Positions 1 to 64,000 of a stretch of 64,000 bases of DNA are shown here, one piece after another. The notes under the pieces were generated by a model. That model did no database searches and was not told the DNA's origin. It saw nothing but the letters and a program-made list of their open reading frames with translations. Position 1 is the stretch's first letter. Every line of letters starts with the position of its first letter. This stretch comes from Siphonodentalium dalli (lineage: Eukaryota > Mollusca > Scaphopoda > Gadilida > Siphonodentaliidae). The position numbers were made by a program, and so were the translations under genes. The stretch is taken from NCBI GenBank assembly GCA_032622095.1, contig CP136061.1:134377587-134441586 (forward strand), given 5' to 3'.

Positions 1-120
1 CGGATAGCTCTCACTGAGAGCTTTACGATGAAAGGCAACAAGCCATATTTCCGACTAAATCCTGAAAAGTTACCCATAATTCTGCTGTGGTTAAAGAGTC
101 GATTATTTAGGGCATTACTA
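1..120. repeat. Family A MITE, right part, cut by window edge
   Basis: Apex and right arm of the family A fold-back element, ending in a GGGCATTACT-type terminus before TA. The left arm lies outside the window. Confidence 0.85.
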
Positions 121-494
121 TAACTATATAATCAGTAACTTATTATAAATGATGGTAACATGAAGCATCAAGCATTGCTTTGATTAGCACACTTTAAGAC
201 ATCACCCAGATTGTCATAAGTTATCCAAAATGGAAACCTGAAACTTATAAGCCTGAAAATGCTAACTTTTCTTGGTTTCTTTACATTTTTGGGAATCTCT
301 GGTAAACATTATATTGTACATATATCTCACATTATTCTCCCAAAGGAATCACTATTACTTATGATATAAAAGAAATAATGATGGTCCACTTTATCTTTGC
401 CAGTATCTATGACATCCAAAGTCACTGGACCACAGAGGAAACTTTATCTGGTAGTATAGCAGTCTAATTAAAATACACACTATTGGAGAAGCTA

Positions 495-748
495 CATGTA
501 ATGCTCAAAGTAATCGACTACTTAACCACAGCTGAATTATGGGTAACTTTTCAGATTTAGTCGGAAATATGGCTTGTTGCCATTCATCGGAAAGATCTCT
601 CCGAGAGCTTTCCGATGAATGGCAACAAGCCATATTTCCGAGAGCTTTCCGATGAATGGCAACAAGCCATATTTCCGACTAAATCCTGAAAAGTTACCCA
701 AAATTCTGCTGTGGTTAATTAACAAGTCGATTACTTAGAGCATTACTG
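495..748. repeat. Family A MITE with duplicated right-arm segment
   Basis: Both ends present, flanked by TA. The stem is the usual one (A-A-C-C-A-C-A-G-C, TTTAGTCGGAAATATGGC, ATTCATCGGAAAG and mirror images). About 36 bp of the right arm near the apex (CTTTCCGATGAATGGC...) is repeated in tandem, making it longer than the usual 213 bp. The terminal variant is GCTC on the left with matching GAGC on the right. Confidence 0.9.
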
Positions 749-750
749 TA

Positions 751-1514
751 AATAGTCTGAAACAAATAGGAGGGCATCCCAATACTTCCAAGAAGCATTA
801 TGTCAGTGTCTGCAAATCACAAAAATCCATGGTTTAAGCGATGAAGCCAATCAGGTGATTGTCAGAATTTCTATACAGCAACACCATTAAACCTCGTCAC
901 ATAGCTAAAAAATAGCGTAATAAGTTTGTCATATTGCTAATTTTATACGGCATTTACAAATTTAGATGACGACAATTAAATAAACATTAAAAATCGTCCA
1001 CGAAGAGTCCATAATTGACCAATAATACCAAGCAAGGAGAATAGAATTAAGGATTTCCAAGAATTTCAGCATTTGAATTAACACTGAATTTTTTATTGCG
1101 AAAAAGAAACCGAAAGGAGATATCTGTCAATTGTAGAACTATTTTTAATGCGAAATGTGAATGGGGACATCATACTTTGGTGATTGCTGGATAAAGCTAT
1201 TTATAGCAGTTGCAAATTGGGTTATAGAAAGAGTGTTGAAATGTTTCCTACTATAGAATGCATATATCTTGTTCCATAATCTGAATTTTAATTAGACTGG
1301 TATTAGCATTAATCAAGATCTCACATGAGGGAGACGTGAGAGTAGTGGTAACTGAGTTGAGAACGGATATATACAGAATTGCACTCTGCGGCAGTTTTAT
1401 CTCTGCATTAACAACTTGGACATCACTAACACATGTAAATGCACCGTAGAAAGTGTTAATCCAGTAGAAATTGTAAATTGTAAAATACAAAAAGGTCACT
1501 ATAATTAGATCGTC
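751..1514 (-). other. Dystroglycan 3'UTR and possible poly(A) signal
   Basis: Sequence after the stop codon. The first AATAAA on the minus strand that I see is at 1092-1097, giving a possible 3'UTR of about 0.4 kb. Beyond it there is no further gene, only unique AT-rich sequence up to the family A element at 495-748. Confidence 0.4.
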
Positions 1515-3789
1515 TTATGGCGGTACGTATGGAGGGGGGTTTCGATATGCTGGTTGCACATGTTTTGGCTGCTTATTGTTCCCTGACGTCGTCACTGGGG
1601 GTGGAGGTTGATATAATGGTGACGTGGCGTCATCGAGTTCGTGTTCCTCAAACTGATCTCTTGGCTCAGTAGGTGGAGTAGACGGAGCACTCTCGCTCGA
1701 CCCCCGTTTGTACACCGGAGGAGGCAAGGGCGGCTTCTCATCATCCATGATGAGTGGCTTTGATGAGTCATTTGGCTTCTCATCCAATTCATCAGCGAAA
1801 ATAACAGGCACGCCCTTATTGTTGAATGTATGCTGATCTTCCAATGACATCTTGCCTTTCCTCTTCTTTCGATAGAGAATACAAGCGATAACTAAAGCCA
1901 ACAATAGAATCGCGATTATAACTACTGCAGGAACAACAGTCGTGATCCAAATTTCATCATCACTTGAATCCTTTGACTTGTCAACCTTACTTCCTGTGTC
2001 AGCAGTTGCCGAGCCGTCTGTTTTTGGCAGAACATCTGGTTTTTTCAGGGACTGGTTCTGGATTTTCCACTGAAGGTTCAGGTGTTGTTGCTGGCTGACT
2101 GGTGTCTCGAGATGGGAAGTCTGTTTCAAGCAAACATACGCCACCTGGTGTAGACTTGGCAGATTTGATGATAAATGGATGAAGAGCTTTCTTCATGCCT
2201 TCATTGATTGTACCATCTTCATAAATAGCTTTGTTAACTATTGCATTAATTTCAACCAAAGAGCATTGGTCTGTCGGGAGACTGCTATTAGACCAGGCGT
2301 AGATGACGGATCCAGCTGCCAACCTGTTCACATGAACATGATATGGATGTTTCCCATCACCATAGTAACGCGAAAGTTTTGAGCTTAGTCTCAAACGATT
2401 TTCAAAATCTGACATGAAATCATCATAATCATGGTCAATCGTAACACTCAGCTCATGGGAGTATTCTTTAAGTTCATCAGGGTCAGCAATAACATCAATG
2501 GCGAATGACTGTGACACAGTGAATCCATCTGTGTCCATGGCAACAAGCGTGAATGTATAATGTCCGATATCAGAAGCCATCGGCATAGCATTCATATTTT
2601 GAAGCTTTGAGTCAAATTGCAACCAGAATTCGCTTGGAATAACATCTTTTGTATACCTGAACAAACTTAGTTTGAGATTCCTAGCATTCCCATCTTCACA
2701 GTCACTGAATGCATGTTTTGAAATTTTTTGTCTATAATATTTCCCAATGGTGAATTTTTGGTCAGGAATGTTATCATCAACTTCAGGCGAGTTTCCAAAT
2801 CCTGTACAAGGTTCCACTGGGTAAAGCTTACTGTCAGTAGGTTCAAGCGTCGTAACTTTTGTTGGATCACTGTCGATATCGGTCATCTCGTCGATTGGTT
2901 TGCTAGTCATGATGGTTGGCTTCGTCGGTAGTATCTCTGTTTTTGTTTTTGAATCCGTTATGTGAACCTGAGTAGTAGTTTTTTCCGTTGGCAGCATTAC
3001 GTTATCAGTTTTCATTGAGGGCTCGTGTGTTTCTGTTGGCTGAATAATCATACTGGTCTCCATGCTTGGAACATTTCTTGTCATCGTATCCATGACAACC
3101 TCAGTGATAACTTTAGTTGGAGGTGTCTTTTCCATAGATGGTGTTGCTGTTTGATGCACAGCACGTCTCTTTCTAGTTTTCTCCACCTGAAATCTTGTAT
3201 TTGTGACCTGCCAACCCAAAATTGGATGGCCAACTGATTTTGCCATATCGCCGCTTCCGCTGTTAGTTTCAACATTCTGAAGAATTGCCATGTGATCGGG
3301 TTCAACTTTCCCGCATCCAACGAGCCAGCTCATAAAGGCGCCAGAATGTTGCGGCTCTTTGGAATTTCCAGGACCCGCAACTAAAGCGGAACTATCAAAC
3401 ATGGATTTATCACCAATCGGAAGAAGCTGCAACATTTCATGAGCCAAACTCAGATGTGACTCAAAATTCTTTATGAGATTTAGTTTCTCCAGTGGGTGGA
3501 GTTTTTCTAGATCGGCATCTACGATAACTGTGACGACAGTTTGTGGTTCTTGTCGTTTGCATCGGACAGTTTGTGGAGACCTGCTATTAACTGGCAGGTA
3601 TTTCATTGTCGACTCCTTTGTGACGGTGATTGTGAATATGTCCTCAGCCTGAGAATTGTCTTTGCCGACAGCCGTGACCTTCAGTGTGTGTGGCCCCAGA
3701 TTGTTTGGTCCTGGAACACCACTAATAACTCTGGTTGTCTCATCATAGGCAAGCCAACTTGGAAAGTCTAGAGAATTTGGTGCAGAGAT
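1515..3789 (-). CDS. DAG1: Dystroglycan, large coding exon 2 (single-base frameshift at 2040-2045)
   Basis: Dystroglycan is the matrix receptor of the dystrophin-glycoprotein complex: alpha binds laminin-type ligands through matriglycan, beta spans the membrane and binds dystrophin. Acceptor AG at 3790-3791 (minus ...TTCCAG|ATC) is in frame with exon 1. With the frame restored, the protein is 840 aa (human about 895). Numbering in that frame: rest of the first cadherin-like domain 84-144; the N-terminal alpha second subdomain with conserved V-D-A-D-L, AGPGN and GW motifs about 145-285; furin-type RKRR 289-292; Thr/Pro-rich mucin-like region about 293-410, shorter than in mammals; second cadherin-like domain about 424-519; SEA-like region with the alpha/beta cleavage-type G576-S577; transmembrane helix about 698-720; basic RKKRKGK 723-729; GVPVIFADELDE; PPVY 773-776; C-terminal PPPY 834-837. 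Reading 3789 downward, the frame closes at 1999 because of A6; the other frame continues to TAA at 1515-1517. Identity is near certain; whether the frameshift is real is unknown. Confidence 0.96.
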
Positions 3790-3891
3790 CTGGAAGTAGA
3801 AAGAATATTGGATTTAAAAATAAAGGTAAGAATAATTAGAATAAAAGGTTGGCGACCACACGTCCCCTGAAAAAAGATGGTTTTCTTTTAA

Positions 3892-4294
3892 AGGTACTCA
3901 ATCCGATTTGATGGTCCCCAACAACAACAACAACATTATCAGAATCGAGTAATTGCCCAAAAATAATGCTAACCATAGTCAAATATGGTATAAAATTGTC
4001 CAAAACCTGTTATTTATCAACATTTGTTAAACTAAATTTTGCCAGTTTGTCAAATATCTGACTAAAAAAAGGCACTTGATTGTAGAGTTATCCATCTTGG
4101 TCTGAGACCGTCTTCTCTTCAACTGTTAACTGGGCCACCAAAAATTATTGGTGGTGAAAAATAATAGATTTCAAAAATCGATATATGATCATTCTCAGCT
4201 TTGATGGGTGGGTTCCTCGACCCAAATCTAATATTATTTACCCCTGAAACCAAGAAAATGGTAATTTGCGAGCATTAATTCGGATTATGCATCT
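3892..4294. repeat. Family I TTAA-flanked element (AGGTACTCAAT ends), degraded
   Basis: Starts after TTAA (3888-3891) with AGGTACTCAATCCG and ends with a decayed mirror, CGGATTATGCATCT, before TTAA (4295-4298). The interior matches the better-preserved copy at 5338-5862. It lies just inside the 3' end of the large dystroglycan intron. Confidence 0.7.
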
Positions 4295-4298
4295 TTAA

Positions 4299-5333
4299 GA
4301 GGTTGGCTTCTCAGAACAGAAAAAAATCACACTTTGGTAAAAAAATCATTAAATAAATAACAATTAGAATGATAAAAAGTTGAGAAAGGGGAATAACTAT
4401 GTGAAAAATGTGTTTTTTCTTTCGTCTATATACATGTTGCGAGTTAGCAATATTTAATGGGTAACAATATCCTAAAGTTTCAATTCTCTACTTCTGAAAT
4501 TGAAGAAGGAGTTTATTACACAATGAAGGTACTCAAAATCAAAACATTCAAAACTTTTCTGTCAAGAAAGGGGAATGAATACCTTAGTGAAAATAGATTT
4601 TTTTCTGTCGTCGCCCGAAGTGCCCATATGCTAAACTTAAAAGTTAGAAATAAGACCGGCAATGATGGGACGGACCATGGACTGCACGTATCATCATTTA
4701 CAATGCCGATATCATCGGATATATATTTGTTCCTAGATTGTACATATTGGAATTATCATCCTCAGGGGCAGGAAGAACATGTCATTTCCCCAAATTTCCA
4801 TGAGTTCCAGGCATCATATATCAACCAAAAAAATAAAATAAAAAAGCATAGTTGGCCCCTGTCTACTCTAAAATTTGAGTCAATGGGCATGTACACATTA
4901 CAAATATAATTAGTGTTCAGTTAATTAGTAAAAAAAAAAACAGCCTTTAGCCTGTATATTGAAATCCCAACAAATGAATGAATGGGAATTCACAGGGAAA
5001 TTATTTGCTTTATCCAGTGATGCACATTAGAATTCTGAGGCAGTATCAATACACCGATATATAAATGGATAGAGGTGAAATATGAATTAAACTATAAAAT
5101 ATGTTTGAAGTAGAGTTACTGCCCGTTGAGTGTATTTCGGTCAATCTCTTGTCTGTCATCAGAGCATCTGACATCTATCAAATTTTAAAGACAAGGAAAA
5201 GAACATCATCTGGCCTCTTAAAAGTATTTCTAGTAACAAAATTATTTTGCAGTAGACAAAGCCGTTGTCTCCAGAGTTTTCAATGATCGAGGAATAAGGG
5301 TTCAAATTTCAAGAAAAAAATTCTAATGAAATA
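4299..5333. other. Intronic sequence without recognisable gene
   Basis: Contains an open frame of 150 codons (4457-4909, plus strand) with no recognisable motif, signal peptide or splice context. I see no repeat family here. Confidence 0.4.
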
Positions 5334-5337
5334 TTAA

Positions 5338-5862
5338 AGGTACTCAATCTGATTTAATGGTCCCCATATCATCAGATTCCAACAACAACATTTTTTTAAA
5401 CGCTGCTTCTGTTATCAGAATCGATTAATTGCCCAAAAATAATGCTAACCACAGTCAACTACAGTATAAAATTTCCCAAAACCTGTTATTAATTAACATT
5501 TTGTTCAACAAACTTTATCCGGTTTGTCAAATATCTGTCACACAAAAGCCACTTGATTTTAGAGTTATCCATCTTCATCCACAATCATTTCGTCGACTTT
5601 TTACCAGGCCACAAAAAAGTACCAGTGGTGAAAAATAATAGTTTTCAAAAATTGATATATGTGATCTCTCTGAGCTTTGATGAGTGGGTTCCTCGACTCT
5701 AATCAAATATTTGTTACCTGCGAAGCCAAAGAACAGTGGTTTGCATTTGCATTATGTTTTGGTAATTAATCGATTCTAATAACTATAAAAGAGTCTTTTG
5801 AAGAAATGTTGCTGTTGTTGGAATCTGATGATACGGGGATCATCGAAACGGATTGTGTACCT
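5338..5862. repeat. Family I TTAA-flanked element, near-complete (525 bp)
   Basis: Perfect TTAA on both sides (5334-5337, 5863-5866). Long imperfect terminal inverted repeats begin AGGTACTCAATCTGATT and include an AACAACAACA/TGTTGCTGTTGTT stretch. No coding capacity. TTAA targets suggest piggyBac-type mobilisation, although the end does not begin CCC. Confidence 0.8.
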
Positions 5863-6253
5863 TTAAGCTTTAATATCTGATGCATGAATACTGGTCTTAT
5901 ACATATCCACACAATCTAATTCTGGTGTTACAAAATATCTGAGGCCAAGGCTTTGGGCATACAGCACTGGATAACCCAACCTCATTTTAAAAAGAAGTGT
6001 TCGCCATGTATTATAGTTTAATTATACCAGTGTTATGTTACTTAATTTTCTCAACCCCTATGTGCAAAATAATGATGTTGTTTAATATTCATGTAATTAG
6101 TTTTGTCAACTCTACAATGTTAATGTATTGGTGGTGTAGCAAAATTATAAAATTCAAACACCCTATGGATTCCCATTAATTCATTTTAGGGAATGATTCC
6201 GAAAACGGATAAGGCTGTTTGTTGAACTTACAAGCCAAAACAACCTACAACTA

Positions 6254-6459
6254 CAGTAATGCCCTAAGTAATCGACTCCTTAACCACAGCAGAATTGTGG
6301 GTAACTAATACATTGGCCTAACAATATTTACCTCGACCTTGTAAGCCAGTTCATTCTCTTATATATGCAAGGCTCCCTATGGGAGACTCGCATATATAAG
6401 AGAATGCACTGGCACAGGATATTTAATGCTGCACCAGCACAGCTCCGGTCATGAAAGGG
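6254..6459. repeat. Truncated family A left arm fused to truncated family B right part
   Basis: 6254-6307 is the family A left terminus up to GGGTAAC. It joins directly at about 6308 to an internal family B segment, which runs through a TATATATGCAAG hairpin to the terminus GTCATGAAAGGG before TTAA (6460-6463). Confidence 0.75.
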
Positions 6460-6524
6460 TTAAAGGCATTAATAATGTGATATCATGCACTCTTAATCTT
6501 TCTGAAGGTTTTTTCCCATTTATA

Positions 6525-6707
6525 CAGTAATGCCCTAAATAATCGACTCCTTAACCACAGCAGAATTATGGGTAATTTTTCAGGATTTAGTCAGAAATAT
6601 GGTTTATTGCCATTCATCGGAAAGCTCTTACTGAGAGTTTTATGATGAATGGCAACAAGCCATATTTCCGACTAAATCCTGAAAAGTTACCCATAATTCT
6701 GCTGTGG
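6525..6707. repeat. Family A MITE, right terminus missing
   Basis: Left end after TA, full left arm and apex (triplet ACT), right arm only as far as CTGCTGTGG. Confidence 0.85.
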
Positions 6708-7003
6708 AGTTTAATCATCCAATGGTGACAGCCTCCATAATTAAACATTTGTCAAACAACTCTATCTACATAGGATTACATGTAGCTGGCAATGAAATAT
6801 GAAACAGAAAAATAGCTTATACATTACAATCACAAAATGTCCAGTGGTTTGTGAAACCAATACTAATAGCATAGTTTGGTCGACCTTGTGATTTGTCAGC
6901 TGATCAACAGTATTATGTTTCTCGAGATAATAGCAGATATAATGCATTACGTGCAGAGGAGCAGGAAAATGCCTGGCTCTGCTTTGGGAGAGATTACAAA
7001 ATA

Positions 7004-7216
7004 CAGTAATGCCCTAATTATTCGACTCCATAACCACAGCAGAATTATGGGTAATTTTTCAGGATTTAGTCGGAAAATTGGCTTGTTGCCATTCTTCGGA
7101 AAGCTCTCGGCGAGAGCTTTCCGATGAATGGCAACAAGCCATATTTCCGACTAAATCCTGAAAAATTACCCATAATTCTGCTGTGGTTATGGAGTCAATT
7201 AATTAGTGCATTACTG
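7004..7216. repeat. Family A MITE, complete (213 bp)
   Basis: Complete copy: CAGTAATGCCC left, TGCATTACTG right, TA on both sides, apex triplet GGC, arms nearly perfect inverted repeats of about 100 bp. No open frame of interest; it could be moved only by an enzyme encoded elsewhere. TA target plus CAGT ends suggest the Tc1/mariner superfamily. Confidence 0.93.
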
Positions 7217-7249
7217 TACCTGCCTCATTCCATGGCCTTTATAAAGTGA

Positions 7250-7435
7250 CAAGTCTTGAAATAGTGTGTCTGTCGTTTGCAGAATGATGTCCCCAGAGTG
7301 TGAATTTAGTGACGCTATATCCTGCACGGTGGGCTAGCATCACCAAATTCACCCTCTGGGAACCTCATTCTGCTGATGCATCAACTGCTATGGGAGACCT
7401 AGGATCAGACTGAAGTTCCCAATTTCAAGGTTTAA
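7250..7435. repeat. Family G hAT-like palindromic MITE, partial
   Basis: Left end AAGTCTTGAAATAGTGTG with the TCATTTG-like and GAATTTAGTGACGCTA/TAGCATCACCAAATTC internal stem. The matching right end is not present. Confidence 0.7.
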
Positions 7436-7931
7436 TTGCACAGTGCCAACAGATTTCAAACTCCATTGTGGAATATAATATATTAGACAGATCTGTCATA
7501 AAGTCTTGTACAGTTAGAAAACTTACTCTACCATTCCGAATAATTTGACATATTGAATTTGGCCAAATACAGGGAGGGTGTGATTTGGAAGAAGTGCAAA
7601 ATTCAGAGTTGCATGGTCACCCCTGAAAGAACTGCTAGTCACGTCCGTCACTTATTGGGTTGCAGAAGATTAACAGCATTTATGTGTTGTATTAAATGTG
7701 ATAGCTAGCGCTCCAGCTAATTGTTCTGGTCTGAACTTTTGAATCAACTGACTTTCCGAGTGAAGAGAAGGGCTCATTTTTCGAAGTGGTAATATCACTG
7801 ACTTCAAAAGTCTTTACAAGGCATCTAAAGTTTATAAACATTGTCAGTCATTTTGACATTTTGGCATATGTCAAAAATGAGAATTACTGGGTATAATTCG
7901 AGATTTAAAATCACCATGAGCATGCAATTAA

Positions 7932-8182
7932 CTCTTCCATGACTGGAGATTTCTGAATGTTGCGAAAATCCTGTGCCAATGTATTCTCTTATATATATGC
8001 CGCATAGGGAGCCTTGCATATATTAAAGAGAATACATTGGCCTAACAATATTTACCTTGATCTTGTAAGTCAGTGCATTCTCTTATATATGCAAGGCTCC
8101 TTATATGGGAGACACATATACAAGAGAATGCCTGGCACAGGATAATTAATGCTGCAACAACGCAGCTCCTGTCATGAAAGGG
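7932..8182. repeat. Family B TTAA MITE, complete
   Basis: TTAA at 7928-7931 and 8183-8186. Left end CTCTTCCATGACTGGAG, right end CTCCTGTCATGAAAGGG. Inside are two hairpins built on TCTCTTATATATGC and its mirror, separated by CCTAACAATATTTACCTTG. The TTAA target and CCC-type ends match piggyBac-like transposons. Confidence 0.85.
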
Positions 8183-8295
8183 TTAAAGTGATGTAGAACA
8201 CACTGTGGTGGGTGATCCAATGGCAATACAGGACAAAGCAGTTATTTTCATACGTTAATACACCCAAATTAGCAGCACACAATGTCATTCTTTAT

Positions 8296-9034
8296 ACCGG
8301 TGTAACAGTTTATCTCCCCCCTGATCAACTTCCCCCCCCCCCCCCCCCCGGGGGAAGTTGACCTAGGTTAACTTCCCCCCCCCCCCCCCCCCCCCCGCCC
8401 TGATCAACTTCCCCCCCCACCTGAATTGTTTTTATCTTGGAATTTATTGACAAATTATATTGGCATATTATTTTTCAGTATCACTATATTGCTGAGAAAA
8501 ACTATCATTGGTGGCAAGGAAGCATGTCTTTTCTTCGGCAGAGACATTATTGTTCAGATTTTTTTTATTGAAAATCACCCAGTTTATCTTCCCCCTGCCT
8601 GAATTTTTTTTACCTCAACATCTATGGCGAGTTAGTCTCATTTTATCGTTCACTATCACTATGTGACTAAGAAAAACTATCATAGGTGACAAGGAAGCAT
8701 GATTTTTCTGTAAAAGAGACAATAATTATAGTTCGGAGAATTTTCATTGAAATTTACCTAGTTTATCTCCACACACACCCCCCCCCCCCCCCCCCCCCCG
8801 CCTGGAATTTCCATACCTTAACATCTATTGGCGAGATAGTCTCATTTTATCATTCGCTATGACTATGTGACTTAGAAAAACTATCATTGGTGGCAAAGAA
8901 GCATGTCTTTTCTTCGGCAGAGACATTATTGTTCAGATTTTTTTTTTTTGAAAATCCCCCAGTTTATCTCCCCCCCCCCCCCCCCCCCTGGGGGGAAAGA
9001 TGCGCAGGGGGGGGAGATGTCGTAGCACACCGGT
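8296..9034. repeat. Poly-C-rich element with three ~180-bp internal repeats
   Basis: Bounded by TACCGGTGT at the left and ACACCGGTA at the right. Inside are four CAGTTTATCTCCCC-like blocks with long poly-C tracts, separating three diverged units (about 8420-8578, 8598-8759, 8802-8959) that share AGAAAAACTATCATTGGTGG and CAGAGACATTATTGTTC. The tract ends fold back on G-runs at 8349-8353 and 8990-9021. Homopolymer lengths here are unreliable. Confidence 0.7.
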
Positions 9035-9210
9035 ATCTATGAATTATATGCAGTGACTCTTTGGCAGAATCATGCATTGCCGTTCATTTATCAGCAAAAA
9101 TTTATCCCAAATTAAGAAGTAAATATTAACATTTGTACCCAGTTCAGACATTGTGTTTTCTGAAATTAGTAATATTAGTTGCATGGTTTATTCTTTCAAT
9201 GCCTGGTGAC

Positions 9211-9674
9211 CAAGCTTGAGTTTAATGTGCCTGTCATTTGTAAAAAGAGGTCCCCAGAAGGTGAATTTAGTGATGCTATATATACCGCAGAGTGGGCTTG
9301 CATCACTAAATTCACCCTCTTGGGACCTCATTCTGCATAGGGCTCATATTCTCTGATAAGTTTCTTCATTATCAAATTTCTATAGAAACTTTTTCACATA
9401 GATTCTATTTCTTTTTTAGTTTAGTTTCTCTATATCCCCAAATTGGCAGATGACACATTGCATAATAGAGGTTCCCAATGGGTGTACATCACAATATTCA
9501 CCATTTGGGAACTTCAATCTGAGTTTATGTCTCCCATGGCAGATGAGGCCATGCAGAATAAGGTCACCAGAGGGCAAATTTAGTGATGCTAGCCCGCTAT
9601 GCGGGATAGCGTCACTAAATTCACCCTCTGGTGATCTCATTCTGCAAATGACAGGCACAATAAACTCAGGCTTA
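9211..9674. repeat. Family G hAT-like MITE, complete
   Basis: Ends CAAGCTTGAGTTTA and TAAACTCAGGCTTA. Flanks CTGGTGAC (9203-9210) and CTGCTGAC (9675-9682) form an 8-bp target duplication with one mismatch. Interior holds two nested palindromes around AATTTAGTGATGCTA. The frames open on both strands here are palindrome artefacts. Confidence 0.8.
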
Positions 9675-9753
9675 CTGCTGACCTGACATTATCAAACATC
9701 CAGCAGAACACCCATATTATCCCTCTCTGGGAGAAGCACTGCCATTATGTTTA

Positions 9754-9970
9754 CAGTATTAAATGCCCTAAGTAATCGACTCCTTAAACACAGCAGAATT
9801 ATGGGTAACTTTTCAGGATTTAGTCGGAAATATGGCTTGTTGCCATTCATCGGAAAGCTCTCACTGAGAGCTTTACGTTGAAAGGCAACAAGCCATATTT
9901 CCGACTAAATCCTGAAAAGTTACCCATTATTCTGCCGTGTTTAAGGAGTCGATTGCTTAGGGCATTACTG
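9754..9970. repeat. Family A MITE, complete
   Basis: Ends CAGTATTAAATGCCC (small insertion) and GGGCATTACTG, TA flanks, apex ACT. Confidence 0.9.
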
Positions 9971-10860
9971 TATATGATGCGAAATTGGATGAAATTCTAC
10001 CGTTTGCTGTAATCGATTGACACTGATGGCAACATACACAAATATCATCAGCCTTCTACAACCTGAGGTCAAATTTGCATCATTCTTAAAGAAAATATTT
10101 GAACCTTCAATCTGTATGAAGATTGGAATCATCTATGAGATAGAATATTGATCGAACCAGCCTAAAAATAAAAAAACAGCAATTTACTGCAGCGGACATA
10201 AAATTTTGGTATGCCAGCGCTTAGCAAGTTATGTCAATAATCCAATAAGTATTGGAAGATTAAACGCAGTGCAGCAATGAAGCCTAAATTTATCACACAT
10301 AAACATCTCTGTGTACCATGATAAATTTCAAAGGAAGCAAAGCTTGACCAATAGAAACTATCACAAGTCAGAAAGTACAAACCAGCAGTGGGCCACTAGT
10401 TTAGATAACCCTGGCTGCAGCCTGCAGGGACCCAGGCTAGATAACTTTATCAGCAGGACATGGTTTAATATCAGAATGGCTAATTGGTTGTTCATTGGCA
10501 TAATTAAATCCTCAGTCATACCCAGCTGTGATTTATCAACACTTTAATAGTGGGAATAAAGATATATGATTTTATTGGAAATAAATAGAATTAAAGATAT
10601 GTTGAAACAAATAGTAAATGTTCTTGATACCAAAAAATAACATGGGGCAACTGTCTTTCAGAAAGGCACTTTGGACCACCCCAACCTCCCCCACCTAATG
10701 TCAAACCTCCATGCCAAATCTAATTCAGATCCCATAACGCGTGGCTGAGACATCTGCATGAACAGACAAATAGAAATGATTTCCAGATAAATAAGGATAA
10801 CTCTAAAATTGAAAACGTGAACGTCATTGCTCCTCTTTTGAAAGCGGTCATGATGGTGTA
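9971..10860. other. Intronic stretch, nothing recognised
   Basis: AT-rich sequence with no repeat family, RNA gene or supported coding region that I can identify. Confidence 0.4.
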
Positions 10861-11474
10861 CAGTAATGCCCTAAATAATCGACTCCTTAACCACAGCAGA
10901 ATTATTAAAGCCCCTGCATCATTCTGCTTAGGCCACATCTTCTGGGAAGTATTTATAAAGTCTCAAATTAACATAGATTTTAGTCACCTTTTTCCCTTCT
11001 GTTCAGTTTCTATATTTGCTGAAGATATTAAATGCATAATCGAGGTGACTATAATGGGTGAACCCGAAGTCTCCCAGAGCAGTTGAAACCTCAACAGAAT
11101 AAGGTTCCCAGAGGATGAATTTGGTGACGGTAGCTGCGGACCTCATTATTTTAAGGCTTGAGCCCCCCACATGCCCCCCCCTGCTCTACCACTCCTGACT
11201 GAAGCAGTGGTAAACTATTATAAACCCTCTGGGGACCTCATTCTGCAAATGGCAGACACACTATTTCAAGACTCCACAGATGTATTTAGGGTAGTTCTCA
11301 TGAAACTGCATCTTGAGCCTACGGTTCCCAGTAGGTGAATTGGGTGATGTTTAATAGCCCACTGTGCACAAAAATGTGGCTAGTGAAAATAGTTAACGTT
11401 GAGAGTGGATAATATTCTAGAGTTATTCTGGGGACCCCATTCTGCAAATGACAGACAAACTATTTGCAGGCTTG
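10861..11474. repeat. Family A left end joined to degraded family G element
   Basis: 10861-10905 is the family A left terminus. It passes into family G internal sequence (CATTCTGCTTAGGCC...), ending with CTATTTGCAGGCTTG at 11474. The element is decayed, and a C-rich block sits in its middle. Confidence 0.65.
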
Positions 11475-11893
11475 CCCAAACTCCAGAAACCCACTAAAGT
11501 GCCTTGGTGTGTGATTCATTTCATTCTCGTCCCCTGGCTTATGTATCAACCTAAATTCTTATGATTCATTAGACACATCCCATAAGTAGAGCCATATTTT
11601 CCTATGAGATATGAAGTATGATATATTGGGAGCCACAAATTACTTTCAACTCTTAGACATCTTCATGGATCTGATCCCAGTCTTATGATATATTGCTCCT
11701 GGTCATCCCAGGTGGCGGATGGTCGATGTAATTTAAAACTCTACTGATCTTGCATCCATGTGATACATTGAGAATCAATATCGAGTATCAGTCAGGATTT
11801 ATCAGGGGAGAACACTCCTCAAACCAAATTTGCATGGCGAAATACTTGATCTATATACAGACTAAAGCACTGACAATACAGTGGTATGAGGTA

Positions 11894-12106
11894 CAGTAAT
11901 GTCCTAAATAATCGACTCCTTAACCATAGCAGAATTATGGGTAATTTTTCAGGATTTAGTCAGAAATATGGCTTGTTACCATTCATTGGAAAGCTCTCAC
12001 TCAGATCTTTCCAATGAATGGCAACAAGCCATATTTCCGACTAAATCCTGAAAAGTTACCCATAATTCTGCTGTGGTTAAGGAGTCAATTATTTAGGGCA
12101 TTACTA
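11894..12106. repeat. Family A MITE, complete
   Basis: Left end CAGTAATGTCC, right end GGGCATTACTA, TA flanks. Apex ACT with an imperfect closing stem. Confidence 0.9.
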
Positions 12107-12128
12107 TACATGATATAAGCTCAGTGCA

Positions 12129-12246
12129 GGAAAGCTCTCAGTGAGAGCTTTCCGATGAATGGCAACAAGCCATATTTCCGATTAAATCCTGAAAGATTAC
12201 CCATAATTATGTTGTGGTTAAGGAGTCAATTATTTAGGGCATTAAT
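12129..12246. repeat. Family A MITE, apex and right arm only
   Basis: Begins near AAAGCTCTC with apex AGT and runs through the right arm to GGGCATTAATG. It lies only 22 bp from the preceding full copy. Confidence 0.85.
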
Positions 12247-12614
12247 GCACCCTTCTAAGAAAATATAGAATACAAAAGTCTTGTTGGGGGACCCAACTAT
12301 TCAAACAGCTATGCTCTCGAATATGCTCCGATAATAAAAGTCAGGTTTACGGACTAACAAAAGTCATGGTTATGTCACACAGGCATGATCATTTTCACAC
12401 AATTGATGGTAATGTCTATATTAAACTTCAACACATCAAGATGTATGAGACTGAAATAAGTCAAAATATGTAATATTGACTAAGAAATATTCAATATTTG
12501 AACAATATGATAGTACAAAAGCTGTGTACCAGACTTGTTGTTGAATCCTGAATACCGATTAAAATGGTAAACAGAGGGGTACGTATATCTTGACATTCGC
12601 CTGTATATAATGTA

Positions 12615-13126
12615 GATCATGCCATGAATCTCTACTCTGGATAACTCCCATAGAGATCATATTCCACCAGTACAAAACCTTGGAACTTTTTGAAGTTTTG
12701 ACAGGGATCCTTATAAAGTCGAAAAAATAACGTGGGGAATATATTTCTTAGTTGTTATCTGTTCCTTAATAATATACTTCACTGTATGTGAATATTGTCC
12801 CAACTCAAAATTGCATGTTTTTCTCTGACTTTTGTGAGCCGATATCGCAATAAACTCCAAATTAATTACTAGGATAAATTCCGACGCAAAGCAAAATCAC
12901 TCACAAATTCACCCAAGTCTTGAAATTTTGAGTTGGGACCTTCCCCTACAGTGAAGTACACTATTAAGAACAGATAATAACTAAGAAATCTATTTTCCAC
13001 GTTATATTTCGACTTTATAAGATTCCCTGTCAAAACTGGTCAAAAGTGCAAAAAGTTCCAAGGTTCTGTGCTGGTGGAATATGATCTCTACGGACATTAG
13101 CCATAGTAGAGATTCATGGCATGATC
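12615..13126. repeat. Family H TA-flanked palindromic element (512 bp)
   Basis: Ends GATCATGCCATGAATCTC and its mirror GAGATTCATGGCATGATC, TA on both sides. Arms of about 200 bp are imperfect inverted repeats (TTTTGAAGTTTTGACAGG, GAGTTGGGACC and mirrors). No coding capacity. Partial copies lie at 36449-36869 and 55723-55832. Confidence 0.85.
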
Positions 13127-13553
13127 TAAGGGGTATGAATCCTGCGAACAACTTCAAAATCACCGTAATCCCATGTAAAGAAAAGGGGTTAAACGTAATA
13201 ACGGAAACGCTAAAAATAAAATACAATTTGAGGTTGTATGTGGAAACCACCCCTTGGTTCTACATGTATATGTGGAGTATTAAATAGTGATAATATATCC
13301 CCCTCAGCCCAGTCCTATTTCTCAAAATAGTTTTCCCCATTTGTCTTGCAATCACCATGTGTGATCATTGGCCATGTGTGTTTTCATTCCATTTGCCCAA
13401 TTACATTGTCAGTGACATTTCTTGACAACATTTCTCGCCTGGCGGAAACACTATTAAAAGATTTATGGGAGGGCATTAGAGTGAGCCTGGGCCAACAATC
13501 CGATTGCTCAATTTCAAGGCTACTATGATGCCACACCAAGACAGTACACTCTA

Positions 13554-13645
13554 CAGTAATGCCCTAATTAAATCGACTGCTTAATCCTGAAAAGTTACCC
13601 ATAATTCTGCTGTGGTTAAGCATTCGATTAATTAGGGCATTACTG
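13554..13645. repeat. Family A deletion derivative (92 bp)
   Basis: Keeps both termini with TA flanks, but the apex and most of the left arm are gone. The subterminal GACTGC on the left faces a decayed GCATTC on the right. Confidence 0.85.
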
Positions 13646-14918
13646 TAGAGTATGCTATGACATTAAGCCCCAGGAGTTCTGGGTGCATCTGAGGGAATGG
13701 GGGGGGGGTAAATTTTCACATTCTGAAGACAAGCGTAAATCTTTAGAGGAGAAAAGAGAACAATTATTTTTTTTAAATGTTAATAAAACAGAATTTTTGA
13801 TTCATTTACAATGATCATATTTCAGGATAAACATTATCAAGGTTCTGTTTTCTCCTCAAATGTCAGGATTTTTCTGTCATTTTTGTGATCCTACCTACCT
13901 CCCATTAGTGAAAGGCAAGATGGGAAGTTGGCCCCTCTGCCCATTTTCCTAGCGTCCCTGCAGTCTGTAATGTATAGACTTTAATTTTTAGTAGAAAGCT
14001 TTCTATCTAATTAAGTAATAGCAATATTCTAAAGATTTAAATTCCAAAAACACAAGCAAACTTTAAATCACAATTAATTGGTTCAGTGGCATTATCTCAA
14101 CCAAGACCCAGAAGAATTGCAGTAAGAAATCACTAACACATGAGCGCTGTCAGACCATTCTAGACCACATAAAGTCAGGAATAATGGATGTCTGTGAAAG
14201 TCATTTGTGGTCTTTCATTTCGCTTATCTTATCACTAGCATTCTTGATGCCAACAAAAACTCAGCAGACTTTTTTTTTTGCACTAAAGAATGCTTTTTGG
14301 TGATATCAAGGTGGTATGCTAGAAACTGAGTCAAGAATCAATGGATTGAAGGATTATTTTTGCTTCAATAGAGTCAATTGCATGTGTTCTTTTTTCAGCA
14401 TCATTCCATTGCATGCACCAGGGTCTTGAATGGTGAGGAGCAAAAGCCCCCCCCCCCCATTGTCCTCAACTGATGCCAGTAATTTACTATGATACTGGTA
14501 GGACAAAGGGATGCTGTAAAAATAAATAGTACCATTATATTTTTCTAAAGTTGACATTTTGCAGTGTTTGGATAATCCGAGCGATTTGAGCCTGTGTCTG
14601 TATGAAACACATTCAAGAACATATATATTTTAAAATATTTTAATAATGGTGGAGACAGATAGAGTCATTTGCAACAGCCAACAAAAGTCATTATTAAAAT
14701 AATTCACAATAGACATGTTTTTCCTCGATTTGCTCAGATTAGCCAAAGACCGCGAAAATGAAAATTTTAAATAAAATAATGGTACTTTTTCTTTATAGCA
14801 TTTTTTTGCTCAACCAGCATCATAGCAATTCAGTAGGACCCACCTGCATCATACCAGATTAGCAGGACCACTTAACCAGGGGTGAGCCTGATAACCGATT
14901 GTCAAATAGAATTTGATG
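13646..14918. other. Intronic stretch, nothing recognised
   Basis: Includes short poly-G and poly-C runs and an AT-rich interior. No supported gene or repeat family seen. Confidence 0.35.
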
Positions 14919-15936
14919 CAGGGGCGTAGCAAGCAAATTTTATTGGGGGGGTATAACCATTCATCGTGAAGGGAGAGAGCACGAGAGGGGGTCGGCCCCT
15001 CTCGATGGGGGGGGGGGGGTCCGGGGGTCCTCCCCAGGAAAAATTTTCTGACATTGGAAGCTTAAAGTGGCTCTCTGGTGGCTTCTGACCCATCTGACAT
15101 TGTTTTCCCACCCACTACATTATCATAGATTAGATCAACATTCTTATCATTCATCAATTGTAATTTCATAAAATGGTAGGCCATTGAAAGTGTAATGAAC
15201 AAATAGGTATATGGGAATTCATGTTTGTGTTATTATCTAGTCTTTAATGTTGTGAAATTACTTCCATAACTGGGATCAGATATTCAGAAAGTAAATATGT
15301 CACAAACAACCATGAGAAAGTAGACTACTTGGATACACACATCACCATGGGTATGTATCGTGGGGTATTTATCGTGTGGGTATGAATAGTGTGGGTATGT
15401 ATCGTGGGTATGTATAGTGGGTATGTATAGTGGGTATGTATCGTGGGGGTATGTATAGTGGGGGTATGTATAGCGTGGTTATGTATAGTGGTGGTATGTA
15501 TTGTGTGAGTATGTATAGTGTGGGTAAGTATAGTGTGGGTATGTATAATGTGGGTATGTATAATGTGGGTACGTATAGTGTGGGTATTGTATAGCGTGGG
15601 TATGTATAGTGGTGGTATATATTGTGTGGGTATGTATCGTGTGGGTATGTATAGTGTGGCTATGTATAGTGTGGGTATGTATAATGTGGGTATGCATAGT
15701 GTGAGTATGTATAGTGTTGGTATGTATAGTATGGGTATGTATCGTTTGGGTATGTATAGTGTGTGTATGTATCATGGAGGTATGTATGGTGTGGGTATGT
15801 ATCGTGGGGGTGTGCATTGCCGCGATCTTCGGCGATACTTCATTAATTTGCCAAATATTTTTACTAACCTTTGGAAAATATTGGGGGGGCATACGGTATA
15901 GATACCCTTGCCCCCCCCCCAGTTCCTACGCCCCTG
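14919..15936. mobile_element. hAT-like non-autonomous element carrying a minisatellite
   Basis: Ends CAGGGGCGTAGC and CTACGCCCCTG form an 11-bp terminal inverted repeat. Identical 8-bp flanks ATTTGATG (14911-14918, 15937-15944) are the target duplication. This combination is typical of hAT transposons. No transposase frame. Its right part holds the 15-bp tandem array. Confidence 0.88.
15349..15812. repeat. 15-bp minisatellite, about 30 units
   Basis: Consensus GTGTGGGTATGTATA with point variants and some shortened units. The period is a multiple of three, so both strands show spurious open frames reading H-T-I-H-T or G-M-Y-S-V repeats. Entirely inside the hAT-like element. Confidence 0.93.
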
Positions 15937-16826
15937 ATTTGATGGCCGCTAGATAAAATTCATGGTTTTTAAACCATCATGACAAACAATTCACAACAAT
16001 ATTTTTTCACTTTCAATTTGTCTCCTGGAATAATGCTCAGAAATAAATCAAAATGCCAAAAAAGTAACCATAGTCAAATCAAAATGCCAAACCAACCATT
16101 GTAAAATCCATTTTGACAGGAAAGTTTACAGATGTGACACCATGGGAAGTTTTATGAAGCGTGTGCAAATTGTCTGTCTGCAGTATACTGCTTATCAGAT
16201 GGATCTGCTGAAAGCAATATATCAATTGTTGTGCCACCCAGATAGATGAAATTTCATGGAAGCATAATATTTCCCAAACTGAGTAGTGCGTAATGCCAAT
16301 AAAACCTTTAACCTCTTCACCACTGATGACGTTAAGACGTCGATTGCTGGGCAGCTGATGTTATGATGTTACGGCCATGTTCCAGTGGGAAAAATATAAC
16401 GGGAATATCAAGAAACCATAAAACTGACTTGGTTGAAAGGCTATTATCATTCAACATTAGTGGCACACCATACACTGTTTGAAACTTTGAGATACAGTTG
16501 TTCCAATGTACCAATCTCTGATTTCCAGTTATGCATAATGGCCGACTGCTAGTGTGCTGAAGTAGATCCGTACTCAGTACAGATGTATAGCACACACCAT
16601 GACATGTTACATCCGTACTCAGTACTGACGTATAGCAGCCAAGAGGTTAATATAAAGTTTTCACATCTAAAATCGACTAAATATATTAAATTGAGGCTAT
16701 TTAAAAATTGCCTAAAATTTGTAAAATGGCTCACAGTTTGAAACGAAAACTTGTAGCAAGGTCCATATGTGACATCATGGATGGACAGAAATTCATCACC
16801 CTAAAGTTATTAATGTACTATTTTAA

Positions 16827-17089
16827 CCCTTTCTTTACTAAATACTCATTGATGAGTAGTTTCCTTTGGAAATATTCAGATCATAATTCAACACACAACC
16901 AGAGGCCGTTTGTTGAACTTATTATCCGAACATTTACCATCAATGAAAATGAGTCCTTCAGCACTTGTATTATCTGTTCCCTGTCTGTTGTCTGCTGATA
17001 TTACATGAGCATCCCTCCAAATGAATGATAGACCATTCCAATGTATACTTTTATAACTAATTGGGAGAATCCATTTAGTAAAGAAATTG
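16827..17089. repeat. Family F TTAA MITE, complete
   Basis: TTAA at 16823-16826 and 17090-17093. Left end CCCTTTCTTTACTAAATACT, right end TTTAGTAAAGAAATTG. Interior contains GTTGAACTTATTATC and CTTTTATAACTAATTGGGAG, the hallmarks used to recognise the other family F copies. Confidence 0.8.
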
Positions 17090-17527
17090 TTAATGATTAT
17101 CTGGTCCTCTCCCAACACTAAAAGAGTGGTTAATAATAAAAGTGATTATCTGAAAATATACCCCCACATCTGTACTTAAAACTGCAACATTAAATATGAA
17201 ATATTACCATACTATATTTAACACCAATGCAGACAAAGAAGTCCGAAGGTTAATTTGATAGAGTAGGAAATTAAAACAGAAATAGCAACTATCAGCCATC
17301 TATCAGGGATAATTTCACAATTATTGAGACTACAGGCTATTTAATTCCCATCTATTTCCTGTTACTGACAAGGTCCTATGTCCTCTGGGCTGTGACAGAT
17401 ACATGATGATGTTAATGCCAAGTCACAAAACGCCAAGTCACTGAGCCCGATATGGAAATATGCTTCACTTTAGTAATCCATCGGAGTTAAAATCACTTGC
17501 ATAGAGCCACAAAATTTATTCAAATTA

Positions 17528-17742
17528 CAGTAATGCCCTAATTAATCGACTGCTTAACTACAGCAGAATTATGGGTAACTTTTCAGGATTTAGTCGGAAA
17601 TATGGCTTGTTGCCATTCATCGGAAAGCTCTCAGGGGAGAGCTTTCCGATGAATGGCAACAAGCCATATTTCCGACTAAATCCTGAAAAGTTACCCATAA
17701 TTCTGCTGTGGTTAAGCAGTCTATTAATTTAGGGCATTACTG
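17528..17742. repeat. Family A MITE, complete
   Basis: TA flanks. Subterminal GACTGCTTAA is mirrored by TTAAGCAGTC, a variant shared by both arms of this copy. Apex AGG. Confidence 0.92.
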
Positions 17743-17790
17743 TACATTAACCCTTTATTTACTATTCATTGATGAGTGAGTAGCATGCCT

Positions 17791-18113
17791 GAGAATAAGG
17801 TGCCTGTCATTTGCAGAATGAGGTCCCCAGAGGGTGAATTTAGTGATGCAATCCCGCATAGCTTAGACCTCATCTTTTCTGGAAATTTACTTTTTTAGTT
17901 TAGTTCCTCTATATCCCGATATTGGCAGAATCGAGGTTCCCAATGGGTGAACATCACAATATTCACTATTTGGGAACTTCATTCTGAGTATGTCTCTCAT
18001 AGCAGATGAGGCCATGCAGAATGAGGTTCCCCCCCCCCCCCCAGGGTAAACTTGGTGATCACTAAATTCAACCTCTGGGGAGCTCATTCCACAAATGACA
18101 GGCACCTTATTCT
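17791..18113. repeat. Family G hAT-like palindromic element
   Basis: Mirror ends GAGAATAAGGTGCCTGTC / GACAGGCACCTTATTCTC with the family G GAATGAGGT...CCC core. A poly-C tract sits in the right arm. Confidence 0.75.
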
Positions 18114-19083
18114 CTTATTATAAGTAGAGAGTGTGAAGTTATTATTTAACAAGCAGACAATTGGGTGCCATTTCAAAGGTTGAACTGATGTCACTATAAA
18201 ATGCCAAAACAAACTGATCGGATGAAATGACAGAATACACTGGTTTCACTCTTACAATTTTTTTAAATGAATTTTAAAAGGTTATCTTGATGAAATGAAT
18301 ATCAGCCCATTTAATGTTGATTTGAATATCTTTTATTAAATTTTACTTTCATTGTAATCTTTTCATTCGCAAAATTCAATGTTTTAGTATAACTGAGCCA
18401 TGTAATCTTTCAATCGAACAATAAAGAGTACTAGCTCCATACTGTCTTTAAATAACTCTCTCAACCCAGTAAGCAAATATATCCATGTAAACCATAACGT
18501 TGTGTAACTTGGAATGCATATATTAATAATGCATAAATATCTGCATAGAAACATGCGCATTTTGTTTACGTTATCACTAAAATATATAGAGCACCTGTCC
18601 ACCCAACACTGGTGACAGCCAATGGATGATTAAATTCAAGAGGGGTATTGGAATTGATTGAGAAGAACTGTCAGTGAAATTCTGATATATTGACATCGTT
18701 TTATTGTCGCTGTACATTGAAGATTTTTTGCCGATTTGTAATTTTAAACACAAGTTGCAGCTAGTTTTTGTAGTTGCTAAGCAGTGATCACTTGACGATA
18801 CTTTAATACCTATCCTATAAAGATCACAGCTCTACATGGAGTTTCAAGTAGATAGTACATTTAATACATCACCAACATCAGACTTAATGTAGGAGCCAAT
18901 TGTCAATAATATAGTAGGAAACATCATGGCTCAGGGTATAAGGCCCACTCCATACAGGCAGCCAGTGTTGTAAGGGTCAACATCTTTATAAATAAGTCTT
19001 GGGTATACTATCGGACCCATATAAAAGAGCGAGTGCCAATAATGTAAGATAATCCACAGAACAAGTCAGCGCCTTTTCATTAA
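18114..19083. other. Intronic stretch, nothing recognised
   Basis: No gene or repeat family identified. Confidence 0.35.
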
Positions 19084-19250
19084 CATTTTCATGACGGGAG
19101 CTGCGCTGGCGCAGCATTAAAGACCCTGTGCCAGTCTCCCATTGGGAGCCTCACATTTATAAGAGCATGCACTGGCTTACAAAGTCAAGGTAAATATTCA
19201 TTTGCACAGGGTTTTCGCACAATTTCAGGAAGCTCCAGTAATGATAGGGT
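19084..19250. repeat. Family B TTAA MITE, internally deleted
   Basis: TTAA at 19080-19083. Left end ATTTTCATGACGGGAGCTG, right end CTCCAGTAATGATAGGG followed by TTAT, a decayed target copy. Confidence 0.7.
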
Positions 19251-19796
19251 TATAAAACCCAAATATTCTATTTGAAGCTTCATGAGCAATTGAGTCCCAC
19301 CCCCAAATTTCTACCTCACTTATAAAAATAATTGACCCCCCCCCCCCCCCCACCCTCATTTTTCAGTAGCGTCCACAGCCCTGTTTTAGGCTGTTTATAG
19401 TAATATATGTTTAATCCACATGTGAGATTTCACGGAAATTATTCATACAATACTGCAGAATGATTTATCTGGTACATTAATTCTGCTGAAGCTCGGTACA
19501 TTTTGCTGAGGAATGGCATTCGTCTGATGATCTGCATCTTTTGTGAATGATCCACCAATCAGCATTCTTCCCCTATCATAGTACAAGTGTACATTCCAGA
19601 TCACAGGTGAAATTTGCAGACCAGGTGTGCGACTAATCAGAGGTACTAGGAAACCAATCACTGGGTAGCTGCTTAAATGCTTTCCTTCTGCTGATGAAAA
19701 TTAAAATCTGACTTCCTAATTATGTACAGGCTCCCCTTTCACATGGGTATTGTAATCAACATGATGACTGTTATGCAATGCAACATACCCCTGGAG

Positions 19797-20291
19797 CAAG
19801 CCTGAAAATAGTGTTTGTCATTTGCAGAATGAGGTCCCCAGAGGGTGATTTTAGTGACACTATCCCGCACTGCAGGCTAGCATCATCAAATTCACCCTCT
19901 GAGAACCTCATTTAGCTCAGACCTAAACTGCTGTTGGAGACCTAGGATCAGATAAAAAGTTCCCTTGTTGAAGTTGGTGATGTTCGCCCATTAGTCACTT
20001 TATGCATTTTATCTTCTGCAGATAAGGGGACATAGATACTTCCCAAAAGGGAAAAAGTAACTAAAAACAATGTTAAACTGAGACTAATGATACTTCCTGG
20101 AAGATGAGGCCTAAGCAGAATGAGGTATCCAGAGTCTGGAGATCTCATTCTGCTTAGGCCTCATCTTGTGGCAGAGGGTGAATTTGGTGATACATTATGT
20201 ACTAGCCTGCTGTGGGGGATAATATCAATAAATCCACCCTCTGGAGACCTCATGCATTCTGCAAATGACAGATACACTATTTGAAGGCTTA
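19797..20291. repeat. Family G hAT-like element between duplicated flanks
   Basis: Ends CAAGCCTGAAAATAGTG and CACTATTTGAAGGCTT. Unusually, about 55 bp of flank is duplicated on both sides (19738-19793 and 20291-20347, sharing GACTGTTATGCAATGCAACA). Interior has an extra short hairpin around 20100-20160. Confidence 0.7.
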
Positions 20292-20369
20292 TTCACTTGG
20301 GTTCTGTAATCACTGGTATGACTGTTATGCAATGCAACATACCCCTGGGGTTGATGTGTGGATGATTAA

Positions 20370-20619
20370 CCCTTTGAGTGCCAGGGGCCGGTCTCATCGG
20401 CCCTAAACGTACAAAATAAGTCTGTTAAAGAATATAAGAATAAATTATTAAAATTGTAAAAAATTGTTAAAAAAAAATAAAAAAAAAAATGTTAGGCCAA
20501 TGCATTCTCTTATATATGCGAGGCGAGTCAGGCGACCTATGGTCGACTCGCATATATAAGAGAATGCATTGGCACAGAGTATATGGGTTGATACAAAAAT
20601 CAACCTGGCACTCAAAGGG
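20370..20619. repeat. Family C TTAA MITE, complete
   Basis: TTAA at 20366-20369 and 20620-20623. Ends CCCTTTGAGTGCCAGGGGCC and CCTGGCACTCAAAGGG. Carries the same GCCAATGCATTCTC/TATATATGCGAG hairpin as family B, but with different termini. Confidence 0.85.
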
Positions 20620-20705
20620 TTAACCCAGTTGGCAGAAACTATCAACAAGGACCAACTAAGGGTTTATTCCCGTCCACAGACGGGTTTGTTTTAGCTGTAA
20701 TGATA

Positions 20706-20919
20706 CAGTAATGCTCAAAGTAATCGACTTCTTAACCACAGCAGAATTATGGGTAACTTTTCAGGATTTAGTCGGAAATATGGCTTGTTGCCATTCATCG
20801 GAAAGCTCTCGGGGAGAGCTTTCCGATGAATGACAACAAGCCATATTTCCGACTAAATCCTGAAAAGTTACCCATAATTCTGCTGTGGTTAAGAAGTCAA
20901 TTACTTAAGAGCATTACTG
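20706..20919. repeat. Family A MITE, complete
   Basis: TA flanks. Terminal variant GCTCAAAG/TTAAGAGC and GACTTCTTAA/TTAAGAAGTC, matched between arms. Apex GGG. Confidence 0.92.
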
Positions 20920-20936
20920 TACATCCCTACTGTGAA

Positions 20937-21053
20937 TTGGTGGGAAATGTTCAGATAATAAGTTCAACAAATGACCTATGATCAATTGTTGAACTTATTA
21001 TCTGAACATTTCCTAGGGGAACTACTCGTTGATGAGTATTTAGTATAGAAAGG
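20937..21053. repeat. Family F MITE, right half
   Basis: TTGGTGGGAAATGTTCAG, a GTTGAACTTATTATC hairpin, then GTATAGAAAGGG followed by a degraded target. Confidence 0.65.
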
Positions 21054-21528
21054 GATAGGTACGTCTCATGCGAGCAAAGAATCTTTCAAAAGTAAGCCAC
21101 AAGAACTATGATCCATCAGCATAAATTATCACTCCACCAAAGAACAAAGTGTCATCATCCATTTCCGCAGACAAGTGTTTTTTCTCATGTTGTAAACACG
21201 GTGTAATAATTAAAGATGAATATAGAAACACACGAAACTTATATGTCTGGATAAAAAAGACAACGGCCTTACTAATGATAATTTGATAGGGTTATCATAG
21301 TGTCTACGATCATTGTTTGGCAGCCACCAGGGAGCAACAAGGGGAACAACTATGAGTATGGCTACATGCCAGAGACATTGAGAAGAGAAAGTTTTATATA
21401 TATCTCTACCGGGTACACTCCCTGGGTAGATGTTGAATGTACTTTCTTTGTGACACATTATAGAGTTATGTCTGACCCAAATACCACACTATTCTAAATT
21501 CGTTTTTGTAGTATAAAACTTCTAAACA

Positions 21529-21782
21529 TGCTGGATATAGTTTGTCTGACATTTGCAGAATGAGGTCTCCAGAGGACGAATTTAGTGACGCTATACCACA
21601 CAGCAGGCTAGCATCACAAAATTCACCCTGTGGGACCTCATTCTGCTTAGGCCTCATCTTCCAGCAAGTATCTATAGTCTCAAATTAACACTACTTTTAG
21701 TTACTTTTTCCCTTCTGTTCAGTTTCTATATCCCTTAATTTGCAGAAGATAATATGCATAATCAAGGTGACTAATGAGGACC
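21529..21782. repeat. Family G element, right end missing
   Basis: Starts near TAGTTTGTCTGACATTTGC, with the usual central stem. It continues into the TCAAATTAACA...GAAGATAAT internal segment also seen in the 10906-11474 copy. Confidence 0.65.
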
Positions 21783-21799
21783 AACCACTATTTTCATTC

Positions 21800-22565
21800 A
21801 TTTTGTAGTATAATATTTCTATAGTTTCATTCTCCACAATTTAACAAATGTGCAAATGCAATTATCACTGGAATGACCAGATGCATTGGAAAAAAGACCC
21901 ATCTGAGAGGTGCGTCCCTATTGGTCTTTATCGTTTCCGGAGGTCATAATTCACAAGTCATTAAGAGTCCATTATCAAGTCACCAGACTCAGTGGTTCTG
22001 CGAGGGCAGGCGATGATGGAAAATCACATGCATCAGGCTGAACAACGAGTGCAACGGAATGGAAATAACCCGATTGGCATTCAACAATAACGGTTATTTC
22101 TTCAAAGATGGAAGAGAATTGCATAATCTGAGACAACATTACCCACAAAAACAAGTTAATTTCAGGAGAAAAATTAACATCAGTAGAGACATTTGAGGAG
22201 ATATGCTGATTGAGTGTTGTAACTCGAGGCAGTAAGCCGTCCCATATGCTAAATGCGTACAATTCCCATGTCATTGGAAAAACAGTGGAATTAATCTGCA
22301 TTGTGGTGACACTGTGTGCTTGTGAATTATAGCATGTCTTCAAGAATTAGAAAAGCCACATTTTAAATTGAGAACGGAATTCTCCTGAGGTCACTGGGTA
22401 CTGCTGACTACTGCAAGCCAATGTGAGGATTTCTGGCGAGGATATAAAACGGATAACAAACTGTGACATAATGACAGAGAGAGACAAATCATTTTAACAC
22501 TCTGGGTGGTGGCCATGAGATTTATCATTGTCCGTTTTTACGTTTTCACACTATCTAGTGAAGAA
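21800..22565. other. Intronic stretch, nothing recognised
   Basis: Contains a 122-codon open frame on the minus strand (21975-22343) with no recognisable domain. No repeat family. Confidence 0.35.
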
Positions 22566-23079
22566 AGGGTTAATACTGATATGGCAATCCTATCAAATTA
22601 CGTAGACCATGTTTAATTAACGAGCCACGCAATGTTAAAATGTTAATTAAGAAGTCTGTCTGAAAACAGATAAGTACACAAGATCCAAGAAGAAAAGGTT
22701 ACAGGTGAAAAGGTTTTTAAATCACAAGTTCACTTGCACTCCAGGTAAACTGGGGATATGCCTATCCTATCAAATTACCTAGAAAATGTTTAATTAACAA
22801 GAAATTCATTGTTAAAGTCTTAATTAAGAAGTCTGTCTTCAAAAACAAGTAAACATGATCGGAAAAGAAAATGTTTGTCTAAGGTTTTTAAATTCCTGGT
22901 TCACTTGCACTCCAAACTAACTAAGATAATTAACCTGGACCATGTTTAATTAATGAGCCATTCATTCTTAAAGTGCTAATTAGTAGTCTCTTTAATTTAA
23001 CAAGTAACATGATCAGAGAATAATATGTGCAGTTTAGAACAGGGATGGTGCCGATCATGGTGGAGACATTGATGGGCAA

Positions 23080-23237
23080 CATGCCTGGAAATAATGTGTC
23101 TGACATTTGCAGAATGAGGTCCCCAGACTGGCAGATGGTGAATTTAGTGACGCTATCCCACACTGCGAGCTACGGTCACCAAATTCACCCTCTGGGACCT
23201 CATTCTGCAATTGTCAGACACACTATTTCCAGACTTG
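23080..23237. repeat. Family G hAT-like MITE, short palindrome
   Basis: Ends CATGCCTGGAAATAATGTG and CACTATTTCCAGACTTG. Followed by a poly-G tract (about 23245-23265) whose length is uncertain. Confidence 0.7.
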
Positions 23238-23435
23238 AAGGGCGGGGGGGGGGGGGGGGGGGGGGCATATATAACAGCCAGATGTGCACTTTTTCCAATG
23301 TAAATACATGAATATCTACAGATATCATCAGGGCTGGAAAAATTCACTTGTCCATCTGTCAATCAAGTCACTGTTTTTGTTGAGCCCACTGATACTAGTA
23401 CTACCATCCTATCAGACTACCTAGACCATGTTTAA

Positions 23436-23699
23436 CCATTTCATGACAGGAGCTGAGCTGGTGCGCATTAAAGATCCTGTACCAGTGCATTCTCTTAAAT
23501 ATGACAGTCTGATCCATAGGGAGCCTCACATATATAAGTGAATGCACTGGCTTACATGGTCAATGTAAATAATATTGTTAGGCCAATGTATTCTTTTATA
23601 TATGCGAGGCTCCCTAGTCCCTATGGTAGACTCGCATATATAAGAGAATGCATTGGCAGATTTTTCGCAAAATTTCAGGAAGCTCCAGTCATGGAAGGG
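23436..23699. repeat. Family B TTAA MITE, complete, with empty-site homologues
   Basis: TTAA at 23432-23435 and 23700-23703. Left end CCATTTCATGACAGGAGC, right end GAAGCTCCAGTCATGGAAGG. The same position in sister tandem units (about 22611, 22790, 22942) reads GTTTAATTAA with no insertion. Confidence 0.9.
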
Positions 23700-23800
23700 T
23701 TAATTAACGAGACACTCATTTTTAAAGTCTTAATTAAGAGGTCTGTCTAAAATAAACACGTAAACATGATTAGAGTAGAAATGTGCAGTCTGGGAATGAA

Positions 23801-24922
23801 AACTAAACATGAACTTCATGCCAAACCTATAAATCAACGATATCAGAAAGGAAGATCACTCCTCTCAGAGAGAGGAATCACATAAAGACGAGGCAGTAAA
23901 AAATAATAGCCTTCATCTAACATAAAATCAGTCTTAAAATATCTCCTGCCAAACAATGGGCGAATTTTTTTTTATTGGCGGCAATATTTTGACTATAAAC
24001 ATGGTCTGCATTAGAATCCAGTCTGGATAGAAATCTGGCGACTTATTGCCGTGACTATGTACAACACAAGAAGACACGGGGAATATAAATTGGAATTCTG
24101 AGAAAAATATTCTAATTCTGAATAAATGTTTTGATCATATGGAAGAATTGATGTATTTTGGGATAAATGGTTATAACGAATCTTGACAGAGTCTATTTGT
24201 CATCAGCAAATATGTAGTTAAATTGAATTTTCACTATCGGATTTGATGGAATTGAGAAGCAGTACTGTTTAATTAAATCTGGAGATTGCCAGAAGAATTT
24301 ACTTCAATCCAGTTTGATCGGATCTAGGCTCTGGGAGGCAAAGATATTTTGCTGTGGTAACGGTTCCGATAGTACAGGGACGTGGCTAGATTAGTCTCCA
24401 ATAAGGGGAGGGGGGATTGGCCCAACTTAAGATTTCCAAATACCATCCATCAACCACTCAAATTCCCATAGCTGGGAAATAAAAAAAAATAGCCCAAAAA
24501 AAATAATTTCCATAATTTTCCTGCTAAACTCAAAATAAAAATACAAGGGTAGGCGACGTAAAGACATATTATGGAATTAACATCAGGAAATGACTAACTA
24601 TAACGCTATCTCAACTGGAAGAATTCAGCATCAACTAAGATTATCGATAATTCCAACCACTTCGACTGTACCATTTCAGAGAAGTTGGAAAACACAACAG
24701 TTTAACTAAGCAAAAATTTTAATATTTAATACTTTATTCGGGATGAATTATTGGGCATAAACATCAGGACACAATGATAAACAATGACTCTGTTTTCTGA
24801 CTATTTTTATATAAAATTTATGAAAATAACTTATTTTGGTATGATTCTTTGTTATTCCGCTCAGAACAGCTCAGCTGAGAGTTTTACAACACCAGAAACA
24901 GTTTGTCACAACTGCACATATA
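23801..24922. other. Intronic stretch, nothing recognised
   Basis: Low-copy AT-rich sequence; no gene or repeat family identified. Confidence 0.35.
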
Positions 24923-25134
24923 CAGTAATGCCCTAAATAATCGATTTCTTAACCACAGCAGAATTATGGGTAACTTTCAGGATTTAGTCGGAAATATCGC
25001 TTGTTGCAATTCATCGGAAAGCTCTCAGTGAGAGTTTTCCGATGAATGGCAACAAGACATATTTCCGACTAAATCCTGAAAAGTCACCCATAGTTCTGAT
25101 GTGGTTAAGGAGTCGATTATTTAGGGCACCATTA
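24923..25134. repeat. Family A MITE, nearly complete
   Basis: Left end after TA; right end decayed to GGGCACCATTAGTA. Apex AGT. Confidence 0.85.
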
Positions 25135-26047
25135 GTACAACTATAACAGATGGGCTTCTTTAAGCGTGAGAGCTTGTCATCAATGACAGATACTGATGCT
25201 ATGAACGTGGGTCTCCTATAAGACACGAGATCTATACAATTGACATTCGAGATCTTATGGGGTCTGATAAAGAAGATCTTTTATCCCCGAATCAATAGGG
25301 CTAAAACCGCAGTTTTTCAATTTCCTTCAATTTGGCTACATTATCTGCTTTGGCCGAATCTAATTTCCAATGAACATGTCCTCTCGTGAGAAATGGGGAT
25401 TACACATGGAATTAACCGGGGATCAAGAATTTGTTAGAACATGACGTTAATAGCCATTTCACCAAATATCGACTAATCTGAAAATTGTTTGCCAGAAGTT
25501 CATCAAGATGTAGCAGATGGGAGGGAATAGGGGTGAAGTCACGGCCAGATGCCAGTTAAAATATCAGCATAGAGCGAGTGGACATTGTTTACTGATCATG
25601 AATCATATCCAGTGCCCCCCCCCCCCCTGGATCTTATATCCAAGTCTCATAAAACATGGATATGATGTCACTCCATTGTTCAATGTGTTCAGTTTATAGG
25701 ATAACGGATGGTTATTGCCAAAATCGTACATTTTTTTACAAACAACAATAATTATTTTAATAACGGATGCCTCATATATAACTTAATGGACAGTTACTTC
25801 ATTATGAACGATTTCATTTGATATGCCTTGCATGTGTAAAACCATACTATAAAGCAGGGATGGAATTTCTAACTGTTAAAATTAAGAAGACACAAAATTA
25901 AGACACACACCCACCCACTGTTGCCATCTGAATTATCTGACAAAATCGTCAAATCAATCACATACCAACCATGTCAGTTTAGTGCAAAAAAAACAAATCT
26001 CCATAAAATTCATAATGCGCATCAATAAATATTTTAATTGAGAGCAA
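25135..26047. other. Intronic stretch, nothing recognised
   Basis: One poly-C run near 25615-25627. No gene or repeat family identified. Confidence 0.35.
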
Positions 26048-26127
26048 GTTAGCGTCTCGCATATATAAGAGAACATATTGGCACCGAGTTTTCACAAAAT
26101 TTCCAGTAAGCTCCAGTCATGAAAGGG
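26048..26127. repeat. Family B MITE, right fragment
   Basis: Right hairpin arm CTCGCATATATAAGAGAA and terminus CTCCAGTCATGAAAGGG, followed by TTGA. Confidence 0.7.
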
Positions 26128-26275
26128 TTGATTTCTCACAATGGTATCACCTTAAAAAATCCCTGAATCCACATATCTGTTTATAACATCCCACTCAGTT
26201 CAACTGCACCTATGGTATCCCTGTCAAATTTGATTGGGTTCTTGCCAAATGAATTTATAGATTAACCACTTCCTA

Positions 26276-26496
26276 TACAAAGCATCATTGATGAGTAGTT
26301 ATCCCATAGGAAATGTTCAGATGATATCATTGGTCGTTGGCTAAACTTATTATCTAAAGGACTCTTTCTTCATTTTTATTTATCTGTCTTCTGCTTAAAT
26401 CACCTTAAGATCCCTCCAAATGAATAATAGATAATAAACTATTCCAATGTAGACTTTTATAACTGAATGGGAGAACCAATTTAGTATAGAAAAGGA
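26276..26496. repeat. Family F TTAA MITE
   Basis: TTAA at 26272-26275 and 26497-26500. Left end CCACTTCCTATACAAAGC is diverged; right end AGTATAGAAAAGGA. Confidence 0.7.
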
Positions 26497-26537
26497 TTAA
26501 AATGAACATCTTGAGATAGCCAAAGAAAATACATCTA

Positions 26538-26755
26538 CTGTAATGCCCTAACTAATCGACTGCTTATTTAAACCACAGCAGAATTATGGATAACTTTTCA
26601 GGATTTAGTCGGAAATATGGCTTGTTGCCATTCATCGGAAAGCTCTCAGTGAGTGCTTTCCGATGAATGGCAACAAGCCATATTTCCGACTAAATCCTGA
26701 AAAGTTACCCATAATTCTGCTGTGGTTAAGGAGTCGATTATTTAGGGCATTACTC
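26538..26755. repeat. Family A MITE, complete
   Basis: Ends CTGTAATGCCC and GGGCATTACTC, TA flanks. A TTAT-type insertion in the left arm; apex AGT. Confidence 0.9.
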
Positions 26756-27390
26756 TACTTCAAAGTAAAATGGATAGTTGGCCAGAAGTACTGAAGTATA
26801 CAGGAATGCATGATGAGTCCATGAGGGTGGAGTGTAAGTACATGCTTTCATGTGTAGAGTATCTAAACAGGAGGAAACTGTAAGCGAAATAAACATTTCA
26901 AGATTGTTTATTTAGATTGGAAAGTGAAAAGCATTCCAGAATACTGAGAACATATGGCCAACTTTCTGCCGCAACAGCAAGACAAAAGTTGGTGTCTGAT
27001 GCAGAAGATCTAAGAATTGGTAAAATTTGACACCTATTCTGACCAGATTGAATCCTAAGAAAATAAATCTGATTCAAAATGCTGCAATCTTGATTAAAGC
27101 TGTCAGTTGCGTTAACAATTGGTGCTTGGTTTTTGGCAGGGATAGATTCAAGGCTGATATGCAGCTAGCATGTCATATCGTACAGTGATCTGAAACACGT
27201 TTTGACAGGCATAGCTTTAGATTTCAACTCAAGCTTCGCTGTTCATTTCCGGACTCAAATCATCTGTGAAGGTCAATGACCAAGTCCGTTATTTTTTCAA
27301 TGTGCCCAGCAATGAAGGGACATACATTCAAGTTACTGTCGCCCCACCCCCACCAATGTTAGTAAGTGGAATGTCCAAATTCTGTCCGAT

Positions 27391-27570
27391 GATGAACTTA
27401 TTATCTGAACATTGCCCACCAATCAATAAGAAACCTTATGCATTTGTATCATCTTTTCGGCAGTCTGTCGTCTGCTCATTTTTCCTGAAATTCCCTCCGA
27501 ATGAATAATAGACCATTCCAATATATACTCTTATAACTGGGTGGGAGAATACATTTTAGTATAGAAAGGG
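27391..27570. repeat. Family F MITE, right part
   Basis: From GATGAACTTATTATCTGAAC to TAGTATAGAAAGGG before TTAA (27571-27574). Confidence 0.7.
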
Positions 27571-27574
27571 TTAA

Positions 27575-28391
27575 TTTCTTTCAATTGAATGTTAATTTGT
27601 TTCGACTAAAGCAGAAAAATAAAAACATGTCTGACAGCAGAGGACAATAGCTGTTACATTCAGATCTTAGTAACATTTCTGATCAATATATTTCCAGTTT
27701 CTTGTTTTCTTATGGCGCTGCTAACTTGAAGCAGATTGTAAAGATTTTTACATTAACATGAGTAGATTCAATGTTTTTTTTAAGCAGAGTTATTGACACA
27801 GTAAAGAAGTAGGAGTCATTTAATCCATGAGTCATTTAATCCATTAAGACAGTATGCTAATTCTTTTCAAATGATTGTTAATTTGTTTCTGCTAATGCCG
27901 CATCATGAAAACAAAGATCACCGGCTTGTTATGTGGATTCATTATGTAAATTTAATGTACTGGAGGGCAGAAGACAATAGCAGACGTTTATTCAGCGAAA
28001 AGCAGACGACTAAAATACTCTAGCAGCCGGCAGCAAACAGCTGTCTCTCTTTCATCATCATCGACGTGAGTCACTTATGTAAATTTGAATAGAAAGAATC
28101 AAGGTTTTTCAATTTACATACAGCGTTTTCACAATGACAGTGTCATAATGAGAAAACTGTCATATCGCCACAAAAACTTGAAACCACGCATGGGCTGTAA
28201 TGACTGCAACAGTCACATTGTTTGAGACCGGGTGCGCGGTGGCCGCACACGACTCACCGTCAGCTTGCATGAGGTATCACAGTATGAAATGCAATGTAAA
28301 ATTCTACCATATTTAGATGATGCGTGCAGCCACTTGAGGCAATAATAGCTTAAACGGAATGACCTTCTTCACAGGGGAAGTGCCCACAGGT
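27575..28391. other. Low-copy intronic block with a GC-rich patch
   Basis: No repeat family. Two diverged TTAATTTGTTTC-containing stretches and a CpG-containing patch at 28205-28260, unusual for this window. A candidate intronic regulatory region only. Confidence 0.3.
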
Positions 28392-28395
28392 TTAA

Positions 28396-28787
28396 CCCTT
28401 TACCCAACAGAACGGCCCTGTGCCAATGCATTCTCTTATATATGCGAGTCGACCATAGGTCGCCTCGCATATATAAGAGAATGCATTGGCTTAACACATT
28501 AAAAATTATAAAATTGTTAAAGAATGTAAGAAAAAATGGTAAAAAGTGTTAAAAAAAGATTTTTTTTAAGCCAATGCATTCTCTTATATATGCGAGGCGA
28601 CCTATGGTCGACTCGCATATATAAGAGAATGCATTGGCACAGGGCATAACTGTAACCATCACAATGTGGTCAATGAGCTGGTTCCAATGATATCCATATT
28701 TGTATGGTTCTATTGAGACAGACCGAAGATATTTTAGGCTGTTGAAGCTTTATTTGGCCGGTTTTGGCCGGTTTGTTGGGTAAAGGG
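28396..28787. repeat. Family D TTAA MITE, complete (392 bp)
   Basis: TTAA at 28392-28395 and 28788-28791. Ends CCCTTTACCCAACAG and TTGGGTAAAGGG. Contains two TATATATGCGAG hairpins like family B and C, separated by an A/T-rich spacer. Confidence 0.85.
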
Positions 28788-28924
28788 TTAAAAGAAGAAA
28801 ACATGATGATTTATGAGGAATGCTTTGATATTCTGCATGTGTCACGATTGGCACAAGTTGAACAATTCCTATTCCTGGAAAATGCTGCCTTTCATTGATA
28901 TTTTAACCCATTCTATCCACCCAC

Positions 28925-29023
28925 TTTCCGATGAATGGCAACAAGCCATATTTCCGACTAAATCCTGAAAAGTTACCCATAATTCTGCTGTGGTTAAGGA
29001 ATCGAATATTTAGGGCACTACTG
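28925..29023. repeat. Family A MITE, right arm
   Basis: Right arm from CTTTCCGATGAATGGC to GGGCACTACTG before TA. Confidence 0.85.
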
Positions 29024-29038
29024 TATAATAGTATAAAT

Positions 29039-29238
29039 TGAAATGGTCTATTATTCATTTGGAGGGGTGTTCAAAAACAGAAGACAAATAACAAATAATA
29101 CAATAGCAATATGATTCATTTTCATTGGTGGGAAATGTTCACAGATAATAAGTTCAACAAACGACGTGTTTGTTGAACTTATTATCTGAACATTTCCCAA
29201 GGGAACTACTCGATAAAGAGTTTTTTGTATGGAGAGGG
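29039..29238. repeat. Family F MITE, right part
   Basis: Contains GTTGAACTTATTATC mirrored by GATAATAAGTTCAAC. Ends before TTAA (29239-29242). Confidence 0.7.
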
Positions 29239-29304
29239 TTAATAGTTGTATTCATAAAAATTCTTGGAGTACTGAGCTGTAATGAATATGTAGGCAGCAG
29301 TTAA

Positions 29305-29560
29305 AGATACACAATCCAAATTGATGGTCCCCATACCATCACATTCCAACAGCAACATAATTTCTTCAAAAGATGCTTTAGTTATCAGCGTCGATTAATT
29401 ACCAAAAAATAATGCTAACCTCTGTCAACTCTAGTGTAAAATTTTGCAAAACATGTTATGTATCAACATTTTGTTCAATGCAATTTGGTATGAAGAGCAT
29501 GTCGGTCAGCTCGTCGAATATTTGCTAGGCCGCTAATGTTCCAGGTGGTGAAAAAAAAAA
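29305..29560. repeat. Family I TTAA element, left part
   Basis: TTAA at 29301-29304, then AGATACACAATCCAAATTG and interior matching 5338-5862. The right end is missing. Confidence 0.65.
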
Positions 29561-30135
29561 CATCAAGTAAGTTGATAAATATGAGAAATACCTATGTATG
29601 GACTTTATCAGTCAAAAAGTCATCTCAGAAAATTAATGACTTCCCCCAAATTAGTCATACCGAGTGACGTTAATTGGTTCGATTTGACACTTTTATCTTA
29701 ATTGGAGCTGCTAATCGTGAGTTCCGATTGATGCTACTGACAAGGAATTACATGGTTCAATTCGGGAAATAGAAGTTATATGACAAGTAATCAGACCCAA
29801 TATTTATATGTGAGTCTGTAGTTAACTGCATAGACTTTATATGACTAACATATTCCCTATGATAATTATATGCTTGTCACCATCCCAAACTATATGCTAG
29901 AAGCGTGGACAAACCCGATATGTCTCTTTAAAAATATTCCAATATCTACGTTGACAAATATTTGACCAAAGAAAGCCTAGAAAGGAATCGACATATAGTG
30001 GTCTATTTGTATCCTGTATACTGTTTTGCTTATAAAAATACTCTGTAACATCGAAGATCTTGAAATTTGGGAATCATACCATGTGAGTTCAAATTAGCGA
30101 GAGAGTTCAAAGGGCTGGTGGCATGGACAGATGTA

Positions 30136-30336
30136 CAGTAATGCCCTAAATAATTGACTCCTTAACCACAGCAGGATTATGGGTAATTTTTCAGGATTTA
30201 GTCGGAAATATGGCTTGTTGTCATCCATTGGAAAGCTCTCACTGAGAATGGCAACAAGCCATAATTCCGACTAAATCCTGAAAAATTACACATAATTCTG
30301 CTGTGGTTAAGGAGTCGATCATCTAGGGCATTACTG
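30136..30336. repeat. Family A MITE, complete, short apex
   Basis: CAGTAATGCCC/GGGCATTACTG with TA flanks; part of the right arm next to the apex is deleted. Confidence 0.9.
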
Positions 30337-30698
30337 TACTTGATATACAAAAGAACAGTCAATAAGCAAAAACAGAACAATAGCTTCCTGGCAGCAAAAA
30401 ATAACAAAATGGTTCCTTATTCATCAACCATGTTTCTTTATATTAAAAGCACCTTTTGGGATCATGAGCTAAATGATTGTAAACAGGCCAGCTTGACCTT
30501 GTAATGGCCTGTGATCAACATGGTTACCATTGTCCTGCATGTTTGGCCTGCTGTAAAGCTATCTCAGATATTTGCATGCATGAGGAAGCACCATATTTCA
30601 TGTAGGGGGTATATGTCATGGCTGCAGGCTAAGTAGCACATACTGCATACTGATGTCTCATTTGATTTGCTCAAATGGATGAAATGTTGTCAGTGTAC

Positions 30699-31032
30699 CA
30701 AGCCTGCAAATAGTGTGTCTGTCATTTACAAAATGAGGTCACCAGAGAGTGAATTTAGTGATGCTACCCCACACAGTGGGCTAGCATTACCAAATCACCC
30801 TCTGGGGACCTCATTCTGCTTAGGCCTGATCTTCTGGCAAGTTTTCTTAATTTGCAGAAGATAAAATACATAATCGAGGTGACTAATGGGTGAAGATCAC
30901 CAATTTCAACTGAGGAAATTCTATCTGATCCTAGGTCTCCCCATCGACGTATATTATAGATCGATGGTCTCCCATAGCAGTTGAGGCCTAAGCAGAATGA
31001 GGTTCCCAGAGGGTAAATTTGGTGACGTTGCA
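30699..31032. repeat. Family G element, right end missing
   Basis: Starts CAAGCCTGCAAATAGTG. Internal palindrome GGTCTCCCATCG/CGATGGTCTCCC around 30940-30970. Stops where the next family A copy begins. Confidence 0.7.
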
Positions 31033-31036
31033 GCTA

Positions 31037-31166
31037 TAGTAATGCCCTAAGCAATCTCAGAGAGAGCTTTCCAATTAATGGCAACAAGCCATATTTCCAA
31101 CTAAATCCTGAAAAATATCCCATAATTCTGCTGTGGTTAAGGAGTCGATTATTTAGGGCATTACTG
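31037..31166. repeat. Family A deletion derivative
   Basis: Left terminus TAGTAATGCCC, then directly the apex and right arm to GGGCATTACTG. Confidence 0.85.
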
Positions 31167-31256
31167 TATTCCAACATAAAGCATTGTATAATCTTCAAGT
31201 GTGAGAACTTACTCGCTTCTGCCGCATCCTGAGGATTTAAATAATCAAAATGGACT

Positions 31257-31443
31257 CAAGCCTTGAAATAGTATGTCTGTCATTTGCAGAATGACGTCCC
31301 CAGAGGGTGAATTTAGTGATGCTACCCCGCATAGCGGGCTAGCATAACCAAATTCACCCTCTGGGAACCTCATTCTGCTGAGGTGTAAGCAGAATGAGGT
31401 CCCCAGAGGGTGAATTTGGAAGAGTCCATTAAGTAAAGAAAGG
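31257..31443. repeat. Family G left part fused to family F right terminus
   Basis: 31257-31419 starts CAAGCCTTGAAATAGTATG. After GGTGAATTTGG it changes to CATTAAGTAAAGAAAGGG and TTAA, the family F terminus. Confidence 0.65.
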
Positions 31444-32212
31444 GTTAATAAACAAGAATATTCAAAGAGTATTTCAGCCATAAAATCAATCAAATGGTTT
31501 GAAAATATTGTCATTCATTACAAAGAAATTATTGTTCGCTGAATGTGCAAAGACACGAGAAAATCTAACTAGATTGACATAAAGGTACCCCTCCTATCTA
31601 ATTCCAAAGGGGATCAAACATCTTTACAGACCCTGTCAACAACATGACATATAGACCGCTGTCTGAATGACCTGCTCCCTAGGGCTATCATTCCAAGCAG
31701 AAGGTCCCCAGTCTATCAGAATTAAGTTATGGGTGTCTGACCCTGCGAGGTCCTAATGGTTCCCAATAGAAACATTTACCAGTCTATCCAGTGGCTTACC
31801 AGTCTATGTAGTGTCATAAATTCCAGAAGCTGAGACCCAGACAGCATTATTCTAAATCAGGAACTCTCATGATTGAATTCTAATGTCATCAAATTTGTCA
31901 AAGGTCAAAAGTGTCTTCCTGAATTGTGGCTATGAATCTTTTGTCTTTAGAATAATTTTTAAAATGCAGCAATAAAACGTTTTTTGGACACATAATAGTT
32001 CTCACAGGTCGACCTAATGAAACATGCAAGATCATTTCACAAACATTTTCAAGGTTAATCAGAAATTCAATACCATTCAGGACTGCATGTTTCTTACAAT
32101 TAAAAAAAAAAAACATTTCAAGGTCTTCATTCATGTATTCATCAAGGGTACATGTACTTCCAAACATCAATATTTCTCTAGGACCTTTAAGGCAATTTAC
32201 GCACTTAACAGA
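31444..32212. other. Intronic stretch, nothing recognised
   Basis: Includes most of a 122-codon minus-strand open frame (31898-32266) without recognisable features. Confidence 0.35.
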
Positions 32213-32440
32213 TTTATCCCTTTCTATACTAAATGGATTCTCCCATTCAGTTATGAAAGTATACAATAGAATGATCCATTATTTGTTTGGAGGAATGTTC
32301 AAGTAATAAAAGCAGATGACAGACTGGGAACAGATATTACAAGTGCAGAAGAATTCATATTCATTCAATGGGGGGAAATGTTCAGATAATAAGTTCAACA
32401 AACGACTATTATCTGAACATTTCCTGAGCGAACTACTCAT
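32213..32440. repeat. Family F MITE, left and central part
   Basis: Left end CCCTTTCTATACTAAATGG. Interior GTTCAGATAATAAGTTC hairpin; right terminus lost. Confidence 0.65.
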
Positions 32441-33106
32441 ATACCGGTATGTAACACAGAGCTAGGAAACATTATCAATGGTATCATTTGCATTCACTTA
32501 AATTCACTGATTTCTTAACTGCTAACTATACAGCTTTTTTTTGTATCAAATTCATATGATATGGAAATATAAGAATAGAATATGAATGACGTTTCCCATG
32601 TCTGGATCTGATGACATCTAATGTTTTCAGAGTGTGAGGAGAGGCCCCAATATCATCAGATATTATGCCCCGAGAAGCAAATGGGTAATAACCAAAGGAG
32701 TAAAAGGACCGTGGTTTATTGTATAATGTTGTGCCTGGAACGGACAGGACATTGAGTCATACCGAAGGTCAGACAGACGGGAAATGAGTTCTTTCATGAA
32801 CACATGGAGCCACAATAAAGATATGGTAAATAGAGTCAGTCTAGAAACTGAGATGGTGTGTGAGATAGCTCGGATCAGGATAAAATGTAGTCACATCGGA
32901 ATGATCCTTCATAACCATATTTAACCACAATCTAAATCAGTGGCTCAAAGACAAGGAATACAAGGATGTCCCCCTCCCTTGCCCTTGGCCAAAACCTGTA
33001 CAAAATGTGCAATTTCATACTGGAAAGTGCCCTACTGGAGTGTTTCACATCACTTTAATTCTCAAATAAATGCAATATCAGCATTATATCGTGGATAAAT
33101 TCTCAC

Positions 33107-33355
33107 CTTGATGCTCTTGATTTCTCCTTTGAAGGCGTCTCCAGGGATGTGATAATGGAAGGCGTGTCCAAGCACAGCCGTTGTATCTGCCACGCCCCAC
33201 TGTAACTCCACCGGCTCCGACTTGACTAACATGTTTTCTATTCCGTCCAATTTAGTATCCAAACATAATGATTGTGACAAACATACCAACAACACTACTG
33301 CAGACAACATAACTCCATTGAAAGTCCGTCTACAGCTACATCCGTATGAACCCAT
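33107..33355 (-). CDS. DAG1: Dystroglycan, first coding exon (signal peptide)
   Basis: Encodes residues 1-83. The start is the ATG at 33355, which has a good Kozak context (A at -3, G at +4); the in-frame codon further upstream is GTG and is not used. A hydrophobic core around residues 14-30 ending in SLC forms a signal peptide. The first strands of the N-terminal cadherin-like domain follow, with V-A-D-T-T-A-V-L-G matching the vertebrate P-D-G-T-A-V-V-G. The exon ends in ATCAAG|GTGAGA, so the donor GT is 33106-33105 and the intron is phase 0 after Lys83. The join to ATC TCT at 3789 gives ...SIK|ISAPNSLDFPSWL, aligning with vertebrate ...DIIK|VSAAGKEALPSWL. That join is what ties the two exons into one gene. 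Confidence 0.93.
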
Positions 33356-33487
33356 TTTTAATCGAAATATCACTTGTAAAAAAAAAAGTCTTCCATAAAA
33401 AAAAAATTCTCAAATTTGAATGTTCCTTCAGTTCTTCACTGTTTTTCTTTACATCCTTGTTCCACAGCCTCCAATTGACTGCTTAAT
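33356..33487 (-). other. Probable 5'UTR part of dystroglycan exon, with acceptor
   Basis: Immediately upstream of the start codon on the minus strand. A pyrimidine-rich TCTCTTCTATTACAG ends at 33488-33489 and looks like a 3' splice site, so this exon probably begins at 33487 and a non-coding first exon lies further right, as in vertebrate DAG1. Two A/T homopolymer runs occur in the leader. No transcript support is available. Confidence 0.5.
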
Positions 33488-34724
33488 CTGTAATAGAAGA
33501 GAATATTGGATGACAGATTGATAGCGTAAAGGTTAGTGACGGATTGCGATCTTGGGGCCCCGAGGGCGGACACTTATTATTAATGATGGAGTGCATAAGG
33601 AAGGCTAGGGTTATGTAATGAGAATATACACTGGACACTGGGCAATCAATATAACACACAGAAGCTTTGGACATCAATGCTGTAACATACATATACATTT
33701 TGTTTTAGAAGCACCCCCCCCCCCAGATAATGTGATTAGTGTTTACATGATTGTGTGAGGGATATATTGATACTCTGATATAGATAATGCATTACAGAGT
33801 CAACTATGCTAAAACAGTGGGTCCGATCAGGTCTGAGCTGGCTGACAAAAAAATCAGCCTCAATATACATGACACATTTATCAGGAGGGCTGATAATTAA
33901 TAGTTAAATGTCATCATATATGTCAGGGAATTCATATGCAACCATACAAATTGTAACAAACAATTTTAATAAATAAAAAAGAAAAGAAAAATAATATAAA
34001 AGGTCTAATATAAGCACAGAAGGATTTAAATGTCAAAGGCAACGGTTTAGCAAAACAAAAACCTGGAATCCCTGAATACATCTTTAAACACCTCACATGA
34101 TTTAATTAAATTAGATATCCGATAGCCCCAGCCTAATAGAGGGATTGGAGGCTACAATACCCCCAGACTCAGCTCATGTGGTTCATTTGTTTGTAGGTCA
34201 GATGGTTTTTTATGATAACTATCATGTTCTTTGTTCGGGCAATTACAATAGGGGCCTGAAGACTGAGGGGTGTAAGGTAACACTTATAGATAAGCGGCAA
34301 TTGTTGAAGAGCATCTCAAAAGTATTCGAGAGACCCATAGTGGCTTGAGTATGATTTTCCTGTCTAGTCGTCAATGGTGTGAGGCATTGCTGAAGATTAA
34401 GCCAATTAAATACCACAAATTTCTTCCCTGTAAGATGAAAAGAAGACCATGCAATAACAAACTAAAATTATTGAACATCTTTTCGAAGACATGTCTACAT
34501 TATTTTGCTCACAAAAACAGGGCGAAATATTGGTTTAAACATATTTCACAATGTTTTAGAGATTTTCAAATGAAATCCCAAATGTTCTTAAAATAGCCAC
34601 ATTTTCTGTCCCAGTTTATGGAAAATATTATAGCCTAGTGACAGAAGCTCCTGCTCAACATCATATTGTAAACCTCAGATTCAATACAGAAAGTTCAGGG
34701 AAAAGATATAGCATCTTTAAATAA
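33488..34724. other. Upstream of dystroglycan exon, nothing recognised
   Basis: Probably intron of the 5'UTR or upstream flank. Poly-C run near 33715-33725. No supported gene. Confidence 0.35.
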
Positions 34725-34728
34725 TTAA

Positions 34729-34809
34729 TCCTTTCGCATATATATTAAAGAAAATACACTGGCACAGGATCATTAATGCTGCACCAGCGAATCACCCATC
34801 ATGAAAGGG
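34729..34809. repeat. Family B deletion derivative (81 bp)
   Basis: TTAA at 34725-34728 and 34810-34813. Ends TCCTTTCGCATATA and ATCATGAAAGGG. Confidence 0.75.
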
Positions 34810-35402
34810 TTAAGAATTAAGTGATACAAGAGCGTTGAATGAATTGGGGAAGGAGTAGGCATATTGTAGTGTGTATAACAAATGAGCAAGAGTCATTACC
34901 AAAGGTCACTTCACTTAACCTGAACTCTTGCCAAGCCCTATAAAAGTCACCATGACAAATGCTGCTGTTAATGATTATATACCTACGAGAATAGCTTTCC
35001 CCATGTTCCTCATTATCGAGACCTGAGAATAGGTGAAATGTGTATTCGGCACTCACTATATTACACCACCATGAAAACACCTCCAGGTTTTTATTTTCAA
35101 CTGGTTATATTCAGGAAGATTTACGGCTTATCTCATGAAATATGTTGTTCATCAGGAAAATCAAAACAAATTGCTGCCGCTTTTCATTTACTTGATTAAT
35201 GTAAAGTTTTACATCGTCAGCAAATTATATATTAAAGTCAAATACAGTGGTCAATCCCCAAATAATTATTAATTGCAACTGGTTGTCATACGCAATGCTG
35301 TTGAAGATGTCCAACATATGTATTTATCTACCTATATCTTCGCAGTCTGGAATTGTAGATAAATTTTGTTACACCGGGTTGATAGGAAGACTATTTAATA
35401 AC

Positions 35403-35640
35403 CCTTGCAAAACTGGAGCTTCCTAATTTTGCGAAAACCCTGTGCCAATGCATTCTGTTATATATGTGAGCCTTGCATATATAAGAGAATACATTGGCCT
35501 AACAATATTTACATTGACCTTGTAAGCCAGTGCATTTTCTTACATATTCAAGGCTCCCTATTGGATCCTCGGTTATATATAAAGAGAATGCAATGGCACA
35601 GGATCTTTAATGCTGCACAAGCACAGCTCCCATCGTAAAG
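35403..35640. repeat. Family B MITE
   Basis: Left part CCCTTGCAAAACTGGAGC; both TATATATG hairpins present; right terminus decayed after GCACAGCTCCCATCG. Confidence 0.7.
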
Positions 35641-36448
35641 ATGAAAGCAGCTAATGTTTCAAATCTCTTCCGTATATATGATTAAAGTGTCCCTAAATGT
35701 TAATATTCAGTAAGTGTTTAAATGAGTTTGCGAAATGCGAGAATGTGCCACTTCAGCAATACACGACATTTGAATTTTATGACCTTCATCTGACACTTAA
35801 CTATTATGAAGAGGACAACTTTTGTGTCATGAGCTGACATTTATAAATGTCCTCAAAATGAGCTTTAGGCCAGAATAATGAAGATAATTTTGTCAGACTC
35901 TTCACGGGATGCTTTCAAAATGGACTCTCAGCCACTTCAATGTTTGAGTACTTTAATAGCCAAGAGTGTTGTATTTCATTTTTTTCTCAACGCTGACCAC
36001 AACAGGTCAAGTGGATAAAGTAATTGACATTCCATACAAGTTCGTGTACACCGTTTATTTGCTTTTTCTCATATTCACATATTACAAGCATATTAGTCTA
36101 GGCTAAAAGTGGCTGCAAAAACAAGCTTAAGTTTGCATAAACTGATATCTTCACTTGATAAAGAGATTTTAAACACAAATGTTGAGAGATCATTGTGACA
36201 AGGGGGCATTGTTGAAGTAACAGGTGCAATGCTGTGGCTGTCTGTGTCTGGTGGTTCAGTCAAAACACATGGAAAACTTTTAACTCCATGACGCCCACTG
36301 CCACCACATTTATGCTGCTGTTTTTATATAGATTCTGACATGCAAGGGATAATTCTGAGTGGAAAATATCAGGGTGAACAACGGAAGCTTCTGTCACAAG
36401 ACTTTCTAGATCAGGCCATGAATTTTAACTCTTAGCTATGCATGTAGT

Positions 36449-36869
36449 GATCATATTCCACCAGTACAAAACCTAACATAGGGAATATATTTCTTAGTTA
36501 TGATCTGTTCCTTAATAACGTACTTCACTGCAGGTAAAGGTTCCAACTCGAAATTTCACGATTTAAGTGACTTTGTGAGCGATTTTGATTTGTGTCGCTT
36601 ACAATTATGGAATTTCTCATGGGTAATTAATTCAATGTTTATTGCAATATTGGCCCACAAAAGAAATAGAAAAACATGCAATTTTGAGTTGGGACCTTCA
36701 CCTGAAGTATATTATTAAGGAACAGATAATAACTAATAAATATATTCCCCACGTTACGTTTTCGACTTTATAAGGTTCCCTGTCAAAACTTCAAAAAGTT
36801 CCCAGGTTTTGTACTGGTGGAATATGATCTCTATGGGCGTTAGCCAAAGTAGAGATTCATGGCATGATC
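36449..36869. repeat. Family H element, left terminus missing
   Basis: Begins inside the left arm at GATCATATTCCACCAG. Right arm complete to GGCATGATC before TA. Confidence 0.75.
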
Positions 36870-37950
36870 TAAAGACTTTTCAAGAAATTATTTCCATCAA
36901 TATATGGATTTTTTATTTATGAGTGTGTGGCAACATATGTTTCTCACATGTTTTGGGGACTATATTAAAAGGAAGAGGTTCATAAATAATTCTTTTGTTG
37001 GAGGTGTTTGTGTTGAGAGGTATCAACACCTTCTTTAACAGATACATATCTTGATACAATATCTCCAGTGTTTAGTCCCAGTCAAAAGAATAGTAACATG
37101 TGAGAATATATCAAGAAGTAGACAAATATTTCATTGATGCAAAGTCTTGAAAAAATCATGAAAAGCAGCGGTCTAAACAAGAACACCTGTTTAATATTCT
37201 ATATCATAAGAGGGGTTTTATGTCTGCATATAGCTAACACATGAATAGTCTCTACTGATGCTTTTTTGTGGGAGGGTTTTAGTTGTGGGTCCAATTGAAC
37301 TCTCTTTGAGGGTGGGTTTGATTAGTTTTATAACTTTTGTCCTTGGAAGGCGAATGAGTGTTCATTAGTTTCCAGACGTTAGACAGTTGTCTATTCTATC
37401 ATGTTGGTGATCCGGTCTGTAAATAAATCTCGGCCACATGGCAGCGTTAAAACATTCAAAACTCAGTTATTAAAAAGGGGATAAAATGAAATTCTTGGCA
37501 TAAACTAAATGAGAATTAAAAAAAAAAATTCTAAATAGTTGGAATTTTCTTCACAATTTGCAATGTTTGCTGATAAATCACTGTAACAGTTTTGTTTACA
37601 TAACACTGGTTTCAAAACGCGATATTTTGCTATTGGAGAAATATCAATAATGAATATAAGAATAAAGTTTATCTATTTCTCCATGTTTTTCTTAGTGCTG
37701 ATGTTTTACAGACTTTGCACATTTACCCACTGCGAGTGTCTTGGGTCCCGTTAAATGTTAACATACCCAAGGGGAAAACGCTGAGGTTTTCACAACTGGA
37801 TTGTATTTAGATTCAAAGTGTTTTTAAAAACCTTGAGCTTGGGAAAAATAAAACCAAGAATATGTTATTAACAACTGAAGACAAATATTGTATCACTGAT
37901 TATGTTACTTCAAAGCTTCAACTATGATGCCAAAGAAAATTATGAATTAC
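36870..37950. other. Stretch without recognised features
   Basis: AT-rich, low-copy; no supported gene. Confidence 0.35.
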
Positions 37951-38239
37951 AGTAATGCTCTAAATAATTGACTCCTTAACCACAGCAGAATTATGGGTAA
38001 TTTTTCAGGATTTAGTCGGAAATATGGCTTGCCATTCATCGGAAAGCTCTCAGTGAGAGCTTTCCGAAGAATGGCGGCAAGCCATATTTCCGACTAAATC
38101 CTGAAATGTTACCCATAATTCTGCTGTGGTTACTGAGAGCTTTCCGATGAATGGCAACAAGCCATATTTCCAACTAAATCCTGAAAAATTACCCATAATT
38201 CTGCTGTGGTTAAGGAGTCGATTATTTAGGGCATTACTG
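37951..38239. repeat. Family A MITE with a duplicated right arm
   Basis: Left arm, apex AGT and right arm to GCTGTGGTTA; then a second right arm from GAGAGCTTTCCGATG through GGGCATTACTG. TA at the left. Confidence 0.88.
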
Positions 38240-38906
38240 AAGTTCAATTGTTTGCAGATTTTGGGAACAGATGTTAAAAAATATGCAAAGAATTATAAAT
38301 TTGATAACTGGAGCAATAAAATTTTGACCTGTTTGAATTCTTTTTATGTTTTTCTGAAACTTATACATTGATGGATTCACTTTTAGAATCCAATTCTTTG
38401 ATGACGTCAAAGAGCATTATAAATGTGAAGTTGACGAATTAAAACTTTTGCCAAGTAATGTATTACCTGAAAAATAACTCATCATCAAGCAGTGCCAATA
38501 TTTATGAAAACGGACACCACTGCATCTGGGAAGGTACTAAAGTACTTACAAATTTTAAAGAGCATATCAGCCCATAATAACGCAGAAGAGGGAACCATGC
38601 CAGTTTGTCATGAGATATAACGGTCTATTGGTCTATTTGCGCAGTATAATCGCACCCGCCCAACATATGAAATGGATTGAAGAGATAATGGTACCGCCCG
38701 GATGTGTAATCGTGATTTATGGACCTGTGAATACTGATGCGCCAATAGGAACACATATGACATCACTTCCTCTGGTTTATAGAACAATCAGATGGTCACA
38801 TTTAAAGGGCGATGCAGCAACTGGTATATGCCACATGGAGAATATTAGGACTGCAACTTGATAGTGCATACTCCCTTTCATGCAACACACATCCAGAAAC
38901 CATTGA

Positions 38907-39344
38907 CCCTTTCTTTACTGAATACTCATTGACGAGTAGTTCCCTCAGAAAATGTTCAGATAATCAGGTCGTTTGTTGAACTTATTATCTGAACATTTCC
39001 CACCAAAGAATTGTATCCTTCTGCACCTGTATTAACTTTGTGACTGCCTGTCATCTGCTTTTTACCTGAACATCCCTCCAAATGAATAATAGACCATTCC
39101 AATATACATTTTTATTACTGACAGGAGAATTCAAAACATATCAAAACTGTTGGTACCTCGATACTTATGAACCATATTGGTATGTCATGGCATGATGGCC
39201 GTTTGTTGAACTATTAAAAAGATAGTAGAGTGCAGAAGGATTCCTATTCATTGGTGGGAAATGTTCAGATAATAAGTTCAACAAACGTTTGTTGAACTCA
39301 TTATCTGGGGACTACTCGTGAATCAGTATTTAGTAAAGAAAGGG
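38907..39344. repeat. Two adjacent family F fragments
   Basis: 38907-39129 has the left end CCCTTTCTTTACTGAATACT. 39199-39344 is a right half ending TAGTAAAGAAAGGG before TTAA (39345-39348). Confidence 0.7.
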
Positions 39345-39417
39345 TTAATTCAGAGGATTCTTATATGGCTAGTGATTAATATCCCACTAGTCACAACCAG
39401 TCATATATTTTGAAGTA

Positions 39418-39617
39418 CAGTAATGCTCTAAGTAATCGACTTCTTAACCACAGCAGAATTATGGGTAACTTTTCAGGATTTAGTCGGAAATATGGCTTGT
39501 TGCCATTCATCGGAAAGCTTTCCAATGAATGGCAACAAGCCATATTTCCGACCTAATCCTGAAAAGTTACCCATAATTCTGCTGTGGTTAAAAAGTCGAT
39601 TACTTAGAGCATTACTG
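39418..39617. repeat. Family A MITE, complete, short apex
   Basis: TA flanks. GCTCTAAG/CTTAGAGC termini and GACTTCTTAA/TTAAAAAGTC. The apex is shortened to GGAAAGCTTTCC. Confidence 0.92.
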
Positions 39618-41180
39618 TAGGTTGATAAATTACCCCACAGTAGGGAGTGATGGGGGGGGGGCGATTCTGGAATAATATTCACATAGTTCATTTGTGGTTC
39701 ATTTAAAGCGTAATTTGATGACATGAATATCTAGGAAAACAAAACCTGATGAAACGATGCTTGCTATGAGACACAAATAATTGCCCGAGGTTGAAACTGA
39801 AATCTCACTAACATAACAGTCCTCATGTTTTATAACAATTTACACAACAGTATGTTACCTGACAACTTGGAACAACTGTTCTTTACAAATCAATTTTATG
39901 AAATTTACCCCTTGGCAGTGCATGGTATTGTATCTTCTAACATTAACATTCCATATTAACAACTTATCATGAACAACCTTCAGCAATTTTACAGGTTTTA
40001 ATTAGGTTTAGTTTGATTGTGTTCAGAATGAAAGTTTGTTTTAGTTTGAGTTTATATCAGGACATATATTAAACCACAGTAATCTACAAGATATATTAAA
40101 ACCACAGTAAAGTTTATACAGCTTGCCGAAGGCTAGTTTGCGTTGATTTATGTTGAGTCAACCTAAGGTCTCCAGATTACCCATATCTCACGTATCTTCA
40201 CCTCTTGTGACCCTGCGACTAAGATACCGATTGTTATACTGTACGCAGTAAATAATCTTGGGTGTCATTACAACCCTACTATAATATTCTCAATGTAAAT
40301 CAAACTGCCTCGCTTTGTTCTTCCATGTGTCAACAAAAGATTGAAAATACTGAAAATGGGTAGGTAAATAGACCATGAACATTTCATTGCTTTGTCCATT
40401 TTAATTTATAGTCATTTCACTAGTAAGTTGTCAGTCACTTCAGTCCCCTTTCGCTATCATTGATGGGGTCGTTGTCTCTATTCTGTTGTTGAGCGCTGAG
40501 AACCCACTTTTAGATAAATGTTTCTTTGGATAACCAGATTGACCTTTGTAGAGAACTGTGTACTCAATTTATTACTAATAGGGACCTGCAAATCTGGGAT
40601 TTTCATTTAAAATCGAGATCTGGAATCGAATAGGGCAAAGATTTAATATCGCAGTGAATCTCAAATCATATTGTCATTGTTGTCTTGATTGTATCAATAG
40701 TGAAGATACAGAACAATTTGGAAAACACTTAAATCAGTTACCGATGGTTATCTGCATGATATTTTTTGATCGGTTAACAGATAATAAAATATCATACAGA
40801 TAACAGATCATCAATGGATCTTGTATTATCTACAATATTAGTGCGTCTTCTGTGCAATAAACCATCTACCACTATTGTGATGATACCAGACTCAACAAGA
40901 ATGACAGTTTACTAGAATGTGCATTCTCCCATCTCCATGCGGTAATCAACAAAATTTGAATGAGGACAGCCGATTTCGAATCGATCAAATCAGACTAACA
41001 AATTCTAATCACACCTAATCAAATCTATTTGCAGGGCCCTAATTACTAAAGAATTATATTATTTAAAAGAGCATCAGAATCATGATTCTTAGTTTAATTC
41101 TCGTAAAAGCAGCTGATTCGCTGTAGAAATGCTAAGTTTTGATTCTCAATTTTTTTATGGATTTTAAAGCCTGCTTAATA
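39618..41180. other. Stretch without recognised features
   Basis: About 1.5 kb of low-copy AT-rich sequence; a short poly-G run near 39652. No gene recognised. Confidence 0.35.
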
Positions 41181-41393
41181 CAGTACTGCTCTAAGTAATC
41201 GACTCCTTAAACACAGCAGAATTATGGGTAACTTTTCAGGATTTAGTCGGAAATATGGCTTGTTGCCATTCATCGGAAATCTCTCGGCGAGAGCTTTCCG
41301 ATGAATGGCAACAAGCCATATTTCCGACTAAATCCTGAAAAGTTACCCATAATTCTGCTGTGTTTAAGGAGTCGATTACTTAGGGCATTACTG
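41181..41393. repeat. Family A MITE, complete (213 bp)
   Basis: Ends CAGTACTGCTC and GGGCATTACTG, TA flanks. Both arms carry the variant AAACACAGC/GCTGTGTTTA. Apex GGC. Confidence 0.92.
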
Positions 41394-42308
41394 TAGTTGA
41401 CTGCCATTTTGGAAGTCAGTCACTTTCAATTTTATCAATATTCAAGAAAATATCTGAAGTCACCTATATTTTGAATTTATTAGCAGTTTGTTGCTACAAG
41501 CTAATTTTTATAGTGCTTCTATGCCTGTCATCTGTAAGTAACCATACATCTCTGCAAGTAAAAATGGATCATTCCGATATATACTTTTAGTAATGGAAGT
41601 GAGAATCCATTAAGAAATAAATGGGTTATTAAAGTATCCCTTTTCACTGATATAAATAAATGGACACCAATATCAATACCAGTATCATTATCATCATCGT
41701 GAAATATATCAATCGTCCAATATAAGATATATACAGCAGGTAATTACCTATGTATGTTTACCTGTAATCAAAGTATCATCTCACCTTTATTGCTTCTTAA
41801 TCCAATACAATAGCTCAATCTTAACACAGTATAGCAGACAAACAGATGGAGCTACTACTATCATAATGAATCTATGAATTCGGAGGAACCCTTTATTCTA
41901 TACGCTCAGATGATTCAGATTTTATCCATGAAGCTGTAAGAACAATCAGATGTTTTCTCTGGCATCTATCATCCACTATAATGCTTTTTTTGTTTGAAAT
42001 ATGATCATCACAATGCATAGAGGCATCAACTCGCTTTCTACTAATACCTTGAGGTCTCAAAACATTAGAGTCTATTTCTGGAACAGGGCGTCAGTAAAGC
42101 AGAATTGAAACCTGTTTATTCTCCAAATGTGTGGGTGTTTTTAGGATGAATCATGCAACTTTTTCCTGGCACAGTCCTCATCAGATAAGGGCATTGTTTG
42201 CGAAAATGTTGACAGTTCACAAATCAAAATCCGCCAAACCTTCAATATTTAATCCTCAGAAATCTCAGGAACTTAGCTTTGTTATTTACTGGAGTAACCC
42301 CTGAGCTA
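41394..42308. other. Stretch without recognised features
   Basis: A weak family F remnant near 41560-41630; otherwise nothing recognised. Confidence 0.35.
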
Positions 42309-42481
42309 CAGTATTGCCCTAAATAATTGACTCCTTAGCCGCAGAAGAATTATAGGTAACTATTTCAGGATTTAGTAGGAAATATGGCTTGTTGCCATTC
42401 ATTGGAAAGCTCTCAGTGAGAGCTAAATAATCAACTCCTTAACCGCAGCAGAATTATGGGTGATTATTTAGGGCACTACTG
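42309..42481. repeat. Family A MITE, rearranged
   Basis: After the apex AGT the sequence returns to a left-arm copy (TCAACTCCTTAACCGCAGC) before ending GGGCACTACTG, so it is not a simple hairpin. Confidence 0.85.
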
Positions 42482-42609
42482 TACCAGTATTTACTGGTGG
42501 GAAATGCTCAGGCAATATGTTAAAAAAAATTCTGTTTATTGAAATAATTATCTAAACATTTCTGAAGGAAACTAAGTCATTACCGAGTAGTTATTAGACA
42601 GGGTTAATA

Positions 42610-42935
42610 CAGTAATGCCCTAAGTAATCGACCTCTTAACCAAAGCAGAATTATGGGTAACTTTTCAGGATTTAGTCGGAAATATAGCTTGTTGCCATTC
42701 ATCGGAAAGCTCTCCCCGAGAGCTTTCCGATGAATGGCAACAAGCCATATTTCCAAAGCAGAATTATGGGTAACTTTTCAGGATTTAGTCGGAAATATGG
42801 CTTATTGCCATTCATCGGAAAGCTCTCCCAGAGAGCTTTCCGATGAATGGCAACAAGCCATATTTCCGACTAAATCCTGAAAAGTTACCCATAATTCTGC
42901 TTTGGTTAAGAGGTCGATTACTCAGGGCATTACTC
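42610..42935. repeat. Family A MITE with two hairpins in tandem
   Basis: Two apex hairpins (CCC and CCA apices) between one pair of termini: the stem is repeated from AAAGCAGAATTATGGG. Left GACCTCTTAACCAAAGC is exactly mirrored at the right by GCTTTGGTTAAGAGGTC. Confidence 0.9.
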
Positions 42936-43940
42936 TATCTATGTGAGTAGAAAGAGCAATCTAATGAAAGCACTAAACAAGTTATCTCAGACAATCAAGA
43001 TTCAAAGAACGACAGACCACAAAATCAAGTGCAAAGTAAGCAAGAAAATTAATGTTGAGGTTTTTTGTGATGCTAAAACAGTTATAAAAATCGGCATATA
43101 TCTAAGATGTCGCCACGCAAAACACATGGGGAGTATGGCAGATATCTGTGATATATAAATCTTAATACGGACAATTAAATTCATGTGGTGCATGCCAAAA
43201 AGATAATCAGGAGGCGGACTCAAAATCATAGTACAGAGATGTGGCTTGGACAAAGATGAAAGAAAAGTGCATAGCTAAGTCCCTGACTCATATGTTTAAT
43301 TAGGTGCATTCTAATTTTGAAAGCACAGATGCCATCATGTGTTAATTAGCATAAAAGGTCTGCTTTGGTGCCTATTGAAGAATTCTGCAGACTGGGCTAG
43401 GACTTCCCAGAATGGTGCCAGATGGGGCTTTAAAGGGCATGACAGATGGAACTAATAAAATGATAATCCCTACACGAGACACAAAAATTCTCCTATATTG
43501 TTCCACATTGGTCACGCAGGAAGCTTTTGAATTAATTTTTCCAGCCTGATTTGAGACAGATTTTGATCATTCTATTCTCGTTCTCCATGGTCTTAAATAT
43601 GATAATTTTCTGATATTATTTACATTCTATACATTTATATGTCAAAAGGGTTTAGAATTAGAGTTTATGATTTTTAAATCTAATTACAAAAGATGTATGC
43701 AGGGTCTTTAAACATTCAGTTATAACCAATACAGCTTAAAATTTTCTAGAATCCCAACATTCCATATAATATAGACTTGTAACAATCATATTCTGCTATG
43801 TTCGTTGGACTTCTATCTCCCATTGGAAATGATTTTTGTTCCAAGACTGTCGCCAGACCCAATCGATTTACTTGTAGATTGATTTAAATAGACTGATAAC
43901 AAAGTTGTTAGTTTTAAAGAGGGAAAGAGAGCCCAGAGTG
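42936..43940. other. Stretch without recognised features
   Basis: No supported gene or repeat family. Confidence 0.35.
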
Positions 43941-43944
43941 TTAA

Positions 43945-44198
43945 TCCTTTCATGACAGGGAGCTGTGCTGGTGCAGCATTAAAGATCCTGTGCCAGTGCA
44001 TTCTCTTATATATGTGTCTCCCATAGTGAGCCTCGCATATATAAGAGAATACACTGGCTTACAAGGTCATAGTAAATATTGTTAGGCCAATTTAATCTCA
44101 TATATGCGTGGCTACCTATGGGAGACTCGCATTTATATAAGAGAATGCATTGGCACAGGGTTTTCGCAAAATTTCAGGAAGCTCCAGTCATGAAAGGG
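43945..44198. repeat. Family B TTAA MITE, complete (254 bp)
   Basis: TTAA at 43941-43944 and 44199-44202. Ends TCCTTTCATGACAGGGAGC and GCTCCAGTCATGAAAGG. Two TATATATG hairpins. Confidence 0.88.
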
Positions 44199-44219
44199 TT
44201 AATATGCCCAGGCAACACT

Positions 44220-44472
44220 CAAGCCTTGAAATAGTGTGCCTGTCATTTGCAGAATGAGGTCCCCAGAGGGTGAATTTAGTGATGCTACCCCGCATAGCGG
44301 GCTAGCATCACCAAATTCACCCTCTGGGGACCTCATTCTGCTTACACCTCGGCAGAATGAGGTTCCCAGAGGGTGAATTTGGTGATGCTAGCCCACTATG
44401 CGGGGTAGCATCACTAAATTCACCCTCTGGGGACCTTATTCTGCAAATGACAGCACGCTATTTCAAGGCTTG
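44220..44472. repeat. Family G hAT-like MITE, best copy
   Basis: Perfect mirror ends CAAGCCTTGAAATAGTG / CACTATTTCAAGGCTTG or nearly so, and identical 8-bp duplications GCAACACT (44212-44219, 44473-44480). The whole 253 bp is a nested palindrome around GGTGATGCTA. Eight-bp targets place it with hAT-like elements. Confidence 0.9.
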
Positions 44473-44480
44473 GCAACACT

Positions 44481-45357
44481 GCATGTAGAAAACACTAAAC
44501 CTTCAGAAAGCAACTGACAAGCTTACCCAGATACACAAATCAGGTTACGCTATGTAATTGGGATCAGGAAATGCTTTGCTTATGTACATACATGCCTTCA
44601 CCTCACCAACTGAGGCATCGCAGGGCTCTGATTTAATACGGCCCCTCTCAGAATATTAAAGATCATTCACTCTGACATCAAGCTAAATTTTCCGAGACTC
44701 TCGAAACTGTGACACACATAAAAATTGAATGGAAAGTTTCATTGTTGCTACAGAATTTTAGGGTTAGCAATGTTCTGGGTGGTATATGACTCAATATTGC
44801 AAAATTGCTGAATAGCGGATAATTGATCTATTTCAGATGGGCAATTTTGACGAGTTAATAGTCCTGTTCCGTGTCAACTGTCAAATGAGCAGTATAGACT
44901 GGCTCTCTTTAACAATCAGCCAAAAGCAATAATAAAGATAGGTGGAGCCAGAAAAGCGTTCATCTGACATTTCCAATTTCATTTCATCCACCGGCGCTTT
45001 TTTGTTATAAACAATGCTTCATTCTGGGCTTCCTGCACAGAAATTAACCCAGCTATTTAATCGCCATCAAACATCATTAGGTACAGTAGCCATGTGATCT
45101 GCATGACTGCGACAGATATTTTGAAAGAATTGATCATATGTATCCTATTTGAATACATGCCATAATTAATGAGAATTTTCTCAGTTAAGTATCTTCACAT
45201 GATAAATTATTATGGATGCCAGAACAACTTAGGGTAGGCCTTGGGGGGGGGGGAACTTAAAAAAAAGGTCATGCTTTTGGTCATAGGCGAAGCATATATA
45301 AAGTGTTGATATTTTGCCACCAAAAAAATCTGCCCATCAGGGCATCTTGATTGACAA
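44481..45357. other. Stretch without recognised features
   Basis: Poly-G run near 45242-45252. Nothing else recognised. Confidence 0.35.
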
Positions 45358-45361
45358 TTAA

Positions 45362-45497
45362 CCCTTTCAGTGCCAAGTCCGATTTTTGTATCAACCCATA
45401 TTTCCTTGATAATTTTTCAAATATATTGATTATAATAATGTGATACATTGATGGAAAGATCTCTAAGATACAAAAATCGGACTTGGCACTGAAAGGG
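45362..45497. repeat. Family E TTAA MITE (136 bp)
   Basis: TTAA at 45358-45361 and 45498-45501. Mirror ends CCCTTTCAGTGCCAAGTCCG / CGGACTTGGCACTGAAAGGG. The terminus resembles the right end of family C, but the TATATATGCGAG core is absent. Confidence 0.85.
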
Positions 45498-45791
45498 TTA
45501 AAATCTATTTTTAATTCTGAATTCTTCTAATCAAGTTCTGTATAACTGCTACCCATTTTACAATAAAACAAGAGTAATTTTATTTCTAAAACATGGCAGA
45601 TCCAAAACTTGAAGCACTGAAAAACAAAGGGATAGTGGGACAACTATCAGAAAAAGTGTCCCCAATAAAAATAAATGCACTTGTAAAACATTAGCTGAGA
45701 GCATAGACACAGAGCGCTCCGGTGGACATGTATATAGTGTTGACTGGTGTTTCATCCTCATCCCACCCACTTAGCATCAGATTAGCACCTA

Positions 45792-45952
45792 CAGTAATGC
45801 CCAAATTAATTGACTCCTTAACCACAGAAGAATTATGGGTAACTTTTCAGGATTTAGTCGGAAATATGGCTTGTTGCCATTCATCAGAAAGCTCTCGGGG
45901 AGAGCTTTCCGATGAATGGCAACATGAAAGTCGATTACTTAGGGCATTACTG
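45792..45952. repeat. Family A MITE, right arm deleted
   Basis: Left arm, apex GGG, then a jump from CAACATG to TCGATTACTTAGGGCATT. TA flanks. Confidence 0.88.
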
Positions 45953-46499
45953 TAGCTCCTACATAAACAGAAAATAGGGTGAAAACTGATGTTCATACCA
46001 ATAACCATGCTATGATAATAAAATTGTGCCTCTTTAATAGTTGTCGATGATGCTGTAACTTATTAATGACCATTCCAATAACCATACAATGCTATAAAAT
46101 TATTCACAAATGATTTTACATTTAATATCGCATGAGAAGGTAGCTCAGGGCAGACAAATTACTGATTCCCAAAGCTGGGTCCCTGAAAAAACTGAACATT
46201 GAAAACATGACCAACTTTAGCCCTTTGAAGAGAGGACTTTATAGATAGTAAGATGAATATTAGAAGAATAAATAGTGTTTCTAGTAACTTTAGCCAAAAT
46301 TATTAAATTTTATCTCAGGATGATAAAAATTTACCAAAAATGCTGATTCTAAAAAAGACTTCAAAAATTTCAGGACATGAACTCATTCAGCCACATTTAT
46401 ACATCTGTTTTATTCTTCAACTAGAAAACGTCAACTGCCCAGGCTCAACCCAACACACAACGTCATTCAGCAGCGAAGAGGCTAAGGCTGTACCCAATT

Positions 46500-47560
46500 A
46501 CAAACAGCACAAATTCCTCTTATTTGCAAGTAGAGAATAGCTTTAATACTTGATACTGCTTAATAAATACCTCCCCATAAAATAAATACCAGTCTCAAAC
46601 AGCAGAGAGAGAGACTCAGAGTGAGAGACTCAGAGTGAGAGAGAAAATGAGGGAGAGAGAATGAGAGGTTGGTTGGGAGGCATTAGTTTAGCACTTCGCT
46701 CCTTATTAAACACAAAATACCTTGGGTGAAAACTGATCTTCATACTAATATAACCAACAATTCTGTAATAGTCAACTTGCACACCTTTAAGTTGTCGCCA
46801 ATGATGCTATAAGTGCTATGAAATAATCACAATTGACTTTACTTAATAAACTGAAACCAAAAACCTGATTCCCAAAAAAACATAAAAGTTGGAAGACATG
46901 ACCCACTTCAACAAAAAAAATCTAAGGCTGCCCAAAGTAAGGTACAGAACAAATTTCTCTTATTAGCAAGGCATTAAGTAGAGAATAGCTTACCTGAAGC
47001 AGTTTAATATAAATACCTCCTCATACAATAAATAGCAGTTGCCTCCAACAGCACAGAGAGAGCAAGAGAATGGTGGTGAATTAAATACAACACAACACTA
47101 TAGTATCCGAGCACAGCCCTGCGGAGAATGCACTGTTAGCCACACTGTTAGCCAGCACACAACAGAGTGCAGAGGGAACTGAATCAGCGAGGGAGAAGAA
47201 GACAAATATAAACACTAACCTGGACAGCCTTTCTTCTGACTGACTGCCTCACACACAGCCTGCACACAGATAAAATTTAATAATTCACCTCCTCCACAGT
47301 GTAGTGTGAAGGGGGGAAATCACTGAGGGTTATACTATACAGCAGAGTGTCAGTGCTGTATCTATGCTACTCACAAAGTCATCATGGGTGCTGGACCGGG
47401 TTGGGGGGGGGGTGCTTTTGGAGGGTATGGGAACTGCCTCTCCTGCCCTTTATGAATAATGGCAAGAAATACCTCACATGTCAGCTATAACAGCATTGTT
47501 TTGTTGTCCCAAGAGAAGTATAGTTAATTCTGGTAACATAATATAGTCTCCTTGAAAAGC
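46500..47560. repeat. Segmental repeat block shared with 59.9-60.3 kb
   Basis: 46500-46660 and 46965-47060 are diverged copies of one sequence (GTAGAGAATAGCTT...AGAGAGAGAG) whose inverted-strand homologue lies at 59960-60100. 47376-47560 is homologous, in the same orientation, to 60105-60265. Also holds (GA)-rich simple sequence near 46605-46670. On the minus strand 47220 reads GTCCAG|GTTAGT, a possible splice donor of an unidentified exon. Confidence 0.6.
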
Positions 47561-48019
47561 AGACGGAAATCCTAACAGATTTATGTCTCTGGATTTGTCA
47601 TGGAAATTATTTTCTAGGATTAAGCGGCTTTCCTAAGATGACAAAATAAATCGCTTCCAAATATGGAGTGCATGCCTGGCGTATTAAACATTTGCATCAT
47701 AGTATTTAGTATTAGTTTAAAAACAACAAATGCTAAAAGAATAATCAGTAATATATATCGTTGACTGAAACTGAAAACTGGAAGATGATGTCTAATAGAT
47801 TACGATGAGTATAATGAATGAATATGTCTCTTGTATTCTGTATTATAAGATTAGTTGTGCTGCACTATGCGTGGGAAGATTCTGCCTTGAAATGATCTAT
47901 TATCTCACTAACCAATGACATCGCGCATGGTCTGAGCCATAACCAATGAATGGAGGGTATCCAATCAATACAGAAAATAAATCTCAATCACAGATCCAGA
48001 TTTCCATCAGCTTTTTTAA

Positions 48020-48268
48020 TCCTTTGATAACGGAAGCTGCGCTGGTGCAGCATTAAAGCCCCTGTGCCAGTGCATTCTCTTATATATATGCGGGTCCTAT
48101 GGTGGCCTCGCATATATACGAGAATGCACTGGCTTACAAGATCAAAGTAAATATTCTTAGGCCAATGCATTCTCTTAAATATGCGAGACGCCGACTCGCA
48201 TATATAAGAGAATGCATTGGCACAGGGTTTTCGTAAAAATTCAGGAAGCTCCAGTCATCCAGTCATGG
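48020..48268. repeat. Family B MITE, right terminus decayed
   Basis: Left end TCCTTTGATAACGGAAGC after TTAA (48016-48019). Two TATATATG hairpins; right end CTCCAGTCATCCAGTCATGG without the final GGG. Confidence 0.75.
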
Positions 48269-48719
48269 AAGCATCAAAGAGGGTACTGCATAACGTATTA
48301 AGCTTAGTCCTTGAAAGTGCTGCAAAATACAGTATGGTTACCATATTTTGGCCTTTCCACTATTTATTCCAATATCTGACTGAAAATAGTGCCCTTTGCG
48401 GGTTTCCGGTAGAGGGGCAGTGGGTCACTTCGAGGGTCCCTTTCCCCTAGCCTAAATTTCCACTCTGATATATTCTCTTACTTGATCCACAGATTAGTGC
48501 ATAAATTCACTTGTTTTCATGAATGTAGTGAACTGGTACATAGAAATTAACCCTTACCAAAGGCCAGTGTATATTCAGCGTTATTGCAGTTGAATATCAG
48601 TTGAACCTATCAGCCTAGAATAAGTGTAAATGCAGCCTCTTTTGCAGCCTTTATTCAGATCCGCTGAAACCCTACTGCAATTTTCTCTATGTAGATCCTA
48701 TAGGAAATCAGTAGATCCA

Positions 48720-48945
48720 AAAAGAAATCAGCGGAATAACAGCTATTTTTCAGCCTGGAATCAGCAGTACCAATTATTTAAATGAGGCTGAAAATCGGCT
48801 GTATATCCAGCTGAAATTCTGCTGGAAATTCAGCGGAAATTCAGCAGTGCAGCTGTAATTCAGCTGTAGATATATAACGAGGCTGAAATTCCACTGGAAA
48901 GTCAGCGGAAATTCAGCTGATAAACAGTTGTATATTGCCTCCCCC
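48720..48945. repeat. Imperfect short repeats, GGAAATTCAGC-type
   Basis: Many variants of GAAATTCAGCNG and CAGCTGTA occur irregularly. Apparent open frames here follow from the repeat. Confidence 0.6.
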
Positions 48946-49099
48946 GCCTCCCTTGAGTACACTAGCCTGTTTTTACTGTAACACTATCCAGGGACTCAAA
49001 TTGTTAAAAAAAATTAACTGATATAAATGACCATAACAACATGAATGTGTGAAAAAATATCCAGTTCCAAATATCTGAAATAAAACAAGGTTTTTTTAT

Positions 49100-49480
49100 T
49101 GCAAACTTACCAAGATGTGGTCAGTTAGTGACAACATACATTGTAGGTCAGCGAAGGAGAACAAATTATTTGGTAGGAGAACAAACTATTGTTCCAAGTA
49201 AAGACCGTCCAGGAATAATTTGGCGAAGAGACTGAGCCATTGGTAGAAGAACAAACAATTCTCCGTCCTATATAAAGACATCCAGAATATTCTGTGAATC
49301 TTGTTTTACATGTATGTCACTAAATCCAGAGTATGTTCCTGGAGACCTGGAATACTGTGCATGAATATCTGACAATAAACTGCATGATCAGGATATGTAT
49401 CAGTTAATCTTTTTGATCGGACACAGACAATCGGGACAAAAGGCAACTTCCACACTCACTAAAACCAAACCGTGCAGTAC
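49100..49480 (-). repeat. Array cassette U1 (exon-like, two decayed 60-bp units)
   Basis: Minus-strand cassette ending CATCTTG|GTAAGT (donor at 49110-49109). Contains the T-Y-S-G-F-S-D segment and about two degenerate 60-bp units with a stop after DVFI. Flank 48940-49040 repeats at 49920-50020. Confidence 0.65.
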
Positions 49481-50035
49481 TAAACATCAATGTGTCACCA
49501 AGTGAAGTAAGACGCAAACAAAGTATATCCATGCGACCACGTCGATACTTGAAAAATGCTTGAAAACAAGAAAAGCTCTTCATACCCAAGTTATTCTTGG
49601 CACAGAACTTATATCTATCGAACTTATATATCCTACAAGTTTCCTATGGATACATTCATTTATGTATATATGGCTATATTAAACATCTGTTAATGATGCG
49701 ATGACTATACAGACAGAAAATACTTGAAAAAGAGAAAAGCTATTCTTTGCACAGAACTTATATCTATCGAACAGAATTATTTCCTGGCATTTTTGGATGT
49801 TTTGTCCCCATTGGGGTATAGTTGTTCATACTCAGGGGTGGATAGAGCATTTGGAGCATCCCTTTGTTGTAGACTGACACCTATGTAATCATGTAAATTT
49901 TACATTGGGAAGTTAACTCTTGCCTCCCCACCTCCCTTGAGTACAACTAGCCTGTTTTTTCTGTACCACTATCCAGGGACACAAATTTTTAAATAAATTA
50001 ACTGATATAAATCACCATAACATCATGAAATGTGT

Positions 50036-50800
50036 GACAGTAAACTTACCAAGATGTGGTCGGTTAGGGTCAACAGAGGCCAGCGAAGGAGAACAAATTA
50101 TTTGGTAGGAGAACAAACAATTCTCCCACCTAAAGACATCCACGGCAGAGTGACTGAGTCGTCAGTAGGAGAACAAACAAGTTTCCCTCCTAAAGACATC
50201 CACGGCAGAGATACTGAGTCGTCAGTAGGAGAACAAACAATTCTCCCTCCTAAAGACATCCACGGTAGAGTGACTGAGCCATTGGTAGGAGAACAAACAA
50301 TTCTCCCTCCTAAAGACATCCACAGTAGAGTGACTGAGTCATTGCTAGGAAAACAAACAATTCTCCCTCCTAAAGACATCCACGGTAGAGTGACTGAGCC
50401 ATTGCTAGGAAAACAAATAATTCTCCCTCCTAAAGACATCCACGGCGGAGTGACTGAGCCATTGGTAGGAGAGCAAACTATTCTCCCTCCTAAAGACATC
50501 CACGGCGGAGTGACTGAGCCATTGGTAGGAGGAGAACAAACAATTCTCCCTCCTAAAGACATCCACGGCGGAGTGACTGAGCCATTGGTAGGAGGAGAAC
50601 AAACAATTCTCCCTCCTAAAGACATCCAGGATATCCTGTGAATCTTGTTTTACATGTATGTCACTAAATTCGGAGTATGTTCCTGGAGACCTGGAATACT
50701 GTGCATGAATGTCAATAAACTTATCAGGATAATCTGATATCGGTTATAACTTTTTGAACCAACACAATCAGGACACAAGGCAACACCCATGCACACACTA
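50036..50800 (-). repeat. Array cassette U2 with expanded 60-bp repeat
   Basis: Same layout as U1: donor CATCTTG|GTAAGT (exon end 50050), T-Y-S-E-F-S-D-I-H-V segment upstream. Relative to U3, a net 2-base difference before TGG shifts the frame between the upstream segment and the repeated W-M-S-L-G-G motif. Confidence 0.7.
50098..50632 (-). repeat. 60-bp in-frame minisatellite, nine units
   Basis: Nine units of CCTAAAGACATCCAC-containing repeat; two of the last units carry an extra GGA (63 bp). On the minus strand each unit reads about WMSLGGRIVCSPTNGSVTLP with no stop. Because the period is divisible by three, plus-strand frames are open too, so openness alone is not evidence of coding. Confidence 0.92.
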
Positions 50801-51142
50801 AAAACCAAACATGCTTTATATATATATACTACTGCAATGCGACAGATTTCCTGAGCTACCTTAAACCACTAGACAAATGTGAGACATGTGACTGCTCAAC
50901 GCAACCACTGAAAAAAAGGAAAAAGTCAGCTACTTCAGATAAATACCAGTGTTTAATAGAGATAACAGAGGTTAACCTGACAAGACAAAATATCTAACGC
51001 ATTTGAATTATAATGAGATAAGAGTCGAGTGTATCCTTATGCAATGAAATGCACTAAGATCTAAACAAGAAGGAGTATATGATCTGAACAAATATTAAAG
51101 TGTGGCTGCAAAGAACTATGAATAATTGATTTATTTGAAACT

Positions 51143-51468
51143 AACCACAATACAATGGTGCCCGTCATAAATACAGTATAAGAATAACAAGATACCGAAA
51201 CAATTTAGTATTAAAGGTTGAGCTGACAACATAACATGATAGTAAGGTTGTTGTCGACCCAGTAAACCACAAAGGTCAACTTTAAAACCTGCCCTCAAAA
51301 TTATTGCTAATTGCACTGGAGTGAACCACAGAAGGGAACCACAACAGTTCACGACCCATTGAACCATAGATGTGAACCACAAAAATCAAGCTACCTTTAT
51401 ACACAGAGTAGTGAACCACAAACAAATAAAGGTGTGAACCACAACTGGCTACGGCCCAGTGAACCACA
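51143..51468. promoter_or_regulatory. Homotypic cluster of AACCACA motifs (Runx-type)
   Basis: AACCACA (TGTGGTT on the minus strand) at 51265, 51324, 51337, 51375, 51414, 51437 and 51462, plus one at 51143 and a one-base variant at 51362. Most sit in GTGAACCACA. TGTGGT is the Runx-domain core site. Function is inference; it may equally be a decayed tandem repeat. Confidence 0.4.
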
Positions 51469-51660
51469 AACATCAGGTTATGTACAAAATAAATAGAATA
51501 TTATGCATTATTGTTGCAGTGTGTTGGGTATATGATGTTCCGATTTCACTCCCCTCGAGGTCTATCCTCTGGTGAATTGTTCACTGGGAATTTCTCCATA
51601 AAGGAGAGATGACCTCGCTTCATTCAGCAGGGAAACTCTCCCAAGTTGGAGGGAATATCA

Positions 51661-51799
51661 GGAAATATAAGCAGATGTCAGCTAATAGAAGTGCAGACAG
51701 ATTCCCATGCATTCGTAGAAAATGTTCAGATAATAAGTTCAACAAACGATTTAACCTGAGGCATAACTACTTGTCAATGAGTATTTAGTATAGAAAGGG
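51661..51799. repeat. Family F MITE, right part
   Basis: GTTCAGATAATAAGTTC, then TAGTATAGAAAGGG before TTAA (51800-51803). Confidence 0.7.
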
Positions 51800-51838
51800 T
51801 TAATTATTTATGCACATTTAATTAGAAATTCATGTTAA

Positions 51839-52223
51839 CCCTTTCATGACTGGTTCTTCTTGAATTTTTGCAAAAACCCTGTGCCAATGCATTCTCTTAT
51901 ATATTAGAGTTGCCCATATGGCACCTCACATATATAAGAGAATGCATAGGCCTAGCAATATTTACCTTGGTCTTGTAAGTCAGTGCATTCTCTTATATAT
52001 GCGAGGCTCCCATAGAGCACCTCACATATATAAGAGAATGCATTGGCCTTACAATATTCACCTTGATCTTGTAAGCCAGTGCATTCTCTTATATATGCAT
52101 AGGTTCCCTATGGGAGACTCGCATATATAGAGAATGCGAGTCTCCCATAGACTTGCATATATAGAGAATGCACTGGCACAGGATCTTTATGGCTGCACCA
52201 GCGCAGCTCCCATCATTGAAGGG
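51839..52223. repeat. Family B MITE, extended with three or more hairpins
   Basis: Left end CCCTTTCATGACTGG after TTAA (51835-51838). Four TATATATG-type half-sites and repeated CCTA/TTACAATATT linkers make it longer than the usual 254 bp. Right end CCATCATTGAAGGG. Confidence 0.8.
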
Positions 52224-52430
52224 TTACAAACTATCTAATACGGAATTGTGAATAAAATATGGAAAGAGATAATCCACATTAACTTCCCTAAAATAAGTTT
52301 TGAAAGTTATATATGTAAGTCTGACAAACTCAAATTGTAAAACAAAATTTAGACGATAAATGAAAATGACGACATGAAATATGTGATACAACGTCCAGTT
52401 CAATATCTGAGAAAAAAACACAGTGCTTCT

Positions 52431-52740
52431 GTCACAAACTTACCCAGAAGTGGCCAGTCGGAGGTAAACATGCAATGTCGGCAGTGTGACTTAATCGTCG
52501 GTCGGAGCGCAAACAATTCTCCCTCCTAATGATTTCCAGGAATAATTCTGTGAATTTCGATTTACTTGTACGTCACTAAATCCAGAATATGTGCCTGTGG
52601 ACCTGGTATCCTGTGCATGAATGTCAATGAACTCGTCAGGGTAGGTATCGGTTAAATCCTGCTGGTCAGGCGCAGACATTCCAAACACAAAAAGACAACT
52701 TTCAAAGAAAGTCAGTGTCATCAAATACACACACCAGTGT
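52431..52740 (-). repeat. Array cassette U3 (best preserved frame)
   Basis: Minus-strand cassette with donor-like CTGG|GTAAGT (exon end 52444). The conserved intron-side sequence (CCAGTTCAATATCTGAG) is also found beside U1, U5, U7, U9 and U10. The candidate frame it contains is listed separately. Confidence 0.7.
52491..52721 (-). CDS. Candidate 76-aa secreted peptide in cassette U3, unknown family
   Basis: ATG at 52721, TAA at 52491-52493. The first ~18 residues (MTLTFFESCLFVFGMSAP) could be a signal peptide. Then come T-Y-P-D-E-F-I-D-I and a second T-Y-S-G-F-S-D-V-Q-V segment, suggesting an internal duplication. The end is NYSWKSLGGRIVCAPTDD. The same C-terminal motif and adjacent stop recur in cassettes U4-U7 and U9 with mostly synonymous changes. 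A donor-like site lies downstream of the stop, so it could be one exon of a longer transcript or have a 3'UTR intron. I recognise no family. Confidence 0.35.
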   Translation of the reverse strand: MTLTFFESCLFVFGMSAPDQQDLTDTYPDEFIDIHAQDTRSTGTYSGFSDVQVNRNSQNYSWKSLGGRIVCAPTDD

Positions 52741-52860
52741 TAGATGGTGTAAACACTATGAGACATGATATGCAAATGAATTTGAATTATAACATGAAGT
52801 ATATCCATATCCCTATGCCAATTAGATCACCAAGAGGAAGTCAGTAGACCATGCAATTAA

Positions 52861-53103
52861 CCCTTTGAGTGCCAGGGGCCGATATTATCGGCCCTAAACC
52901 TACACAATAAGTCTGTTAAAGAATATAATAAAATATATTAAAATTGTAAAAAAAATTTAAAAAAAAATTTAAAAAAAAAATTGTTAAGCCAATGCATTCT
53001 CTTATATATGCGAGGCGACCTATGGTCGACTCGCATATATAAGAGAATGCATTGGCACAGGGTATATGGGTTGATACAAAAATCGGACCTGGCACTCAAA
53101 GGG
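52861..53103. repeat. Family C TTAA MITE, complete
   Basis: TTAA at 52857-52860 and 53104-53107. Ends CCCTTTGAGTGCCAGGGGCC / ACCTGGCACTCAAAGGG. Internal poly-A/T and one TATATATGCGAG hairpin. Confidence 0.87.
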
Positions 53104-53982
53104 TTAAAAAGTTGTTCCCAGCATATACATGCAGCTGGAGCTGGATCTTTAATATATAATACCAATGAGAAATCTGTCCAGGTAACAATCGGATATGATT
53201 CACGGTGTCGTCAGTGGGAAATTGTGTCAGTCACTGATATATTTTACCTGTGAGTGCAGGTGTGTGTGAGATCAAAGTTGCTATGTAGTACAGTTCTAAA
53301 CACCGCCTACTATTTCACCTTTTATCAATACTGCAAACCCCGGGCAGGCAGTGGGCCTGTTTCAACAATCAGTTTTGAATGTGATATCACTCAATATAGT
53401 GCACATATAAAGCAAGACAAATAACAATATTTTAAACACCTTGACCTTGTAAGCCATGCAGTGCATTCTCTTATAGATGTGAAACTCCCTATTGGAGACT
53501 CAAATATATAGAAGAATGCACTGGCACAGGGTTGTTAATGCTGCACCAGTGCAGACACTTATTCATTTTATCTTGATAACAACAGAAGAGAATATTCATA
53601 CAGAGTGCATATGTATTTAACTAATGACCTTATTACCTCAATCTTCAGATAGCTAATATTCTCCACAGTGCCTTATAGACAAACACTTCTCAGAAAAGAA
53701 TTTCCTATACCATGTCAATGTGCACAGCACATTGCTATACCCCACCCATGCTTCAAGTCACATTCAAACAAGAGCATGTCTAAAGTGTGGCAAAATAAGC
53801 TCGTGGTACATTAATGCCCCAAATATTCGACTCCTTAACCACAGCAGAATTATGGGTAATTTTTCAGGGTTTAGGCGGAAATATGGTTTGTTGCCATTCA
53901 TCGGAAAGCTCTCATTGGATAACTTGAATAGATAATCCAATTCCAAATATCTGTGATAAAATAAAATCATGATTTTGTCACA

Positions 53983-54170
53983 AACTAACCTTGATGTGGC
54001 TCGCAGGCCGAATTATATCACATTGTCGGAAGGAGCACAAACTATTCTTCCACCTAAAGACATCCAGGAATTCTGTATGTCAACTAACCCATCAGGATAG
54101 GTACAAGAAGAATCCTCCAGCATGTCAGGCATTACGACAAAAGATAACTTCCATATGCAAATTAAAATTT
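53983..54170 (-). repeat. Array cassette U4
   Basis: Donor CATCAAG|GTTAGT (exon end 53990). Frame: M-P-D-M-L-E-D-S-S-C-T-Y-P-D-G-L-V-D-I-Q, then NSWMSLGGRIVCAPSDNVI and stop. Confidence 0.65.
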
Positions 54171-54552
54171 CTTACTGATCCTGCTGTTGACAAAGATATG
54201 TCACAGGTTCACAAATCAAACTTATCTGGAAGATTATAAACGAAAACACAAACCAATCACACACACATACTTCAAGACACTCACACTTTACAGTAGCTAT
54301 CATGCCTATGTCCATGAACCATAACGAAGCAGTGCGACACTTGTGAAGAAGAATGCATATCTGGCTATATCCACTGTGTGGGAGGAATTCAGGAACTCTT
54401 ACATCGGAAGTCGTTCTGTCACCCATGAACCATAACGAAGCAGTGCGACGCTTGTGAAGAAGAATGCATATCTTGCTATATCCACTGTGTAGGAACTCAG
54501 GAAATATGTCATGTGGGGTATAAGAATATATATAATCATGCTTGCCCATATA

Positions 54553-54765
54553 CAGTAATGCCCAAAATAATCGACTCCTTAACCACAGCAGAATTATGGG
54601 TAATTTTTCAGGATTTAGTTGGAAACATGGCTTGTTGCCATTCATCAGAAAGCTCTCACTGAGTGCTTTCCGATGAATGGCAACGAGCCATATTTCTGAC
54701 TAAATCCCGAAAAGTTACCCATTATTCTGCTGTGGTTAAGGAGTCGATTATTTAGGGCATTACTG
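54553..54765. repeat. Family A MITE with a perfect empty site in the duplicate
   Basis: 213 bp, TA at 54551-54552 and 54766-54767, CAGTAATGCCC/GGGCATTACTG. The homologous place in copy 2 (about 57164-57172) reads CATATAATTG: one TA and no element. Confidence 0.95.
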
Positions 54766-55239
54766 TAATTGACCCAATGAAATTAAATATCTACTGTCAT
54801 GAGATTCTGTTCATTTTAAGCGGACATGGCTCATTTATCCTTAAATTAATAATACGCAACTCACTTTATGATATTGTTACCCTGATCAGTAAACTTTCTT
54901 GTTTTATAACTTGAAACTAATATATCCATGTATAGTAGGAGAATGAATAACACCTTTGAATTAAAATATGAGATAGGTCGCACAGTATATCCATATTCCA
55001 TATCCAATGACAAGAACAAAGATCTAAAGAAAGAGTATGATCTGGATAAAAAAGGTGTGTCTGCCTGCACAACTATTAAGTGGGTGCAAATGGCATCTAT
55101 GCAAGATAATTTTAACTGCAAATATGGAGATACATGTACACTTCACTTATTTGCAACGTCATACATGAACTAAACGGCATGAAATGTGTTTGAATAGATA
55201 ATCCAGTTCCAGATATCTGATTTAAAAAACTCTTGGTGT

Positions 55240-55450
55240 TGTCACAAACTAACCTTGACATGGCTGGCAGGTGGAGCGACTCAGTCATCGGAAGGAGCGA
55301 CTCAGTCATCGGAAGGAGCACAAACTATTCTTCCACCTAAAGACATCCAGGAATTCTGTATGTCAACTAACCCATCAGGATAGGTACAGGTTGAATCCTC
55401 CATCATGTCAGGCATTATGACAAAAGTTAACTTTCATACGCACATTAAAA
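55240..55450 (-). repeat. Array cassette U5
   Basis: Donor GTCAAG|GTTAGT (exon end 55254). Frame M-P-D-M-M-E-D-S-T-C-T-Y-P-D-G, then NSWMSLGGRIVCAPSDD and TGA. A 24-bp segment including that stop is tandemly doubled downstream. Confidence 0.65.
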
Positions 55451-55722
55451 TCTCTCACTGATAATGGTAAAGCATCCAACTTATCTGGGGTATTCTGGAC
55501 AAAAGCAACTACTATGCACGCCCACACAAACTTTACACACATACACAAAGCATTGCACTCTTCCATAATACACAACATTTATGACAATAGGTGATATGGC
55601 AAAGACAAAGTTATTATTAGACATTCAAATCATATGAAGAACGTCTTTACCTTATGAGCAATATTAAGTAATTGATTAAAATATTTAAAGTAGCAGCTAG
55701 TAGTTTAGTATGATTGACATTA

Positions 55723-55832
55723 GATCATGTCATGAACGTCTACTCTGGTTAACGCCCGTATAGATCATATTCCACCAGTTCAGAACCTGGGAACTTTTTG
55801 ATGTTTTGACAGGGAAGATTATAACATTGAAA
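55723..55832. repeat. Family H fragment, left arm
   Basis: Starts GATCATGTCATGAACGTC after TA. Lies in the junction between the two duplicated segments. Confidence 0.7.
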
Positions 55833-55936
55833 AAAACAGTGCTGGTTTAAATATATTTATACGAAGGTGACTTCCATTATTTATTCCTTATTCGATAACT
55901 TTTATATTTAGGTAAAAGAAAGGATGTTATCGGGTG

Positions 55937-57830
55937 TAAACCCCGGACAGGCAGTGGGCCTGTTTCAACAATCAGTTTTGAATGTGATATCACTCAATAT
56001 AGTGCACATATAAAGCAAGACAAATAACAATATTTTAAACACCTTGACCTTGTAAGCCATGCAGTGCATTCTCTTATAGATGTGAAACTCCCTATTGGAG
56101 ACTCAAATATATAGAAGAATGCACTGGCACAGGGTTGTTAATGCTGCACCAGTGCAGACACTTATTCATTTTATCTTGATAACAACAGAAGAGAATATTC
56201 ATACAGAGTGCATATGTATTTAACTAATGACCTTATTACCTCAATCTTCAGATAGCTAATATTCTCCACAGTGCCTTATAGACAAACACTTCTCAGAAAA
56301 GAATTTCCTATCCCATGTCAATGTGCACAGCACATTGCTATACCCCACCCATGCTTCAAGTCACATTCAAACAAGAGCATGTCTAAACTCTAAAGTGTGG
56401 CAAAATAAGCTTGTGGTACATTAATGCCCCAAATATTTGACTCCTTAACCACAGCAGAATTATGGGTAATTTTTCAGGATTTAGGCGGAAATATGGTTTG
56501 TTGCCATTCATCGGAAAGCTCTCATTGGATAACTTGAATAGATAATCCAATTCCAAATATCTGTGATAAAATAAAATCATGATTTTGTCACAAACTAACC
56601 TTGATGTGGCTCGCAGGCCGAATTATATCACATTGTCGGAAGGAGCACAAACTATTCTTCCACCTAAAGACATCCAGGAATTCTGTATGTCAACTAACCC
56701 ATCAGGATAGGTACAGTTTGAATCCTCCATCATGTCAGGCATTATGACAAAAGTTAACTTCCATATGCAAATTAAAATTTCTTACTGATCCTGCTGTTGT
56801 TAGCAAAGATATGTCACAGGTTCACAAATCAAACTTATCTGGACGATGATTAACGAAAACACAAACCAATCACACACACATAATTTAAGACAATCACACT
56901 TTACAGTAGCTATCATGCCTATATGTCCATGAACCATAATGAAGCAGTGCGACACTTGTGAAGAAGAATGCATATCTGGCTATATCACTGTGTGGGAGGA
57001 ATTCAGGAACTCTTACATCGGAAGTTGTTCTGTCACCCATGAACCATAACGAAGCAGTGCGACACTTGTGAAGAAGAATGCATATCTAGCTATATCCACT
57101 GTGTAGGAACTCAGTAAATATATGTCATGTGGGGTATAGGATCATATATAATCATGCTCGCCATATAATTGACCCAATGAAATTTACTGTCTTGAGATTC
57201 TGTTGATTTTAAGTGGACATGGCTCATTTATTCTTAAATTAATAATACGCAACTCACTTTATGATATTGTTACCCTGATCAGTAAACTTTCTAGTTTTAT
57301 AACTTGAAGCTAATATATCCATGTATAGTAGGAGAATGAATAACACCTTTGAATTAAAATATGAGATAGGTCGCACAGTATATCCATATTCCATATCCAA
57401 TGATTTTATCAAAGATCAATACAAAGAGTATCATCTGGAGAAAAAAAAAAGAGATGTGTCTGCCTGCATGACCAAGTGGGTGCAAATGGCATCCATGCAC
57501 AGATAGATTTAACTGTAAATATTAAAGGAGATAAACTTCACTTATTTCCAATGTCATAAGTGAATTAATTGGCATGAAATGTGTTTGAATAGATAATCCA
57601 GTTCCAAATATCTGATAAAAAAACTCCTGGTCTTGTTACAAACTAACCTTGACATGGCTCGCAGATGGAGCGACTCAGTCGTCGGAAGGAGCACAGACTA
57701 TTCTTCCACCTAAAGATATCCAGGAATTTTGTATGTCAACTAACCCATCAGGATAGGTACAGGAAGAATCCTCCATCATGTCATGCATTAATTATGACAA
57801 AAGATAACTTCCATATGCACATTAAAATTT
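55937..57830. repeat. Segmental duplication, copy 2
   Basis: Homologue of 53334-55465 with cassettes U6 (56582-56790, donor end 56600) and U7 (57640-57840, donor end 57648), family B and A fragments (56042-56160, 56419-56525), but no insertion at the 54553-54765 position. Confidence 0.88.
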
Positions 57831-57840
57831 CTTACTGATC
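57640..57840 (-). repeat. Array cassette U7
   Basis: Donor GTCAAG|GTTAGT. Frame ends NSWISLGGRIVCAPSDD and TGA. Against U5 the shared part differs mainly at third positions. Confidence 0.6.
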
Positions 57841-58267
57841 CTGCTGTTAGCAAAGATATGTCACATGTTCAGAATAGCGAGTGACTCCTCCCCCAAAATC
57901 GCAGTACATCAATGTGACCGATGTCAAACTTGTCAACAGCAAGAAAACCTCTGCCCTCATTTGAAACTGGCCTACATTCATATCTGCACCCAGACCTGCA
58001 CTCAAAGAGTCAAGACGGGCAAATATTTAACCTTGACTCACCTTTTCAAATAAGTCTAAATAGTATACCCAGAACAGGAAGTGTAAACATTATCATGTAA
58101 GTTTTTATCTTATTATGTGGAATTGTTTTTCTAATGACCTATATATTTATGGCTCAGCACACCACAAATTAAAGAGGTAATCAACACACCAATCAGGAGT
58201 TTCCTGGATTGTCTCACTTTCGTGCATATTTTGGAGAGTAATCTTTACACATAACTTATGAGATATA

Positions 58268-58410
58268 CAGTAATGCTCTAATTAATCGACCTCTTAACCA
58301 AAGCAGAATTATGGGTAACTTTTCAGGATTTAGTCGGAAATATGGCTTGTTGCCATTCATCGGAAAGCTCTCAGGGAGAGCTTTCCGATGAATGGCAACA
58401 AGCCATATTA
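58268..58410. repeat. Family A MITE, right terminus missing
   Basis: CAGTAATGCTC after TA. Left GACCTCTTAACCAAAGC variant as in 42610-42935; apex AGG; stops at CAAGCCATATT. Confidence 0.85.
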
Positions 58411-58581
58411 CTTTAAAAGTTGTCATTTTCGTTTCGTGGTGCATGAAACATTCAACAAAATACATATTAAAAAATATGACTACCAGTATGCTGATGTCTG
58501 CCAAATGATTGGAATAAACATCTTGATAATGGGCAGTTTGCAGTAACCAATATAGCCATGATTAGAATATTATACAATATT

Positions 58582-59631
58582 CAGTAACGCCCTAAATAAT
58601 CGACCCCTTAACTCGTTTGAGACCTGATTCTTTTGAGAAAACATTACTCACAGACGAGATTGTTTACAGAAATGCTTACTTTTATATAATTTTATAGCAA
58701 TTTATGCATTTATTCAATGTTGGGTCAGACCATTTGCCATGGCAGTTTACTCTGCACGACAACTCATACTATATGGGTGATCACCCGTAGTCTATAAATC
58801 TTCAAGAAATTTTGGGTAGATACCACCAAATTGCGACCGGTTGCCATAGCAACCTATTTTCGGAATTTTTTTTTTTTTGGGGCTGTAATTTTGCTATATG
58901 ACGATATGTTTGCGACATTTTGAATCAAATATAAATGATTTCCGATGTTAAATGATCCAGGAATATTTTGCCTACATCTGAAACTAGCCTTGCTTGAAAA
59001 TCACCCAACACCGACAGAGGGCGCCATTCAAAATGACCACCAAATCCCGTTTTCTAACGTTAAAATGCTTAATTTTATATCATTTTATAGCAATATATGT
59101 GTTAATTTAATGCTGGGTCAGACCATTTTCCATCACAGAATTCTCCACGTGACAACTCACAATATATATATATTGGTGATCATCCGTAGTCTATAAATCT
59201 TCCAAAATTTTTGGGTAGATACCACCAAATTGCGACCAGTTGACATGGTAACCGATTTTCAGAATATTATGTGTTTGGGGGCTGTAATTTCGCTATACGA
59301 CATGTCTGCATGCGACATTTTGAATTAATTAATTTCCAAAGAAATGGGATCCAGGGATACACTTAAATTGCCCCCCCCCCCCCCCCCCCCCCCCCCGCTT
59401 CTTGTTCCTTCCGCTGAAGAGGTCAAGATTCACCTGCCATGGTGATTGCATGCCAACCGAAAACTTAGGCTACCGGGTGACACCATTTTGGAACAATGAC
59501 GTCACTAATCACGGCACGCAACCCCTAAATGACGCCAAAAATAGGTTTGAGAGCCATATTTCCGACTAAATCCTGAGAAGTTACCCATAATTCTGCTGTG
59601 GTTAAGGAGTTGATTATTTAGGACATTACTG
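58582..59631. repeat. Family A termini enclosing ~940 bp of other sequence
   Basis: Left terminus 58582-58611 (CAGTAACGCCC...) and right arm 59551-59631 (...GGACATTACTG, then TA). The interior is unrelated to the usual hairpin and contains a ~270-bp direct repeat (about 58660-58940 and 59060-59330, sharing GGGTAGATACCACCAAATTG) and a long poly-C tract (about 59370-59396). Similar GTTTGAGA sequences flank the interior, so it may be a nested insertion. Confidence 0.7.
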
Positions 59632-59852
59632 TATACTAATTAAGACTATTCAGAGTGTACAATATGCCTTTTGGTACCAAGGTGACCATACAAGTGCCAC
59701 AGACACCACAGATATATAACAATACTTTTAGTGCTAAATACCAGTAATCTGAACCTCTTAACAGTTGATTATATCGGGCATTAATGTAGCAGGACAACTT
59801 AACCAGGGGTGAAAATGCATGGAGAAGGGACCAGAAGGTTAACTCATGTTAA

Positions 59853-59925
59853 CCCTTTCTTTACTAAATTGATTATCCCATTCAATTAAAAAAGTACACC
59901 ATGGAATATGGTATATTATTTATTT
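59853..59925. repeat. Family F left fragment
   Basis: TTAA (59849-59852), then CCCTTTCTTTACTAAATTG. Confidence 0.65.
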
Positions 59926-60104
59926 ATGCTTCCCAACTTCACCTCTGTTCTCTATTTCTCATCCTCTCTCTTCTTCTCTTTCTCTCTCAGAGTCTGTCTC
60001 TCTCTCTCTCTGTGCTGATTGAAAATGGTATTTATTTTCCAGGGACGTATTTATTAAACAGTATCAAGTAAGCTATTCTCTACTTTAGAGCCTTGCCTTC
60101 ACAT

Positions 60105-60620
60105 TGTCATCATGGGTACTGGACCGGATTGTGGGTATGGGAACTGCCGCCCCTGTCCTCTACCAAGAATGGCAAGAAATACCTCACCTGTCAGCTATAA
60201 CAGCATTGTTTTGTTGTCCCAAGAGAAAAGTATAGTTCATTCTGATAGCATAATATAGTTTCTTTGAAATCATCAGTAGAAGAACACACAATTCTCCCTC
60301 CTAAAGACATCCACGATGGAGTGACGGAGTCATGGGTAGAGGAACACACAATTCTCCCTCCTAAAAACATCCATGGCAGAGTGACCGAGTCATTGGTAAG
60401 AGAACAAGCAATTCTCCCTCCTAAAGACATGCAGGATATTCTGTGAATTTTGTTTTACATGTACATGTATGTCACTAAATCCAGAATATGTGCCCAGGGA
60501 TCTAGTATCCTGAGCATGAATGTCAAACTCATCAGGGTAGGTATCGCGGTTAAATCCTGCTGGTCAGACGCATACATTCCAAACACAAAAAGACAACTTT
60601 CAAAGAAAGTAGGTGTCTTC
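60105..60620 (-). repeat. Array cassette U8 with three 60-bp units
   Basis: 60270-60440 holds three 60-bp units, the cassette form expanded to nine in U2. On the minus strand W-M-S-L-G-G frames continue to S-T-D-D-F-K-E-T-I-L and stop just before GCTGACAG|GTGAGG (exon end 60188). 60105-60265 is homologous to 47376-47560. The upstream signal-peptide-like part matches U3 but is frame-shifted. Confidence 0.65.
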
Positions 60621-61027
60621 AAATACTCCACGAGAAAAGATATTCAACTGAATTTGAAATATAATACGAGATAATAGTCATAGTATACCCATATATAGTG
60701 ATTTGAACACAGACTTGAGCTCGTGGGTGCTACCGTTCATACGGCATATATTTTTCTATGCACAGATAGAGCGTTTTATGATGAATGACACACAAAAGAG
60801 AAGTACGGCCCGGAATAGTTACACGAAATACTAGGTGATCTAATTACAACAGAAGAGAATATTCATTCATGTATTTATTCAAATAATGTCTTTCTAGGCT
60901 CTTCAGTTAGCTAAAAATTCTCCACAGAGCCTTATAGACAACAACTGTCAACATGTCAATGTGCATAGCAGTATTCTTTATCTTTATGTTCTTGGCCAGG
61001 TGTATTATACAAAGTTTGTAAAATTAA

Positions 61028-61111
61028 CCTTTTATTTACTATTAAAATGAATTCTCCCATCTGATATAAAAGAACACATTGCAACAGTCTATTATTCATC
61101 TGTAGGAATGT
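61028..61111. repeat. Family F fragment
   Basis: After TTAA (61024-61027): CCTTTTATTTACTATTAAAA, then GAATTCTCCCATCTGATA. Confidence 0.55.
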
Positions 61112-61309
61112 CAACGACATGCCACACCAAGTATTCTGACAACTTTTTTTTACAAAAGACAATAGAATAGCACCCCTTCTGAATTTCTACCCAACCCCCT
61201 GCTCAAGACACCTTCAATCATACCAAAAAATGGTGTATTCTAGGCCCCTTCAGTCAATTATTTAAAAAAAATAAAATAATACGCTAATCATTCTATGATA
61301 TTGTAATCG

Positions 61310-61850
61310 GTAAACTTTCTTGTTTTATAACTTGAAACTAATATATCCATGTATAGTTGGAGAATGAATAACACCTTTGAATTAAAATATGAGATAGGTC
61401 GCACAGTATATCCATATTCCATATCCAATGACAAGAACAAAGATCTAAAGAAAGAGTATGATCTGGATAAAAAAAACAGGTGTGTCTGCTTGCAAGTGGG
61501 TGCAAATGGAATCTATGCAGATAATTTTAAATGTAAATATTAAAGGACTCATACACTTCAATTATTTCCAATGTCATAAGTGAATTAAATGGCATGAAAT
61601 GTGTTTGAATAGATAATCCAGTTCCAAATATCTGATAAAAAAACTCCTGGTCTTGTTACAAACTAACCTTGACATGGCTGGCAGATGGAGCGACTCAGTC
61701 GTCGGAAGGAGCACAGACTATTCTTCCACCTAAAGATATCCAGGAATTTTGTATGTCAACTAACCCATCAGGATAAGTACAGGATGAATCCTCTTGCATG
61801 TCAGGCATTATGACAATTAAAAGATAACTTTCGTACGCACATTAAAATCT
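61310..61850 (-). repeat. Third partial copy of the duplicated segment, with cassette U9
   Basis: 61319-61560 matches 54898-55140 and 57290-57530. Cassette U9 (61655-61850) has donor GTCAAG|GTTAGT (exon end 61668) and frame NSWISLGGRIVCAPSDD followed by TGA. Confidence 0.75.
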
Positions 61851-62240
61851 CTTACTGATTATTGATTATCCTGGAGTCACAACGATAAGTGACTACACAA
61901 GACCAATTAACACACCTGTGATGTATGGAAAGCAGAAAAATTATTTGCTAATAGGAGCCGATATATAGAGTACCGGATATGTACTGGAAATTCTGGAATG
62001 CACAGAAGCAGCAAATTAAAAGATAACTTTTGTACGCACATTAAAATCTCTTACTGATTATTGATTATCCTGGAGTCACAACAATAAGTGACTACACAAG
62101 AACAATTAACACACGTGTGATGTATCACACGTGTGATGTATCACACGTGTGATGTATCGAAAACAGAAAAATTATTTGCTAATAGGAGACGATATATAGA
62201 GTACCGGATATGTCCTGGAATGCACAGAAGCAGCAAATTG
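61815..62240. repeat. Direct repeat pair with a CACGTG-containing tandem run
   Basis: 61815-62010 and 62015-62240 are near-identical (AAGATAACTTTNGTACGCAC through GCACAGAAGCAGCAAATT). In the second copy the palindrome TCACACGTGTGA is amplified in 16-bp steps (62112-62158); the first copy has a single CACACCTGTGATG. Confidence 0.75.
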
Positions 62241-62299
62241 ATGATGATCTTGCGCATGTAAATATGTTGCTTTAGATTTGTATCTTGCCTCACCATGTA

Positions 62300-62600
62300 T
62301 TGTTTCTCCTTTTTTTTTCTTTTTTTTTAATTAAAAATATTTTTTGTATTTTTTTTTTCCTTTACTTGATGTAGATTTTGGTTTTTTTTTCATGTCAATT
62401 TTGTTTTATACCTTTATACCACATTTTTTTAATTACTTCATTGGTTTTTTTTTGGTTTTTTTCTTCTTTCGATTTAATATTTTCTTTTTTCTTGCACTTT
62501 CATGTTTGATTAGAGATTATTTTGTATATCTTTATGTAATTGTGTTAGTTTCCTGTGTTTGTCTGAAACTCTCCATGTATGGAGGAAAGAAATAAATATA
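62300..62600 (+). other. T-rich tract ending in AATAAA
   Basis: Very T-rich for about 170 bp, then unique sequence and AGAAATAAATATATATAGG at about 62588. It could be the 3' end of a non-LTR element or a retroposed transcript, but no reverse transcriptase is visible. The 83-codon Phe-rich frame is compositional. Confidence 0.3.
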
Positions 62601-62734
62601 TATAGGTTAAACCTGCACAGCAAAATGCCAAAGAGGGAATGTTAACCATGTCAAATAAAATTTCTTAGTCTTGGTCTTTAACAGTCATAGATATTCAAAT
62701 AAATAGTTATATTTTTTCCCTGATTGACATTTTA

Positions 62735-63000
62735 TACAGCATGCCACAAATTAAAGAGGTACCAAATGCACCATTTATGAAAGTTTCAGAGATGGTGTCA
62801 CTTATGTAGATTTAGAAGAGTAATCTTTATAGTTTTTAATTCAGTTTTCTAATGACATGTTTATATAGTAATATAACTATACTCAGAACACCACACAAAA
62901 AAGAGGTACTCAACACAACATTCGGGGAAAGTTTTACAGATTATCTCATTTTCATATATTTAGGAGAATCTTTACACATATAACATTTGAGATATCTGTC
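62735..63000. repeat. Two tandem copies of a ~130-bp repeat also at 58125-58260
   Basis: Copies start around CCACAAATTAAAGAGGTA and include AGTAATCTTTA and TCTAATGAC. They are diverged but clearly alignable by eye. Confidence 0.65.
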
Positions 63001-63459
63001 TCTTAACATTTTACTTATTCATTCCTTCAGATAAATTGGGGGTCACTGAATTTTGACTGGCAGAGCATTTAAACCAAGTTCGGGACTCTAACTTTAATTA
63101 CTCTTATTTAAACCAGTGACCCCAATCGATCTGCAAGTCATTCCTTTTAAACACATACCAGTACATTATAATAGAACATTAATAATTTGAACAACTTTTC
63201 AAAACTACAATAACAATTGTCAGTAACAAATTGCTCAATTTCCAACACGTCTCCCAATAACAACATGGAGATGGAGATGGCTCCATATAAGCGCCTGGCG
63301 CTTGATGTCAAATCCTCTTCTCTCTCAGACTTATCATATATATATATTAACATCATTTTGTAAATTGTTGTATAAATATGGGATACTAAAAAAATAAATA
63401 ATGTTTACATCAATAACAATACACAGCGAGAGCATGCACAAATATTAATCTGAATAGAA

Positions 63460-63565
63460 AACGCAGACAGATTCCTATGCATTGGTGGGAAATGTTCAGA
63501 TAATAAGTTCAACAAATGACCTATCCTGAGGGATAACTACTCGTCAATGAGTATTTAGTATAGAA
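63460..63565. repeat. Family F fragment, right part
   Basis: GGTGGGAAATGTTCAGATAA through GAGTATTTAGTATAGAA; GGGTTAA lost. Confidence 0.65.
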
Positions 63566-63728
63566 CATATATATAACTTCCCTAAAATAATTTTTGAAAG
63601 TTATATATGTAAGTCTGATACTCAAATTGTAAAAAAAAATTTAAATGATATAAATGACAATGATGACATGAAATGTGTGTTATGACGTCCAGTTCCATAT
63701 CTGAGAAAAAACACAGTAATACTTTAAC

Positions 63729-63930
63729 AAATTTACCTAGATGCTAGTCGGGAGGGGGTGGGTTGGGGGTTGGGGAGCACAAAGTATTCTCCCTCCTAAA
63801 GACTTCCAGTAATAATTCTGTGAATCTTGATTTACATGCATGTCACTAAATCCAGAATATGTGCCCGGGGACCTCCAAGAGAATGATTTAATGACATTAA
63901 GCATAAACTGACAATGATTCACAGAAAGAG
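63729..63930 (-). repeat. Array cassette U10
   Basis: Donor CTAG|GTAAAT (exon end 63737). Frame T-Y-S-G-F-S-D-M-H-V, then NYYWKSLGGRILCAPQPP. 63565-63730 downstream matches 52270-52440 beside U3. Confidence 0.65.
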
Positions 63931-64000
63931 TACATATGTACCTGATGCAAGATGATTATGCTGAAAATCAACAAACAAGTTGAATATCCTACATAAACAC

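Follow-up and report, generated by a model that had tools for sequence, protein, structure and literature searches.

Ten tandem units of a short cassette occupy the minus strand between 49.1 and 63.9 kb of the window, that is, the entire 64,000-nucleotide stretch of DNA analyzed here. On balance, and with moderate confidence, we assign these units to a dispersed family of orphan genes that code for small acidic proteins in a 5' exon. A search with a 36-nt motif, in which up to 11 mismatches were allowed, located 21 instances within the ten units; the plus strand yielded no instance, and neither strand matched the reversed pattern. The initial annotation had claimed at least ten cassettes of the same orientation in 15 kb, and that count is confirmed. 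The units are listed in Table 1.

Table 1 Units of the array, with positions given in window coordinates.
Unit	Description	Position	Strand	First motif start	Further features
1	5'-truncated copy, begins at the RSPGTYSGFSD part	63736..63880	(-)	63808	motif WKSLGGRILCAP at 63808; DD-stop lost; donor-like GTAAAT at 63736
2	intact 37-aa ORF	61667..61808	(-)	61742	ORF 61695-61808 including stop; donor-like GTTAGT at 61667
3	decayed copy	60276..60600	(-)	60433	three motif instances, spacing 60 bp; motif and N-terminal part in different frames
4	intact 37-aa ORF	57647..57788	(-)	57722	ORF 57675-57788 including stop; donor-like GTTAGT at 57647
5	intact 39-aa ORF, C-terminus SDNVI	56599..56742	(-)	56676	ORF 56623-56742 including stop; donor-like GTTAGT at 56599
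6	intact 37-aa ORF	55253..55415	(-)	55349	ORF 55302-55415 including stop; donor-like GTTAGT at 55253
7	intact 39-aa ORF, C-terminus SDNVI	53989..54132	(-)	54066	ORF 54013-54132 including stop; donor-like GTTAGT at 53989
8	intact long ORF, 62 aa	52443..52679	(-)	52538	ORF 52491-52679 including stop; donor-like GTAAGT at 52443
9	nine motif repeats, N-terminal part in another frame	50049..50760	(-)	50628	repeats of 60 or 63 bp; single 183-residue open frame, 50098-50649; donor-like GTAAGT at 50049
10	decayed, frame-broken	49110..49470	(-)	49280	two diverged motif instances (49280, 49210); donor-like GTAAGT at 49110

An ATG-to-stop ORF is intact in six of the ten units, and the remaining four are decayed, in agreement with the earlier remark that several copies are frame-shifted. 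More than one motif instance is found in three units (Units 3, 9, and 10). In nine units, a donor-like GGT[AT]A[GA]T sequence follows the last motif start at a distance of no more than 200 nt, the exception being Unit 3 at 60.4 kb. Eight of these sites read GTAAGT (three) or GTTAGT (five), the two forms that had been reported beside most cassettes, and the ninth is GTAAAT. The stop codon had also been placed ahead of the donor. This is true of all six intact ORFs. In Unit 9, a Ser codon replaces the stop such that the repeats form one continuous open frame. Units 5 and 7 share a 1235-bp block with 96% identity, and Unit 8 has 80% identity with a copy located at C2:190.757 Mb.

Protein searches, in which every candidate was scored (21 to 55 per search), returned one modest set of places, namely 22 further exon copies on contigs C2-C8 and a distant locus on C1. 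For the latter, at C1:113.71 Mb, all seven non-self matches up to an E value of 10 are family exons. Two C2 matches at 216.34 and 216.35 Mb (E 5.7) proved to be AT-rich and to lack the motif, and were not included. These comparisons make the window array a single branch within a dispersed family, the consensus of which is TYSDELIDIH ... WxSLxGxxVCSPxDD and the proteins of which range from 37 to about 75 residues. Broken copies are also present outside the window (L017, L020, and L027). A high-copy repeat lies after the C4 copies, and another protein-like stretch common to several loci resembles it.

The codon models indicate that the amino-acid sequence of the family is kept by selection. For 23 family copies, omega was 0.45 and 0.50, and neutrality was rejected with 2 delta lnL values of 25.3 and 20.8. 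For the five short window copies alone, the corresponding values were 0.26 and 0.29 (2 delta lnL of 7.2 and 6.1), and when the long copy of the window was added to these together with its relative on C2, they were 0.33 and 0.38, with omega = 1 again rejected. The selection on the peptide suspected in the initial annotation is thus supported. Its example, eight silent versus two replacement codon changes plus a TGA/TAA switch from the Trp to the stop, was reproduced for the copies at 55349 and 52538. A dN/dS near 1 across all copies, which it had named as part of the outcome that would refute its claim, was not observed. Taken group by group, neutrality was rejected for the short window copies and for the C3-C5 copies, and was not rejected for the C8 copies alone or for the C2/C6/C7 copies alone. 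A shuffle test of silent changes gave 0.048 for the five short window copies and 0.06 for seven C3-C5 copies, and 0.41 for three C8 copies and 0.36 for five C2/C6/C7 copies. Between deep groups, pS is 0.56-0.91, with silent sites near saturation, and pN is 0.22-0.43. Within the motif, the first ten codons of the seven one-motif units display a pN/pS of 0.13, and a fraction of only 0.0095 of the shuffles reaches the silent count. The ratio for the three repeats at 60.3-60.4 kb is 0.79, and the nine repeats of Unit 9 did not pass the shuffle test.

In 13 of the 19 rows from outside the window, the sequence AGGTAAG occurs somewhere in the approximately 110 nt that follow the aligned coding part, as compared with a background of about 1 per 10 kb, family copies included. 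None of the six window rows contains it in that interval; five have AGGTTAG and one has GGGTAAG. The frame is open into the donor in the four copies at C8:49.1 Mb and in most C3-C5 copies, and their proteins, judging from these frames, may continue into a further exon. A stop precedes the donor-like site, as in the intact window ORFs, in L003, L011, L026, L016, L005, and L018. Note that GTAAG also supplies a stop in the unspliced reading (AGG TAA) of the open-frame copies, so that its conservation cannot be read as a donor signal alone. A spacing of 36-39 nt from the donor-like GT to a CAG, seen after most window units, was not taken as an intron, given that it is absent in the C2, C8, and C3-C5 copies.

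All 16 proteins tested are acidic, with pI values of 4.05-4.45, and the mean hydropathy of the first 20 residues is negative in each. There are one to three cysteines per protein, one of which is invariant across 18 rows. An array of secreted cysteine-rich peptides was rejected on the basis of the low cysteine content and the hydropathy values, which are means rather than the output of a signal-peptide predictor. The initial annotation knew of no family with this motif, and the searches of Pfam and the PDB revealed no convincing relative. The best single-member Pfam match was to Chordopox_A35R (E 0.0016, two of 18 members), and the family profile gave six PDB matches in all, the best of which, to WD-40 propellers, had an E value of 0.17 over 15 residues. 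The N-terminal region of beta-tubulin (PDB 6t59) appeared in one search with E = 0.13. What resembles it in the long copy of the window is a short TGTYxGxSDxQ-like segment that is missing from most family members, and beta-tubulin is absent from the six family-profile matches. One composite query against IMG/VR gave no match. Spliced-leader RNA genes were likewise dismissed, as no Rfam match at gathering scores was found in the window, and among the literature matches listed nothing came close to a similar array.

The surroundings of the copies were scanned with Pfam downstream of five loci. These scans have gaps right after the last exons (46-49 kb in the window, ~1.6 kb on C8, 2.1 kb on C6, and 1.9 kb on C7), and exons devoid of a Pfam domain would escape them. 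The one known domain over the cut-off belongs to a TRDMT1-like gene beside the C7 copies; none was found in the scanned stretches on C1, C2, C6, and C8. Exons from the 3' portion of a dystroglycan gene lie downstream of the array on C1 and on the same strand, and its 5' exons were not found. A candidate DNA polymerase nu near 35.8 kb was rejected; its Pfam match fell below the cut-off and no DNA polymerase A domain was found nearby. Among the matches listed, protein similarity revealed no second exon common to the deep groups.

In light of this arrangement, the units might instead be alternative first exons, each supplying a promoter and a short conserved peptide of its own (an N-terminus or an upstream ORF), that are spliced to the shared exons of a larger gene. 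Such a scheme would suit units that mostly consist of an exon and a donor-like site, the frames that run open into the donor on C8 and C3-C5, and the position of the array upstream of a dystroglycan gene whose 5' exons were not found, and the gaps in the Pfam scans lie directly after the last exons. The copies, however, are distributed over eight contigs (C1-C8) near genes as unrelated as dystroglycan and the TRDMT1-like gene, the scanned parts of C8, C6, C2, and the window contain no domain over the cut-off, and many of the frames, including all six intact ones in the window, close before the donor-like site. We consider this explanation unlikely. A bolder proposal, and a highly unlikely one, is that the cassettes are genome-wide mobile leader exons that would provide any downstream acceptor exon with a promoter and a conserved acidic peptide (an uORF or N-terminal tag). 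A single module would then be distributed among unrelated genes, dystroglycan receiving its tag from the window array and the TRDMT1-like gene from the C7 copies.

A cluster of decaying pseudogenes, or a non-coding repeat, in which the peptide constraint would be left over from a small number of older copies that worked, seems quite improbable as an account of the array. The broken copies within and outside of the window, the two of four groups with omega not different from 1, and the behavior of the repeats at 60.3-60.4 kb and in Unit 9 are all in keeping with it, but the low omega of the five short window copies and the pN/pS of the ten motif codons argue otherwise. Least probable of all is that a transposable element carries the cassette as a fragment. 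The dispersal over chromosomes, the 97.5% identity of two C5 copies over 3.1 kb, the repeat that follows the C4 copies, and the 4344 first-look candidates raised by a DNA probe point in this direction. Against it stands the modest set of places obtained in the fully scored protein searches. The probe itself placed the exon part at five sites, all on C4, which is weak evidence given that 40 of the 4344 candidates were scored and the known C3 and C5 copies were missed.

According to the orphan-family explanation, a working unit would be a 5' exon in which the ORF of a small acidic protein is wholly or almost wholly contained and which ends in a splice donor, followed by a 3' UTR or at most a coding tail. 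We infer that each working unit has a promoter and is transcribed and spliced. Lacking a hydrophobic start, the protein would be expected to remain in the cytosol or nucleus. Most likely it would be a flexible peptide, and it is a guess that it binds a partner through the TYSDELIDIH and WxSLxGxxVCSPxDD motifs. The family would have grown through local tandem duplication, through sporadic transfer from one chromosome to another, and through the formation of tandem repeats within the exon, with copies decaying after duplication.

Annotation based on similarity is likely to miss such a family in that its ORFs are mostly shorter than 65 residues, contain no known domain, and in many cases close a short distance ahead of a donor-like site. 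If translated, the family would consist of micro-proteins under constraint, with live copies next to dead ones in a single genome, and would be useful for studying the birth, spread, and death of micro-protein genes and the tolerance of tandem repeats within a coding exon. If the exons serve as leaders for other genes, they would constitute a novel means of distributing a single peptide module.

The UGT1A and protocadherin clusters are arrays of alternative first exons, and the units described here resemble them in being tandem, on the same strand, and mostly composed of an exon and a donor-like site. They differ in that the scanned parts revealed no downstream exon in common, in that each of the six intact window ORFs reaches its stop ahead of the donor-like site, and in that members of the family occur on many chromosomes. 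Lineage-restricted families of small-protein (orphan) genes evolve by tandem duplication and loss. The likeness to these lies in the short ORFs devoid of domains, the local arrays, the mixture of intact and broken copies, and the constraint on the peptide. Here, however, a donor-like site coincides with the end of the ORF or follows it closely, and segments of the exon have been amplified, in several subfamilies, as tandem repeats, some of which keep the reading frame and some of which break it.

The window spans C1:134377587-134441586 of a genome that, from its dystroglycan exons, belongs to an animal. A pattern search of this window with the 36-nt sequence encoding the W-x-S-L-G-G-R-I-V-C-A-P motif, allowing up to 11 mismatches, yielded 21 instances between 49.1 and 63.9 kb, all on the minus strand; the plus strand and the reversed pattern gave none. 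The instances group into ten units, numbered from 63.9 kb downward, and the initial annotation of an array of ten or more same-strand copies is thus borne out. With 12 mismatches allowed, no match was found in the next 20 kb beyond the window (L001 and L002). An intact ATG-to-stop reading frame is present in six of the units; five of these frames encode 37 or 39 residues and the sixth encodes 62. The remaining four are broken: unit 1 lacks its 5' part as well as the usual stop, and in units 3, 9, and 10 the motif is out of frame with the N-terminal part, as had been noted for some copies. These three units hold three, nine, and two motif instances, respectively, and the 60- or 63-bp repeats of unit 9 form a single open frame of 183 residues. 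A 1235-bp block common to units 5 and 7 at 96% is a sign of recent local duplication. Near-perfect palindromic repeats of two families, both MITE-like by appearance, are scattered across the window and its neighbors.

Protein queries against the whole genome (2.23 Gb, nine contigs) located the same exon at three loci on C2, four on C3, five on C4, two on C5, one on C6, two on C7, and five on C8, these counts being lower bounds. There are at least 22 exon copies outside the array on these contigs, with a C7 tandem stretch of about eight motif repeats taken as one, and three of the 22 (L017, L020, and L027) are visibly broken. A distant further locus lies at C1:113.71 Mb; as a target it scored E 0.33 and 0.53, and as a query all seven of its non-self hits up to E 10 were family exons. 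The long copy of the window is 80% identical to that at C2:190.757 across 61 residues. Eighteen aligned rows, three of them edited, give the consensus TYSDELIDIH ... WFSLNGxIVCSPTDD, with one glycine and one cysteine invariant. Read by eye, the alignment shows a stretch upstream of the ATG common to the C3-C5 and C8 copies, and little alignable beyond the exon among the deepest groups. The C5 family loci L007 (225.16 Mb) and L010 (220.61 Mb), separated by 4.5 Mb, are 97.5% identical across 3.1 kb. Around the reading frames of L004, L006, and L009 the N-terminal part is repeated with a period of about 70 bp, which is not a multiple of three, so that successive copies fall in different frames.

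Peptide constraint is clear for the family as a whole and supported for the window, but not for each subfamily alone, a grading that follows from the codon-model and shuffle results. Between deep groups, pS is 0.56-0.91 and pN 0.22-0.43, with silent sites near saturation. For the paired values here, the first was obtained with kappa fixed at 1 and the second with kappa fitted and the tree fixed. Omega over 23 copies is 0.45 and 0.50 (2 delta lnL 25.3 and 20.8), and for the five short window copies 0.26 and 0.29 (7.2 and 6.1). Adding the long window copy and its relative on C2 to the short copies gives 0.33 and 0.38 (12.2 and 8.7), and eight C3-C5-type copies give 0.52 and 0.57 (5.5 and 4.0). 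The selection initially proposed from third-position changes is accordingly upheld for family and window, although neutrality is not rejected for four C8 copies (0.52 and 0.72; 1.7 and 0.6) or four C2/C6/C7 copies (0.65 and 0.79; 1.2 and 0.4) taken alone. In the silent-change shuffle test, the short window copies score 0.048, and the seven window units with a single motif score 0.0095 over their first ten motif codons. Elsewhere the values are 0.06 (seven copies from C3-C5), 0.41 (three from C8), and 0.36 (five from C2/C6/C7). Among the nine repeats of unit 9, ten codons hold six distinct changes; three of these are silent, a count reached by 15% of shuffles and hence no clear signal of selection; pN/pS among the three repeats of unit 3 is 0.79.

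A donor-like site follows nine of the ten window units within 200 nt (GTTAGT in five, GTAAGT in three, GTAAAT in one), much as first described. Outside the window, 13 of 19 rows contain AGGTAAG in the ~110 nt that follow the aligned coding part, against a background of about one per 10 kb of DNA examined, family copies included. None of six window rows has it; five carry AGGTTAG and one GGGTAAG. All six intact window frames reach a stop ahead of the donor-like site, as originally reported, and so do the copies of L003, L011, L026, L016, L005, and L018. In most C3-C5 copies and in the four at C8:49.1 Mb the frame runs open into the site, and the unspliced stop, TAA, belongs to the site itself. 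That closed and open frames both occur suggests that coding by a second exon is dispensable, splicing itself being predicted. Directly after the reading frame in L011 (C2:180.24 Mb) and L026 (C2:179.17 Mb), a stretch with the donor-like CTGACTAGGTAGGC is tandemly repeated, placing many such sites in series. In L008 and L019, a 24-bp in-frame repeat (NQPPVYIL-like; three to four copies) lies at the end of the reading frame, directly before the site.

Features in the window and downstream of the C7 copies
Feature	Position	Strand	Basis
Dystroglycan (DAG1) 3' exons	window 1515-3813	minus	Pfam
15-bp minisatellite, ~31 copies	window 15348-15811		
Palindromic repeats (examples)	window 52988-53056; 58339-58409		
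Cytosine-5 methylase exons	L030 about 3186-3371 and 7509-7673 (C7:116.002 and 116.0065 Mb)		

Most likely, the units belong to a lineage-restricted micro-protein family coded in a 5' exon. As the comparison covered this genome, Pfam, PDB, and IMG/VR, the family may be known elsewhere. All 16 proteins tested are acidic (pI 4.05-4.45, the lower value presumably being the floor of the pI program). Judged by composition, their hydrophilic N-terminus and low cysteine number (one to three) speak against a secreted cysteine-rich array. The micro-protein would bind a partner through two short motifs. A less likely but viable alternative is that the units are leader exons of a larger gene or genes. The neighbors are unrelated: dystroglycan on C1 and, on C7, a cytosine-5 methylase domain with TRDMT1/DNMT2-like motifs, which reached its Pfam cut-off some 5 kb past the final family exon (9.9 kb scanned from 1.9 kb past that exon). 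They argue against a single shared host gene, although gaps in the downstream scans, such as 46-49 kb, leave room for one. Between 3.8 and 46 kb of the window, the minus strand produced two Pfam hits with E up to 0.5, each under its cut-off, and no dystroglycan 5' exons; the array may thus sit within an intron of dystroglycan. Nothing reached the cut-off in 9 kb of C8 from about 1.6 kb past the last exon plus parts between the units, in 19.8 kb of C6 from about 2.1 kb past the exon, or in the 4.8 kb that immediately follow the C2 copy.

The micro-protein family is absent from the libraries searched. Pfam and PDB offered no convincing relative, in keeping with the initial failure to recognize the motif, and IMG/VR gave no match to one composite query. 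When members were searched singly, Pfam reached E 0.0016 at best, to Chordopox_A35R (matched by 2 of 18 members), and the unit 9 repeat frame matched DUF7015 below the cut-off (E 0.0068). No description was met in the portions of the literature covered, which does not establish the family as unpublished. The original observation and its main inference stand, and orphan gene families in tandem arrays are a known kind of thing.
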